A DNA stretch of 64,000 bases from Prochlorococcus sp. AG-418-K17 (lineage in GTDB: Bacteria > Cyanobacteriota > Cyanobacteriia > PCC-6307 > Cyanobiaceae), in the NCBI GenBank assembly GCA_003214055.1, contig QCMD01000001.1, positions 124,001 through 188,000 on the forward strand. The letters run 5' to 3'. The translations under genes were made by a program, and so were the position numbers. This document shows positions 1 through 64,000 of the stretch, piece after piece; the first letter of the stretch is position 1, and each line of letters starts with the position of its first letter. Below the pieces are notes generated by a model. It had not been told where the DNA came from. It ran no database searches and saw only the letters and a list, made by a program, of their open reading frames with translations.

Positions 1-1
1 A

Positions 2-1018
2 TATTTATCATCTCTAAAAATAGCAATAATATTAATAAGCCATGATAGATATTTTTTAGACAAATTATGTAAAAAAATTATTTTTATAGAAAAGGGAGTG
101 TCTTCCACTTATAACGGTAATTATTCTTCTTTTATTGAACAGAAATCTTTAAATGAAGAATCTCAGAATAAAGCATATCAGCATCAGCAAAAAGAGATTG
201 AAATACAAAAGAGATATATAGATAGATTTAGAGCTAGTGCAACAAGAAGTACTCAAGCTAAAAGCCGAGAAAAACAGTTAAATAGAATTTCAAAAATTGA
301 TGCACCAATGGCTAAATCAGAAAGTCCTACTTTTCATTTTCCAGAATGTCCTCGGTCAGGAAAATCAGTTTTAAATATAAAAAATCTATCGCATAGTTTT
401 GAGGATAGAATACTTTTATTGGATGTTAATTTAAAAGTATCTGCAGGAGAAAAAATAGCTATCTTAGGACCTAATGGATCTGGCAAATCAACATTACTTA
501 AATTAATAATGAACAAAATAGATCCTGAGATTGGGATGATTGAATTAGGGAAACATAATATAATTACAAGTTACTACGAGCAAAATCAGTCAGAGGCACT
601 TGCTCTTGATAAAAAGGTTATTGATTTAATTTTCGATAAAGCTCCTGATTGGCCTCAAAAAAAAGTAAGAACATTTTTAGGAGGATTTGGCTTTAAAAAT
701 GATGCGGTTTTTAAATATGTAAAACAACTTAGTGGTGGAGAAAAAGCAAAATTAGCGTTGGCGCTAATCATTATGACTCCAAGTAATTTTTTGCTGTTGG
801 ATGAACCAACTAATCACCTGGATATTCAATCTAAAGAAAATTTAGAATTAGCAATAAATAACTATCAAGGTACAGTTTTTATTATTTCTCATGATCGATA
901 CTTTATATCTAAAGTTGCAAATAAAGTTTTAGAAATTCAAGATTCTCAAATCTTATCTTATGATGGCGGTTATGAATATTTTTTAGAAAAGCAAAAATTA
1001 AAAAAAGTAAAAAAATAA
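2..1018 (+). CDS. ABC-F type ATPase, C-terminal part (truncated by window start)
   Basis: Frame is open from base 2 (ISHDRYFLDKL...); Walker A GPNGSGKST, LSGGEKAKLALA signature, LLLDEPTNHLD, second ISHDRYF. Confidence 0.9.
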   Translation, partial: YLSSLKIAIILISHDRYFLDKLCKKIIFIEKGVSSTYNGNYSSFIEQKSLNEESQNKAYQHQQKEIEIQKRYIDRFRASATRSTQAKSREKQLNRISKIDAPMAKSESPTFHFPECPRSGKSVLNIKNLSHSFEDRILLLDVNLKVSAGEKIAILGPNGSGKSTLLKLIMNKIDPEIGMIELGKHNIITSYYEQNQSEALALDKKVIDLIFDKAPDWPQKKVRTFLGGFGFKNDAVFKYVKQLSGGEKAKLALALIIMTPSNFLLLDEPTNHLDIQSKENLELAINNYQGTVFIISHDRYFISKVANKVLEIQDSQILSYDGGYEYFLEKQKLKKVKK

Positions 1019-1103
1019 TAATTGGAAAAATATATACAACGTAATTATTTCTTTCCTTTTTAGAAAACTTTACATTTCTCTAGGCAAGATCACTTATTTA
1101 CCT

Positions 1104-1118
1104 TTACACATTGTGTAA
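1104..1118. promoter_or_regulatory. 15-bp palindrome TTACACA-T-TGTGTAA overlapping a candidate promoter
   Basis: Perfect 7-bp arms with 1-nt spacer; TTTACA (1103-1108), 16 nt, TTTAAT (1125-1130) upstream of the 1166 ORF. Confidence 0.4.
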
Positions 1119-1165
1119 GATTTGTTTAATCTGTAAAAACACAAATAAATTAATAAAGGCTGCAA

Positions 1166-1309
1166 ATGAAGAAAAGTGATTTTCAGGAAAATAATTTTCA
1201 ACTCTTTGATCCTGTTGATAGTTATTTTGAATGTATTTCAAGTTGCGATATTACAGATGGAAAATGTGTATCTAAGTGTGTCGAAATACTTAAAGATATT
1301 GAAGATTAA
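1166..1309 (+). CDS. Cys-rich microprotein, 47 aa (MKKSDFQENNFQLFDPVDSYFECISSCDITDGKCVSKCVEILKDIED)
   Basis: Complete ORF missing from supplied track; AAAGG-like RBS; C-X3-C-X6-C-X3-C. Confidence 0.6.
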   Translation: MKKSDFQENNFQLFDPVDSYFECISSCDITDGKCVSKCVEILKDIED

Positions 1310-1313
1310 AAAT

Positions 1314-2522
1314 TTATCTTTCTGATAAATTTGTTATGTCAGTAGGTTTAACTTTTAATCTGATGAGTTTATTGCCTCTTTTTAAAGATAAACTTATTGC
1401 TTTTTGAATACCATTTTTGTTGATTGCATTTATAACATCAGAAGATTTGTTTATGTAATCTTTACCAACTTTAAGAATGACATCATTTACCTTAATTCCA
1501 CTTTTATCAGCTGGACTATTAGGAATTACATAACCCACTTTGACGATATTTTTATCAGATTCAAATGCACTTCCGTCTATTAGGCTTATTCCAATCATAG
1601 GGTGTATAACTTTCCCATTATTTATTAATTGATTTGCAATTTCTTTTGCTTTGTTAATAGGAATTGCAAAACTTAAACCTGCACCAGGTCCAGATCTGAT
1701 AAGAGTATTAATACCGATGACTTCTCCACTACTATTTAAAAGTGGACCGCCTGAATTTCCTGGGTTAATGGCTGCATCGGTTTGAATGAGATTTAGCTTC
1801 TTGTCATATATTCCTAATTGATTAACATTTCTATTTAGATTACTTATTATTCCTAGAGTAACTGTATTTTCAAGACCAAAAGGATTACCAACAGCAATTG
1901 CCCAATCACCGACTTTAATTTTTGAAGAATCCCCTAAGGTTGCTTTTGGCCATGGTCCTTTCCCTTCAAGTTTGAGAATAGCAAGATCGGTAAAGAAGTC
2001 TTGTCCAACAAGTTTGGCGGATAATTTTTTACCATTGGTTAAACCAACAATCATTTTGTCTGATCCATTAACAACGTGAGCATTGGTCATGACGAGACCG
2101 TCTGCAAATATAAAACCACTTCCTTGGCTTTGTTCTATTTTTGGTAGATTTTCGTATGGCAATTGTAAGCCAAGTAATCTCTCAAGATATGGGTCTAAAA
2201 TAATATTTGGATTTCTTGAAAAGCCTCTTTTTTTTATGTATTTCTCAGTTTCAATTGTAACGACAGAATTACCTGTCTTTTCTACGGCGCTTGTGATGAA
2301 TGATTTTTCTGAAAATAATAAGTTTTTAAAATAATTTGGATTATTTATAGGCTGAGATAAGATATTTGAACAACTTATAGTACCAAATGTTAAAATTGAA
2401 GCTATTAAGAAATTTTTTCCAAAATATTTATGTAATTTGGATTTTTTGGTAGCTCTCTTCAACATAAATTTAATATGTTCTCGTACTTTATAATAACTGT
2501 TGAAAAAAAAATTTTTGTTCAA
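1314..2522 (-). CDS. HtrA/Deg-like trypsin-type serine protease with PDZ domain
   Basis: GSGFIFADGLVMTNAHVV, TDLAILKL, GNSGGPLLNSSGEVIGIN, C-terminal PDZ. Confidence 0.92.
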   Translation of the reverse strand: MNKNFFFNSYYKVREHIKFMLKRATKKSKLHKYFGKNFLIASILTFGTISCSNILSQPINNPNYFKNLLFSEKSFITSAVEKTGNSVVTIETEKYIKKRGFSRNPNIILDPYLERLLGLQLPYENLPKIEQSQGSGFIFADGLVMTNAHVVNGSDKMIVGLTNGKKLSAKLVGQDFFTDLAILKLEGKGPWPKATLGDSSKIKVGDWAIAVGNPFGLENTVTLGIISNLNRNVNQLGIYDKKLNLIQTDAAINPGNSGGPLLNSSGEVIGINTLIRSGPGAGLSFAIPINKAKEIANQLINNGKVIHPMIGISLIDGSAFESDKNIVKVGYVIPNSPADKSGIKVNDVILKVGKDYINKSSDVINAINKNGIQKAISLSLKRGNKLIRLKVKPTDITNLSER

Positions 2523-2611
2523 AATTAACTAAGATTTTTTTTACTAAAAAGGTTAAATTTAATTTTTTCGGGCTATTATAGAATTCAATATCAAAAACAT
2601 TTATAAATTTA

Positions 2612-2854
2612 ATGACGCTTTTATTTCCAATTATTTATTCTGCAGCACTTACTTATTTAGTTTGGAAGGCTTTTAAAGTTATGTCAAATGGATGGAGCAT
2701 CTCTGGTGATCAAAAAAAAATTCTTAATGATAGAAATTTTAAGCAAAAAAAATATACTATTCACCCAGAACTGCTTGATAAATCAGGAAACATAACAGAT
2801 GAGGAACTACTTACGGTAAGATTTTCTAATGATAATGATTCAACTATTGAATGA
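2612..2854 (+). CDS. DUF2973-like small membrane protein
   Basis: 80-aa ORF with N-terminal TM; family from recall. Confidence 0.6.
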   Translation: MTLLFPIIYSAALTYLVWKAFKVMSNGWSISGDQKKILNDRNFKQKKYTIHPELLDKSGNITDEELLTVRFSNDNDSTIE

Positions 2855-2904
2855 AAGTCATGACAATAGATTAATTAAGAACACTTTATTAAAAGGGATT
2901 TAAA

Positions 2905-3288
2905 TTGGAATTAAGAACTAAGATTGTAAATGCAGTAATAAGATCTCTGAAACTGCCTCCTAGATTTCGTCTAAAAATGGTTAAACAAGATCCTGTAAGG
3001 CTTGAGCTTAGTCTTACACCTTCTTATGGTAAAAATCCAATTCTTGTTGGTTTAGTTGAGTCTTTAGATTTAGTCGCAAGAAGAGATAGGGAGGGCAGAA
3101 TTCCTAAAGACCTTCAGGGCACTTGGGATTGGACTGTACGACATGGAAAAGTTAGTACAGGTGGATGGAATCCTATGCTTAAAGAAGCTTTGCAAACTAT
3201 GTTTGAGACAGGATTGCCAGGGATTATTTATGAAGAACTAACTGGTGAAGAATATAAACCTGTCGATGGTTTGAAACACATCAAATAA
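2905..3288 (+). CDS. Conserved cyanobacterial hypothetical protein
   Basis: 127-aa ORF with good coding character. Confidence 0.7.
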   Translation: MELRTKIVNAVIRSLKLPPRFRLKMVKQDPVRLELSLTPSYGKNPILVGLVESLDLVARRDREGRIPKDLQGTWDWTVRHGKVSTGGWNPMLKEALQTMFETGLPGIIYEELTGEEYKPVDGLKHIK

Positions 3289-3357
3289 TAAAGTGATTAT
3301 TTGTCCTAAATATCGCCAGGAACAGTTAAAATAAATTAGAGTGAATAATAATCAAAC

Positions 3358-3504
3358 ATGAACTATGAAAATCAGCCGAGGTTTGGATTTGTAAACTTTG
3401 CAGAAACTTGGAATGGTCGCATGGCAATGATGGGAATATTAATAGGCTTGGGAACCGAATTAATCACTGGACAGAGTATTCTTAGGCAAATTGGAATTGG
3501 TTGA
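3358..3504 (+). CDS. High-light-inducible protein (Hli), 48 aa
   Basis: ORF missing from track; MNYENQPRFGFVNFAETWNGRMAMMGILIGLGTELITGQSILRQIGIG carries the chlorophyll-binding motif FAExWNGRxAMxG. Confidence 0.9.
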   Translation: MNYENQPRFGFVNFAETWNGRMAMMGILIGLGTELITGQSILRQIGIG

Positions 3505-3532
3505 ATTTTAAATAATCACATTGATTTACGAA

Positions 3533-3877
3533 TTAATTCACTTCTTCAGCTTGTACGTCAATAGTGCTTTCGCCAGGATTATTAATTAAATTATTTCCAT
3601 TGTTTTTTTGTGATTCGAATTCACTTCCGCAATTTATACAAGTATTATCAGCACTTATTGAAATCGATCCACATTTAGTGCAAGTTTTAATTTTAGATTT
3701 AAATGAATTAATACCAAAAAATAAAATTAGTATTATGAGTATTGGTATAAGGAATACTAGTAATAGAATATTCCCTAAAAAACTAATTAAAAATTTAAAA
3801 CCAAATAAGGTTGAAATCATTAAAAAAATTAGAGAATAAGTTAGTAAATTTTTATTTGATAATAGAAAAGCATTCAT
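3533..3877 (-). CDS. Membrane protein with C-terminal zinc ribbon
   Basis: Two hydrophobic segments then CTKCGSISISADNTCINCG. Confidence 0.6.
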   Translation of the reverse strand: MNAFLLSNKNLLTYSLIFLMISTLFGFKFLISFLGNILLLVFLIPILIILILFFGINSFKSKIKTCTKCGSISISADNTCINCGSEFESQKNNGNNLINNPGESTIDVQAEEVN

Positions 3878-3883
3878 AATGTT

Positions 3884-4813
3884 TTAAATTTTATTTCTTC
3901 TTCTATTTACTAAAGACATCCTAGCAATAACAACGCTCCAGCATTGTCCAAAATATAATATTACACCTAAAAGCCAAACCCATAAAGTTAAGACTAAAAA
4001 ACCGCCTATGAAGCCATACGCTTGGAACCTTACACCTAAAGAAAGAATACTTTTACTTACTGCAAGGTTAAGAGTAGTAAGTCCAATACCAATAAGTATT
4101 GAGCCTGGTATTAATGGTTTCAAAGGGACTCTTCTGCTTGGCAAAAGTGCTTGAAGTAATAATGCCATCAATGTAAAGCCTAGAAATGGTATTGCAAATT
4201 GTCCAACTTGTAATAAGGGTAATTTAAGAAATAAATCAGAAATTAAATTATTTGAATTTGTTATATTTTCCAAAACTGTACTTGGAATCATTCTTAAGTT
4301 TGCACTTATTTGATCAAGTACCATTAAGAAACCTATAAAAAAAACTATTAAAAAAGCTTCAATTCTATTTCTAAGAAATTTAGATGCTTGTTCTTGCCAG
4401 GCTGGACTTACTTTCCTTGATGGTAGTTCATCTTCCCATAATCTATCAGAACCTCTTTGAAGAGATAAATAAGCATTGCCTGCTGTGAAAAGTAAAAACA
4501 TAGCTCCTAAAATACCAGCCCCAAAACCTTGATCAATTAACTTGAACAAAGTAGTTTCAACTAAATCAACTACTGAGGGAGGTAATATTTGTGCTGCGAC
4601 TGATATGATTTTTTCATCTAAGCCTTCTTGTTTTCCTAGTAACCAAGAAGCCACTGAGAGTGAGATTAATAGTATAGGAAAAAATGATTGCAAGGTATAG
4701 TAGGCGAAAGCAGCACTTAAATCAATACAATCTGATTTACTCCATCTTTCACAAGCATTCCATAAACTCTTCAATATCCATGTAGAACTACGTTGCAAAT
4801 TAATTCTCTTCAA
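3884..4813 (-). CDS. YihY/BrkB family inner membrane protein
   Basis: AAFAYYTLQSFFPILLI and multiple TM segments. Confidence 0.85.
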   Translation of the reverse strand: MKRINLQRSSTWILKSLWNACERWSKSDCIDLSAAFAYYTLQSFFPILLISLSVASWLLGKQEGLDEKIISVAAQILPPSVVDLVETTLFKLIDQGFGAGILGAMFLLFTAGNAYLSLQRGSDRLWEDELPSRKVSPAWQEQASKFLRNRIEAFLIVFFIGFLMVLDQISANLRMIPSTVLENITNSNNLISDLFLKLPLLQVGQFAIPFLGFTLMALLLQALLPSRRVPLKPLIPGSILIGIGLTTLNLAVSKSILSLGVRFQAYGFIGGFLVLTLWVWLLGVILYFGQCWSVVIARMSLVNRRRNKI

Positions 4814-4886
4814 ACATTTTACTTATAACTTTTTTATTGTATCTAATTGAGATTTTTTTCAAGTACATATCTTTTTTTGGAAGCAA

Positions 4887-5687
4887 CTATTTTTCTAGTA
4901 ATAAGTTACCCCATGGTCTTAATATTTTAATTTTTTCTGAAGTTCTTCCTGTTACTAGTGGAAAATTTACTTCACTAAGATCTTGACCTGAAACTAAATT
5001 TAATGGATTTGTTCCCAACCATTCAATAGGGCAATTAAGTTCTTCGAGTAAAAGCCAAGCTGCTGCTATATCCCATATCTTTGGTGTCGATTCTATTGCC
5101 CCAAAAGTTTGCCCCATTGCAACACTTATTAAATTTAAACTTGATACTCCAAGAAGTCTTATTTTTCCAGGAAATATTGAATTTGGTTTTTTTTGTAGGA
5201 TCTTAATAGATCTACTACATAAAGAAACACATTCACTTTGTTGATTTTTTTTATTTAGGTTAATTTTTTTGTCATTTATCCAAACGCCTTTACCTTTAAT
5301 AGATATAAATTTTTTATTTAATGTGGGGATTATTAAAAAAGATGATTGAGGCTTACCCTCTACGAATCTTGCAACTGATATCGACCAATATGGAATACCA
5401 GCTGCAAAATTTGTTGTCCCATCTAGGGGGTCTACTATCCAATAAGCTTTTGTTTGGGGAATAGATTTTCCACCTTCTTCACTAAGCACCCCCTCATTAG
5501 GGGCTATCGAGGATATACCTTCTACTATTGTTTTGTCGCTCCATAAATCACAACTTGTTATTAAAGATCCGTCTGCTTTATTACTAGCGCTTATATTACC
5601 AAAGTCCTTTAGTTGTCTTTGACTAACAGTTTCAAAAAGAGAATTCAAATCTTCTAGTTGTTTTTTAGTTAAATTTGTTTGAGTCAT
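4887..5687 (-). CDS. Inositol monophosphatase family protein
   Basis: WIVDPLDGTTNFAAGIPYW and WDIAAAWLLLEE. Confidence 0.9.
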   Translation of the reverse strand: MTQTNLTKKQLEDLNSLFETVSQRQLKDFGNISASNKADGSLITSCDLWSDKTIVEGISSIAPNEGVLSEEGGKSIPQTKAYWIVDPLDGTTNFAAGIPYWSISVARFVEGKPQSSFLIIPTLNKKFISIKGKGVWINDKKINLNKKNQQSECVSLCSRSIKILQKKPNSIFPGKIRLLGVSSLNLISVAMGQTFGAIESTPKIWDIAAAWLLLEELNCPIEWLGTNPLNLVSGQDLSEVNFPLVTGRTSEKIKILRPWGNLLLEK

Positions 5688-7114
5688 TTTGGAATATTAC
5701 AAATTGCTTTTTTATCGATTTTACTAATTTCATTTTTTATACAACCATCGCTTATTTCAAGAAAAGTTAATCTTTCTAATTCTTCTAAATTTAAATTGTA
5801 ATTATAAATAGCATTAACATATTTTGATTTTGCATTACTTAATTCTTTTTGTCTAACCAAGACGTCTTTTAGAGTTGAAATCCCAATATCGTACCTTAAT
5901 CTAGAGAGCCTTAATGACTCTTTTGTTGATGATATTTCTTTAATAGAGGAAAGGATTTTTTCTTCATTTAATTTTAGATTTAAATAGGATGTACTAATAT
6001 TTTTTTTTAAAAGATTTTTAAGATTTTTATAGGAGTAATCTTCAGATAATGCTTGTGCCATATTTGCTTTGTAGGAATTTTTGTTTTGACCACCGTCAAA
6101 AATATTCCATGAAAAATTCAAACTTATTGAGTTTGTATATGTCGATCCAAATTCTGTAGGATCTAAATTTGCGGCAATGGAATCACCTTTTGAAAATGTG
6201 CTTGAGAAAGTATTACTGATGTAAATAATTGGTTTATTTGCATTTAAAAAACTTTTTGCTTGATTTTCATTAATCGATTTTTGAAGTGAGATGTTTTTTA
6301 AAGAAAGATTTTTTGTTAAACCTTCATTGATATTTCTATATAAATCATGATTCCAGAAACCTATTATTTTTTGGTCTTGAGCTACTTCAATATCATCTTT
6401 AATATTTAGTATTTCTTTTAGTGCTATTTTGTTAATTTTATGTTCAATCTTTTTTTCGATAAGTGCTTGCTTATCTCTTGATAATTGAGCATCAGCTTCA
6501 ATAACTTCAAATTTTGTCCCAATACCTGCTTGAAATTTTGATTGTGCATCATTTAAGCTCGTATTTGATAATTCAAGGGCAAATTTTTTATTTTCGATAT
6601 CTTGATATGATTTTTTGAATTTGTGATATCTATTTTTAGCTTCCTGAATTAAATCTTTCCTTTTAATATCGTAGTTATTTTTCGCTATTCTGTAAGAATC
6701 TCGAGCTACTTTTATTTCTGATGCTCTTAATGGTTCAATTACATCCCATCTTATGAGGATGGAAGGGTTCGCTGAAAATTGAGAGGTCTCAGTAGTTGGA
6801 GTATTGCTATTGTGTGTTTTTCCAGCAACATACTTTGGTAATCCGTTTGCTTGCAAATCTATCGATGGATATCTTTTAGCGATTTTGCTAGAGAGATTAA
6901 AACTAGAAGAATTCACAACTTCATTTAGTGATTTAATTTCATGATTATTTAAAATCAGGTTGTTTATATCCTTGTAGCTAATTGCATATTTTTCTTTTTT
7001 TTCTTCTATCACTTCATTTATATAGTTTTCTGTTTGGCTTAATGTTGATTTTTGAGAAGTTATAAATAAACTTACTGGTAAAAATAAAATTAAATTTATT
7101 ATTTTTCTAAACAT
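5684..7114 (-). CDS. TolC-like outer membrane efflux protein
   Basis: Signal peptide, long amphipathic coiled-coil pattern, internal duplication typical of OEP family. Confidence 0.8.
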   Translation of the reverse strand: MFRKIINLILFLPVSLFITSQKSTLSQTENYINEVIEEKKEKYAISYKDINNLILNNHEIKSLNEVVNSSSFNLSSKIAKRYPSIDLQANGLPKYVAGKTHNSNTPTTETSQFSANPSILIRWDVIEPLRASEIKVARDSYRIAKNNYDIKRKDLIQEAKNRYHKFKKSYQDIENKKFALELSNTSLNDAQSKFQAGIGTKFEVIEADAQLSRDKQALIEKKIEHKINKIALKEILNIKDDIEVAQDQKIIGFWNHDLYRNINEGLTKNLSLKNISLQKSINENQAKSFLNANKPIIYISNTFSSTFSKGDSIAANLDPTEFGSTYTNSISLNFSWNIFDGGQNKNSYKANMAQALSEDYSYKNLKNLLKKNISTSYLNLKLNEEKILSSIKEISSTKESLRLSRLRYDIGISTLKDVLVRQKELSNAKSKYVNAIYNYNLNLEELERLTFLEISDGCIKNEISKIDKKAICNIPK

Positions 7115-8520
7115 AATCTAGAGCTTCTTTTACTATTAGATATTCCAATTAGATTATTAATAATATCATCTGCATCATCAAGAACGTGAATTTTGGTGTT
7201 TAGTTTTTCTGCAACTTCATTTATATTTTTATCGTCCAAGAATAAATTAGTATTATGTTTTAACATCATTGATGGTATGAAAATACCCTCTCCTAGATCC
7301 TTATTTCTTAATCCGTATATTAAATCTTCTCCTGTTAATAGGCCTGTTACGATCTGTTCTTGTCCCCAATAAATACTTGGTAATCCATATAAATTAATTG
7401 TAAGTCCTTTAATATTGTTTAATTTTTTTACCGTTGGAATAAGAGCTTCATAAACTAATTTACCTACAATCCAACTTACTTGTCTTTTCTTTTTAACTTG
7501 TTTGGGAAGCAATTTGGTTTTTTCAGTTAGTACTTTCAGGAAGCTTCTTATTGAGCCTACACCGTTTGATTCTTGGGGCATATTTTCGTATGTTTTATAA
7601 TTAGGTAAGTTAATTCCAGCTATTAAGTACCATTCGTCAGAAAGCCAGCAAAATCGAGTCCCAATTTTTTTTTGAAAGTAAGATTGAATTTTTTCTACTT
7701 GTTTAATGGTTTTTAGTGCATAATTTTTATTTATTGGTTGCATATCATCATTTTCAGGTCTAAATTTTGTAAGACCTACTGGTACTATTGCGACAGATAA
7801 AACTGTTTTATATTCTTTTTTATGAAATTGAGCAAGTTCAAAAATTGATTGTTCTAGGATTTTCCCATCATTATTATTTGGGCATACAACAATTTGGGCA
7901 TGAATTTGTATAGAGTTTTCCTTAAACCATGAAATTTGATTAAGAATTTCACCTGCTTTTTTATTTTTTAATAGTTTTTCTCTTGTTTTTGGATCGGTAG
8001 CATGAACTGAAATAAAAAGTGGAGATAATTTTTGTATAGATATTCTTTCCCAGTCTTCTTTTTTTAAATTTGTAAGGGTTAGATATGAGCCATATAAAAA
8101 ACTTAATCTATAGTCATCATCTTTTATATAGAGGCTTTTTCTTTTGCCACTTGGTTGTTGATCTATAAAACAGAATGGACAACGGTTATTACATTGCATT
8201 ATTGAATCAAATAAAGCATCTTTAAAATTAATACCTAAATTGGTATCTTCATCTTTTTCAATACTTATATTGTGAATTTTTTTGTTTTTATCTAAAACGG
8301 AAATATCTAAAGTTTCATTACTAATAAGTATCTGATAATCGATTAAATCTCTTGGCTTTTTTCCATTTATGCTTAATATGCAATCACCTGATTCAAAACC
8401 AATATCCTGAGCAATTGAATTATTATCGACACTTTCGATTTCTGCAGGATTAATTTTACAGCTCACATTTGGAACCAAAGTATCTTCTGCATTTTCTTTG
8501 AAATTAATTTCTTGCCACAC
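7099..8520 (-). CDS. DUF512/PDZ radical-SAM-like FeS protein (cyanobacterial TIGR03279-type)
   Basis: CNNRCPFCFIDQQPSGKRKSLYIKDDDYRLSFLYGSYLTLTNL. Confidence 0.85.
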   Translation of the reverse strand: MWQEINFKENAEDTLVPNVSCKINPAEIESVDNNSIAQDIGFESGDCILSINGKKPRDLIDYQILISNETLDISVLDKNKKIHNISIEKDEDTNLGINFKDALFDSIMQCNNRCPFCFIDQQPSGKRKSLYIKDDDYRLSFLYGSYLTLTNLKKEDWERISIQKLSPLFISVHATDPKTREKLLKNKKAGEILNQISWFKENSIQIHAQIVVCPNNNDGKILEQSIFELAQFHKKEYKTVLSVAIVPVGLTKFRPENDDMQPINKNYALKTIKQVEKIQSYFQKKIGTRFCWLSDEWYLIAGINLPNYKTYENMPQESNGVGSIRSFLKVLTEKTKLLPKQVKKKRQVSWIVGKLVYEALIPTVKKLNNIKGLTINLYGLPSIYWGQEQIVTGLLTGEDLIYGLRNKDLGEGIFIPSMMLKHNTNLFLDDKNINEVAEKLNTKIHVLDDADDIINNLIGISNSKRSSRLCLEK

Positions 8521-8701
8521 AATTAAATTCTAATCCTCTTTTATTATTCATTCTAAACTTACATATCAATCAAAGTGTATTAAATACTTTAAAAAACTTG
8601 TTACCATTATTAAATTGAAATCACTTGATTTATTAGAATGTATTATCCACATTTTTTTTTAACGCGAATTAAATTAGTTAAAAACACATAAAGTTAAGTT
8701 T

Positions 8702-9469
8702 TTGAAAGAGTTAATTACAAAAAATTTAAACGTGAAAGATAATTTCAAGCATCAATCTCATAGTGAACTTAATCTTCACAAAAGTAAGTTCTTATCAAAA
8801 CCAATTTCTTTAAGAATTTGGTCTTCGTTTTTTGTAATTTTGCCTATTTTTGTTCAAGCTCCTTGGGTAAGATTAGAACCTATTAGCGCGCTTTGTTTTA
8901 CTTTTGTAATTCTTTTCATAGCTTTTAATTTATCTAGAGATGAATTAAATAAATGGTTTGTTGTGGGTTCATTACTTTTAGGGGTATCTGGAAGTTGGCT
9001 AGGAGGTTGTTTATTTTGGGGATGGTTAAGTCCATATCCTATACTTCATATTCCAGTTGAGGCAGTTGTTTTACCATTAGCTTTAATAGGTACAGGTACA
9101 AAATGGAAAATTGGCTCAAGTTTTTATATCTCTTCTCTTTTCGGAACGGCAGTTACTGACATTTCAATATTTTTGACTGGAATAATGGATCAATGGAAAG
9201 AAGTGATTACAGCAGATTCGGGAACTGCGCCTTTAATTTTGCAAAGAACTTCTGAAAATCTTATTCACGTCAAATCTTTATCAATTATTTTTATTATTGG
9301 ATTGTTACTTTGGTTTTTTTCAAAAGAAATTTTTAATTTTGCCACTATAAACTCTATTAATGGGAAATCTCTTTTGGTCGCAACGTATGTAATACAAACA
9401 ACATTAATTGTTGATGCTATATTTATTTTTCTGGCATTCATTCAACCTACTCTTAGTGGATTGGTTTAA
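8702..9469 (+). CDS. DUF3120-like membrane protein
   Basis: 255-aa polytopic ORF, TTG start; family from recall. Confidence 0.65.
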   Translation: MKELITKNLNVKDNFKHQSHSELNLHKSKFLSKPISLRIWSSFFVILPIFVQAPWVRLEPISALCFTFVILFIAFNLSRDELNKWFVVGSLLLGVSGSWLGGCLFWGWLSPYPILHIPVEAVVLPLALIGTGTKWKIGSSFYISSLFGTAVTDISIFLTGIMDQWKEVITADSGTAPLILQRTSENLIHVKSLSIIFIIGLLLWFFSKEIFNFATINSINGKSLLVATYVIQTTLIVDAIFIFLAFIQPTLSGLV

Positions 9470-11046
9470 TGTTAAGGGAGCCATTTTCGCATGAATCTAT
9501 ATCGATAAACGAATGGGATGTAATTGTTATTGGTGCTGGTGCTGCAGGTTTAATGACTTGTCTAGAGTTACCCTCTAAACTCAAGGTACTACTTTTAAAT
9601 AGAAATACCAGCAAGATATCTTCGAGTAGATGGGCACAGGGAGGTATAGCCTCAGTTGTAAGACCAGATGACTCATTTGATTTACATGCAGAAGATACCT
9701 TGAAAGCTGGAGATGGACTTTGTGATATAAAGGCTGTAGAAATGCTTGTTAAAGAAGCACCAGAATGTGTTGATAGATTACAAAATTTAGGTATGATTTT
9801 TGATCAGAATTTTGATCAATTAGCAACTACTTTAGAGGCAGCTCATTCAAGAAGAAGGGTACTCCATGTCAAAGATAGAACTGGAAGAGCTTTAGTTGAG
9901 GTTCTGGAAGATCATGTTGAGAATAAAAAAAACATTCTCCATTGCAGAGGTGTTCGCGTAACTGAATTACTTATTAGAAATAATGAATGTAAGGGAGTGC
10001 AGGTACTAGATGGATCTAATTTATATTGGATTACTTCTAAAGCGGTTGTTTTAGCAACTGGTGGTGGTGGTCACCTATTTACTAATACTACCAATCCCGC
10101 TCAATCTTCTGGAGAGGGAATTGCACTTGCATGGAGAGCAGGTACTGCTATTGAAGATCTAGAGTTTATACAATTTCATCCTACTGCATTAAAATTTTAT
10201 GGAGCTCCTTGTTTTTTAATATCTGAGGCGCTCAGAGGTGAAGGAGCAGTTTTAGTTGATAAAAATGGTGAAAGTCCTGTTAAAAATTTACAAAATAGAG
10301 ATTTAGCAACTAGAGATCAAGTTAGTAGAGCAATAATGTCAAATATGCGAATCAACAATATTGATCATGTGGGTTTAGATCTTAGATATATTGATCCAGA
10401 AAAAATCGTTAAAAGATTTCCAACAATTTTAAGTAGATGCCAGGATTATGGTGTTAATCCTCTAAACGAGGTAATTCCTGTTGCACCAGCAGCCCACTAT
10501 TGGATGGGAGGAGTGAGTACTGACTTGAATGCATCATCCACTACAAAAGGATTATATGCTGTAGGGGAGGTTGCCTCTACTGGAGTTCATGGTGCCAATA
10601 GATTAGCAAGTAACTCACTTATGGAATGTCTAGTTTTTGCTAGAAAGATGAAATCTATTATTTTAAATAGTCCATTAAAAATTAGCAATTTAGAGAGATC
10701 TACTAAAGATTTGTATATTCAAGATCCTCAAGAAGATCAAATATCAAGCATAGTTGATAAAATTGATAATTTAAGAAAATTGTGCTGGACTAATTTAGGA
10801 GTATCCCGTACAAAAAAAAATATGAATGAATTTTTGAAAAATATTAAAACCGATATTCAAAAATTACAGAAAAATTCTTTGCTTAATAGTCTAAAAGAAA
10901 TTCAAATTGAGCAAAAAATTAAACTTAATGAACCTAATAGAAGAAAACTCAATCTTTTGCTTGATTTACAAAATAGACAAATTACAACATCAATTTTGTT
11001 GAATGCTTGTTTATTCAGAGAAGAGAGCAGGGGGGGGGCATCATAG
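9469..11046 (+). CDS. nadB: L-aspartate oxidase, C-terminus truncated by a +1 shift at a G9 tract; conserved C-terminus continues to 11137 in another frame
   Basis: VIGAGAAGLMTCLELP, SSRWAQGGIA, HGANRLASNSLMECLVF; ends ...REESRGGAS*, whereas the G8 reading gives RGGHHRDDFPKKHLNWECHTRQQLGKGINKRFIKN*. Confidence 0.93.
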   Translation: MLREPFSHESISINEWDVIVIGAGAAGLMTCLELPSKLKVLLLNRNTSKISSSRWAQGGIASVVRPDDSFDLHAEDTLKAGDGLCDIKAVEMLVKEAPECVDRLQNLGMIFDQNFDQLATTLEAAHSRRRVLHVKDRTGRALVEVLEDHVENKKNILHCRGVRVTELLIRNNECKGVQVLDGSNLYWITSKAVVLATGGGGHLFTNTTNPAQSSGEGIALAWRAGTAIEDLEFIQFHPTALKFYGAPCFLISEALRGEGAVLVDKNGESPVKNLQNRDLATRDQVSRAIMSNMRINNIDHVGLDLRYIDPEKIVKRFPTILSRCQDYGVNPLNEVIPVAPAAHYWMGGVSTDLNASSTTKGLYAVGEVASTGVHGANRLASNSLMECLVFARKMKSIILNSPLKISNLERSTKDLYIQDPQEDQISSIVDKIDNLRKLCWTNLGVSRTKKNMNEFLKNIKTDIQKLQKNSLLNSLKEIQIEQKIKLNEPNRRKLNLLLDLQNRQITTSILLNACLFREESRGGAS

Positions 11047-11126
11047 GGATGATTTTCCGAAAAAACATTTAAATTGGGAATGCCATACTAGGCAACAATT
11101 AGGCAAAGGGATTAATAAAAGATTTA

Positions 11127-12062
11127 TTAAAAATTAAGATCTCCCTTATAGTCAGTTTTTGTTGCTAATTCATTCAAATCACGAGTACCACTAATTATTT
11201 CTCCATTTATTTCCCAAGAAGGAAATCCACTGATTCCTTTCGTTTGGCATAATTCATACTCATTATTTTTACCATCTTTAGCACATTCAACTACTTTTAA
11301 TTCTTTAACTGCTTCTATACCAAATAATTGTTTCTGATCGTGGCAATGCGGGCACCAGTATGCGCTATACATAACAATATTGTTTTCACTTAAAAATTTT
11401 GCAAACTTTATTTTCTGGGGTGAGCTTGAAGTGGTAATTATTGGTGATACATTTTCAGTGGGGCTCGCAACATCAATAGCATTAGAGGGGTCAACGTTTG
11501 TTGACCAAATTAGGCCTCCCAAAAAGACACTAATGGCTACAATAAAACCTCTAAAAATCATTGGTTCTCTACTTTCGAACTTTGCTCCAATCATAGAAAT
11601 TATAAAGATAGAAAACGATAAAATTGCTGAAAGTATACAAAAAAGGCAATATGCTTGAATCTTAAAAAACATTATATTTATCAATAAAAAGCTAAATGTT
11701 GATGACGCACAAGAAATAAGAAATACTAACCACCATAAAATCTTATTTAATTTTTCTTTTGGGGAAATTAAATTAAGCGAAAGTATTATTGTTATTACTA
11801 ATATTGATAAATACGTTATAAATCCAGCTAATGAGAGAGGTATATTCACTTGATTATTTTCAAATAAAGTACCCCAAGGACTATTTAAAACTGTTTCACA
11901 ACCATTTTGAATTCCTGGGCATGAAAGCGAAGTAAATAATCCCCAGTTTTTTAAAGTAATCGAACCTGTGTCAACTATACCTATAGTGGCAAGAATTGCG
12001 ATTATGATTTTTGGCCATTTCAAATCCTTTTTATTTCTTCTATTTAAAGTCTTTAGGGCCAT
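11127..12062 (-). CDS. VKOR family protein fused to thioredoxin-like domain
   Basis: CPGIQNGCETVLNSPWG, YCLFCILSA, then YSAYWCPHCHDQKQLF. Confidence 0.9.
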   Translation of the reverse strand: MALKTLNRRNKKDLKWPKIIIAILATIGIVDTGSITLKNWGLFTSLSCPGIQNGCETVLNSPWGTLFENNQVNIPLSLAGFITYLSILVITIILSLNLISPKEKLNKILWWLVFLISCASSTFSFLLINIMFFKIQAYCLFCILSAILSFSIFIISMIGAKFESREPMIFRGFIVAISVFLGGLIWSTNVDPSNAIDVASPTENVSPIITTSSSPQKIKFAKFLSENNIVMYSAYWCPHCHDQKQLFGIEAVKELKVVECAKDGKNNEYELCQTKGISGFPSWEINGEIISGTRDLNELATKTDYKGDLNF

Positions 12063-12107
12063 AAAAGATGAAAGTTTGTTATTTACATTATCTATCCTAA
12101 TATTATC

Positions 12108-13532
12108 TTGGCATTAGAGTTATATACGAAATGCTGTTTTAATCTTAAAATTTTTATTTTTCAAGTTGTGAAACAAAATAGTCGTAATGTAAAAGAAAAA
12201 AAACTATCTAAGATTGCATTCAGTCATGTTGGCTGTGAGAAAAATCTTGTTGATACTGAACATATGCAAGGCTTATTAGATAAAGAGGGTTATGAAGTTG
12301 ACAGTAATATAAATGATGCAAATGTAGTTGTTGTAAATACTTGCAGTTTTATTGAAACAGCTAGAGAAGAATCTATTAGAAAAATTTTAGAATATACAAA
12401 TCAAGGAAAGGAAGTAATAGTTGCAGGCTGTATGGCACAGCATTTTAAAGATGAGCTTTTAAAAGAAATCCCTGAAATAAAAGGTTTGGTTGGAACAGGA
12501 GATTATCAAAAGATAGCCAAAGTTTTAGACAGAGTAGAAAAAGGGGAAATCGTTAATGAAGTATCAAAAATACCTGAATTTATTGCAGATGAGGAAATGC
12601 CTCGTTTTGTAAATAAAAATAAATTTGTTGCTTATCTTCGCATTGCAGAAGGCTGCAACTATAATTGCGCTTTTTGTATTATTCCTAAGTTGAGAGGTCC
12701 TCAAAGAAGTAGAACAATGGAATCTATAGTTTCAGAAGCCAAAAGTCTTGCAAAAAAGGGTATTCAAGAAATCATATTAATTAGTCAAATAACAACTAAT
12801 TATGGTCAAGATATTTATGGAAAACCATCATTAGCCAAACTTTTGAATGAGCTTTCTAAAGTTCCAATTCCTTGGATAAGGATACATTATGCTTATCCAA
12901 CAGGTTTAACTTATGAAGTTATTAGAGCTTTCAAAGATTCAAAAAATATAGTCCCTTACTTTGATTTGCCACTTCAGCATAGTCATCCAGATGTGTTGAA
13001 GAGTATGAATAGACCTTGGCAAGCTTCTTTGAATGAATCAATTTTGGAGAAAATTAGACAAGAAATTCCATCTGCTGTATTAAGAACTAGTCTAATTGTT
13101 GGTTTCCCAGGAGAAAAAAAAGAACATTTTGAACATCTTCTCGAATTTTTGGATAGGCATAAATTTGATCATGTGGGAGTGTTTATTTTTTCTCCTGAGG
13201 AAGGAACTGCAGCTTTTCATTTACCAAATAAAGTATCTCCAAAGGTTGCAGAGGCAAGAAAAGATAACGTTATTTCAGTTCAACAAAATATCTCTAAAGA
13301 TAAAAATCAGACATATATTGGTTCAAAAATGGAGATTTTGGTAGAAAAAATATCAGACAATAACGAATTAATAGGTCGGTCCTATAATTTCGCTCCTGAA
13401 ATTGACGGAACTGTAATTTTATCTGTTAAAGATAAAATTGATTTGAAAAATTATATAGGTAAATTTGTTGAAGCAGACATTTCTTTTGCTGATGAATATG
13501 ATTTATATGGAGAGATTATTAAAATTTTGTAG
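12108..13532 (+). CDS. rimO: Ribosomal protein S12 methylthiotransferase (true start probably nearer 12168)
   Basis: [40 protein letters not shown] domain. Confidence 0.92.
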
Positions 13533-13537
13533 TTTTT

Positions 13538-13630
13538 TTAAATTAATTTAACTGCTCTTAAGAGCTTATCTAATGCGAAAGCAGCTCCAAAACCAAAACC
13601 AATAAATGCAAAATAGAAAATAATGTTCAT
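13538..13630 (-). CDS. 30-aa single-TM microprotein, PetL/PetM-like photosynthetic subunit candidate
   Basis: MNIIFYFAFIGFGFGAAFALDKLLRAVKLI; LRAxKLI ending resembles PetL; not in track. Confidence 0.55.
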   Translation of the reverse strand: MNIIFYFAFIGFGFGAAFALDKLLRAVKLI

Positions 13631-13694
13631 TAATTTTTTTACTTTTATTTAATTTAACATCAGATGAAAAGATTAGATTTTTTCGTTTAATTTC

Positions 13695-14081
13695 TTAATC
13701 TTGGATATATGGTAATTTTTTGTATAAACATTCTTCTGCTTTTTGCAGTTCCCTGCCTATATATAGTGCATGATCGAATCTGGTTATTAAGTCATTTCTT
13801 TCTTCAGTGATCATTATTCCAAGTTGTTTCGCACTAATACCTTTAAAAACTTCATTACTAACTCTTTTATTTTGAGAGTCGCATTTAATTGGTTCATTTG
13901 TTTCTGGGTCAAGCGCATATCCCTCATCATTAATATTATTAAGAAAGTGCTCTAAAATTATTTTATTTTCTTCTAAATCTACTTTGATAATAAAATAACC
14001 GTTTGGATCTAAATCTATATATCGGTTCGATAGGTTATTATCAATAATTGTTTTTTCATCGAAATTGTTCTTAGAATCCAT
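13695..14081 (-). CDS. Conserved hypothetical protein (DUF4346-like)
   Basis: 128-aa ORF: DPNGYFIIKVDLEENKIILEHF; family uncertain. Confidence 0.6.
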   Translation of the reverse strand: MDSKNNFDEKTIIDNNLSNRYIDLDPNGYFIIKVDLEENKIILEHFLNNINDEGYALDPETNEPIKCDSQNKRVSNEVFKGISAKQLGIMITEERNDLITRFDHALYIGRELQKAEECLYKKLPYIQD

Positions 14082-14142
14082 TCTTAGAAGTTAATAAAAA
14101 ACTACATTACTAATATAATCTTTGGTAAAGCCGAATAATTTT

Positions 14143-15297
14143 TTATTTAAAGGGTATAGATTTATTTTCAAAATCAATTTCCATCTCGGTTTGTTTATTT
14201 ACTTCATTTAGCCAAGGATAAATTATATTTTCCATATTTTTGTCAAACCACTTATGCATGCTAACGGTGCTTTTTGCAAAAAAACCTCTCCGTCTTTTAT
14301 GTTTACCACCCGCTCCAGGATCAAAAAAATGGATACTATTTTTTATTGCCCATTCAATTGGTTGGTAATAGCATAATTCAAAATGTAAATTAGATATTTC
14401 TTCTTGACTACCCCAATATCTACCCCATAAGTTGTTTTCATTTTTAACGCACATCGACATAGCAAAAATTTCATTTGAATCATGTTTTGATGCACTAAAA
14501 AGTAAAAGATTTTTTTTATTATCAACCAGTGTTTCGAAAAATGTAGATGTTAGATATTTACTTCCCCAAACTCCCCACCTCGAACAATGCTGTTCATAAA
14601 AATTATGCATTTTTTTGAGGATTTCTTGGTTAATATCACCTTCATTAAAAATTTCTACTTTAATTTCTTGTTTAGTAATTGATTTCCTCTCTTTTTTTAT
14701 ATTTTTTCTCTGATTAGAGTTAAATCTAGATAGAAATTCGTCAAATGTTTTTTCTCCATTACTCCTCCATTCACTGCTGGAGTTTATCCATTCATAGTAT
14801 CCCAAAGATTTAAGATGGTTTCCCCAGCTTTCATCAATATATAAATAATTACAACTTAGGATTTTGTTTGTAATCGCAAAGCTTTCGATATGGTTTATAA
14901 GTAAATTTGTAATTTCTTTCTTGTCTTTATTTTTTTTATAAAGAAATTGATATCCATTTACAGGACTATAAGGACTCATTCCAATTAATTTAGGGTAATA
15001 ATTTAAATTCAGCTCTTGAGCCAATCTTGCAAATGATTGGTCAAAAATGAATTCTCCATAGCTATGATTTTTTAAAAAAAGTGGGGCAATTCCTGTTATT
15101 TCTTCATTTTCATAAGCAACAAAATATAGAGGCTGCCAACCAGTTTCTCTTGAAACACTTTTTGATATCTCAAGGTTTTTAATCCAAGTCCATTCATAAA
15201 ATGGATTATTAATTTCATTTGCTAATTCATTCCATATCTCCTTGGAGATTTCCTTAATTGACAATTTTACTTCAACTTTATGTATTTTTTGATTCAT
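14143..15297 (-). CDS. GNAT/FemAB-like N-acyltransferase (DUF482 type)
   Basis: FLSRFNSNQRKNIKKERKSI and FDPGAGGKHKRRRGF. Confidence 0.8.
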   Translation of the reverse strand: MNQKIHKVEVKLSIKEISKEIWNELANEINNPFYEWTWIKNLEISKSVSRETGWQPLYFVAYENEEITGIAPLFLKNHSYGEFIFDQSFARLAQELNLNYYPKLIGMSPYSPVNGYQFLYKKNKDKKEITNLLINHIESFAITNKILSCNYLYIDESWGNHLKSLGYYEWINSSSEWRSNGEKTFDEFLSRFNSNQRKNIKKERKSITKQEIKVEIFNEGDINQEILKKMHNFYEQHCSRWGVWGSKYLTSTFFETLVDNKKNLLLFSASKHDSNEIFAMSMCVKNENNLWGRYWGSQEEISNLHFELCYYQPIEWAIKNSIHFFDPGAGGKHKRRRGFFAKSTVSMHKWFDKNMENIIYPWLNEVNKQTEMEIDFENKSIPFK

Positions 15298-15314
15298 TTA
15301 TTGATGAAACTATT

Positions 15315-15965
15315 TCAAATTTTTTTGTAATGAACATGGATTTCATTATTCATTAAATTTTTAATTGATTTTATTTCCCATAGCCTTTTGAGATTAAAAA
15401 TCGTATTTGTTTGTTCTGGAGGGATCCATGTATATCTACCTCCAATAATTCGTGGAATTATTGTAATTTTTATATCTGTTATTAGATCCTCTTTTATAAA
15501 TGAATTTATAAGTTTTGCACCTCCTAAAAGAGCTAAATCATTTATCCTTTGTTTTTTGAGTGAAATTAAAGTTTTTTCCCATGAATCTTCGAAAAAGAGT
15601 TCTTTCTCGAATTCATTATTCGACGAATTATCAACTTTACTTGAGCTTATTAGCCATCTTCTAATTGGTTGACGAAAGTATTTCCAATTACTATTAAATT
15701 TTTTGCTATTTGAAGCAACTATAGAAATTGGTTGGCTTTTTGATATATTTACTTCATTATTATCAGTGAGATTTTTAACTAGGTAAGTTGATTGATGAGC
15801 TAATAAAGTACCTAAACCAAAAATGGTGGCGTCAACCATTGATAAGTTTTGATTTAATATTTTTTTATCTTCATCGCTTCCAAGATGTGATTCTCCACCT
15901 CCAGGAAATGCAATTCTCCCATCAAGACTTGATGCTATAACAATTATTACTCTTGGGATATTCAA
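15315..15965 (-). CDS. RibD C-terminal (dihydrofolate-reductase-like) domain protein
   Basis: VIIVIASSLDGRIAFPGG, LALLGGAKLINSF. Confidence 0.8.
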   Translation of the reverse strand: MNIPRVIIVIASSLDGRIAFPGGGESHLGSDEDKKILNQNLSMVDATIFGLGTLLAHQSTYLVKNLTDNNEVNISKSQPISIVASNSKKFNSNWKYFRQPIRRWLISSSKVDNSSNNEFEKELFFEDSWEKTLISLKKQRINDLALLGGAKLINSFIKEDLITDIKITIIPRIIGGRYTWIPPEQTNTIFNLKRLWEIKSIKNLMNNEIHVHYKKI

Positions 15966-16900
15966 GTTTGCGTGACTAAACTATTTTCAAATTCCAACTT
16001 AAACGAATTGGTTAACTTTTGATCAACATAAATTTCTGCAGCATTATTTGGACTCTCCTGGAGTCTTATTTTGTGTAATGTTGCACCAAGGTTATGTATT
16101 GGTTTTTTAAGAATATCAGAAATATATAAAGCTATATTTTCAGCAGTTGGAACACAATTATGGAAAAATTCGATGTCTTTATTAAGAAAAGTATGATCTA
16201 GTTGTTCAACAACTAAATCGTTAATTATCTCTTGGAGGGCAGATAAGTCGCAAACCATTCCTGTTCTTTTATCAATTTCTCCTTTTACAGTTATATCGAC
16301 AAGATAGTTATGACCATGTCCATTAACTCTGGCACATTTCCCATAGATTTTTTTATTTTCATCAAAGGATATCTCTTCTTTTGCAAGTCTATGAGCGGCT
16401 GCAAAATGAGTTTGTACTGTTAAAAATGCTTCCATGTTTTTTCCAAAATAATCTGCCCATAAATTTGGGTTTTCATAAAGTCTTAGACTTGTAAGAGGTA
16501 AATCATCCTTCAGACGACTCCAAATGACCTTTACTAATGCTTCAGTTGTTGGAAGTATACCCTCTTGATTATTAACATTAAATTCAGGCCAGACATCATT
16601 TAAAAAACGAAAATCTAATTGTCCAGTAACCTTATCTTTAATAGAGTGTTTTACATCAGAGAGATTAAGTACCATTCCATCAGAGTCTAGTTCTCCACCC
16701 ATTGAAACAATAAGTTCATAATTATGACCATGACCTGGTGCAATACTGCACTTTCCAAAAAGAGATAAATTTTCTTCTGGACTTTTTTCAGGAAGCCAAT
16801 AACGGTGACTAGAACTAAAGCAGGCACGTCGAGTTATGACGCATTCACGTCCTTTTCCATGAGATGGTTTGGATTGTGTAGAAGTCATACCTGTCTGCAA
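15962..16900 (-). CDS. Tandem two-domain 6-pyruvoyl-tetrahydropterin synthase / QueD family protein
   Basis: Two copies of FxxxHR...GKCxxxxGHGHNY and LDxxFLN. Confidence 0.88.
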   Translation of the reverse strand: MQTGMTSTQSKPSHGKGRECVITRRACFSSSHRYWLPEKSPEENLSLFGKCSIAPGHGHNYELIVSMGGELDSDGMVLNLSDVKHSIKDKVTGQLDFRFLNDVWPEFNVNNQEGILPTTEALVKVIWSRLKDDLPLTSLRLYENPNLWADYFGKNMEAFLTVQTHFAAAHRLAKEEISFDENKKIYGKCARVNGHGHNYLVDITVKGEIDKRTGMVCDLSALQEIINDLVVEQLDHTFLNKDIEFFHNCVPTAENIALYISDILKKPIHNLGATLHKIRLQESPNNAAEIYVDQKLTNSFKLEFENSLVTQT

Positions 16901-16938
16901 TAATACTATCTTAAGGTTTTAAATACGCTTTTGTCTTT

Positions 16939-17496
16939 ATGGAACAATCCATTATCGAAAAAACATTTCATGCTATTAGGGGCAGAAGCATATTTTTAAT
17001 AGGAATGATGGGTTCTGGTAAGTCACAAACTGGTTTAAAGTTGGCTGAATTATTGAAGTATAAATTCATTGATTTAGATTCATTAATAGAGAAGTTGGCA
17101 AAAAAATCTATCAATCAAATTTTTAAGGATGAAGGAGAAGAGAATTTCCGCGAATTAGAAGCAAACTGCCTTAAAGAAACTATCAAAATTCCTTCATTAG
17201 TAATCTCAACTGGGGGAGGAATAGTTACCAAATCGGAAAACTGGGGAATCTTAAGACAGGGAATAATTGCTTGGATAGATATCGACAAAGATATAGCAAT
17301 TGAAAGATTGAAAAATGAAATTGAAAATAGGCCACTTCTTCAGGGAAAGAATCTAAATGATTTATATATGAGCATTTTTCAATCTAGAGAAAATTTGTAT
17401 TCTCAAGCAGATTTAAGAATTCAAGTAAAAAAAGAAAATATTGAAGAAGTTGCTATGAAAATAATTAATGCAATTCATAAAGAAATAATCAGTTAA
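16939..17496 (+). CDS. aroK: Shikimate kinase
   Basis: IFLIGMMGSGKSQTGLKLAE, FIDLDSLIE, STGGGIV. Confidence 0.92.
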   Translation: MEQSIIEKTFHAIRGRSIFLIGMMGSGKSQTGLKLAELLKYKFIDLDSLIEKLAKKSINQIFKDEGEENFRELEANCLKETIKIPSLVISTGGGIVTKSENWGILRQGIIAWIDIDKDIAIERLKNEIENRPLLQGKNLNDLYMSIFQSRENLYSQADLRIQVKKENIEEVAMKIINAIHKEIIS

Positions 17497-17750
17497 TCTG
17501 GTTCAATTCTTACTGCAAACCATTTGATAACGTATCCTAATTTTATTTCTAATTCATAAGTGCTTTCCAATAATTCTTCAAAAAATTCCTGATCAGTATC
17601 TTCTATATTTTGATATATTGTCTTTGTTTCTGTCTTACTGAGCCAATTCTTCAACCATAAAATTGCTTCTTGCTTTGATGCAATTTTTTCTTTTGAATCT
17701 GGCTCTAATAGTACATAATGATCTGATGCTCTTATTAGTGGATTTGACAT
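17493..17750 (-). CDS. CRR7-like (chlororespiratory reduction 7) protein
   Basis: HYVLLEPD...IKWFAVRIEPD; family from recall. Confidence 0.65.
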   Translation of the reverse strand: MSNPLIRASDHYVLLEPDSKEKIASKQEAILWLKNWLSKTETKTIYQNIEDTDQEFFEELLESTYELEIKLGYVIKWFAVRIEPD

Positions 17751-17751
17751 A

Positions 17752-18459
17752 ATGAAGATTCTTCTTGGATTAATTCTTTGCTTGATTTTTCAAGTAATTT
17801 TTTTAGAAAATTCTTTTGCTCTAGTAGATTCTAACGTACGAGAGTTTTTGGAAAATCGTGTAAATCAATGGCCAGAATTATATTTGCCAAATTTTAAATT
17901 ATCAGATACTTCTAAGGATTTAATTTATCCTAAATGGTTCGAGGGGAATTGGCTTGTTACTTCTCAAGATATAGTTAATGATTCAGAAGAGCCAATTATT
18001 TATAAAGTAAATTTCTTTAAGAATGATTCAGATTTAATTGTTGGTAATCGTGCAAAAAATTCTGAATCTATTGGAAAAGCAATATTTGGTGAAACCTTAA
18101 TCAAGGTTGTAAATGATCCTCAATCTATTAATAATCAAATTACTTATTTAAAAGATGATTTTTATATTGATTCAAGAATTACAGGGAGAAATCAGATCCA
18201 AGATAATGATATTTTTTTCGCAGATGAGCTAGTGATACAAACAGCACATAAGCCAGGTGCTTCACGGATTAATCAGGTAGAGACCATTAGTAAATTTCAA
18301 AAATGTTCCGAAGAAATATTGGAAGTTGATAATTCAATCAAACCATCAATTTGTGGAGTGCAATATGTGGCTTCTTATGGTTCAAAAGTTGGTGATCCTT
18401 CTATTCATGCTATAAAAACAAATAAATATAAATTGAAGTTTGAATTTATTGAAAGTTAG
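17752..18459 (+). CDS. Conserved cyanobacterial secreted protein (DUF6816-like)
   Basis: Signal peptide; LIYPKWFEGNWLVTSQ. Confidence 0.65.
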   Translation: MKILLGLILCLIFQVIFLENSFALVDSNVREFLENRVNQWPELYLPNFKLSDTSKDLIYPKWFEGNWLVTSQDIVNDSEEPIIYKVNFFKNDSDLIVGNRAKNSESIGKAIFGETLIKVVNDPQSINNQITYLKDDFYIDSRITGRNQIQDNDIFFADELVIQTAHKPGASRINQVETISKFQKCSEEILEVDNSIKPSICGVQYVASYGSKVGDPSIHAIKTNKYKLKFEFIES

Positions 18460-19171
18460 CACTAAAAAGATATTCTTCTAAGTTGTTCCTCCAAATGAAA
18501 AGATTTTCTAAATAAGGGTTGTTTATGTATTCTTGGCTCCCCTCTCCTGAAAGAATTGGTCCTGCAGACTTTGGAAATTTAATCAGGGATAATTGAGCAG
18601 CAATTGAAATATCTGCAATTGATAAACTATCTCCAACTAAATATTTCTTGTTAATCAAGGATTTTGATAAAGCTTCCAGTAATTTTTGGAGTTCTAAATT
18701 ATCTTTAGAAGACAAAACTACATTAGAAATTTTACTAAGATTTTCAAAAGGTAATTTATCAACAATACTTTTAACTGAAGAAGGTATTTCATCTGGAAGT
18801 AATGCAGTTCTTAGCTTTGGATTTTCTATTGCAGATTTTATTAAAGCTTTTCTACAAGTTGTAGCCATTGTAGTATCTGCCCAATCTTCAATTACTTTGC
18901 ACTGTGCAAATAATATTGGATCCTCCGGAAAAAGTGGATTGTTTTCATTTTTTTTATCTATATATTCGCAAATAGTTGAAGAGTCATTAATAACTTGATC
19001 ATTACTATCGACTATTACAGGTACTTGTTTTTGACCTGATAATTTAAAGATTTCAAATTGACCTATTCCAGGTGTTACTTCTTCAACTCGATATTGTAGT
19101 TTTTTTGCATGAAGAGCCATTCTTGTTTTTAAACAAAAAGCACTATGCCTAAATTGATATAATGTAATCAT
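18446..19171 (-). CDS. Glutathione S-transferase family protein
   Basis: LYQFRHSAFCLKTRMAL, QKQVPVIVD, YLVGDSLSIADISI. Confidence 0.88.
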   Translation of the reverse strand: MITLYQFRHSAFCLKTRMALHAKKLQYRVEEVTPGIGQFEIFKLSGQKQVPVIVDSNDQVINDSSTICEYIDKKNENNPLFPEDPILFAQCKVIEDWADTTMATTCRKALIKSAIENPKLRTALLPDEIPSSVKSIVDKLPFENLSKISNVVLSSKDNLELQKLLEALSKSLINKKYLVGDSLSIADISIAAQLSLIKFPKSAGPILSGEGSQEYINNPYLENLFIWRNNLEEYLFSANFQ

Positions 19172-19216
19172 GCTGTTTAATGTTTGTTAAAACTTAGCTA
19201 AAAAAGTAATCTATTT

Positions 19217-19435
19217 GTGGAGCTGATGGGCGAATTTTTCTCTAATGTTGCGAGATATCCAAAGTATTTGATATCTATCATTGTTGGGGGACTTGTAGCT
19301 TTGCTTGAACCTTTATTCAAGAATAGATCAAATCCACTAACAATAGTAGGTTTGATATCTTCTGTCTTAAGTGCTTTCATAACTGTTTATTTTGTCTTGC
19401 AAGCGATGACAAACCCAATAAATTTACAATCATAA
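19217..19435 (+). CDS. DUF751 (Ycf33-like) small membrane protein
   Basis: FFSNVARYPKYLISIIVGG. Confidence 0.75.
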   Translation: MELMGEFFSNVARYPKYLISIIVGGLVALLEPLFKNRSNPLTIVGLISSVLSAFITVYFVLQAMTNPINLQS

Positions 19436-19827
19436 TGCCAAATAATTACCGTCTTGCAAAAGTTTCTTCTCTTTTGAAAAAAGAAATAACCCTAATTTTG
19501 CAGAATGATTTAGAAAATGATCTTTTTAGAGATCATTTCGTCAATATTTCTAAGATTGATTTATCAGGTGATTTGCAACACTGTAAAATTTATATAACTT
19601 CAACTGCTCAAGAGAAAGTGAGGAAAGAGATTGTTGAAAAATTGAATACTGCTAAAAGCTCAATAAGGCATAGTTTAGGAAAAAGAATTGAGATGAGAAG
19701 AGTTCCAGAGATAATTTTTAAAGATGATGTTGTTCTTGATAAAGGATTATCAGTCTTGAAACTTCTCGATGAATTAAAAAAACAAAATCAAAATCATGAT
19801 GTTGAGGACAAGGATGTCAAAAGTTGA
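19435..19827 (+). CDS. rbfA: Ribosome-binding factor A
   Basis: VSSLLKKEITLILQ, RHSLGKRIEMRRVPEIIF. Confidence 0.92.
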   Translation: MPNNYRLAKVSSLLKKEITLILQNDLENDLFRDHFVNISKIDLSGDLQHCKIYITSTAQEKVRKEIVEKLNTAKSSIRHSLGKRIEMRRVPEIIFKDDVVLDKGLSVLKLLDELKKQNQNHDVEDKDVKS

Positions 19828-20611
19828 TCTACCCCTTGATCAAAGAAATATAATTATTACTCGATCAAAAGAAGGAATATTGGATATAAAAAAGATATTC
19901 ATAAGCAAGGGCGCTAATGTATTTGATTTACCTGCAATAAGTATTGCTGATCCTGATGATTTGAATCCTCTTGATGAAGCATTAAATCAAATAAATGATT
20001 TTCATTGGATTATTTTTTCCAGTAGTAATGGGATCAAATTTGTGGATAAAAGACTTAAATACTTTAATAGTTCATTAAAAGAATGTTCTAAAAAAACAAA
20101 AATCGCCGTAGTCGGAGAAAAAACCTCAAAAACTCTTGATGATTTAGGGATTAAGGCTGATTTCATACCTCCAGAATTTGTTGCTGAAAGTTTAATTGAT
20201 AATTTCCCAGTATCTGGTTATGGACTTAGAGTTTTTGTACCTAGAGTTCAAACAGGTGGTAGGGATTTAATTGCAGATCAATTTAGAAAGGCTGGTTCTC
20301 GTGTATTTGAGGTTGCTGCATATGAAACTAGATGTCCTGAATCAATTCCGGAAGAAACAATTGATATTATTTCTAATCGAAAAGTTGATGCAATTATTTT
20401 CTCAAGCGGTAAAACCGTTGTAAATACTGCTTTTTTACTAGAAAAAAAACTTGGTAAACAATGGTTAGAATATTTTGATCAAATTAAGTTATTAACTATT
20501 GGACCTCAGACAACAAAAATATGTAACAAGATTTTTGGAAGAGTTGATAGTCAGGCACAAAAATATACTTTTGAAGGACTACTAGATGTAGCAATTAATA
20601 TTTTTAATTAG
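19796..20611 (+). CDS. hemD: Uroporphyrinogen-III synthase (start probably about 19811)
   Basis: IIITRSKEG, WIIFSSSNGIKF, RVFEVAAYETRCP, AIIFSSGKTV. Confidence 0.88.
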   Translation: MMLRTRMSKVDLPLDQRNIIITRSKEGILDIKKIFISKGANVFDLPAISIADPDDLNPLDEALNQINDFHWIIFSSSNGIKFVDKRLKYFNSSLKECSKKTKIAVVGEKTSKTLDDLGIKADFIPPEFVAESLIDNFPVSGYGLRVFVPRVQTGGRDLIADQFRKAGSRVFEVAAYETRCPESIPEETIDIISNRKVDAIIFSSGKTVVNTAFLLEKKLGKQWLEYFDQIKLLTIGPQTTKICNKIFGRVDSQAQKYTFEGLLDVAINIFN

Positions 20612-21074
20612 AAAAATTTTTTGTATAGTTCTTTTCAACTAAATCTTTGAACCTATCAATATTGGTCTGTAATTCGTTTGTAACCATTTTGCCTAAAATA
20701 TTTTCTTCCATAAACCGAGCAATCATTTTTGGTAGTTCATAAGTTATTGCTAAATTTACCGTTGTGATTTGATCAGTTTTACTTTCGAAAACTACTGATC
20801 CCTCAGTTGGTAAACCTCCTATTGATTTCCATTTAAGTTTGCTTTTTTCAACCCTTTCTGTAATTTGAGCTTTCCATTTAAACCTAAAGCCATTTGCAGC
20901 TAAAGTCCATTCTGTTAAATCTGGTAACGTATTAGTTTCTTCGTCAACTGTTTTTACAGATTCAATCCAGCTCATCCAAAGTGACATTGAGTCTAAATCG
21001 CTCCATGTGTCCCATACATTTTCAAGAGGCGCATTAACAACTGTTATTACGTCATGTTTTAGCCAAGTACCCAT
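20604..21074 (-). CDS. SRPBCC/START-like (polyketide cyclase/dehydrase) protein
   Basis: VITVVNAPLENVWDTWSDLDSMSLWMSWI. Confidence 0.82.
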   Translation of the reverse strand: MGTWLKHDVITVVNAPLENVWDTWSDLDSMSLWMSWIESVKTVDEETNTLPDLTEWTLAANGFRFKWKAQITERVEKSKLKWKSIGGLPTEGSVVFESKTDQITTVNLAITYELPKMIARFMEENILGKMVTNELQTNIDRFKDLVEKNYTKNFSN

Positions 21075-21077
21075 GAA

Positions 21078-22532
21078 TTAACTTACTGCAAGATTTTTTG
21101 CTAATTCAGCTTTCTTCTCTAAAATTGCCGCTGCGGCTAAATGACCACTCATTGTAGCTCCCTCCATAGAGTCTATATAATCTTGTTTTGTATAACTACC
21201 AGCCATGAAGAAATTAGATATAGATGTTTTTTGATCGGGTCTGAAAGGTTCCATACCGGGAGCTTCTCTATAGAGTGATTGTGGAATTTGTACCACGTTA
21301 CTCCAAAGCAATTTAAGGTTTTTTGAGGATGGGAATAGACGGCGCACCTCTTTATCAATTTCTTTTGTAATTCTTTCTGTGGATCTTCCCATCCATCTAT
21401 CGCCAGGAGTTAAAACACATTGGAGAAGCGATCCCATATCTTTTTTTCTATAGTCTGCTGGACTTGCTAGTGCTAAATCAGCAAAACAACTGAAAGAGGC
21501 ATCAGCAGAATAAAGTAGGTTATCTAGTCCAATTGGTTCGTTTCCAGTATTATCTTTTTGTAATTCAGTAACCCAACCGTCATATCTTAATTGAATTGTG
21601 GCAACAGCTACAGCTCTAAGTTTTTTTAAACCTTCAAATTCTTTAAATTGATACCATTCTTTTGGAATTATTTTTTTTATTCCAGGAACATCACAGGCAG
21701 CTAGAAATTTATCTGCAAACACTGCCTTAATTCCTTCAGGAGAAGATATTTTTAAATGATTTACTGAATAAGAGGAAGATTCCTTTTCATAAATTATTTC
21801 TTCTACCTTATGGTTAAGATGAATTTTTGCGCCTTTGTTTGTGATGTAGTTGACTATAGGTTGCGTTAACCACTTATGTGGGGAACCTTTTAAAAGATTA
21901 AGTTTTGAAGCTTCTGTTTTTGAAGCAAACATCATGAATATAGTTAGCATGCATCTTGCTGAAATATCTTTACAATTAATAAAACCTAATGCATATGCGA
22001 TAGGATCCCACATTCTTTCTAAACTTTTTTCACTTCCACCATGGTTTAAAAACCATTCTTTAAAACTAATTCTATCTAGATCTCTAATTATTTTCATTGC
22101 GCCTTCATAGTCTATCAATCCTCTAACGATTGGACTTGTCCCTAAAGCTAAGGCATTTCTGAACTTATCTACCCAAGTAAGTTGTTCAGTGGTAAAAAAA
22201 GCTTTTAGTCCGTTAAATGGAGCACCTAAAGGGAATCTGAAGTCTAAAGATTTTAAATTACCACCATTATTGATAAATAGATGAGTATGATCTTTCGGGA
22301 GTAAATTGTCTAGAGCTCCCACTTTTTTCATTAATTTAAAAAGATTTGCATAATTGTAAAAAAATACATGTAAACCCATTTCTATGTGGTTGCCATCCTT
22401 ATCTTCCCAACTTCCTACTTTACCTCCCCAAAATGACCTACTCTCGTAAATTTCTACTTCGTGGCCTTCATCAACTAAATTGACTGCTGCTGTAAGACCA
22501 GCTAATCCAGAACCAACTATTGCAATTTTCAC
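21078..22532 (-). CDS. 9,9'-di-cis-zeta-carotene desaturase
   Basis: [55 protein letters not shown]; adjacent SRPBCC gene typical of zds/crtQ locus. Confidence 0.9.
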
Positions 22533-22631
22533 TTTTTCTTAGAATTATAACAAATCAAGTTTGGATAACGTTTGTTCTATGCATCCAATCGATTAAGTTT
22601 TTATATTATAAATAGTAGAAATCACTTGTTT

Positions 22632-23024
22632 ATGGAAAATGTAGAAATTAAACAGGAAATTAAAAATTCTGACGACGGCAAAGGTATCTTAATTACGAAT
22701 GATGCTATAGAACAAATTTCAAATTTATTGAAGGGCCAAAGTGATAAAAAAGCACTAAGGGTAGGAGTAAGATCTGGCGGTTGTAGTGGGATGAGTTATA
22801 CGATGGATTTTATAGGAACTGATGAAATAAATCCCGCTGATAAAGTTTATGATTATTCATTAAAAACTGATCAAAGCTTTCAAGTAGTTTGTGATCCTAA
22901 AAGTCTTTTATATATTTATGGAATGCAGTTAGATTTTAGTAAGGAATTAATTGGAGGTGGCTTTAATTTTGTAAATCCTAATGCCTCTCAAACTTGCGGT
23001 TGTGGAAGCTCTTTTGCAGTTTAA
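22632..23024 (+). CDS. HesB/IscA/SufA family Fe-S assembly protein
   Basis: LRVGVRSGGCSGMSYTM and C-terminal CGCGSSF; internal ATG preferred. Confidence 0.9.
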   Translation: MENVEIKQEIKNSDDGKGILITNDAIEQISNLLKGQSDKKALRVGVRSGGCSGMSYTMDFIGTDEINPADKVYDYSLKTDQSFQVVCDPKSLLYIYGMQLDFSKELIGGGFNFVNPNASQTCGCGSSFAV

Positions 23025-23030
23025 TAAATA

Positions 23031-23459
23031 ATGAATAATGAAATTAATCCCATCGAAGAGGATTTTAATACAGCTTTATCAAGATATAAAGCAGGGCAAG
23101 ATTTAATTCCAATCGTTCAAGATTTTCAGAAAATTATACAGCAATTTCCAAATCATTTTGCTGCTTGGACTTGTTTATCATGGCTTCAATTACTTTTGAA
23201 AAATAATGAAGAAGCATTGTCAGCTGCCAGACAAGCTGTTCGATTAAATCAGCAAGATCCACAAGCAAGAATGAATTTGTCTTTAGCTCTATTGGCTACC
23301 AATAATAAAGGTGTTAGGGATCATATTGAGTTAATAAAAAAAATGTCTATGATGATGCCAGATTTGAAAAGTGAGTTGAAAGAATCTGTTGAAGATGGAT
23401 TAAGTAGATATCCAGATTGGCCTGAGTTAACCAAAGTAAAAAAATGGTTGGAATTTTAA
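23031..23459 (+). CDS. TPR repeat protein
   Basis: 142 aa: LSWLQLLLKNNEEALSAARQAVRLNQQDPQARMNLSLAL. Confidence 0.75.
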   Translation: MNNEINPIEEDFNTALSRYKAGQDLIPIVQDFQKIIQQFPNHFAAWTCLSWLQLLLKNNEEALSAARQAVRLNQQDPQARMNLSLALLATNNKGVRDHIELIKKMSMMMPDLKSELKESVEDGLSRYPDWPELTKVKKWLEF

Positions 23460-23460
23460 A

Positions 23461-24663
23461 TTGTTTAAGATTTTAATTTTAAGTAATGGGCATGGAGAAG
23501 ATCTATCTGGCAGTCTAATAGCCAAACAATTGGTAAAAAGTGGTTATTCTGTTCATGCTTTGCCAATTGTTGGTATGGGAAACCATTACGAAAAAGAAAA
23601 AATTAAGATTATCGGTAAAACTAAAGAATTTAGAACTGGAGGAATTGGCTATAATTCTTTTAAGGGAAGACTTACTGAGATATTAGGAGGAGAAATATTT
23701 TATCTTCTAAAAAGATTATATCTAACTATTAGGATAAGAAAAAAATATGATTATTTTTTTGTAGTTGGAGATATTGTGCCAGTTTTTTTTGCATGGGTTT
23801 GCAAGAAAGAATTTTTTACATATTTAGTTGCTTATTCCAGCCATTATGAAGGGAAGTTGAAATTACCATGGCCATCTAAATTTTTCTTGCTCTCACAAAA
23901 AGCAAAAAAAATATATACGAGAGATTCCCTTACAGCTAATGATTTAACATTGCAATTAAAAAAGAAAGTGTCTTTTTTAGGTAACCCATTTATGGATAAG
24001 TTTTTTCCTAGAAACAAAGAATTAAATAAAGATGAATTTAGTATTGGATTATTTCCAGGAAGTAGATTTCCTGAGATTTTACATAATTTTGTTTTGATTT
24101 TAGAGGTATTAGAGGTATTGTCAGATTTAAAATATTTTCAAAAAATTCAATTTAATTTTGCAATAGTTAATGCTCTATCTTCATCAAAAATAAAGAAGAT
24201 ATTTCAAAAAAGAGGATGGTTAAAAATTAAAAATATAAAAGATAATAATCTCTTGAAATTCCAATATAAATTTTTAGAAGTGAATATATATTGGAATAAT
24301 TTTGATAAAATATTATTGAAAAGTAGATGCTGTATTAGCATGGCAGGAACAGCATCAGAGCAAGCGATTGGATTAGGAAAACCGGTTATTCAGATTGAAG
24401 GTAAAGGTCCACAATTTACAAAAACTTTTGCGGAAGCGCAAAGACGTTTGCTTGGAAAATATGTTTTTTGTGCCATTAATTATAAAGACAAAAATGATCA
24501 AATCAATCAGACAATTAAATTGATTATAAAAATAATATACCTCATACAACTAAATAAGAAGTTTATGATCTCATGTAATGAAAATGCTAAAAAAAGACTC
24601 GGTGAAAACAAAGCTTGTCTTAAAATGGTTGATGATATGAATATTGTTATAAAAAATGACTAA
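23461..24663 (+). CDS. Lipid-A-disaccharide synthase-related protein (TIGR03492-like)
   Basis: LSNGHGEDLSGSLIAKQL and MAGTASEQAIGLGKPVIQIEGKGPQF. Confidence 0.8.
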   Translation: MFKILILSNGHGEDLSGSLIAKQLVKSGYSVHALPIVGMGNHYEKEKIKIIGKTKEFRTGGIGYNSFKGRLTEILGGEIFYLLKRLYLTIRIRKKYDYFFVVGDIVPVFFAWVCKKEFFTYLVAYSSHYEGKLKLPWPSKFFLLSQKAKKIYTRDSLTANDLTLQLKKKVSFLGNPFMDKFFPRNKELNKDEFSIGLFPGSRFPEILHNFVLILEVLEVLSDLKYFQKIQFNFAIVNALSSSKIKKIFQKRGWLKIKNIKDNNLLKFQYKFLEVNIYWNNFDKILLKSRCCISMAGTASEQAIGLGKPVIQIEGKGPQFTKTFAEAQRRLLGKYVFCAINYKDKNDQINQTIKLIIKIIYLIQLNKKFMISCNENAKKRLGENKACLKMVDDMNIVIKND

Positions 24664-24925
24664 GGAGAATAATCAAAATAAGTTAAAACAAATTATTGAT
24701 AATTTGTTATTAATCAATTTATTTACAGTCATTTTTTTTGCAATATTTTTTATTTTTGCAATCATCATGCAATTTAATGGGATATTTATTTTTATTAATT
24801 TTATTCAGATAGTTTGGAATCCTCTTGTAGTTCCATTGATAACAATTCTTATTATTGGTGCTTTAGTAAACGGTATTAATTCTTGGTGGAGGCGTAAATT
24901 GCTTTCTCAAGAAGAGGATATTTAA
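24656..24925 (+). CDS. Small membrane protein
   Basis: 89 aa, two hydrophobic helices; 3' overlap with convergent gene. Confidence 0.65.
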   Translation: MTKENNQNKLKQIIDNLLLINLFTVIFFAIFFIFAIIMQFNGIFIFINFIQIVWNPLVVPLITILIIGALVNGINSWWRRKLLSQEEDI

Positions 24926-25802
24926 AATTATAATTTTTGATTTTACTGCTAATTACTTTTTGTCCCTCTAAAACAACTTTTGCTCCATCTCCTAACAATA
25001 TTTTTAAAACCGCACCAGGCACTGGAAGTAAATTAGGTCTATTCAGACATTTACCTAAAGTCTGAGAAAATTCTCTCATTAATACTGGATTTGGTGCAAC
25101 AGCATTAAATACTCCTGAATACTTTTTATCAACTAATGCTTGAATAATTAATGCACATAAATCAGTTCTATGAATCCAACTCATCCATTGCTTACCATCT
25201 CCAATTGGTCCACCTAATCCAACTTTAAATATAGGGAGCATTTTTCCTAATGCTCCTCCGTCTTTCTCTAGAACAATTCCAATTCTAAAAATAACTAACC
25301 TTGAGAAAAATGGTTTTTCAGTGGCGACCGCTTCCCATTTTTTGCAAAGATTAGATAAAAAGTCTTTTCCTCCAGGACTATTTTCAGTGAATTCACTAGA
25401 CAAACTTGTACCGTAATAACCTATAGCTGATCCATTTATAATGACTTTTGGGTTTATTTTTAAATCTTTAAGGGTCTTCATCATAAATTTCGTGGTGTTA
25501 ATACGACTATTTTCTATTTCCTTTTTTTGTTCAGAAGTCCATTTTTTTTCTGCTATAGGTTCTCCCATCAAGTTAATAATTCCATCTGTCTCTCTTAAAA
25601 TATTTAGAAGATTTTCGTTATTCCAGTTTTTTTCTTTTGATAAATCTATTTGAAAAAATTTAAACTTATTGAAATCTAAATTAACCTTTAATTTACTAAT
25701 GGGTTTTCTACTTACAATGTATATTTCGTGATTTTCATTGAGTAGTGTTGGTACTAATTCTTTACCAACAAATCCAGTGCAGCCAAGTAGTAAAAGACGC
25801 AT
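24876..25802 (-). CDS. TIGR01777-type NAD-dependent epimerase
   Basis: LLLGCTGFVGKELVP, INLMGEPIAEKKWT, SAIGYYG, WIHRTDL. Confidence 0.9.
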   Translation of the reverse strand: MRLLLLGCTGFVGKELVPTLLNENHEIYIVSRKPISKLKVNLDFNKFKFFQIDLSKEKNWNNENLLNILRETDGIINLMGEPIAEKKWTSEQKKEIENSRINTTKFMMKTLKDLKINPKVIINGSAIGYYGTSLSSEFTENSPGGKDFLSNLCKKWEAVATEKPFFSRLVIFRIGIVLEKDGGALGKMLPIFKVGLGGPIGDGKQWMSWIHRTDLCALIIQALVDKKYSGVFNAVAPNPVLMREFSQTLGKCLNRPNLLPVPGAVLKILLGDGAKVVLEGQKVISSKIKNYNFKYPLLEKAIYASTKN

Positions 25803-25938
25803 ATCTTAAAGATGTTTATCATTTAAGGCTATTAAATTTTTTAGACGTTTGTAATTATTATTCCGGTATAAATTTTTTTCAATAGTTTTCAAACAAGTTT
25901 TTGTATAATGGTTTCAAATAACTTCCTTGAATTTATTA

Positions 25939-26174
25939 TGACAGATTCTATTCCAAAGAAACCTCTCAAGAAAGGAAGCTTAGTTTTTGTCGATAGAGAA
26001 AATTATATAAAAAGTATCGAAGCGCTAGCCAGTGATGATGATCTACCTAACTATATCTTTGAAGGCCCTGGCGAGATTCTTTCAGTCAAAGACGAGTATG
26101 CTCAGGTTCGATGGCGCAGACCTGTTCCAGATGTTTGGTTGAAATTAGATCAACTTAAAGAATATACTCAATAA
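25939..26174 (+). CDS. ndhO: NAD(P)H-quinone oxidoreductase subunit O
   Basis: KPLKKGSLVFVDRENY...YIFEGPGEILSVKDEYAQVRWRRPVPDVWLKLDQL. Confidence 0.88.
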
Positions 26175-26185
26175 AATTTTTATAT

Positions 26186-26863
26186 CTAAAAGTTTTTATT
26201 TTTTTTCTCTATAGACATCTTTGATTGTATTCTTTTTGCTTCTTTGATCATTTCTTTGCCATCAAATAAGTAATTATCTACGTATCCTTGTGTATATCTA
26301 TCAAATTCTGATAGCGCATCTTTAACTTGTGAAAAACAATGATAGAGATCGAGGCCTAAAGCTGATATAGATTTTGGAACAATTTTTTTGTTATAAATTT
26401 TTTCAACTTTCTCTATTTTCTTTTGTGAAAGAATTATGTAACTGCAAAAATTTTCCATAAGTTGGTCATCATATGGATCCGCAGATAGTTCTTTTATTTC
26501 GTTATTCAAAGGTTTAATTATTTGACTAATTAATCTATTTATCGGACTATAAATTTCTTTAATCCATGTTTCAACTTCTTTGTCCTTAATTGAAGAATTA
26601 TATTTTTTTGAATTAAATTTTTCTTCCCAATTTTCATTTAATGAATCAAATGATGAGCTGGAAAAGGAAAAACTGCTATCGTATTGTTTCTTTTTGATAG
26701 GGTCATTTAGAGTTTCCCAGGCATTTTGTATTGCAAGAAATCGTTCTTTCTTACCGCCTGCATCTGGATGATGCTGCTTAACTAAAGAGCGATATGAAGA
26801 TTTAATTTCACTTTTGGTTGCATTTTTTTTGAGACCTAATTCTTCATATAAATTTTTTTCCAT
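26186..26863 (-). CDS. DnaJ-domain protein
   Basis: YEELGLKKNATKSEIKSSYRSLVKQHHPDAGG. Confidence 0.9.
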   Translation of the reverse strand: MEKNLYEELGLKKNATKSEIKSSYRSLVKQHHPDAGGKKERFLAIQNAWETLNDPIKKKQYDSSFSFSSSSFDSLNENWEEKFNSKKYNSSIKDKEVETWIKEIYSPINRLISQIIKPLNNEIKELSADPYDDQLMENFCSYIILSQKKIEKVEKIYNKKIVPKSISALGLDLYHCFSQVKDALSEFDRYTQGYVDNYLFDGKEMIKEAKRIQSKMSIEKKNKNF

Positions 26864-26879
26864 TTTTATAAATTATGCA

Positions 26880-27848
26880 TTAAAGATAACCATCTTTTCT
26901 AGCTTGAATTGAAGTATTAGATTCAAACATTGCTGTTGATAAGTAACGTTCACCAAAACTCGGAAGTATCACAATCAATCTTTTGTTTGAAAGTTCTTTT
27001 CTCTCTCCAATTTTAATTGTTGCGGCTACTGCTGCACCGCTGCTAATGCCTGATAAAAGGCCTTCTAACCTAGCTAATAGACGACCGAAACGAAAAGCTT
27101 CTTCATCATCTATTTTTATAATCTCATCTATTAAATTAGTGTTTAGAACTTTAGGTATAAAACCTGCTCCAATTCCTTGAATGGAATGAGGACCTGACTT
27201 TTCGCCTGATATAACTGCACTTTTTTTGGGTTCAACAGCATAAATTTTGCAAGCAGGATTTACCTTCTTTAGATAACGAGCGCATCCTGTTACTGTCCCT
27301 CCTGTTCCTACTCCAGTAACAAGACCATCTACTTTATTATTAGACTGAGTCCAGATTTCGTGCGCTGTTGTTTTTTCATGTATATCTGGATTAGCAAAAT
27401 TTTCAAATTGATTAAATTGAAAGCTGTCCGAGATACTTGAAGATAATTCATTTGCTAAATCCAAAGCGCCTTTCATTCCCTCTGCCCCAGGAGTTAACTG
27501 CAATTCTGCACCATAAGCTCTTAACATTGATCGTCTCTCAATACTCATAGTGTCTGGCATTGTCAATATCAATCTGTATCCTTTCGCTGCAGCAACCATT
27601 GCTAATGCAATTCCTGTATTTCCACTTGTCGCTTCAATCAAGGTTGTTTTGCCTGGAGAAATTAAACCCTCTTTTTCTGCTGTATCTAACATCGAGAAAG
27701 CTATCCTATCTTTAACAGAGGCTGATGGATTGAAACTTTCAAGTTTAGCTATTATTTCAGGATAAGAATTAAAGTGTCTCCTTATGCGATCCAATTTAAC
27801 TAGAGGCGTATTACCTACCAAAGAAGTAATATTATTTGCTATTTCCAT
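26880..27848 (-). CDS. cysK: Cysteine synthase A
   Basis: NTPLVKLDRI, NPSASVKDRIA, EATSGNTGIALA, GTGGTVTG. Confidence 0.93.
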   Translation of the reverse strand: MEIANNITSLVGNTPLVKLDRIRRHFNSYPEIIAKLESFNPSASVKDRIAFSMLDTAEKEGLISPGKTTLIEATSGNTGIALAMVAAAKGYRLILTMPDTMSIERRSMLRAYGAELQLTPGAEGMKGALDLANELSSSISDSFQFNQFENFANPDIHEKTTAHEIWTQSNNKVDGLVTGVGTGGTVTGCARYLKKVNPACKIYAVEPKKSAVISGEKSGPHSIQGIGAGFIPKVLNTNLIDEIIKIDDEEAFRFGRLLARLEGLLSGISSGAAVAATIKIGERKELSNKRLIVILPSFGERYLSTAMFESNTSIQARKDGYL

Positions 27849-28008
27849 GAAAAATGATTTATTAAAATTGCAAAGTTAAATCCTTTCAATTAATCATAAA
27901 TGTATTTAAAGATCTTTAATGTGGATTAAAGAAAAATTTTAATTTAAAAATAACTTTCTTAGTGCTAATTGTTTATTTTTACTATAATTAAGGCTTTAAA
28001 TATTAACC

Positions 28009-28278
28009 ATGTACTCTCTAGAATTAAGTTTAAGGTATTCACCCTTCCCACTTTCAATTCAAAAGAAGGCTTACGAAGAAGTTATAAAAATTTATGATGA
28101 AATTAAGGATGCTATGAACAACAACGAAAATAATCAAAAATTAATTGAATTAAAGTGCGAGAAAGTTCAGGACAAACTCATCGCTGTTCGTGCCCAAGAA
28201 GTTATTTCTGTACAGATTTATGAAAAATCAGCAGTTGCTGGAGGAGCAAAAAGACCAGGTTTTTCTCTAGACATTTAA
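28009..28278 (+). CDS. Conserved hypothetical protein
   Basis: 89 aa: LSLRYSPFPLSIQKK, good coding character. Confidence 0.7.
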   Translation: MYSLELSLRYSPFPLSIQKKAYEEVIKIYDEIKDAMNNNENNQKLIELKCEKVQDKLIAVRAQEVISVQIYEKSAVAGGAKRPGFSLDI

Positions 28279-28282
28279 AGCA

Positions 28283-28966
28283 ATGAAGTCATTAAGAGAT
28301 GTTCCTCGTAAAAGCATACCTCTTGTAACTTTTAATAATGTTTCTTTTTCATGGCCTGGGGACAAACAAAATATAATATCAAAATGTAATTTCTCTATTA
28401 ATGCGTCAGGTTTATGGATGATAATCGGAAAAAATGGAAGTGGAAAAAGTACCTTTTTAAAATTGATTAGTGGAGTCTTAAAGCCAAATAGTGGAATTGT
28501 AAATTGCTCAGTTTGTGTAGGCATGGTTTTTCAAAATCCTGATCATCAAATATTAATGCCAAATTGTAGAAGTGAACTTCTCATAAACACTAATCAAAAA
28601 TTTAGTAATCAAGAAAGTAACAAAAGAATTAAGTTTGTACTTAATCAGGTTGGGTTGACCGGGTTTGAAAACAGACCAATCCATACTTTAAGTGGCGGAC
28701 AAAAACAACGTTTAGCTATTGCTTGTGCATTAATAAGCGAAAAAAATTTAGTTCTCTTGGATGAACCTACGGCTCTTTTGGACGAAGCCAGCCAAATAAA
28801 AGTCTTAAAAATTATTAAACAACTTACAACAGATAAGATCAATCCTTTAACGGCTTTATGGATTACTCACCGACAAGAAGAATTGAATTATGCTGATGCA
28901 GTCGCAGAGTTTAATAACGGTCGTTTATCAGAGTGGCAAAAACCATCTAAATTTCAAAACAATTGA
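28283..28966 (+). CDS. ABC transporter ATP-binding protein (CbiO/EcfA-like)
   Basis: IIGKNGSGKSTFLKLISG, TLSGGQKQRLAIA, LVLLDEPTALLD. Confidence 0.9.
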   Translation: MKSLRDVPRKSIPLVTFNNVSFSWPGDKQNIISKCNFSINASGLWMIIGKNGSGKSTFLKLISGVLKPNSGIVNCSVCVGMVFQNPDHQILMPNCRSELLINTNQKFSNQESNKRIKFVLNQVGLTGFENRPIHTLSGGQKQRLAIACALISEKNLVLLDEPTALLDEASQIKVLKIIKQLTTDKINPLTALWITHRQEELNYADAVAEFNNGRLSEWQKPSKFQNN

Positions 28967-29013
28967 TTTCTTACTTGTCATAAGGTACTTCAAAGAGCTA
29001 AATTCATGGATAA

Positions 29014-29085
<72 letters not shown>

Positions 29086-29111
29086 TTTTAATTCAATTTC
29101 AAGAACAATCA

Positions 29112-29136
29112 AGAGACTTTATGAGTCTCTTTTTTT
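29112..29136 (+). terminator. Rho-independent terminator after tRNA-Asn, inside the island
   Basis: AGAGACT-TTATG-AGTCTCT then T run. Confidence 0.8.
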
Positions 29137-29210
29137 GTGCCTGCAAAAAGGTTTTCAAGAAATAAGGAATTGCATAAGATCTTACAATTAATCATAACTG
29201 AGCCCCTCTT

Positions 29211-29252
29211 CGTGTGTCTTTTGTGTGTCTTTTAACCAGGACTGTGTGCCTC
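29211..29252 (+). repeat. Left-end cluster of TGTGTG(C/T)CTT-like repeats
   Basis: CGTGTGTCTT 29211, TGTGTGTCTT 29222, TGTGTGCCTC 29243. Confidence 0.6.
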
Positions 29253-29298
29253 TGATTCGTGGCAATAGTGAGTGTAAATTTAAGATTGTAGTAAGCGT

Positions 29299-29613
29299 TT
29301 ATTTGAACTTATTATCGTAGGCTTTTATTTCTTTTTTAGTTAGTTGTCTTTGACTGCATAAATAACCTTTATCAGACTTATTAATATCACTTGGGATTAA
29401 TTCTGGATTTTTAAAATATTCATTTCCATGACCTTTTAGATTTAACTTTTGAACTTTTCCTCTTACGTCCATATGCCAAATTTGATGAACTGCTTTTCCG
29501 TCTTGGCATCTTTCTTCAATGTTAATTCTTCCATGATTGACTATATAAACAACTCTTGCCTGAGCAGATGGTATTAATCCAAATGAAAGAATTAAAAATA
29601 ATAAGTGTTTCAT
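29299..29613 (-). CDS. Small secreted protein (MKHLLFLILSFGLIPSAQA signal peptide)
   Basis: ATG at 29613 overlaps previous stop (ATGA); supplied ORF start at 29634 less likely. Confidence 0.65.
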   Translation of the reverse strand: MKHLLFLILSFGLIPSAQARVVYIVNHGRINIEERCQDGKAVHQIWHMDVRGKVQKLNLKGHGNEYFKNPELIPSDINKSDKGYLCSQRQLTKKEIKAYDNKFK

Positions 29614-29840
29614 TGGAAAATATAAAACTCGCAAAATTCTTTTAATAATTCATTGTCTGTGTAATCTTCTCTTTTATCGTCAAAAATTCCTATCTTATAT
29701 TTTTTAAAAAAATCATTGTACGAAATAACCCCAGCAGATGCATCTGCACAATCAATTTTTCTTTGTTGGATAGTTTTATTTGGATTATTGCAACCAAATA
29801 TAAATACTAATAAAAAAGGTGTAAGTAGAAAGCGTTTCAT
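29610..29840 (-). CDS. Small putative lipoprotein
   Basis: MKRFLLTPFLLVFIFGCNNP lipobox-like; ATGA overlap with upstream gene. Confidence 0.65.
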   Translation of the reverse strand: MKRFLLTPFLLVFIFGCNNPNKTIQQRKIDCADASAGVISYNDFFKKYKIGIFDDKREDYTDNELLKEFCEFYIFQ

Positions 29841-30094
29841 TTTAAATATCCTCCAGAATTACAAGTTTTATAAGCAGTAGCCTGTATATTATCAGGATAA
29901 TTTTGCCCCCATTTTATTGTTGCAATAGCAGCGTTTATATCTTTATTCTTCCAGATTCCACCATCAGCATTTAATCCAATTTTGCAAAGGGCTGATAAAG
30001 CTTTATCTTCTGATTCAGTTAAGGTTTTCTTTGAAACAGATTCAGCATTAATTGGATTAAAAAATAATATTGACAATAAAATTAGATACTTCAT
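29837..30094 (-). CDS. Small secreted protein
   Basis: Signal peptide MKYLILLSILFFNPINAES; ATGA overlap. Confidence 0.65.
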   Translation of the reverse strand: MKYLILLSILFFNPINAESVSKKTLTESEDKALSALCKIGLNADGGIWKNKDINAAIATIKWGQNYPDNIQATAYKTCNSGGYLK

Positions 30095-30630
30095 TTTCCT
30101 TTCTTAAAAGCAATTAAAGCAGCAACTATAAACCACAAAACAAATCCACTAATAGCAATAGGAATAAAGTATGGAATTTTCATTAATAATTGAAGAATCT
30201 TTATGAATAAAAACAACCCACCAACTGCAAGAGGGGGCGTGTAGATTAAAGCAAATGCATCAAGTTTCTTTGTCTTTATATACTCTTTAATACAAAAATA
30301 TAAAATTCCAATTAGAAAAACTATTATTCCAACTATAAAGAAACCTTTTTGAAAAGCTAAAATCACACTCCCTAAAAAATATAGAGGTGGAAGCCAAAAA
30401 ATAATTTCTTTTTTTATTCCTTTTAAACCATCAGATTTGTAAATATCAATAAAGTAATTACCAAATTGTCCAACGATTGCAAATAACCATAAAAATATTA
30501 AACCAAAGCCAATCAAACCAACTACCCAAATAGGTAATGAAGTAATTAATAATCCAGGAAGCCAAAGTATTAATGCAAACATTCCAAGAAACAATATTCC
30601 AACTATTAAATTTTCATATTTCTTCTTCAT
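30091..30630 (-). CDS. Polytopic membrane protein
   Basis: 179 aa with about five hydrophobic segments. Confidence 0.7.
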   Translation of the reverse strand: MKKKYENLIVGILFLGMFALILWLPGLLITSLPIWVVGLIGFGLIFLWLFAIVGQFGNYFIDIYKSDGLKGIKKEIIFWLPPLYFLGSVILAFQKGFFIVGIIVFLIGILYFCIKEYIKTKKLDAFALIYTPPLAVGGLFLFIKILQLLMKIPYFIPIAISGFVLWFIVAALIAFKKGK

Positions 30631-30631
30631 T

Positions 30632-30673
30632 AAAAAAGAGGGTTTTATCCCTCTATGTTAGGTCGACTGTCAA
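30632..30673 (-). promoter_or_regulatory. Leader cassette copy 1: TTGACAGTCGA ... GAGGG-ATAAAA-CCCTC hairpin, U run, ATG
   Basis: Hairpin 30638-30653, A6 on + strand 30632-30637, TCGACTGTCAA 30663-30673; matches copy at 32163. Confidence 0.65.
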
Positions 30674-30677
30674 ATTA

Positions 30678-31007
30678 TTAAAAATAGAAATTTTTATATT
30701 TATATTTGATATTATTTTCTAATTTTTCCCATTCCTTAACACCATAAAATTTATTTTTTACGGAGATATTTTCTTTGCCAACATATTGCCTTGTCTGAGA
30801 TTCATAAATACATCTTCTACTAAATGAACTATCTGTATAAATTTTATCTGGAACATATGTAGCAATCCATTCATACGTATAAGAAAAACCTTTATCTTTC
30901 CAATCTTTACAAGCCCTATCAGCCTCATACTTAGAATTATATTTTTTACTAGAACATGAAGATAGTAAAAGAGTTATGAGAAATGGAAAGATTAGTAAGC
31001 GTTTCAT
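30678..31007 (-). CDS. Small putative lipoprotein
   Basis: MKRLLIFPFLITLLLSSCSSK lipobox. Confidence 0.65.
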   Translation of the reverse strand: MKRLLIFPFLITLLLSSCSSKKYNSKYEADRACKDWKDKGFSYTYEWIATYVPDKIYTDSSFSRRCIYESQTRQYVGKENISVKNKFYGVKEWEKLENNIKYKYKNFYF

Positions 31008-31011
31008 TTAA

Positions 31012-31524
31012 TCACCACATATAAGGAAATTTACATTTTTCCCCTTCAATTTTAAAGAAGCCTTCTGCAGCATTTATTAGCTTTAAATTATCAGGATCTG
31101 TTCTTTTTTCCCATTCTTTTGGGTTATACCAAATATTAGATCCAAGTTGTGGCATAAGCATTCTTTTCTGCCCTTTTTTACGATCTTTAACAGGAGTACC
31201 CTTAGCTACTTGATTACCAACAAAAAATACTGCCAATCCATGACCAGGATATTTTTGGTGCTTAAAATCTTCCCATGAAATATCGGGGTCTTTATCTTCA
31301 CTAATGGTATATCTATGCCCACCGTAACCATTCATATGAAAGAAAGTTATACGATACATTGATTTATCTTTATAGGTAATGCGACCTTTCATACCTAAAT
31401 ACTCAGCATCCATTTTGATAACAACATCATTATCTAATTCGCTAGTTATTGTGCAAAGCTTTTCAGCATTAACAGCAGTAGGTAAAGCGAGAGCAGCTAG
31501 TAGTGGGAGTAGTAAGCGTTTCAA
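31012..31524 (-). CDS. Secreted protein of unknown function
   Basis: MKRLLLPLLAALALPTAVNA signal peptide; TTG start overlapping upstream TGA. Confidence 0.65.
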   Translation of the reverse strand: MKRLLLPLLAALALPTAVNAEKLCTITSELDNDVVIKMDAEYLGMKGRITYKDKSMYRITFFHMNGYGGHRYTISEDKDPDISWEDFKHQKYPGHGLAVFFVGNQVAKGTPVKDRKKGQKRMLMPQLGSNIWYNPKEWEKRTDPDNLKLINAAEGFFKIEGEKCKFPYMW

Positions 31525-32162
31525 TTTACCCGTTTAGAATATTCTTGATGTCTTTTTATAAGTTCTTCTTCATCACCTAAAAGGTTTTCTCTCTCAAATT
31601 TATCTTGTTTATTGCCTTCCCATAAAAGAAAGAAGAATAATCCAAAATATAGTCCGACAAATATATATTTACTTACACCAATTGCGTTTAAAAAAGCCAA
31701 TCCAATACCTATTACAGGAGATAAAATCAAAAGAAAAAATCCAGAACTTAGCGCAATATTGAATTTACTATTGTGTCTCATAAAGAACTTTTTAAGTTCT
31801 GTAGCTTTTGAATATTTTTCTCTTCTTTCTTTAAATTTCTGAAGCCAAAAAGCATCCCTATCTTGCTTTATAACAATGTCAGTATATTTTTTTTGACTTT
31901 TTAAGATATCTCTTACTTCGTCTAAATCTTTTTTAGTCAGTTTGAAGTAATCACTTTGAGGTATTCTTTTTTTTGCAAATAATTTATAGAGTTTATTAGT
32001 TTGTTCGTAATAATTAATAACCCAATAATTCATAACTAAATCGTTTTGTTCTCCCACTCCTAAATCTTCAAATTTTTTACTAGTATCTCGACTTGCACCA
32101 AATGCATAAACCTTCGTTTCTTTATTACGAACTACACAAACGTAACCAGTATCTCCAAACAT
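31521..32162 (-). CDS. Unknown protein with two central TM helices
   Basis: 213 aa; hydrophobic FNIALSSGFFLLILSPVIGIGLAFL and YIFVGLYFGLFFFLLW. Confidence 0.7.
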   Translation of the reverse strand: MFGDTGYVCVVRNKETKVYAFGASRDTSKKFEDLGVGEQNDLVMNYWVINYYEQTNKLYKLFAKKRIPQSDYFKLTKKDLDEVRDILKSQKKYTDIVIKQDRDAFWLQKFKERREKYSKATELKKFFMRHNSKFNIALSSGFFLLILSPVIGIGLAFLNAIGVSKYIFVGLYFGLFFFLLWEGNKQDKFERENLLGDEEELIKRHQEYSKRVN

Positions 32163-32205
32163 AAAAAAGAGGGGTTTATCCCTCCAATTTTAGATCGACT
32201 GTCAA
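32163..32205 (-). promoter_or_regulatory. Leader cassette copy 2: TTGACAGTCGA ... GAGGGATAAACCCCTC hairpin, U run, ATG
   Basis: Hairpin 32169-32184, A6 on + strand 32163-32168, TCGACTGTCAA 32195-32205. Confidence 0.65.
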
Positions 32206-32236
32206 TCAATTAAATTTTAACGTTTCATCTTAGCAA

Positions 32237-33751
32237 TTAAAAAATAGAAGTTTCTATTCCACTCTTTTCTTTGAGTTCAGTGAGGGAATGAACTTCCATT
32301 CTTGAGGTGCACCAGTTCTCGGTTGTTCCTTTTACAAGTCCTATTTCTTTCCTTAACCACCTTTTTAATGCTTTTTCTGTATCTGCAACTATTTGCCCTG
32401 AGTGAGGACCGGTCGCCTCAATTTTTTGCCATCCAAACGAAGCATGATATTTCATTCTTTGTGGTAAATCATTCGTGATTCCTAACTGTTGCTCACCTGG
32501 TCTTTTCATGAGATAAAACCAAGCAGGTTTAAGAGGGTTATACCCTGACTCGGCACATGTAGGACATCCACTTTTATTACCTGTTCGGCTGTTTGGACTA
32601 ACAATCCACTTATGCCCTTTATCGCATTTCCAAGGCATTATTTTTTGTGTTCCAGGCATGAGAATCGATGGATCCCAACCATCTGCTTCCTTTGCAATTT
32701 CTGGAAACCTTGTTTTTAAGTCATTAAAACCAACCAACAGTTTCTTCCCTGCGCAATAGGGACATTTCGCTCCATTCCCAGCTCTGTTTTCAATAACCGC
32801 TTTCCATGTATGTCCTTTTGTACACTTCCAAGTCATGGATTTATGACTACCTGCAGTAATAGTTGATGGATCCCAACCATCTGCTTCTTTAGCAACATCT
32901 GGAAAGAGACTTTTTAGATCGTTGAACCCAACCCACACTTTCTTACCTGCACAATAAGGACAACCTCTGCTGCCTCTTTTCGCAGTCCTTTCAGTTAGTT
33001 TTGACTGATAATTATGCCCTTTCTTACAAACCCAAGACATTCTCTTCATTCCCCCTGCCAGAACAGTTGATGGATCCCAACCATCTGCTTCTTTTGCAAT
33101 CTCTGGGAAGAGAGTTTTTAGATCATTGAACCCAACCCAAAGTTTTCTTCCAGCACAATAAGGGCAACCTGTTTTGTCTCTTCCAGTCCGTTCATTTACT
33201 GCTGATTTATAAGTGTGATTTTCTTTGCATCTCCATGGCATCTTCTTTTTAGTTCCTGCCAGAACGGTTGATGGGTCCCAACCATCTGCTTCTGCTGCAA
33301 TCTCTGGGAAGAGAGTTTTTAGATCATTGAACCCAACCCAAAGTTTTTTGTTTCCGCAATAGGGGCAACCATTATCACAGTTAGTTCTGCTGTTTGGGCT
33401 AACAGTCCAGGTATGTTCCTTATTACATTTCCATGGCAACCTCTTCATGGTTCCAGGTAATACAGTTGTGGGATCCCAACCGTCTGCTTGTGCTGCAATC
33501 TTTGGATATCTGGTCTTTAAATCGTTAAATCCATTGAGTACTTTTTTGTTTGCACAGTAAGGACAACCTGTTTTGTCTCTTCCAGTTCTACTGTAAGGAT
33601 CTGCTTTCCATGAATGCCCTAAGTTGCATGTCCAGGGCATCTTTTTATTACTACCTGGCAAAAGACTTGAAGGATCCCATCCATCTGCCTCTTCTGCCAC
33701 TTCAGGATGAAGCGTTGCTAAATCATTTATGCCAACAAGCAGTTTTGCCAT
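32237..33751 (-). CDS. Six-module zinc-ribbon (DUF4379-like) repeat protein with GIY-YIG-like C-terminal domain
   Basis: Six copies of GFNDL..P.IA.EADGWDPS...G....M.WKC..GH.W...R....GCPYC; C-term AWFYLMKRPGEQQLGITNDLPQRMKYH...TEKALKRWLRKEIG. Confidence 0.8.
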   Translation of the reverse strand: MAKLLVGINDLATLHPEVAEEADGWDPSSLLPGSNKKMPWTCNLGHSWKADPYSRTGRDKTGCPYCANKKVLNGFNDLKTRYPKIAAQADGWDPTTVLPGTMKRLPWKCNKEHTWTVSPNSRTNCDNGCPYCGNKKLWVGFNDLKTLFPEIAAEADGWDPSTVLAGTKKKMPWRCKENHTYKSAVNERTGRDKTGCPYCAGRKLWVGFNDLKTLFPEIAKEADGWDPSTVLAGGMKRMSWVCKKGHNYQSKLTERTAKRGSRGCPYCAGKKVWVGFNDLKSLFPDVAKEADGWDPSTITAGSHKSMTWKCTKGHTWKAVIENRAGNGAKCPYCAGKKLLVGFNDLKTRFPEIAKEADGWDPSILMPGTQKIMPWKCDKGHKWIVSPNSRTGNKSGCPTCAESGYNPLKPAWFYLMKRPGEQQLGITNDLPQRMKYHASFGWQKIEATGPHSGQIVADTEKALKRWLRKEIGLVKGTTENWCTSRMEVHSLTELKEKSGIETSIF

Positions 33752-33795
33752 ATCTCTATGTTACCCACTTTTTCTTACACACTTGAACTAATTTA

Positions 33796-33816
33796 TGTGT
33801 GCCTTATGTGTGCCTT
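33796..33816 (+). repeat. Right-end pair of TGTGTGCCTT repeats, 11 bp apart
   Basis: 33796-33805 and 33807-33816 identical. Confidence 0.6.
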
Positions 33817-33877
33817 TTCTCTTTAATATCTTGCTTCTTCTTCGTCAAAACTCTTTATAACTGGTCTTTAAAGACTA

Positions 33878-33903
33878 GTTCGAATCCCGCCCGGGGAGTT
33901 TTA
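33878..33903 (+). repeat. att-like direct repeat, distal copy
   Basis: Identical to 29065-29090. Confidence 0.93.
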
Positions 33904-33921
33904 TGTCTTAAAAAATTTTTC

Positions 33922-33947
33922 AAAGACCCTTAATGGGTCTTTTTTTT
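33922..33947 (+). terminator. Rho-independent terminator beyond distal repeat (probable original tRNA-Asn terminator)
   Basis: AAAGACCC-TTAAT-GGGTCTTT then T run. Confidence 0.75.
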
Positions 33948-34118
33948 ATCTTATTCATTTTGACTTTGATAACTTGGAATTTTATATAAGATAATATTTC
34001 ATTAATCATTGATTCATTTATTTGTGATTTTTTATCAAAAATTTGTTAATTGCTCCAAATTAAAATTTCTTTCAATGGTAATAAACATTTACCCTCAGTT
34101 TTAAAATTAGATTATTTC

Positions 34119-34215
34119 AAAAAAAAAGGTCCCCTTAAGGGACCCTGGGTGTTATCTGATTTAGTGTTACCTTGTTTCCACTTAATCAGATAAATCACTC
34201 CTTCACACAGAATTA
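34119..34215 (-). ncRNA. Structured ncRNA candidate, possibly Yfr2/Cyano-1-like
   Basis: Minus strand: TTATCTGATT-A-AGTG[GAAACAAGGTAA]CACT-A-AATCAGATAA (34152-34193), then terminator GGTCCCTTAAGGGGACC+T run (34119-34144); contains GGAAACA. Confidence 0.6.
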
Positions 34216-34590
34216 AACTAATAAACCTGTTGATGTTTTGTGGAATCTTAAATATTTTGTTAATTTTTTGTTATAAATCTTGTGCCAGAAATGGCAACTA
34301 GCAAAGGTAACTATTATGCTTTGATAAATGTTATTATTAGAACAGTTTTAAGAACATAAAATATAATTTTTGTATACTTTGATTAGTAAAGTTACGAAAA
34401 ATCTAATGTTCTTTTAATTACAGTTTTAAGATCAATTACAGTTATAAATTTTCATTCTTATATTTTGAAACATCAAAACCTTTTAAAATTCTTTTATATA
34501 TGAAAAATTTGTATATAAAATTTTAATAAGAATATCTAAAAGCAATATTTCATAATGTATTCAAATCTTAAGATTTCAAAACTTCTACAA

Positions 34591-34950
34591 TTAATCGTCC
34601 CACATATCTTTTTTTTCTTTTTCATAGTTATTTCTATCAAGTAAATACTTTCTTTTTTCTTGATCATTCTTTTCATTGATTTTAGGTATCTCACCATCCT
34701 CATATTTTTGAACTATGTCAGTAATTATTGGTTCAAACTCTTCGCCAAAAAAATTAGACATTTCTCGCCAAGCTTCCATTTCTTCTTCTTTATCAATTGT
34801 ATCTGTTATTTGATGGCTAATAACTTCTAATACGAAATCTCTGAGCTCTTTATTACTCATAGAGTCAATTTTTTTTTGAATATAAAATTCTTTAAGTATT
34901 TGTAGCTCTTTTTGAGATAAATCAGAATAGATGAAAGATTTTTTTCTCAT
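34591..34950 (-). CDS. Hypothetical protein
   Basis: 119-aa acidic ORF with good codon character. Confidence 0.6.
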   Translation of the reverse strand: MRKKSFIYSDLSQKELQILKEFYIQKKIDSMSNKELRDFVLEVISHQITDTIDKEEEMEAWREMSNFFGEEFEPIITDIVQKYEDGEIPKINEKNDQEKRKYLLDRNNYEKEKKDMWDD

Positions 34951-35342
34951 AAAATGTCAAATTTTTTATTGAAAAAAGTTTTAGACCTAAAAAAATAATT
35001 AAGCTTAATTTTTAAAATTAACTATTTAATTTATTATGGTTTAAAAATTTGCATTTGAAACTTGATATCTTTTTCAAGTTCATTAAATTTGTTAATCTTA
35101 AGCCTATATTTGGCCTTTGCTCCTGGAATTTTTATTAAATTATTAAGCAATTATTAAAAAAAACAAAAGAATTTGTAAAATTTAATTTTTTTTTGTAGCC
35201 TTATTTTCCTTTAAATACGTTGTTATGACTGATTTTTATTGAAATTATCTTAAATAAAAATGTTTACAATAAATCTGCAATAGACAGAAATTCTTGAGAG
35301 AATCGTATTACAAAATTTAACTTTAATTTAATAATCAAAAAT

Positions 35343-36125
35343 ATGAAAATTTCTATCCTTTTAATTGAAGATGATCGTGATATGCGTGAATTGGTTGCAG
35401 GTCATTTAGAACATTCTGGTTTTGATGTCCAAAAAGCAGAAGATGGGATTAAAGGCCAAGCCCTTGCTCTGCAATATTCTCCAGACTTAATACTTTTAGA
35501 TTTAATGTTGCCTAATGTTGATGGTTTAACTTTATGTCAAAGACTCAGAAGAGATGATAGAACTTCAAACATTCCAATATTAATGATTACTGCATTAGGT
35601 GGTCTTAAAGATAAAGTTACGGGATTCAATTCAGGCGCAGACGATTACATTACAAAGCCTTTTGACCTTGAAGAATTACATGTTCGAATAAAAGCATTAT
35701 TACGAAGAACAAATAGAGCACAATTAAATTCTTCTAATCAACAGGAAATATTAAATTATGGACCTCTCACATTAGTGCCAGAAAGATTTGAAGCGATTTG
35801 GTTCGAATCACCAGTTAGATTAACTCATTTAGAATTTGAACTTTTACATTGTTTACTGCAAAGGCACGGTCAGACTGTATCACCTGCACTAATACTGAAA
35901 GAAGTTTGGGGTTATGAGCCAGATGATGATATAGAAACAATAAGAGTCCATGTCAGGCATCTACGAACAAAATTAGAGCCTGATCCTCGCAAACCAATGT
36001 ATATAAAAACTGTATATGGTGCAGGATACTGTCTTGAATTACCTGTTGGATCAGATGTTCAAAGTGCTAAAGAAGAGTTTTTTAATGCTAGAAATCTAGA
36101 TTTAATAAATTCGGCAATAGATTAA
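35343..36125 (+). CDS. rpaA: OmpR-family response regulator RpaA
   Basis: [79 protein letters not shown]. Confidence 0.9.
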
Positions 36126-36131
36126 ATTTCA

Positions 36132-37091
36132 TTAGTCTTCCATAGCTATTTTTAATAAAGTAACCTCCCAGGCTAATCTTGGTTGAACATTATTATCAAT
36201 GTGTTTTTTTAAACTCTCAAGTTTAGTGACGAGACTTCTATCCATTGTTTTTCTCCACCAAATTTGCTGTATAAAGTTAACTAAAAAAATTTGTTGAAAA
36301 ATTTCTAGTTTTTCAGAAATTAACTTAGAAAATTTCAATATCTCTAAAGGTTCTTTTAATGGAGAATCTAATAAAATTTTAATTTCTTCTGGGAATTCAT
36401 TCAAAATATTTATATTATCTAAAATTTTCCCTGGTGATCCATTGGCTGAATTAATTAAATCTTGAAGATTTATATTTCTATTAGATAGAAGCTTAGATGT
36501 ATTTAAAGAATGTTTTAAAAAAGTTTCTATCTTTTTGCTTGAGAATGATTTAAATCTTACTAGTTGACATCTTGATTTGATAGTACTTAAAAGTAAATTT
36601 AATTTCGATGTTATTAAAATAAATATACCGTTACTAGGCTCCTCTAGGGTTTTTAAAAGGCAATTAGACGCTGCTTCATTAAGAAGGTGTGCATCAATAA
36701 TTAAAACAACTTTTTTTTCTGATTCTATAGATTTCTGGCCAAGAAAAGTTTTGATATTGCGTATTTGGTCAACTTTTATAATTTCTTGATTTCTATTTTT
36801 TGGGATTTCAGAATTTGTATGATTTAAATTCTTTTTTTTAATTAAGTTACCAGGTTCTATAATAAGTAAATCTGGGTGGTTATTATTAATAATTCTTTCT
36901 TCAATGTTTTTAACAGATGAATATTCTTTAAAAATCCCTTTTATGAATTGAATAGCTTTTTGTTTTTTTCCTATACCTTCAGCACCAAAGAATATATAAC
37001 CATTAGTAAATAATTTTGAATTTATTATTCTTTCCAAGTATTGATCAACTTCTTCATTTTTTAAAGAATCATTTGTTTTAAGATAAATCAT
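36132..37091 (-). CDS. holB: DNA polymerase III delta' subunit
   Basis: YIFFGAEGIGKKQKA, ASNCLLKTLEEPSNGIFILIT. Confidence 0.85.
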   Translation of the reverse strand: MIYLKTNDSLKNEEVDQYLERIINSKLFTNGYIFFGAEGIGKKQKAIQFIKGIFKEYSSVKNIEERIINNNHPDLLIIEPGNLIKKKNLNHTNSEIPKNRNQEIIKVDQIRNIKTFLGQKSIESEKKVVLIIDAHLLNEAASNCLLKTLEEPSNGIFILITSKLNLLLSTIKSRCQLVRFKSFSSKKIETFLKHSLNTSKLLSNRNINLQDLINSANGSPGKILDNINILNEFPEEIKILLDSPLKEPLEILKFSKLISEKLEIFQQIFLVNFIQQIWWRKTMDRSLVTKLESLKKHIDNNVQPRLAWEVTLLKIAMED

Positions 37092-37729
37092 TATATTTTT
37101 TGAGCGAATTTTTCTATCAAAATGTCTTTAATTTGATTAGAAATACTTTGAATATTTTGGGAGGCAGAAATCACTTTCCAATTTTTTTCTTTAGCAATTA
37201 AACGAAATCCGTTATTTACTTTTTCTAAAAATTTAATTCCTTCAGATTCCATTCTATCTGGTATTTCATTTTTTCTTCGTAGAATGCTCTCTTCTGGAGA
37301 AATTTCTAAAAAAATCGTGAGGTCTGGAGTTTCTCCTTGACATACTATAGATTCAATATTTTTTATAGTCTCAAGATTAATATTTCTTCCATAACCTTGG
37401 TAAGCGAGTGTAGAGTCTGCAAATCTATCACTTAAAACCCAATCTTTGCTTTTTAAAGCAGGCGAAATAATTTTTGAAACATGCTCTGCCCTATCAGCTG
37501 AATAAAGTAATAATTCTGCAAGTGCTGATGGCTTGTTATTTTTATTGTTATCTAGGATTAAAGTTCTTAATTTTTTGCCTAATTGACTACCTCCAGGCTC
37601 TCTAGTCGTTATTAATTTAGAATTTTTATCCATTAGACCACTATCAGGGAGCCATCTCGATAATTCACGTATTTGGGTTGTCTTACCGCATCCATCTATT
37701 CCTTCAATAACAATGAATTTGCCTTTCAT
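37091..37729 (-). CDS. tmk: Thymidylate kinase
   Basis: [42 protein letters not shown]. Confidence 0.93.
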
Positions 37730-40027
37730 TAATCTAGCGATAAAGCATTAATCACAACTGTTATTGAGCTAGTTGCCATTAACAAAGCGGCAATTGAAGG
37801 TGTTAGAAGAATCCCATACTTAGGGAATAAAACACCTGCTGCTATAGGAATTGCTATCAAATTGTAACCGAAAGCCCAAAATAAATTTTGATAAATTTTT
37901 TGCATTGTCTTCTTTGCTAGACCTAAAGCATAAGGAAGTCCATTTAGTTGGTCACCCATTAAAACTACGTCTGCATTTGCCTTTGCTATTTGCGTGCCTG
38001 AACCAACTGCAATACCCAAATCCGAAGAAGCTAACGCAGGGGCATCATTTATGCCATCACCAATCATTGCCACTTTATTAGTTAATTTTAAATTTTCAAT
38101 AATATTTAATTTCATTTCAGGGAGAAGTTCCGATTTTATTTCACTTTCGTTGCAACCAATTTTTTTTGCAAACTCAACTACCGTTTGTTTTCTGTCTCCG
38201 CTTAAAATATTAATTGTGAATTTGTTTTTTCTTAAGGTTTCTACTACTTCAATTGAATCTTCTCTTAATAAATCGCCAAACAAGATAAATCCAAGCAATT
38301 CATTTTTTATACTCACGCCAATAACGGTATTTGTATATATCTCTTCAGTTTCTATACTTTTTTGCGAATCTTCGTCAATATTTATTCCTTTGCTAATTAA
38401 CCATTTAATACTTCCAACATTGATTAATCCATTAATTGATTCAAGTTCACCACTTATGCCTCTACCTGACTCAGTTTGAATATTCTTTATTGGTAAAAGA
38501 TCTAAGTTTTGCTTTTTAGCTTCTTTAACTAGGGCATTTGCTATCGGGTGCCTACTTTCACTTTCGAGACTTGCAGAAATTTTTAACAAGAACAAATTGT
38601 CATCATTTTTTTTGTAATCAACAATAAAAGGCTCTCCTTTTGTGAGTGTTCCTGTTTTGTCAAAAATAATATGATTAATTTTTGAAGCTATCTCTATTTT
38701 ATCCCCCCCTTTAAATAAAACTCCCTTTTTAGCTGCCTTACCTGATGCAACTGTAATCACAGTAGGGGTAGCCAAGCCTAAAGCACATGGGCATGATATT
38801 ACTAAAACTGCAATTGAAAGTTGAATTGCCAAACTTAAGAAGTTTTCAGCATTGCTCCCAAGAGAGCTATGCAATGTGTGGCTGGAGTGGGTTACTAGTT
38901 CATTATTCTCATAAGTTAATAAATTAGGCCAAATTTGTTTTGCTCCTTTCCACCAAAAAAAGAAACTTGATGTCGATAAAATTAGAACAAAATATGTAAA
39001 TTTTCCAGCAATTGTATCTGCAATTCTTTGAATAGGAGGTTTGTTTGCCTGAACTGATTCAATAAGATTTACTAATTTTGCTAAGGAAGTATCTCCTCCA
39101 ACTTTTTGCACCTTTAATCTAAGGGTTGAATTAAGGTTTAAGGAACCATTAGATATTTCCCCCCCCCTCATTAACTTCTATAGGTTTTGATTCTCCAGTT
39201 ATATGTGAGACATCTACATAAGAATTACCTTTCATAACAACACAGTCAGCCGGTACTCGGTCTCCTGCTAGAACTTTAATTTCTTGTCCAGGCTTCAATA
39301 AATTTACTCTTATTGATTTAACTTTATCTTGTTCTATAAAAATGCTCGCAGTTTCTGGTTGAAGATCAAGTAGTTCTCCAATAGATGAGCCAGTTTGATA
39401 CCTTGCTCTTTCTTCTAGGAAACGTCCGATCATTATAAAGCCTAATAGCATTACAGGTTCATTGAAAAAACAGGGAAAACCAGTTGCAGGAAATATCAAA
39501 GATAATAGGCTTGTTGTGTAAGCACTTGTAACTCCAAGTGCTACTAAAGAGTCCATATCAGGACGATTTTTTATAAATGATTTAAAGCCATTGATAATTA
39601 TTTCACGTCCAGGAAATATTAAAGCTGCAGTAGATAATGCAGCATGAAAAAGTAAATTTCCCAAAATTGGTAAGTTTACATAACCACCCTCTGCTAAATG
39701 TCCTAAAACTGAAAATAATAAGAGCAGCAGAGCAAAGTTTAGTTTTTTCCATTGATTATTCCATTTCTTTTTTTTTTCAAGCTCTGCTTTGTTTATTTTT
39801 TTTGATAAATCATTGCTATAAATCTTTGCCGGAAAACCTTTTTTTTCAAGGTTTTCAAGTACTTTTTCAAGTTTTACAAAATTATTATTAATTTCAAAAT
39901 AAGCACTCTCCGTAAGTAAGTTAACTGATACATTTTCAACACCATCAGAACTATTTAAAATATTTTCTACGGTACTAACGCAACCGCCACATTTCATTCC
40001 GGTTATATTTAATTGAATACTCTCCAT
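37729..40027 (-). pseudogene. Heavy-metal (copper-type) P-type ATPase split by +1 shift at G9 tract (ORFs 39149..40027 and 37729..39171)
   Basis: HMA GMKCGGC, DVSHITGESKP in N-terminal ORF; SCPCALGLATP, DKTGTLT, MIGDGINDAPALA in C-terminal ORF; a G8 reading gives VNEGGEISNGSLNL. Confidence 0.85.
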
Positions 40028-40145
40028 ATTTTTGAAAAGAAAGCAAATTATCGCTTGGTTTCATTCCTAATTATAATAATAAATGTTATAGACTTTTTAA
40101 AAAGTTTATTTTTAATTTACTATCATAATTTATTAACTAGAAAAA

Positions 40146-40667
40146 GTGCCTAGTAACCAAAACAGAGACAATTTTATTGATAAGGCTTTTACAGTAATTG
40201 CCGAATCAATAGTCAAGATTATGCCAATTGCAGAGAAGGAAAAAAAAGCATACATTTATTATAGAGATGGTTTAGCTGCACAAAATAATGGCGATTATTC
40301 CGAGGCGCTAGAGTATTATCAAGAAAGTTTGAAGCTTGAAGAAAATAAGATTGATAGGGGAGAAACTCTCAAAAATATGGCAATTATTTACATGAGTAAT
40401 GGTGAAGAAGATCTCTCTATAGAAACTTACGAAAAAGCCTTAATAGAAAATCCCAAGCAACCATCATGTCTTAAAAATATTGGTCTTATATATGAAAAAA
40501 GGGGAAGATATGCTGAACAAGATGGTGATCTAGATCAAAGAGATATATGGTTTGACAAAGCTGCAGAAGTTTGGTCTAAAGCTGTGCGACTTTATCCGGG
40601 TGGTTATTTAGATATTGAAAATTGGCTTAAAACTTCTGGGAGAAGTTCAATAGATATGTATCTTTAA
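40146..40667 (+). CDS. ycf3: Photosystem I assembly protein Ycf3
   Basis: [50 protein letters not shown] TPRs. Confidence 0.93.
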
Positions 40668-40674
40668 TTTTCTT

Positions 40675-42033
40675 TTATTGAATTAAAGCATAATCAACTG
40701 CTTCTTTAATATTTGAAATCTCTTTAATTTTTATAATATTTGCAAAATTGGTTTTTAAATTATCTTTTGTTTTCGGCACTAAAATATTTTTTATACCCAA
40801 CCTGACAGCTTCTTCTATTTTTGGTCTAAGGTTATTTATTTGTCTTAGTTGTCCGCTCAAGCCTAACTCTCCAATAAATGAACAATTTTCTAAAGGAGGA
40901 ATATTTTTAAAGCTGGACAAAATTGATATAGCTACTCCCAAGTCAGAGGAAGGATCATTTATTTCAAATCCTCCTCCTGTGGCTATATAGCAGTCATATT
41001 CTGACAATTTAATTCCTAAGTGTTTTTCAATTACTGCCAATATTTGATGGACTCTATTAATGCTTATCCCTGTAGTTGTTCTCCTTGGATTACTATAAAA
41101 AGTTTTATTTACTAATGCTTGAATATCTACTGCTAATGGTCTTGTCCCTTCGCTTGAGATTATTGTCGTAACGCCTGAAATATTTTCTTTGTTAGTAAAA
41201 ATTGAACTTGGGTTTTTGATTTCACTCAACCCCTTTTCTAACATTTCAAAGATGCCAATTTCAAAAGTAGATCCAAATCTATTTTTTGTACTTCTAAGTA
41301 ATCTGTAGGAGGATACTTTATCACCTTCAAAATTAATAACCACATCAACTAAATGTTCCAGAGTTTTGGGACCTGCTAGAGCTCCATCTTTAGTAACATG
41401 CCCTATTATCAAAAGTGAAATATTATTTTCTTTGGCAAAAGTCTGTAATTCAGCTGAACAAATTCTTACTTGAGAAACAGATCCTGGTGAACTTTCCATT
41501 TCTGCATTATGAATAGCTTGAATACTATCAATAATTGCGAAACTTGGATTTACGTTTTTTATCTCATCAAGAATAAAGGACAAGTTTGTTTCTGCATAAA
41601 TTTTTAAATAGTTGCAGTTTTGATTTAGTCTTTCCCATCTGATTTTTACTTGTTCTAGAGACTCTTCAGAAGTTATGTATAAAACTTTCTTTTTTAGCGA
41701 TATTTTCCCTGCGGCCTGGAGGATGATGGTACTTTTCCCAATACCTGGTTCGCCCCCAAGTAAAACAACTGAGCCAGGAACTATTCCACCTCCAAGTACC
41801 CTATCAAATTCTTGAAAGCCACTAGAAAATCTTGATATTTTTTCAGATGTAATTTCATCAAATAACTTTGCTTTTTTAGTTTGAGGTTTATTTTTTTTTG
41901 GTGTTTTAAATATTTGGGTTTTATTTTCCTCAACAATAGTATTCCACTCTTTGCAATTTAGACATCTCCCAAAATATTGAGATGTTTCAGATCCGCAGTT
42001 CTGACAAACAAAAGTAGAAAATTTATTTTTCAT
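40675..42033 (-). CDS. radA: DNA repair protein RadA
   Basis: CQNCGSETSQYFGRCLNC, GGEPGIGKSTIILQ, GHVTKDGALAGPKTLEHLVD. Confidence 0.94.
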   Translation of the reverse strand: MKNKFSTFVCQNCGSETSQYFGRCLNCKEWNTIVEENKTQIFKTPKKNKPQTKKAKLFDEITSEKISRFSSGFQEFDRVLGGGIVPGSVVLLGGEPGIGKSTIILQAAGKISLKKKVLYITSEESLEQVKIRWERLNQNCNYLKIYAETNLSFILDEIKNVNPSFAIIDSIQAIHNAEMESSPGSVSQVRICSAELQTFAKENNISLLIIGHVTKDGALAGPKTLEHLVDVVINFEGDKVSSYRLLRSTKNRFGSTFEIGIFEMLEKGLSEIKNPSSIFTNKENISGVTTIISSEGTRPLAVDIQALVNKTFYSNPRRTTTGISINRVHQILAVIEKHLGIKLSEYDCYIATGGGFEINDPSSDLGVAISILSSFKNIPPLENCSFIGELGLSGQLRQINNLRPKIEEAVRLGIKNILVPKTKDNLKTNFANIIKIKEISNIKEAVDYALIQ

Positions 42034-42139
42034 TAACTAATTGAGTCAATTAACGGAACGATATGTTTGGGATATTGCCCCTCTACAAGTTAGATTAGGT
42101 TAAGAATAAATTCTCTTACTGATTAGCTAATAGAAACAA

Positions 42140-42886
42140 ATGGCTGTATCTAGTCAAACTAAAGAAACAATCCTTGTTGCTGATGACGAGGCAAGCATTA
42201 GAAGAATTCTTGAAACCAGACTCTCTATGATTGGTTACAAAGTTGTAACTGCATCTGATGGTAAAGAGGCATTAAAGTTGTTTAAGGATTATGAACCCGA
42301 TTTAGTTGTACTTGACGTTATGATGCCTAAACTAGATGGGTATGGAGTCTGTCAAGAATTAAGAAAAGATTCTGATGTGCCAATTGTTATGTTAACTGCT
42401 TTAGGCGATGTTGCTGATAGGATAACTGGTTTAGAATTAGGCGCAGATGATTACGTTGTAAAACCTTTTAGCCCTAAAGAATTAGAAGCCAGAATTAGAT
42501 GTGTTTTAAGAAGAATAGATAAAGAACAACTTCCTGGTATGCCAAATTCAGGTTTAATTTTGGTTACTGATATAAAGATCGATACAAATCGAAGGCAAGT
42601 TTTCAAAAGTGATGAAAGAATTAGATTAACTGGGATGGAATTTAGTCTTTTGGAACTTTTGGTCAGTAGGTCAGGGGAGCCATTTAGTCGCGGAGAAATA
42701 TTAAAAGAGGTTTGGGGTTATACACCTGAAAGACATGTAGATACAAGAGTAGTTGATGTTCATATATCTAGATTAAGATCAAAGTTAGAAGCTGATCCAG
42801 CAAATCCTGAATTAATTCTTACGGCTAGGGGTACTGGATATCTATTTCAAAGAATTGTAGATATTTCTCCTTTTGATGGTAAATAA
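42140..42886 (+). CDS. rpaB: OmpR-family response regulator RpaB
   Basis: KETILVADDEASIRRILETRLSMIGY, DVMMPKLDGYGVCQELRKDSDVPIVMLTALGDVADRITGLELGADDYVVKPFSPKELEARIRCVLRR. Confidence 0.92.
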   Translation: MAVSSQTKETILVADDEASIRRILETRLSMIGYKVVTASDGKEALKLFKDYEPDLVVLDVMMPKLDGYGVCQELRKDSDVPIVMLTALGDVADRITGLELGADDYVVKPFSPKELEARIRCVLRRIDKEQLPGMPNSGLILVTDIKIDTNRRQVFKSDERIRLTGMEFSLLELLVSRSGEPFSRGEILKEVWGYTPERHVDTRVVDVHISRLRSKLEADPANPELILTARGTGYLFQRIVDISPFDGK

Positions 42887-44359
42887 ATGGGAAAAGATTC
42901 TTCTAATAGATTAAATAAGCCCAGAGCTATAAGGAGATTAGTGATTTGGTATAAAAGAAACGCCGCTGTGACTTCAATAGTTGATACAGCAGCAAATTCT
43001 GCAGTTACAGCAAGTAATGTCGCAGGAAATGTGGTTTCTGGAGCTGGTTCTGTTGTGAATACAGCAGGTAATGTTGCAAGTAATGTCGCAGGAAATGTGG
43101 TTTCTGGAGCTGGTTCTGTTGTGAATACAGCAGGTAATGTAGCAGGTAATGTCGCAGGAAACGTAGTTTCAAGCGCTGAATCTGTTGTAAATACTGCTAC
43201 CAGCGTAGTGACTAATGCTAGTTCATTAGCAAAAAACACTTTGCAACCATTAGTCTTCGATCCTTTAAAGAGATTACAAAGTAGCGACAATTCCTTAAAT
43301 AAGGAAGAGGACTCAAATCCTGAGAGAATTTGGATTGCTGTTGATGGTATGGGAGGAGATCATGCTCCCGCTCCAATTCTTCAAGGTTGCCTTGATGCAA
43401 TAATTAGATTTCCTATAAATATAAAGTTTGTTGGAAAAATTGAAATTGTCAAAAAAGAAGCAGAAAATCTTGGTTTAAAAGAAGTACTAGATCGAGAAAT
43501 TGATAACAAACGCTTTGAATTAATTGATAGTGGAGATCCAATAGGGATGAATGAAGAAGCTACTGCTGTTAGAAAAAGAAAAAATTCGAGTATAAATGTT
43601 GCTATGGACTTAGTAAAAAATAGACAAGCAAAAGCTGTATACTCTGCGGGAAACTCAGGCGCAATGATGGCTTCTGCTATTTTTAGAATTGGTAGACTAA
43701 AAGGAATTGAAAGGCCAGCTATAGGTGCATTATTTCCTACAAGAGATCAAACAAGGCCTGTATTAGTTTTAGATGTAGGAGCTAATACAGACTGCAAGCC
43801 ATCTTATCTGCATCAGTTTGCTCTACTTGGTAATATTTACGCAAAAGATGTCTTGCAAGTAGAAAAACCAAGAATTGGCCTCTTAAATATTGGAGAAGAA
43901 GAATGCAAAGGTAATGATTTATCGCTTAAAACATTTGAATTACTTTCTAATGAAAAAAGCTTTGACTTTGGAGGTAATTGTGAAGGTCGAGATGTATTGT
44001 CAGGTAGCTTTGATGTAGTCGTTTGTGATGGTTTTACCGGGAATATATTATTAAAATTTCTTGAGTCTGTAGGAGGCGTTTTATTAGATATCTTAAGATC
44101 TGAGCTTCCAAGAGGAAGGCGAGGAAAAGTTGGCTCAGCTTTTTTAAAAAGCAACTTATTAAGGATAAAGAAAAGGTTGGATCATGCCGAACATGGTGGT
44201 GCCTTATTACTTGGGGTAAACGGTATTTGCGTTATCGGCCATGGCAGCAGTAAGTCTTTATCGGTAGTGAGTGCTCTTCGATTGGCTCATTCTGCAGTCA
44301 ATCATAATGTTATGGAAAATTTAAATCAACTTCAAAAGCTTCAAGTTTTAAATTCCTAA
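42887..44359 (+). CDS. plsX: Phosphate acyltransferase PlsX with repetitive N-terminal extension
   Basis: IAVDGMGGDHAPAPILQGC, VYSAGNSGAMMA after about 140-residue extension. Confidence 0.93.
   Translation: MGKDSSNRLNKPRAIRRLVIWYKRNAAVTSIVDTAANSAVTASNVAGNVVSGAGSVVNTAGNVASNVAGNVVSGAGSVVNTAGNVAGNVAGNVVSSAESVVNTATSVVTNASSLAKNTLQPLVFDPLKRLQSSDNSLNKEEDSNPERIWIAVDGMGGDHAPAPILQGCLDAIIRFPINIKFVGKIEIVKKEAENLGLKEVLDREIDNKRFELIDSGDPIGMNEEATAVRKRKNSSINVAMDLVKNRQAKAVYSAGNSGAMMASAIFRIGRLKGIERPAIGALFPTRDQTRPVLVLDVGANTDCKPSYLHQFALLGNIYAKDVLQVEKPRIGLLNIGEEECKGNDLSLKTFELLSNEKSFDFGGNCEGRDVLSGSFDVVVCDGFTGNILLKFLESVGGVLLDILRSELPRGRRGKVGSAFLKSNLLRIKKRLDHAEHGGALLLGVNGICVIGHGSSKSLSVVSALRLAHSAVNHNVMENLNQLQKLQVLNS
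43010..43207 (+). repeat. Three tandem 66-bp (22-aa) repeats inside plsX
   Basis: Units at 43010, 43076, 43142; first two near-identical. Confidence 0.9.
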
Positions 44360-44411
44360 AACATATTGCGTCAAATTTATGTTTGACTTATATAAGTAAC
44401 TAAAAACTCTT

Positions 44412-45419
44412 TTGGAAGAAAAAAAGTTTAATCAGATTGGTGTCTCATTTAAAGGAAGTGGAAGTTATGTGCCTGATCAAATACTAACTAATCAAAAAAT
44501 CAGTCAAAAGGTAGATACGAGTGATGAATGGATAAAATCTAGAACTGGCATTTCTGAGAGAAGAATTTCTAGTTTAGGAGATAATGTTACTGAGATGGGT
44601 TATAAGGCTGCGTTAAATGCGATTGAAAAGGCTAATTGGGATGTTAAGTCGATTGATTTGATCGTTTTAGCTACTTCTACCCCACATGATTTATTCGGTT
44701 CGGCACCCTCTATTCAAGCTAAATTGGGTGCCTCTAATGCTGTAGCTTTCGATTTGACTGCAGCATGTAGTGGTTTTTTATTCGCATTAATAACAGCCTC
44801 GCAATTTTTAAAAGGTGGAGGTTTTAAAAGGGCTATAGTTATAGGAGCAGATCAATTATCAAGCTATGTTGATTGGAATGATAGAAGAAGTTGTATTCTT
44901 TTTGGAGATGGTGCAGGCGCTTTGGCAATTGAAGCAACAAATGAAATTGATAATTTTATAGGTTTTGATATCAGAACTGACGGGGAAAGGGGTTCTTTTC
45001 TTAATCTTCCATCAAAAAATGCTATAAATTCAATAACTAATAACATTGATTTTTTGAGCGGAGGTTTTGCTCCAATTCAGATGAATGGGCAGGAAGTTTA
45101 TAAATTTGCAGTTAGAGAAGTTCCAATAATTATTGAAAAGTTGTTTAAAAAAACGGATTATAGTTCTGATAAAGTTGATTGGCTTGTATTGCATCAAGCG
45201 AATCAAAGAATATTGGATTCTGTGGGAGATAGGTTAAAAATTCCTAGAGAAAAAATTTTAAGTAATTTAGAAAAATATGGTAATACTTCAGCAGCAACAA
45301 TTCCGCTAGTTATGGATGAGGCTATTAGAAATAATAGAATTAAACAAAATGATATTATTGCCACAAGTGGTTTTGGTGCTGGATTAAGTTGGGGTGCAGC
45401 CCTCATTAAATGGGGTTAA
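44412..45419 (+). CDS. fabH: 3-oxoacyl-ACP synthase III
   Basis: GSYVPDQILTN, WIKSRTGISERR, AACSGFLFAL, HQANQRILD. Confidence 0.94.
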   Translation: MEEKKFNQIGVSFKGSGSYVPDQILTNQKISQKVDTSDEWIKSRTGISERRISSLGDNVTEMGYKAALNAIEKANWDVKSIDLIVLATSTPHDLFGSAPSIQAKLGASNAVAFDLTAACSGFLFALITASQFLKGGGFKRAIVIGADQLSSYVDWNDRRSCILFGDGAGALAIEATNEIDNFIGFDIRTDGERGSFLNLPSKNAINSITNNIDFLSGGFAPIQMNGQEVYKFAVREVPIIIEKLFKKTDYSSDKVDWLVLHQANQRILDSVGDRLKIPREKILSNLEKYGNTSAATIPLVMDEAIRNNRIKQNDIIATSGFGAGLSWGAALIKWG

Positions 45420-45437
45420 AAACAAAATAGGTAAATT

Positions 45438-46334
45438 ATGAAAGTTGCATGGGTATTCCCTGGACAGGGTTCACAAAAAATTGGAATGGCAAAACAAATT
45501 GAGAATTTGCCGAATACAAAGGAGAGGTTTACTTATGCTTCTGAGATTTTTGAACGAAATTTATTTGAAATTTGTGAGTTAAATGCCGAACTTACAAATC
45601 CACTTAGCGATTTGAATAATACAAGTAATACACAAATTTGTCTTTTTTTAGTTGAGTCAATTTTATTAGATGCACTAAAGGAAAATAATTTTAAACCAAA
45701 TTATGTTGCTGGTCATAGTCTAGGAGAAATCACTGCACTATATTGTGCGGATGTTTTTTCATTCAAAGATTGTGTATCACTAATAAAAAAAAGATCTCAA
45801 TTAATGGTTAATGCTGGCAAAGGATCTATGGCAGCAGTAATTGGTTTTGATAGAAATCAACTTGATTTATTAGTACAAAAAATTGATGATGTTGTAATTG
45901 CTAATGATAATAGCTCTTCCCAAGTTGTCTTATCAGGATCTAATGAAGCATTAGAAAATTTATCGAGAGAAATTTCTTGCAAAAGATTCCTGAAGTTAAA
46001 TGTTTCAGGTGCATTTCATTCGCCATTTATGAATGAAGCTTCCGCAAAATTTTCTGATTATTTAAAAAATATTAAATTTAAAAATCCTTCTTTTCCAGTC
46101 ATTAGTAATTATGAACCTTCATTTTGTAGTGATCCGAATGAGCTTAAAATTAGATTAGAAAAGCAAATGTGTAACGGAGTGAGGTGGAGAGAAACTATGG
46201 ATTTAATGTCAAAAGATAGTGATCTTCATATTGTTGAAATTGGCCCTTCAAATGTACTGAGCGGTTTAGGAAAAAGACATCTCAAGGACGTAAAAATTTC
46301 TCAAGTTTCATCTTCAGATCAAGTATCTTATTAA
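45438..46334 (+). CDS. fabD: Malonyl-CoA-ACP transacylase
   Basis: WVFPGQGSQKIGM, AGHSLGEITAL, GAFHSPFM. Confidence 0.94.
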   Translation: MKVAWVFPGQGSQKIGMAKQIENLPNTKERFTYASEIFERNLFEICELNAELTNPLSDLNNTSNTQICLFLVESILLDALKENNFKPNYVAGHSLGEITALYCADVFSFKDCVSLIKKRSQLMVNAGKGSMAAVIGFDRNQLDLLVQKIDDVVIANDNSSSQVVLSGSNEALENLSREISCKRFLKLNVSGAFHSPFMNEASAKFSDYLKNIKFKNPSFPVISNYEPSFCSDPNELKIRLEKQMCNGVRWRETMDLMSKDSDLHIVEIGPSNVLSGLGKRHLKDVKISQVSSSDQVSY

Positions 46335-46339
46335 TTATC

Positions 46340-46960
46340 ATGAAACATCATATTGTTCAAAAAATAATTTATCAATTAGTTAGCAAACTTTTTGTATTCC
46401 CTATTTATAAATTTGTATTTAAAGGTCATTTAATTGGTAGAGAGAATATCCCGCAAAAAGATTCTTTTATAATGGTTTCTAATCATGGCTCTTTACTTGA
46501 TCCTCCCTTTTTAGGACATGCCTTGGGACGAAATATATCTTTTATGGCTAAAGCAGAGCTTTTTAAAATACCTTTGCTCGGTTTTGTTATCAAGGCTTGC
46601 GGAGCGTATCCTGTAAAAAGGGGTATAGCTGATAAAAATACCATTAAAACAGCCTGTAAAAAACTATCAAATGATAATTCTATTGGAATTTTTATTGATG
46701 GTACTCGTCAAAAAAATGGGCGAGTTAATAAGCCAAAACAAGGAGCTGCATTATTAGCCTTTAAAAATCAAAAAAAATTATTGCCTGTTGCAATAGTTAA
46801 TTCACATAGACTAATAAGATTTAAATTCTTTTTCCCTTTCTTTTCAAAAATAATTATTAAAGTAGGAAAACCTGTTCAACCTCCTAAAACCTCATCAAGG
46901 GATGATCTACGTTTCGTAACCAAAAACCTTCAAGATAATATTAATAATTTAATTGGATAA
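46340..46960 (+). CDS. 1-acyl-sn-glycerol-3-phosphate acyltransferase
   Basis: VSNHGSLLDPPFLG, FIDGTRQKNG. Confidence 0.9.
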   Translation: MKHHIVQKIIYQLVSKLFVFPIYKFVFKGHLIGRENIPQKDSFIMVSNHGSLLDPPFLGHALGRNISFMAKAELFKIPLLGFVIKACGAYPVKRGIADKNTIKTACKKLSNDNSIGIFIDGTRQKNGRVNKPKQGAALLAFKNQKKLLPVAIVNSHRLIRFKFFFPFFSKIIIKVGKPVQPPKTSSRDDLRFVTKNLQDNINNLIG

Positions 46961-46964
46961 ATAC

Positions 46965-47618
46965 TTAATTAATTGGAGAAATAGGGTAAAGTGGTAAAAC
47001 TTTTTGCCAGGAATTTGCACTCGTATTTAAAAAATTTGTATTTGATAAATCTAATAGTTCTGTTAAATCTTCTTTATCCTTGTAATTAGCCTCAAAAAAA
47101 AGATCTTTTGATTCGAATTCTTTCAAAACTTTTGGTAAAACTGTCTCTCGTATAACTAAATCCGAATTTCTTTCTTCTTTATGGCAAATTTCATATTTGC
47201 CTGCAATAAAGCCATTTCGTTTTAATTTTTTGTAAATCCAGAATGATTGTTGGTCTGTATAAATATTATTTTTTGATGCAATTCTTTTTGCCATTATTTC
47301 AAATGAACTAAAACCTTCTAGAGGACAATTTATTTGCTGTGAGATAGTTCTCGCTAAAACTACAATAAGCCTTGAGGCATTGAAATTACCTGGCCCTATG
47401 CTGACTGATATCTTATTTATTTTTTGTAAATTTTCTTCTGAAATAAATTTGTGAAAGTCGGTTATCAAGTTGTTACATAAATCATTATCAAGTTTCTTAA
47501 TAAATAATTTATCAGATCCAAAATCATTGTTATTTCTGTATCCAAAACCAAAAGAATTATCTGTACTAAATATGGCTAATGTAGGGTAGCTTAGTTTTTG
47601 TTGAAGATTTTGGGTCAT
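46965..47618 (-). CDS. TsaB-like tRNA threonylcarbamoyladenosine component
   Basis: ISVSIGPGNFNASRLIVVLARTISQQINCPLEGFSSF. Confidence 0.8.
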   Translation of the reverse strand: MTQNLQQKLSYPTLAIFSTDNSFGFGYRNNNDFGSDKLFIKKLDNDLCNNLITDFHKFISEENLQKINKISVSIGPGNFNASRLIVVLARTISQQINCPLEGFSSFEIMAKRIASKNNIYTDQQSFWIYKKLKRNGFIAGKYEICHKEERNSDLVIRETVLPKVLKEFESKDLFFEANYKDKEDLTELLDLSNTNFLNTSANSWQKVLPLYPISPIN

Positions 47619-47627
47619 ATATTACCT

Positions 47628-47879
47628 TTACACAGGCAATTCCATACCTGGATTACATTTAGACCATTTACCAAATTCTTCGGCAAAACTTTCGCAAGAT
47701 TGAACATCCCAATCAGTTTTGTAATCACCATTCATATCTTTAACTATATTGACATGAATGAATGGTTTATTTGCTTTAAAATCAGGTACATCACAAATAT
47801 TATCAACACCATGATTATTCTCAACATCATGATATGTGATACATCTATCAACCCATTTACAGTTGATGCAAATGCACAT
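47628..47879 (-). CDS. Ycf34 family protein
   Basis: MCICINCKWVDRCITYHDVENNH. Confidence 0.85.
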   Translation of the reverse strand: MCICINCKWVDRCITYHDVENNHGVDNICDVPDFKANKPFIHVNIVKDMNGDYKTDWDVQSCESFAEEFGKWSKCNPGMELPV

Positions 47880-47893
47880 AATTAAAAAATAAA

Positions 47894-49111
47894 ATGAAAA
47901 ATAACATTCTCACTGATCATACACTAATAATTAATGAATTAGAAAAAAGAATAAAATTTCATAATTGGAATTATATCTTACCTTTTTTACCTAAAGGATC
48001 ATATTTAGTTGGTGGTTATATAAGAGACACTATTTTGGGAAGAGTGAATCAAGAGGTAGATGTTGATATTGTGGTGCCTTTTAATGCAGTTGAAATTGGG
48101 AAAAAGATTTCAGATAATATTGAATCAAAATTTATAATCTTAGATCAAAAAAGAGGAGTAGTTAGAATTATTCTTAATCATATTTCTATTGATATTGCTA
48201 ATCAGGTTTCATCAACAATTGAAGGGGATTTGAGAACTAGGGATTTTTCGATTAATTCTATTGCTTTTTTATTTGATAAGAACAATTTGTTCGATCCATT
48301 CAATGGCCTTAAAGATTTAGAATTTTCATTAATTAGAACGAATTCAGAAATAAATTTACTTAATGATCCATTACGAATATTGAGATGTTTTCGATTTGTT
48401 TCAGAATTGAATTTTAAAATTGATCCAAAGTTAATTACTTTTATAAAAAAAAATAAAGGGAAATTATATCTTGTTGCTAAAGAGAGGATTAATTATGAAA
48501 TACATAAAATAGTAAATGGGTCAAATGCTCTTGCTGCGGTGGTGTTGATAAAAAAAATTAACATATTTGGTTCTGATCATTTATATGAAGATTCTTTTTT
48601 TTTGGATTTAAAGAAAATTACATATACAGAACTTAATCAGGAAGAAAAAGAGAAATTTTTACCATTATTTTTTGTGGCCCAAATTTTTGATGCTGTATCT
48701 CTAGAGAAATTTAAATTTAGTAAATCTGAAATTGCAAAAACTAAGTTATTGCGAAAATGGCACTTTTATTTGAAGGACAAAAATATCGCTCAGTTAAATG
48801 AATTAGATAGATTTACATTACATCAAGAATTAGAGATGTTTCTTCCATCTTTTATTTTTTATTTACCTCAAAAACATCGTTTAGATTGGCTTAATAGATG
48901 GCGTGATAAGGATGATAAATTATTTCATCCCTCAAATTTACTAAATGGGGATGTAATCAAAAAAAAATTCGAAATAGAGGATGGGCCTATCTTGGGAGAG
49001 CTTTTAAAGTATCTTTCAAAGGAGCTTGCATATAAAAGATTAAATAATTTTGATGAAGCTATTTATAAAGCAAAGCAATGGATTGAACAAAATGCGCCAA
49101 AATGTGATTAA
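47894..49111 (+). CDS. tRNA nucleotidyltransferase / poly(A) polymerase family
   Basis: YLVGGYIRDTILGR, DVDIVVPF, RDFSINSIAF, DPLRILRCFRF. Confidence 0.9.
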   Translation: MKNNILTDHTLIINELEKRIKFHNWNYILPFLPKGSYLVGGYIRDTILGRVNQEVDVDIVVPFNAVEIGKKISDNIESKFIILDQKRGVVRIILNHISIDIANQVSSTIEGDLRTRDFSINSIAFLFDKNNLFDPFNGLKDLEFSLIRTNSEINLLNDPLRILRCFRFVSELNFKIDPKLITFIKKNKGKLYLVAKERINYEIHKIVNGSNALAAVVLIKKINIFGSDHLYEDSFFLDLKKITYTELNQEEKEKFLPLFFVAQIFDAVSLEKFKFSKSEIAKTKLLRKWHFYLKDKNIAQLNELDRFTLHQELEMFLPSFIFYLPQKHRLDWLNRWRDKDDKLFHPSNLLNGDVIKKKFEIEDGPILGELLKYLSKELAYKRLNNFDEAIYKAKQWIEQNAPKCD

Positions 49112-49169
49112 ATACACATAGCTTAGTTTTGTTTAGAAGTTCAGACTTCAAAATCATCTTTAAAAATTT

Positions 49170-49586
49170 ATGAGTATTCGCATTTACATTGGCAATTTAC
49201 CACAAGGATTTAATCCAAAAGAATTTGATAGTATCTTAAAGTCAGTTTCTGATTCCATAAGATTTAAAGCAGTTTTAGATAAAGATACTAAAGAGTGTAG
49301 GGGATTTGGTTTCGCAACTACTAATAATGAGGAGAATGCTTGTTTAGTAATTGAAAAGTTAAATGGTTTTGAATTTAATGGTTCTAAATTAAGAGTAGAG
49401 CTTTCCGAAAAAAAAGATTCTTCTTCTAAAAGAAACGGTTCTAATTTAAATAAAAATAAGAAAAGAAAAGATTTTAAAAAAATTGTTCATAGTGATGCCC
49501 CTAATTTAGAGGCTCCCGATCCAAGATGGGCAGGAGAACTATCTAAGTTGAAAGATTTGTTAGCTAATCAGAAAACTCCGGCGTAA
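49170..49586 (+). CDS. RRM-type RNA-binding protein
   Basis: RIYIGNLPQGF and CRGFGFATT RNP motifs. Confidence 0.9.
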   Translation: MSIRIYIGNLPQGFNPKEFDSILKSVSDSIRFKAVLDKDTKECRGFGFATTNNEENACLVIEKLNGFEFNGSKLRVELSEKKDSSSKRNGSNLNKNKKRKDFKKIVHSDAPNLEAPDPRWAGELSKLKDLLANQKTPA

Positions 49587-49589
49587 TTT

Positions 49590-50498
49590 TTACTTAATTC
49601 TTGAAATCAAAAAAGAAATTGGTATTTCTAATGCTTTAACTGATTTTCTCACGAAAGCCCTATTGTTAAAAACATCGTAGTCTAATCTTTCAATAGAATC
49701 TAATATACCTCTATAAAGCCTTAATGATGTCCATACTGGCCATCTTGCATCCGCAGATAACCATTTAATTCCATCCTCCGATTTTTGGAACCAATCTCTT
49801 GCTCTGGTAAGTTGAAAATCCATAAGCTTTCTCCATTGGTTATTTATTTTTCCATTTAAAAGTTCATGTTCAGAATAATTAAATTTTTCAATATCATCTT
49901 GAGGTAAATAAATCCTTCCTCTTTGTCTATCTTCTCCTACGTCTCTCAATATATTTGTTAATTGATTCGCTATACCCAAGGCTATAGCCGCTTCTGATGG
50001 GTCAGGTTTGTTGCTCCAGGGTGCTGATGTATATGCACTGTCAATACCCATAACATTTTGAGTCATTAATCCTACAGTCCCAGCTACTCGGTAGCAGTAA
50101 AGTTTTAATTCTGAGAAATTTTTATATCTAAATTTATTTAGGTCCATTCTTTGACCTTCTATCATATCTAAATAAGGATCAATACTTTGTGGAAATTTTT
50201 CTAGGGTATTATGTAGAACAGCATCTAAATCTGATTTAATATTGCCTTTAAATATATTTTTAGTGTTTTCTTCCCATTCATTCAAATTATCTGAAAGCTC
50301 TTCTTTTGATTTAGTAGAGGCCTCTATACTATCCATAATTTCATCGGTTCTTCTACACCATACATAGATAGCCCAAATTGCTTTTCTTTTTTCAAGGGGC
50401 AAAAGGAGAGTACCTAAGTAAAAGGTTTTTGCCCATTTTTGAGTTTCCACTCGGCAAACTTCATATGCTTTTTCTAGGTGAGAAAATGAATTATCCAA
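49590..50498 (-). CDS. crtB: Phytoene synthase
   Basis: YVWCRRTDEIMD, ANQLTNILRDVGEDRQRGRIYLPQDD. Confidence 0.93.
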   Translation of the reverse strand: MDNSFSHLEKAYEVCRVETQKWAKTFYLGTLLLPLEKRKAIWAIYVWCRRTDEIMDSIEASTKSKEELSDNLNEWEENTKNIFKGNIKSDLDAVLHNTLEKFPQSIDPYLDMIEGQRMDLNKFRYKNFSELKLYCYRVAGTVGLMTQNVMGIDSAYTSAPWSNKPDPSEAAIALGIANQLTNILRDVGEDRQRGRIYLPQDDIEKFNYSEHELLNGKINNQWRKLMDFQLTRARDWFQKSEDGIKWLSADARWPVWTSLRLYRGILDSIERLDYDVFNNRAFVRKSVKALEIPISFLISRIK

Positions 50499-50529
50499 AA
50501 AGTTATTTATCTAAAGTTTGAAGTGGTTT

Positions 50530-51969
<1,440 letters not shown>

Positions 51970-51998
51970 CTAAAGTTAGAACATTATAATTTTTTTCG

Positions 51999-52364
51999 TT
52001 GATTATTTTTAGAATTATGGAAAAAATGCTTTTAAAATCTACTACCAGACATGTCAGAATATTTACAGCTGAGGTGGTTGATAATGATTTAAAGTTTCAT
52101 CCAAACAAATTAACCCTTGATTTGGATCCTGACAATGAATTTATTTGGAATGATGAATCTATCATGAAAATAAAACAAAAGTTTAATCAGCTTGTAAATG
52201 AGAGAGAAGGAAAACCTTTAGATGATTACGAACTCCGCAAAATTGGCTCAGAAATTGAGTTTTTGATTAAATTTTTACTTCAAAATGGCCAACTAAGTTA
52301 CAATCCAGATTGTAGAGTTATGAATTATTCAATGGGTCTGCCAAAGACTAATAAAGAACTGTGA
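51999..52364 (+). CDS. ndhM: NAD(P)H-quinone oxidoreductase subunit M (start probably 52017)
   Basis: [16 protein letters not shown]...[15 protein letters not shown]. Confidence 0.9.
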
Positions 52365-52984
52365 ATAGATCATCAAATAGGAGGCCAAGAAGAAGGTCTG
52401 GAAGAAATGATTATTCCGAATACCAAAAAAAAGATGATTTTTACAGTCAGAGAAGTAAAAGATTACCTTCTTCTGGGACTGAACAAAAAATTACTTTTAA
52501 TACCGGTACAGTTGCTGTGCTTGCGGGAGTATTAATTTTAGGTGTTGGAATTGGCAGTGCTATAACTAGTACTACTGATGGTGGTCAAGGAAATATAGCT
52601 AGCCAACAGCAATTAGATATGGCTGTACCAGACCCTGAATTTTGTAGACAATGGGGAGCAAGTGCTTTCGTAATTGATGTAGAGATGTATACAACACTAA
52701 ATCCCTCAACTAGTTTTGTGACACAACCAGCACTTCAACCTGGTTGCGTTATTAGAAGAGAGAATTGGACAGTTCTTCAAAAACAAGGAGCTATAAGTAA
52801 TGAAGATGTCAGAGAATGTAAGCAAAGGATGAATACTTTTGCTTATATTGGATCAATAAGAGATAAACCTATTGTAAAATGTGTTTATCAGACCGATGTT
52901 AATGAGAATAAATTTATAATTAAGGGAGACGGTCAAGCAGAGGATGGTGGAGTGGGAATTAATAAAGAAGCTATACAGTTTTAA
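52361..52984 (+). CDS. DUF3172-like protein
   Basis: [47 protein letters not shown]. Confidence 0.75.
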
Positions 52985-52997
52985 CAAATATTTTTTA

Positions 52998-53942
52998 TTA
53001 CTTTTGTCTTAGAGGGCTTTCCAAACTAGCAAATTGAGGTAAGATATTCTGCTTGAATACTTCAGACGCTCTTGAAGTATATCTTGAGGGATTAGTTATT
53101 AATTTAAGTTCTCTTTTAACCTCTAAATCTGCAACAAAGGCCTTGTGAATCGTCCCAGCTGTCAATTCACGTTCAATAGAAACAACTGGCAAGAAAGAGG
53201 CACCAAGACCTGATTGCACAGCATTCTTTATTGCTTCAAGAGAATTAAGTTCCATTTCTATCTTTAATCTTTGAATATCAAGTCCTGAATCTTTCAGAAG
53301 TTTGTCCACCACTTTTCTAGTAGTAGATTGAGAATCTAATGTGACAAAATTTAGTTTGTATAAATCTTCTTTTAAAAGCTCATGTTTTTTAGCAAGGGGA
53401 TGCTTACTAGGTAAAATTAGTGCTAACTCATCAGTTGCGTATGGAATAATCTGTAATAGATTTTCTAGATCTCCAGGTAACTGCCCCCCAATAATGGCTA
53501 GATCAATTTGGCCATTGGCAACGCTCCAGCCAGTCCTTCGAGTACTGTGGACTTGAAGTTGAACAGATACATCTGGATACATTTGGCGAAAAAGTCCAAT
53601 CATCCTTGGCATTAAGTAAGTTCCTGTTGTTTGGCTTGCTCCAATAATTAGTGTTCCACCTTTAAGACTATTTAGATCTTCTATTGCCTTGCATGCTTCA
53701 TCACATTGATTAAGAATTCGTTCGCAATATTCAAGCAATAATCTACCTGCTTCAGTGAGAAGGGCTTTTCTACCTCCTCTATCAAATATTGTAATTTCAA
53801 GTTGTTTTTCTAAATTTTGAATTTGCAAACTTACAGCTGGTTGGGTTACGTACAGTAAATCTGCAGCCTTTTTAAAACTTCCTTGAGCTGCAATAGCTTT
53901 TAATATTCTTAATTGATCTAGAGTAAATGGTAATTCGGGCAT
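52998..53942 (-). CDS. LysR-family regulator (NdhR/RbcR-like)
   Basis: [41 protein letters not shown]. Confidence 0.9.
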
Positions 53943-53972
53943 TTATTTATGCCTAAAATTATTTATAATTCT

Positions 53973-54000
53973 AATACGTAAGCGTATTCTTGTTAAGAAT
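53973..54000. promoter_or_regulatory. Two overlapping inverted repeats AATACG-TAAG-CGTATT and ATTCTT-GTT-AAGAAT
   Basis: Perfect 6-bp arms each, in divergent lysR/nnrU intergenic region. Confidence 0.5.
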
Positions 54001-54020
54001 AAACTTTTTAAATTTACTAT

Positions 54021-54749
54021 ATGGAGATACATAACTCTTCTTTTGTGATTTTACTCCTAATTTTAGTTTTTGCTGTGATTCATAGCGGTGGAGCAGCTTT
54101 AAGATCTAAAGCTGAAACTTTAATTGGACCACGTTTGTGGAGATTATGTTTTGTTTTTTTAAGTTTACCGTCTGCAATAGTATTAATAAGTTATTTTTTG
54201 TCACATAGATATGATGGGATAAGATTATGGAACTTACAAGGTAATTACTTTATATTTCTTTTTGTTTGGTTTTTAACTGCTATAAGTTTCTTATTTTTAT
54301 ATCCTGCGACATATAATTTGTTAGAAATTCCTTCCGTTTTAAAGCCTCAAGTAAGAATTTATGGAACTGGAATTATGAGGGTTACAAGGCATCCCCAAGC
54401 TTTTGGCCAGATCATTTGGTGTATAGCTCATACATTATGGATTGGTACATCTTTTACGTTAATAACGTCAATAGGTTTAATTTTGCACCATTTATTCGCA
54501 ATATGGCATGGTGATAGAAGATTAGAGGCAAAATTTGGTGAAGAATTTTATATTTATAAACAAAAAACATCAATCATTCCATTTTTGGCAATTATTGATG
54601 GTAGACAAGAATTTAAAGTTAAAGAATTTTTTAAATTATCTCAACTTGGAATAATAATTGCCATAGCAGTACTTTGGTGGTCTCACCAATATATAAATAT
54701 TGCTGTTAAAACATTCAATTCATCATTTTTGTCTAAATTTTTAAGTTGA
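54021..54749 (+). CDS. NnrU family membrane protein
   Basis: HSGGAALRSKAE, VTRHPQAFGQIIWC. Confidence 0.85.
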   Translation: MEIHNSSFVILLLILVFAVIHSGGAALRSKAETLIGPRLWRLCFVFLSLPSAIVLISYFLSHRYDGIRLWNLQGNYFIFLFVWFLTAISFLFLYPATYNLLEIPSVLKPQVRIYGTGIMRVTRHPQAFGQIIWCIAHTLWIGTSFTLITSIGLILHHLFAIWHGDRRLEAKFGEEFYIYKQKTSIIPFLAIIDGRQEFKVKEFFKLSQLGIIIAIAVLWWSHQYINIAVKTFNSSFLSKFLS

Positions 54750-54779
54750 CAGTTTAGTATTGTATTAAAAGTTTTATAA

Positions 54780-56807
54780 ATGATGCCTCAAGCTTCAGAA
54801 ATTGCATGGTTGATTCCCGTATTTCCTCTTATTGGAGCAGTTCTTTCTGGTTTAGGTTTAATAAGTATCAATAAAAAGATTAATAGTATTAGAGAAATTG
54901 TTTCAATAAGCTTGATTTCTTTTGTTGGTATTTCTGCAGTGATTAGTTATAAAGCATTGCTTGAGCAGATTAATGGTTATCAAACTATAGAAAAATTGTT
55001 TGTTTGGGCAAGTGCAGGTGATTTTAAAATTCCTATGGGATTTATTCTTGATCCACTTGGTAGTGTGATGCTTGCATTAGTTTCTACTATTACCTTGCTC
55101 GTAATGATTTATTCTCATGGATATATGGCTCATGACAAAGGTTATGTAAGGTTTTTCACTTACTTGGCTTTATTTAGTAGTTCAATGATGGGATTGATAA
55201 TAAGCCCAAATTTATTGGAAATATATGTCTTCTGGGAATTAGTTGGAATGTGTTCTTATTTGTTGGTTGGGTTTTGGTATGACAGAGATGGTGCGGCTCA
55301 TGCTGCTCAAAAGGCATTTGTGGTTAATAGGGTGGGAGATTTCGGATTATTACTAGGTATATTGGGATTGTTTTGGGCAACAAATAGCTTTGATTTTAAT
55401 GAGATTGCTTCAGGGATATCAACATCGATTTCTGATAATTCATTGCCGATATGGGCTGGTCTTCTTCTCTGTTTTTTGGTTTTCTTAGGACCAATGGCAA
55501 AGTCCGCTCAATTTCCTTTACATGTATGGCTGCCTGATGCTATGGAAGGTCCTACGCCTATCTCTGCCCTTATACATGCCGCAACTATGGTAGCTGCAGG
55601 AATATTTTTAGTCGCTAGACTTCAACCTTTGTATTCAATATTCCCTTCGATTCAGTTGATTGTTGCTCTAGTTGGAACAATAACTTGTTTTTTAGGAGCA
55701 TCAATTGCGTTAACACAAATGGATTTGAAAAAGGGTTTAGCATACAGTACAGTTTCTCAGCTTGGTTATATGATGCTTGCAATGGGCTGTGGTGCACCAG
55801 TAGCTGGCATTTTTCATCTAGTAACGCATGCCTGTTTCAAAGCAATGTTGTTTTTGGGATCAGGATCAGTAATACATGCTATGGAAGAAGTAGTAGGTCA
55901 CCAGCCTGCGCTAGCTCAAGATATGAGATTAATGGGAGGCTTAAGAAAGAAAATGCCTTATACTTCAACAACTTTTTTAGTGGGTTGTATTGCTATTAGC
56001 GGGATTCCACCCTTAGCTGGTTTTTGGAGTAAAGACGAGATACTTGGAAATGCATTTATTTCTTTCCCGGCTTTTTGGTTTGTGGGATTTTTAACTGCTG
56101 GGATGACTGCTTTTTATATGTTTAGACTTTATTTTTTGACATTTGAAGGAGACTTTAGAGGTGATAATAAGCAATTACAAAAAGAACTATTACTTGCCTC
56201 TCAAATAAACCTAGATGATGAAGCAGATGCCGAACATGAAGAGCTAAATGGCACACTTCATGAATCTCCATGGTCAATGACTTTCCCTTTAGTTTTTTTA
56301 GCAGTTCCTTCTTTAATAATTGGTTTTATGGGTCTTCCTTGGGATAGTAAGTTTGCTTCCTTGCTTGATCCAGAAGAAGCAAAGATCGCAGCGGAATTTT
56401 TTGAATTAAATGAATTTTTACCTTTAGCAATTGCTTCAGTCGTTATTGCTTCAATCGGAATTACAATTGCATATCAAGCTTACTTTCTTAAGAAAATTAA
56501 TTTATCTGTTTTATTTGCAGAAAAATTTCCAACCGTTAATAAATTTTTATGTAATAAATGGTATCTAGACGATATAAATGAAAAGCTTTTTGTGAAAGGT
56601 AGCCGAAAACTTGCAAAAGAGGTCTTAGAAGTTGACTCTAAAGTTGTTGATGGCGTGGTTAATTTAACGGGGCTTATAACTTTAGGAAGTGGAGAGGGTT
56701 TAAAGTATTTTGAAACAGGAAGAGCACAATTCTATGCCCTTATAGTATTTGGAGGTGTAATTTTGTTAGTTGCTATATTCGGTTTCCAGTCTCCACAGGT
56801 AACTTGA
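54780..56807 (+). CDS. ndhF: NAD(P)H-quinone oxidoreductase subunit 5
   Basis: FWELVGMCSYLLVGFWYDR, PLHVWLPDAMEGPTPISALIHAATMVAAG. Confidence 0.94.
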   Translation: MMPQASEIAWLIPVFPLIGAVLSGLGLISINKKINSIREIVSISLISFVGISAVISYKALLEQINGYQTIEKLFVWASAGDFKIPMGFILDPLGSVMLALVSTITLLVMIYSHGYMAHDKGYVRFFTYLALFSSSMMGLIISPNLLEIYVFWELVGMCSYLLVGFWYDRDGAAHAAQKAFVVNRVGDFGLLLGILGLFWATNSFDFNEIASGISTSISDNSLPIWAGLLLCFLVFLGPMAKSAQFPLHVWLPDAMEGPTPISALIHAATMVAAGIFLVARLQPLYSIFPSIQLIVALVGTITCFLGASIALTQMDLKKGLAYSTVSQLGYMMLAMGCGAPVAGIFHLVTHACFKAMLFLGSGSVIHAMEEVVGHQPALAQDMRLMGGLRKKMPYTSTTFLVGCIAISGIPPLAGFWSKDEILGNAFISFPAFWFVGFLTAGMTAFYMFRLYFLTFEGDFRGDNKQLQKELLLASQINLDDEADAEHEELNGTLHESPWSMTFPLVFLAVPSLIIGFMGLPWDSKFASLLDPEEAKIAAEFFELNEFLPLAIASVVIASIGITIAYQAYFLKKINLSVLFAEKFPTVNKFLCNKWYLDDINEKLFVKGSRKLAKEVLEVDSKVVDGVVNLTGLITLGSGEGLKYFETGRAQFYALIVFGGVILLVAIFGFQSPQVT

Positions 56808-56891
56808 TTACAAATGTGTGTCTTCACTGTTCATAGGGGTGAAAAAATACAGAAAATTTCTAGACTCTGTTTAAGATGATTTCTTTTTAAA

Positions 56892-58532
56892 TTGAGCACT
56901 TACTTATTTACTAATTTTGCTAACCAAACGATTGGAACACTTGGTGCTAATTTGTCTTTTTTCCCTTGGCTCTCGGTCGCTGTACTTTTCCCAATTGTGA
57001 GTGCATTTGTAATTCCTTTTTTCCCAGATAAAGGAGAGGGTAAAGAAGTTAGATGGTATGCATTATCAATTGCCTTAATAACTTTTTTAATAACTGTAGG
57101 TTCATATATCAATGGTTTCGATATAAATAAGGAAAATGTTCAGCTTCAAGAAAGTGTTGATTGGCTGCCAAATTTAGGTCTTACTTGGGCTGTTGGTGCT
57201 GATGGCATTTCCATGCCATTAATTCTGCTGACAAGTTTCATTACTGCTTTAGCAGTATTAGCTGCATGGCCAGTAAAATTTAAACCGAAGTTATTTTTCT
57301 TTTTAATACTAATCATGGACGGAGGGCAAATAGCTGTATTTGCAGTCCAAGACATGCTTTTGTTCTTTCTAACTTGGGAACTTGAACTAATTCCAGTTTA
57401 TTTGCTATTGGCTATTTGGGGCGGTAAAAATAGACAATATGCAGCTACAAAATTCATTATTTACACAGCAGGTAGTTCAATATTTATTCTTTTAGCAGCA
57501 TTGGCAATGGGATTTTATGGTAGTGAAATTCCCAATTTTGGATTTTCACATCTAGCAGATCAAGATTTTGGCCAAAATTTCCAAATCCTATGCTATGTAG
57601 GTCTCTTGATTGCTTTTGGTGTCAAACTTCCAATTGTTCCGCTTCATACCTGGTTGCCAGATGCTCATGGAGAGGCCACCGCCCCTGTACATATGCTTCT
57701 GGCTGGCATTTTATTAAAGATGGGAGGCTATGCTCTTTTGAGATTTAATGCTCAATTATTACCTGTCGCTCATGCTCAGTTTGCACCATTATTGATTGTA
57801 TTAGGAGTTGTAAATATAATTTATGCTGCATTAACATCTTTTGCACAAAGAAATCTTAAAAGGAAAATTGCCTATAGTTCAATAAGTCATATGGGATTTG
57901 TTTTGATTGGTATAGGTAGTTTTAGTAGTCTTGGTACAAGTGGAGCAATGCTTCAAATGGTCAGTCATGGATTGATTGGTGCAAGTTTGTTTTTTCTTGT
58001 AGGAGCTACTTACGATAGGACAAAGACTCTTAAACTCGATGAAATGAGTGGTGTAGGACAAAAAATGAGAATTATGTTTGCTTTGTGGACTGCATGCTCA
58101 CTGGCTTCCCTTGCTTTGCCTGGTATGAGCGGGTTCGTTTCAGAGTTAATGGTATTCACAGGATTTGTCACTGATGAAATTTATACACTTCCTTTTAGAG
58201 TGATTATGGCTTCTTTGGCAGCGATTGGTGTGATTTTAACACCTATTTATTTGCTATCTATGTTACGAGAGATTTTCTTTGGTAAAGAAAATCCCAAATT
58301 AACTGCAGAAAGACAATTAATTGATGCCGAGCCTAGAGAGGTTTATATAATAGCTTGTCTACTTTTACCTATAATCGGAATAGGATTGTATCCTCGGCTG
58401 GTAACTGAGAGTTATTTGGCTTCAATTAATAATTTAGTGGATAGAGATTTAAATGCTGTAAAAAGTGCTTCAAAAACAAATATTTTTGCAGGTAATAAAA
58501 AAAACGAAATATTTAAAGCTCCAGCCATTTAA
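56892..58532 (+). CDS. ndhD: NAD(P)H-quinone oxidoreductase subunit 4
   Basis: [50 protein letters not shown]. Confidence 0.94.
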
Positions 58533-58654
58533 TTTTATAAATTTGCCTAATATTTTTTGGCATAAATTTTATATAAAGATATCTTGTAAATAGCGTTAAC
58601 TTATTTAAAGTAATCAATTTAAATCCTATTGATAGGCCCCAGTTAGGACCTAGA

Positions 58655-59476
58655 TTGCTTATAAAGTTTCTACAAGATGCTGCTGGCAAAGGGGATTTAG
58701 ATCCATGGGATATAGACGTAATAAGTGTTATTGATAGTTTTTTAGATCAATATAATAAACAAATTCCAAAATCTTCTAATATAAATTCTTATCAAAAAGA
58801 TTTAGCAGAGACAAGTGAGGCATTTTTCGCAGCCTCTGTATTAGTAAATTTAAAGGCTCAAGTTTTAGAATCTGAAGTTTTCAAAGATGAGGTTTCAGAT
58901 GAATTGGAAGAGGATTATGAGATAAATAATCAAGAATGGATTAATCAGGAATTTGATATCCCAAAATATCCTGAAAAATATTTGAGAAGAAGATCTGTAG
59001 CTCAACCAATTCTTAAACGAACCTCAACATTGGGAGAGCTAGTAAGTCAATTAGAATCTATTGCTGAAATTATAGAAACACAAGATCTTTTACTCTTAAA
59101 GAGAAAGAGACAAAAAAAATATTCGAATAAAGCTCTTATTTCGCAAGTACAATCACTGGCTCATCGCGAAAAATTACCCGAGACTACAAAAGAATTGGGT
59201 AAATTTATCGATAGCTGGGAAAAAGCTTTGCAGTGGACAGACTTTGAATATTTAGTAAATAAATGGCAGAAAGTTGTAAAAAAAGATTTAGATAAAGATA
59301 GGCTTGGGGTCTTTTGGGCTTTGTTATTTTTATATTCAGAAAATAAAATTGAAATAAAACAAATCAATTCTCTTTATGGACCAATACAGATTAAAAGAAT
59401 TATCCCTGATGGAGGATTAGCTCAATTACCCATAGATAATCTTGAAATAGTTGACACTACTCAACCTGCTGCATAG
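58655..59476 (+). CDS. scpA: Segregation/condensation protein A-like (TTG start; may begin upstream)
   Basis: LLIKFLQDAAGKGDLDPWDIDVISVIDSFLDQY, VLVNLKAQVLES. Confidence 0.85.
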   Translation: MLIKFLQDAAGKGDLDPWDIDVISVIDSFLDQYNKQIPKSSNINSYQKDLAETSEAFFAASVLVNLKAQVLESEVFKDEVSDELEEDYEINNQEWINQEFDIPKYPEKYLRRRSVAQPILKRTSTLGELVSQLESIAEIIETQDLLLLKRKRQKKYSNKALISQVQSLAHREKLPETTKELGKFIDSWEKALQWTDFEYLVNKWQKVVKKDLDKDRLGVFWALLFLYSENKIEIKQINSLYGPIQIKRIIPDGGLAQLPIDNLEIVDTTQPAA

Positions 59477-59525
59477 AGGCTTAGTAGCAATAACGTATAA
59501 TCTTAAAAAAAAGGTTTTTAATTCA

Positions 59526-60704
59526 ATGAAGGCAATGATACTTGCAGCAGGAAAAGGTACACGTGTTCAGCCAATTACACATATTATTCCGAAACCTATG
59601 ATTCCAATTTTGCAGAAACCTGTTATGGAATTTCTTATAGAATTACTTAAAGAACATGGATTTAAAGAAATAATGGTAAACGTTTCTCATCTTGCTGAAG
59701 AAATTGAAAATTATTTTCGTGATGGGCAAAGATTTGGTGTAGAAATTGCTTACAGCTTTGAAGGAAGAATTGAAGATGGAGAATTAATAGGAGATGCGTT
59801 GGGTTCAGCAGGGGGATTAAAGAAAATTCAAGATTTTCAAAATTTCTTCGATGAAACTTTTGTTGTTCTGTGTGGCGATGCTCTAGTAGATCTAGATTTG
59901 ACTGAAGCAGTTAAGAAACATAAAGATAAAGGAGCTATTGCAAGTTTAATAACTAAAAAAGTAACAAAAGATCAAGTATCAAGTTACGGAGTAGTGGTTT
60001 CAGAGGGTGATGGTAGGATTAAAGCCTTTCAAGAAAAGCCAACTATTGATAGTGCTTTAAGTGATTCTATAAATACAGGTATTTATCTTTTTGAACCTGA
60101 GATTTTTAATTACATACCAACAGGTAAAAAATTTGATATTGGTGCTGACCTTTTTCCTAAACTTGTTGAAATGGATTTACCATTTTTTGCTTTACCAATG
60201 GATTTTGAATGGGTAGATATTGGAAAAGTTCCAGACTATTGGAGTGCCATTCGAAATGTTCTACTGGGCAAGGTAAGACAAGTAGAAATTCCTGGTAAAG
60301 AAGTTAAACCTGGAGTCTTTACTGGACTAAATGTGGCGGCTAATTGGGAAAAAGTCGATATCACTGGACCAGTCTACATAGGCGGGATGACAAGGATAGA
60401 AGATGGCGCAAAAATTATTGGCCCTTCAATGATTGGACCAAGTTGCTGTATATGTGAAGGAGCAACGATTGATAATTCAATTATTTTTGATTATTCCAAA
60501 ATTGGTAAAGGCGTGAACCTAGTAGATAAACTTGTTTTTGGAAGATATTGCGTAGGAAAAAATGGAGATCATTTTGATTTGCAAGATGCATCTTTAGATT
60601 GGTTAATAACAGATTCAAGAAGATCTGATTTAACTGAGCCCTCCCCTCAACAGAAGGCGATGGCAGAGTTGCTGGGTACTGATTTAATTAATATTCCAGA
60701 CTAA
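59526..60704 (+). CDS. NDP-sugar pyrophosphorylase (mannose-1-P guanylyltransferase-like)
   Basis: MKAMILAAGKGTRVQPITHIIPKPMIPILQKPVMEFL. Confidence 0.9.
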   Translation: MKAMILAAGKGTRVQPITHIIPKPMIPILQKPVMEFLIELLKEHGFKEIMVNVSHLAEEIENYFRDGQRFGVEIAYSFEGRIEDGELIGDALGSAGGLKKIQDFQNFFDETFVVLCGDALVDLDLTEAVKKHKDKGAIASLITKKVTKDQVSSYGVVVSEGDGRIKAFQEKPTIDSALSDSINTGIYLFEPEIFNYIPTGKKFDIGADLFPKLVEMDLPFFALPMDFEWVDIGKVPDYWSAIRNVLLGKVRQVEIPGKEVKPGVFTGLNVAANWEKVDITGPVYIGGMTRIEDGAKIIGPSMIGPSCCICEGATIDNSIIFDYSKIGKGVNLVDKLVFGRYCVGKNGDHFDLQDASLDWLITDSRRSDLTEPSPQQKAMAELLGTDLINIPD

Positions 60705-61578
60705 GATTAGCCATCTCAATAATTTGAGGTATTAGATGTTCTGCTTTAACGGCCATTATATGAACCCCTTCGGCAATATTCATAAAATCATTAGCTTGCT
60801 CTGCTGCTATTTTTAGTCCCTCTTCTAAAGGATCTTTGGCGTCTTTGAGACGATTTAAAATATTATCAGGTATGTTTGCCCCTGGGACGTACTTGTTTAT
60901 GAAAAGAGCATTTTTGTATGATTTTAAAAGAAATACTCCTGCAATAACTGGTATTTCTAGTGGCTTGCTGATTTCTTTGCAAAATTCAATCAAGTATTCT
61001 CTTTTCATAACCATTTGAGTTTGTATGAAATTAGCCCCAGCCTCTTTCTTTTTTTTTGTTCTACTTCTTAAACTTCTTTGATTTCTGCAACTAGGATCAG
61101 CTGCTGCTCCCGCAAATATGTTCGTCTGTTTATCAAAAAGTTCTTCAAAAGTTGGATCAATCCCTTTATTGAAGTCCTGAATTTGCCTTAATAATCTAAC
61201 TGATTCAAATTCATGTACAGCTTTGGCATCTTGCTGATCCCCAGCTTTTACAGAGTCACCAGTGATACATAAAATATTTTGAATTCCTAAAGCATTTGCT
61301 CCGAGAAGGTCTGATTGTAAAGCTATTTTATTACGATCTCTGCATGAGATTTGCATTATTGGCTCTATCTCATTCTCCAGTAGTAGTTTGGACATTGCCA
61401 TGCTTGACATGCGCATTACGGCTCTGCTCCCGTCGGTAATGTTAACAGCATGTACCTTATCTTTCAAAAGTTGTGCTATCTTAAGAGATCTTACGGGGTC
61501 CCCTCCTCTTGGCGGCATCAACTCTGCCGTAATTACTTTGGATTTTCTTTCTAAAGTCTTCTGAAGTTTTGATTTCAA
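60688..61578 (-). CDS. metF: Methylenetetrahydrofolate reductase
   Basis: ELMPPRGGDPVRSL, CITGDSVKAGDQ, NFIQTQMVM. Confidence 0.88.
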   Translation of the reverse strand: MKSKLQKTLERKSKVITAELMPPRGGDPVRSLKIAQLLKDKVHAVNITDGSRAVMRMSSMAMSKLLLENEIEPIMQISCRDRNKIALQSDLLGANALGIQNILCITGDSVKAGDQQDAKAVHEFESVRLLRQIQDFNKGIDPTFEELFDKQTNIFAGAAADPSCRNQRSLRSRTKKKKEAGANFIQTQMVMKREYLIEFCKEISKPLEIPVIAGVFLLKSYKNALFINKYVPGANIPDNILNRLKDAKDPLEEGLKIAAEQANDFMNIAEGVHIMAVKAEHLIPQIIEMANLSLEY

Positions 61579-61655
61579 TTGCTTTTGTTTCCAACTAGGT
61601 TAACAAGTGTAGTGAGATTGCTAAACTTAATTAATATAAAAAAGGAACTGTTTAA

Positions 61656-61934
61656 ATGCAAATGGTTGATGAAGAAGTAAACAACCTTGATATGATGGGT
61701 CTCTCGTCAAGAGAGATGGAAATCATTGATTTAGTAGCTGATGGACTTACGAATCAAGAAATAGCTGTGAAACTTACTATTAGTAAGAGAACAGTTGATA
61801 ATCATGTTAGTAATATGTTTACTAAAACGGGTTCTAAGAACAGAGTGGCATTATTAAACTGGGCAATGGACAATGGAAAAATTTGTAGGGACGGATTTAA
61901 TTGTTGCTCCTTACCTGATTCAGATCAAAATTAG
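61656..61934 (+). CDS. Small LuxR-type HTH regulator (PedR-like)
   Basis: LSSREMEIIDLVADGLTNQEIAVKLTISKRTVDNHVSNMFTKTG. Confidence 0.85.
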   Translation: MQMVDEEVNNLDMMGLSSREMEIIDLVADGLTNQEIAVKLTISKRTVDNHVSNMFTKTGSKNRVALLNWAMDNGKICRDGFNCCSLPDSDQN

Positions 61935-61938
61935 GTTC

Positions 61939-62082
61939 TTAAACTTTATCGATTTTTTCGCCTAAATCCATCAAACAATAACACGTCTCTCCTAAATCAA
62001 AAAGTTCTGCATAAGCAATACATGCATCTTTGTCTGTACCAGTGAATCTTAATATTCCATCTTTATCGTAAAGACCATACAT
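61939..62082 (-). CDS. 47-aa microprotein (MYGLYDKDGILRFTGTDKDACIAYAELFDLGETCYCLMDLGEKIDKV)
   Basis: Complete ORF in a gap of the track; good codon character. Confidence 0.6.
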   Translation of the reverse strand: MYGLYDKDGILRFTGTDKDACIAYAELFDLGETCYCLMDLGEKIDKV

Positions 62083-62139
62083 ATTTCAAGTTTATAATTT
62101 AAATATAAAGAAAATATAAAGGAAGGGTGTCCTTTTTGG

Positions 62140-62637
62140 CTATTCGATATTGAGATTTGTCAAATCATCATTGCTCCAATTTGAAAAGGGATGAGATAAA
62201 AGACTTAAATTAGAGAAATTTGTTAATCCAGTAATCTCCTGAGAAATAAATGTTGGGAGAATGAATTCTTCTTCTTCCGTAGCGAGTTCTATTTCGGCAA
62301 TTACAAGTGGAAAATTTTTTTCTTTAAAACAATCTATAATCCAGTCTTTATTTTCATACTTTAAAAAATATCGTTCCTTTTTAATTGTATTTGCAAGGTT
62401 AGACATGATTTTTTCACCATCATTATTTGGAATTACATATTCAAACTCAAAGTTAGTAAAATTCTTGATGTGTTTTTTTAGTGCAATACTAAAGTTTTTG
62501 CCGTTATATCTTATTCTTATTATCCAATCTTCTAGTTTGTATGAAAGATATCCTTGTTCAATAAATGTCTGTTTAGTGATGAATTCTTTCCAACCATCAT
62601 TTTTTATGAGAAAACGTCTTTCTATTTCAAAATTCAT
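62140..62637 (-). CDS. CYTH-domain protein
   Basis: FEIERRFLIKNDGW, WIIRIRYNG. Confidence 0.88.
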   Translation of the reverse strand: MNFEIERRFLIKNDGWKEFITKQTFIEQGYLSYKLEDWIIRIRYNGKNFSIALKKHIKNFTNFEFEYVIPNNDGEKIMSNLANTIKKERYFLKYENKDWIIDCFKEKNFPLVIAEIELATEEEEFILPTFISQEITGLTNFSNLSLLSHPFSNWSNDDLTNLNIE

Positions 62638-63561
62638 TTAGCGGTTTGGATCTTTTTTTAAAGATAAATCACCCTTCCACTCAAGTTTTTTTATTAGTTT
62701 ACTGTAATAGGAAATACTTTTATTGAACCTAATCATTTTGCAAGATTTGTCACCTTTTCTAATCTCACAGTAGTTATTCTGATTTATTGTCATACACTTT
62801 GTTCCGTCTTTCCATAGCTTAATTGCCCTCCTACTATTCTTTACTGCTCTAACCTTAATATCACTAGTATGAGGTATTACAATCGGCCTGCTTGCCAAAC
62901 TCATTGGGCATATTGGGTTTATTATTAATGCATCTACAGAAGGATGGACTATTGGCCCGCCAGCTGCCATAGAGTAAGCTGTTGAACCTGTTGAAGATGA
63001 AATAATTAACCCATCCCCTTTGTATTCATTAACTATTTCATTATCTATCTCAAGTTGTATTTGATTTGTTGGGGAAATATCTTCTTCAATAGACTTAAAA
63101 TAAAAGTCATTCAATGCGTCATAGCTTCTTAAAATACTTTTTTCTTTATTTTTTTTAATTTCAAACACATTACATTTAAGTCGGTCTCTTAAATCAATAT
63201 TAAATTCTTTTTTTTCTAAAATTTGAATAAAGGATTTATCAAACAAAAAGTCTTTTTCTTGTGTAAGGAACCCTAAATTACCTCCAATATTGAAACAAAG
63301 AAGAGGTATATCATGATTAACAAGTGCATTAGAACATTTGAGGACTGTTCCATCCCCACCGAGAATAATTACAAGATTTGGTAATAAGATCGGATTGAGG
63401 AAGAAATCATCTATTTCCTTATTGTTGAAATTACTTTCTATCCTATGAGATTTTATATTTTTTTCTTTTAGAACTTCTTCGCAAAATTTAGATGAATCTA
63501 AAGCTATGTCGCTATTGGAACGATAAATAATCAGCACAAATGAGAGTTTCACTCGATGCAT
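62638..63561 (-). CDS. NAD kinase
   Basis: [35 protein letters not shown]. Confidence 0.93.
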
Positions 63562-63882
63562 TCACCACTTAAGTAAATTAAAACTTTCCATATCAACAGT
63601 GACTCTGTTTCTATAAAGTGATAATAAAATTGCTAAACCAACCGCGGCTTCTGCTGCAGCAACTGTAATTACAAAAATTGTAAAAACTTGACCTTGAATA
63701 AGATTATTATCTATATAGGAAGAAAATGCCATCAAATTAATATTTACAGCATTAAGCATTAACTCTATACTCATGAGAACTCTTACTGCGTTTCTACTAT
63801 TTAATAAACCCCAAATACCGATACAAAATAATAATGAGGATACAATTAAAAATGCTTGTAATGGGATGGATTCTAAATTCAT
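63562..63882 (-). CDS. ndhE: NAD(P)H-quinone oxidoreductase subunit 4L
   Basis: [29 protein letters not shown]. Confidence 0.94.
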
Positions 63883-63904
63883 GAATGATAAATAAAATAA
63901 GGGA

Positions 63905-64000
63905 TTACTTCTTTTTTACTAAAAGAGGTTCTCTAGCCTTTTCAATTAACTCTTGGTCTACTGGTAAACCTGTTGAAATATCTTGATTCATTACATCTCT
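63905..64000 (-). CDS. ndhG: NAD(P)H-quinone oxidoreductase subunit 6, C-terminal fragment
   Basis: [31 protein letters not shown] directly upstream of ndhE. Confidence 0.6.

What the first reader, a model, noticed from the sequence alone, without database searches (positions are those of the whole stretch)
32237..33751. Six zinc-ribbon modules fused to a GIY-YIG-like nuclease domain
Six ~68-aa modules (GFNDL..P.IA.EADGWDPS....WKC..GH.W....R...GCPYC) precede a C-terminal AWFYLMKRPGEQQLGITNDLPQRMKYH...TEKALKRWLRKEIG segment resembling GIY-YIG folds. A tandem DNA-binding array plus nuclease on a tRNA-targeting island could be a homing, targeting or anti-competitor enzyme. Near-identical DNA in several modules suggests copy-number change by recombination. 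Zinc-ribbon/DUF4379 naming is from recall; nuclease function is inference.
Basis: partly seen in the sequence, partly recalled or inferred. Interest (0 to 1): 0.72.

Follow-up and report, generated by a model that had tools for sequence, protein, structure and literature searches.

The report
Modular zinc-finger nuclease in Prochlorococcus island
A gene in an inserted DNA segment of a marine Prochlorococcus encodes six repeated zinc-finger-like modules joined to a DNA-cutting domain; it is a chromosomal cousin of selfish nucleases known from phages, and it travels as cargo on small inserted elements, sometimes as their only gene.

Summary
The 504-aa ORF at 32237-33751 (-) has six DUF4379 treble-clef modules (66-68 aa spacing) and a C-terminal 106-aa domain. 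AlphaFold on 10 homologues gives a confident GIY-YIG-type fold (pLDDT 93.6), with the catalytic Tyr, Arg, His and Glu invariant. The second Tyr of the motif is always Gln ("EQQ[LIF]G"). Homologues occur in Prochlorococcus, Synechococcus and two phage contigs; counted arrays hold 1, 3, 5, 6, 7 or 9 modules. The closest characterised kind is the phage T5orf172/MUG113 endonuclease with tandem CapR/DUF723/DUF4379 zinc modules (PMC10448857). This is a divergent, largely chromosomal branch of it. The gene is island cargo. Here it lies in a 4.8-kb insertion at tRNA-Asn, bounded by a 26-bp repeat and empty in relatives. At argJ, two relatives are the sole gene between 27-bp repeats of the argJ 3' end. 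Most likely it is a site-specific DNA endonuclease of homing-endonuclease descent. Whether it acts as a homing enzyme or as a weapon against phages or rival elements is undecided. Cleavage and DNA binding are inferred, not shown.

The parts
32237..33751 (-). 504-aa ORF: six DUF4379 modules plus C-terminal GIY-YIG-type nuclease domain
   Evidence: 41.6% G+C against 29% for the stretch holding the other island genes
33554..33733 (-). DUF4379 module 1 (residues 7-66)
33356..33532 (-). DUF4379 module 2 (residues 74-132)
33155..33334 (-). DUF4379 module 3 (residues 140-199)
   Evidence: 79% DNA identity with module 4
32951..33133 (-). DUF4379 module 4 (residues 207-267)
32753..32929 (-). DUF4379 module 5 (residues 275-333)
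32555..32731 (-). DUF4379 module 6 (residues 341-399)
   Evidence: modelled with the nuclease domain, pLDDT 88.2
32240..32557 (-). GIY-YIG-type nuclease domain (residues 399-504): Tyr413, Gln422-Leu-Gly424, Arg432, His436, Glu459
   Evidence: AlphaFold2 pLDDT 93.6; Pfam GIY-YIG on 8 of 11 homologues, best 3.3e-5; hhalign to phage MUG113 domains 98%
29014..29085 (+). intact tRNA-Asn(GTT), insertion site of the island
29065..29090 (+). proximal copy of the 26-bp attachment-type direct repeat (3' end of tRNA-Asn)
33878..33903 (+). distal copy of the 26-bp direct repeat; the insertion is 29091-33903
   Evidence: empty sites in relatives
29212..29233 (+). tandem 11-bp pair GTGTGTCTTTTGTGTGTCTTTT at the proximal island end; possible recombinase arm site
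   Evidence: role inferred
33797..33818 (+). tandem 11-bp pair GTGTGCCTTATGTGTGCCTTTT at the distal island end, 46 bp upstream of the nuclease gene
   Evidence: role inferred

Best explanation
The protein is a site-specific DNA endonuclease of the modular T5orf172/MUG113 homing-endonuclease kind. The N-terminal array of treble-clef zinc modules reads an extended DNA target, and the C-terminal GIY-YIG-type domain cuts next to it. Array length and module content change by recombination between modules, which changes the target. It is carried as cargo on recombinase-type insertions (tRNA-Asn here; argJ, and next to tRNA-Thr or tRNA-Ser, elsewhere), sometimes as the only gene of the unit. The cut most likely serves its carrier element, either by homing into alleles that lack it or by destroying phage or rival-element DNA. 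Shown: domains, fold, conserved active site, copy-number change, insertion boundaries, phage relatives. Inferred: zinc and DNA binding, cleavage, target, and biological role.
For: Six DUF4379 modules. Across 46 modules Cys36, His41 (45/46), Cys65 and Cys68 are conserved, a treble-clef ligand set. AlphaFold fold and viral Foldseek hits to CapR, T5orf172 and homing-endonuclease proteins. Catalytic Tyr, Arg, His and Glu invariant in 11 homologues. Pfam GIY-YIG on 8 of 11 members, T5orf172 on 3. A phage protein (L113) aligns collinearly over three modules plus nuclease, 45% over 306 aa. Vibrio phage relatives lie directly upstream of or overlapping a group I intron in the terminase gene. The nuclease domain is under purifying selection: dN/dS about 0.1-0.33 where dS could be estimated, though most dS values are near saturation. 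Module number: 1, 3, 5, 6, 7, 9. A chimera at the argJ site joins one module of this type to an array with a different, restriction-endonuclease-like nuclease. Insertion boundaries and empty sites. Phage precedents: PMC10448857 and Odn, PMC8263062.
Against: No biochemical data. The second motif Tyr is Gln, so activity could be altered. The window's own domain scores below the Pfam GIY-YIG cut-off (16.1 against 22.6 bits), and no solved structure matched. No intron or intein lies at the window gene, and the unit boundaries look like recombinase attachment sites rather than a homing site. Arrays from the shared argJ site show no obvious common string at the variable positions (by eye).
Confidence: 0.75

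Rival explanations
1. Selfish homing endonuclease. The nuclease cuts the empty allele of its insertion site or a nearby conserved site, and repair copies the gene or its whole unit across.
For: Vibrio phage relatives adjoin group I introns in terL. Two phages carry the same 3-module gene at the same place, its ATG overlapping the upstream stop. Patchy distribution, 7 of 200 genus genomes, and a broken copy (L015) fit a gain-decay cycle. No modification gene is needed. Single-gene units at argJ.
Against: Units are bounded by attachment-type repeats with tandem arm-like pairs, which already explain mobility. The gene occurs at several unrelated sites. Arrays from the shared argJ site show no obvious common string at variable positions.
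Confidence: 0.4
2. Weapon against phages or rival elements. The array aims the nuclease at foreign DNA, as the phage nuclease Odn does against a phage satellite.
For: Odn, a T5orf172 nuclease, gives sequence-specific immunity against a parasite element (PMC8263062). CapR zinc domains also serve in phage-satellite conflict (PMC10448857). A neighbouring unit at argJ in L011 holds a C5 methyltransferase and a TdeIII-like restriction enzyme. Modules diversify at the same columns within and between arrays.
Against: No PADLOC match to the nuclease domain. No linked immunity gene in the single-gene units. No target identified.
Confidence: 0.4
3. Nuclease-dead DNA-binding regulator, as CapR and I-TevI's repressor mode show is possible.
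For: CapR evolved from the same kind of zinc domain into a repressor (PMC10448857). The motif Tyr is replaced by Gln.
Against: Tyr, Arg, His and Glu are all retained in 11 of 11 homologues, and the domain is under purifying selection.
Confidence: 0.12
4. Decaying passenger gene with no current function, caught after insertion.
For: Rare and patchy; one broken relative.
Against: Intact 504-codon frame; low dN/dS among homologues where estimable; active-site conservation.
Confidence: 0.08

Closest known systems
Phage T5orf172/MUG113 (GIY-YIG) homing-endonuclease genes with repeated CapR, DUF723 or DUF4379-type zinc modules (PMC10448857)
   Same: Tandem zinc modules N-terminal, GIY-YIG-type nuclease C-terminal, recombination between modules, conserved linker C..SG[YF].P..P.W.Y.
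   Different: Largely chromosomal in picocyanobacteria; DUF4379-type arrays of up to nine modules; Gln replaces the second motif Tyr/Lys; carried on attachment-site-bounded units.
DUF4379/CapR-like arrays with an EDxHD/Vsr nuclease in phage group II introns (PMC12350094)
   Same: Arrays of related zinc modules with a C-terminal nuclease.
   Different: Different nuclease fold and intron setting. An array of this general plan with a restriction-endonuclease-like domain sits at the argJ site in L073.
Odn, origin-directed nuclease of phage ICP1 (PMC8263062)
   Same: T5orf172 nuclease domain aimed by a fused DNA-binding part; used in element conflict.
   Different: RepA_N DNA-binding domain instead of a zinc-module array; phage gene.
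Plant EFFECTOR OF TRANSCRIPTION proteins (PMC6585611)
   Same: Variable number of zinc- and DNA-binding repeats with a GIY-YIG domain.
   Different: [quoted passage not shown] no relation of the repeats was tested; likely convergent.
Tycheposons of Prochlorococcus (as described in PMC10872708)
   Same: Insertion at a tRNA gene in Prochlorococcus with cargo genes.
   Different: No recombinase gene in this 4.8-kb insertion or in the single-gene argJ units.

Membership tests
DUF4379 (PF14311) | Profile match above curated cut-off | tested here: met
   221.8 bits against 24.5, six stretches
DUF4379 (PF14311) | Conserved zinc-ligand pattern | tested here: met
   Cys36, Cys65, Cys68 in 46/46 and His41 in 45/46 modules
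DUF4379 (PF14311) | Binds zinc and DNA | not testable with these tools
   inferred from family descriptions only
GIY-YIG superfamily (T5orf172/MUG113 branch) | Fold | tested here: met
   AlphaFold pLDDT 93.6 with the expected element order; viral Foldseek hits to T5orf172/CapR proteins; no PDB hit
GIY-YIG superfamily (T5orf172/MUG113 branch) | First Tyr, Arg, His, Glu of the active site | tested here: met
   invariant in 11 homologues
GIY-YIG superfamily (T5orf172/MUG113 branch) | Second motif Tyr (YIG), or Lys as in KIG | tested here: not met
   Gln in 11 of 11
GIY-YIG superfamily (T5orf172/MUG113 branch) | Profile match above curated cut-off | tested here: inconclusive
   16.1 against 22.6 bits for this protein; 8 of 11 homologues match, best 3.3e-5; hhalign to phage MUG113 domains 98.1%
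Homing endonuclease | Cuts a long specific site and promotes copying of its own gene | not testable with these tools
   no cleavage data
Homing endonuclease | Gene inside or next to an intron, intein or its cognate site | tested here: inconclusive
   no intron at the window gene or in the cyanobacterial relatives scanned; met by Vibrio phage relatives. Free-standing homing genes need no intron, and the cognate site is unknown.
Tycheposon | Inserted at a tRNA gene with a repeat of its 3' end | tested here: met
   26-bp repeat and empty sites
Tycheposon | Encodes a tyrosine recombinase | tested here: not met
   none in the island; the only PF00589 match in the held genome (81% complete) lies on another contig

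The most novel reading that the evidence does not exclude
A naturally modular DNA reader-plus-cutter with a decipherable module-to-DNA code: modules in one array share a scaffold but vary freely at a few columns (42, 44, 46, 48, 49) on the second strand of the zinc hairpin and the turn after it. It is packaged as single-gene, recombinase-less insertion units that colonise argJ and tRNA sites in picocyanobacteria, with nuclease types exchanged at one site.
Probability: 0.2. Interest if true: 0.8.

Novelty: new variant of a known kind. Interest (0 to 1): 0.48.

Why it matters
It places a phage-type modular nuclease as cargo in the chromosomal islands of one of the ocean's most abundant phototrophs, with relatives in phages that could be the source. 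The variable array makes a testable case for modular DNA recognition by treble-clef zinc modules. The single-gene units bounded by argJ-end repeats suggest a small cassette-like insertion system that lacks its own recombinase.

Tried and rejected
Hidden intron at the window gene: Rfam found none. Dividing the window island at the anticodon-like copy 32193-32211: rejected as an attachment site, because the surrounding 32157-32254 stretch matches a dispersed repeat found in many genus genomes and lies just upstream of the neighbouring gene's start. PDB sequence and fold searches gave no meaningful hit. PADLOC and NCBIfam gave no useful name; their weak hits fall on module stretches. Two early viral-contig scans found nothing; a broader alignment found two phage contigs. 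A class-wide search gave one other match at the threshold, with three stop codons inside it, set aside. Shared target among argJ arrays: no obvious common string at the variable columns, judged by eye on three arrays only.

Full report
What is there. The ORF at 32237-33751 (-) encodes 504 aa. Pfam reports six DUF4379 treble-clef modules, E 7.7e-67, starting at residues 7, 74, 140, 207, 275 and 341. Modules share exact DNA blocks of up to 39 nt and up to 79% overall identity. The gene has 41.6% G+C against 29% for the stretch holding the other island genes.

The C-terminal domain. Alone it matches GIY-YIG only weakly (16.1 bits, cut-off 22.6). Homologues settle it: 8 of 11 match PF01541, best 3.3e-5, and 3 match T5orf172. 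Profile comparison with phage MUG113-type domains gives 98.1% probability, including the linker C..SG[YF].P..P.W.Y. AlphaFold2 on ten homologues gives pLDDT 93.6, pTM 0.84, with order strand 12-19, strand 22-28, helix 31-39, strand 44-52, helix 54-72. Foldseek against viral models finds T5orf172, CapR and homing-endonuclease proteins; against the PDB, nothing significant. Tyr413, Arg432, His436 and Glu459 are invariant, while the second motif Tyr is Gln422 in all. Pairwise dN/dS is about 0.1-0.33 where estimable, with most dS near saturation.

Relatives. In 200 genus genomes 7 match, the window's included. A scan of 84,980 species found nine loci, all Prochlorococcus or Synechococcus. Module counts are 1 (a broken copy), 3, 5, 5, 6, 6, 7 and 9, with three more cut by contig ends and one with divergent, CapR-like modules. 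Two viral contigs carry a 3-module version between a PD-(D/E)XK nuclease and a dCTP deaminase gene; one aligns collinearly at 45% over 306 aa. More distant phage relatives have CapR modules and a MUG113 domain; in two Vibrio phages the gene lies directly upstream of or overlapping a group I intron in the terminase gene.

How the array varies. Over 46 modules the scaffold and zinc ligands are constant. Columns 44, 46, 48, 49, 57, 63 and 67 differ about as much within one protein as between proteins, while columns 6, 8, 9, 25, 32, 47 and 52 are more alike within a protein. In the model of module 6 the variable columns fall on the second strand of the hairpin and the short helix or turn after it. 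That these residues read DNA is inference.

How it is carried. The window island is bounded by a 26-bp repeat of the tRNA-Asn 3' end, with a tandem 11-bp pair near each end. Relatives have the flanks joined. No recombinase lies inside, and the only PF00589 match in the held genome is elsewhere. Downstream of argJ (identity by Pfam) the 27-bp end of the gene is repeated at unit boundaries. In L010 and L013 the nuclease is the only gene between two repeats; in L011 it shares its unit with one small ORF, and a neighbouring unit holds a methyltransferase with a restriction enzyme. Each of the three units inspected has one tandem pair after the first repeat and two before the last, and the pair sequence is alike within a unit and differs between L010 and L013. 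In 18 of the 30 loci inspected the argJ site is empty. Two relatives lie next to tRNA-Thr and tRNA-Ser. In L073 a chimera at the argJ site starts with a module of this type but carries a different, restriction-endonuclease-like domain.

Reading. The architecture, recombination between modules and phage distribution match the T5orf172 homing endonucleases of PMC10448857, and a related nuclease, Odn, gives sequence-specific immunity against a phage satellite (PMC8263062). I therefore read it as a site-specific endonuclease of that descent carried as cargo, with homing and weapon roles about equally likely. It is not filed as a homing endonuclease: the defining activity is untested, its cognate site is unknown and no intron is present.

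Noticed in passing
L010 7846-9175; L011 8701-15554; L013 1661-6118; L015 8386-13522; L073 3022-5279; L106-L112: Cassette-like units downstream of argJ: a 27-bp repeat of the argJ 3' end (GAAATAAATAGCGAATATACTACATAA) bounds units of one to three genes, in tandem in some genomes, with tandem arm-like pairs. No integrase was recognised among the listed ORFs, though this was not searched for systematically. No description was found in the papers searched.
   Followed up: partly
window 30628-30674, 31461-31527, 32157-32254: Short stretches at gene boundaries of the island recur many times in genus genomes; the last includes a near-copy of the tRNA-Asn anticodon arm (32193-32211) and a hairpin-like segment upstream of a gene start.
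   Followed up: partly
G000:C2:31817-32233 and equivalents: A roughly 389-aa tyrosine recombinase with a weak PF00589 match appears in most genus genomes searched; a candidate helper for the recombinase-less units.
   Followed up: no
L073 3209-5170: DUF4379 protein with seven modules around a restriction-endonuclease-like domain; its first module is of the type found in the window protein.
   Followed up: partly
L014 9158-10978: 606-aa relative with divergent DUF4379/CapR-like modules, the same Gln-type GIY-YIG domain and a Cys-rich C-terminal extension.
   Followed up: partly
window 34144-34212 (-): Rfam match to Cyano-1 sRNA, 43.4 bits, just beyond the distal island end.
   Followed up: no
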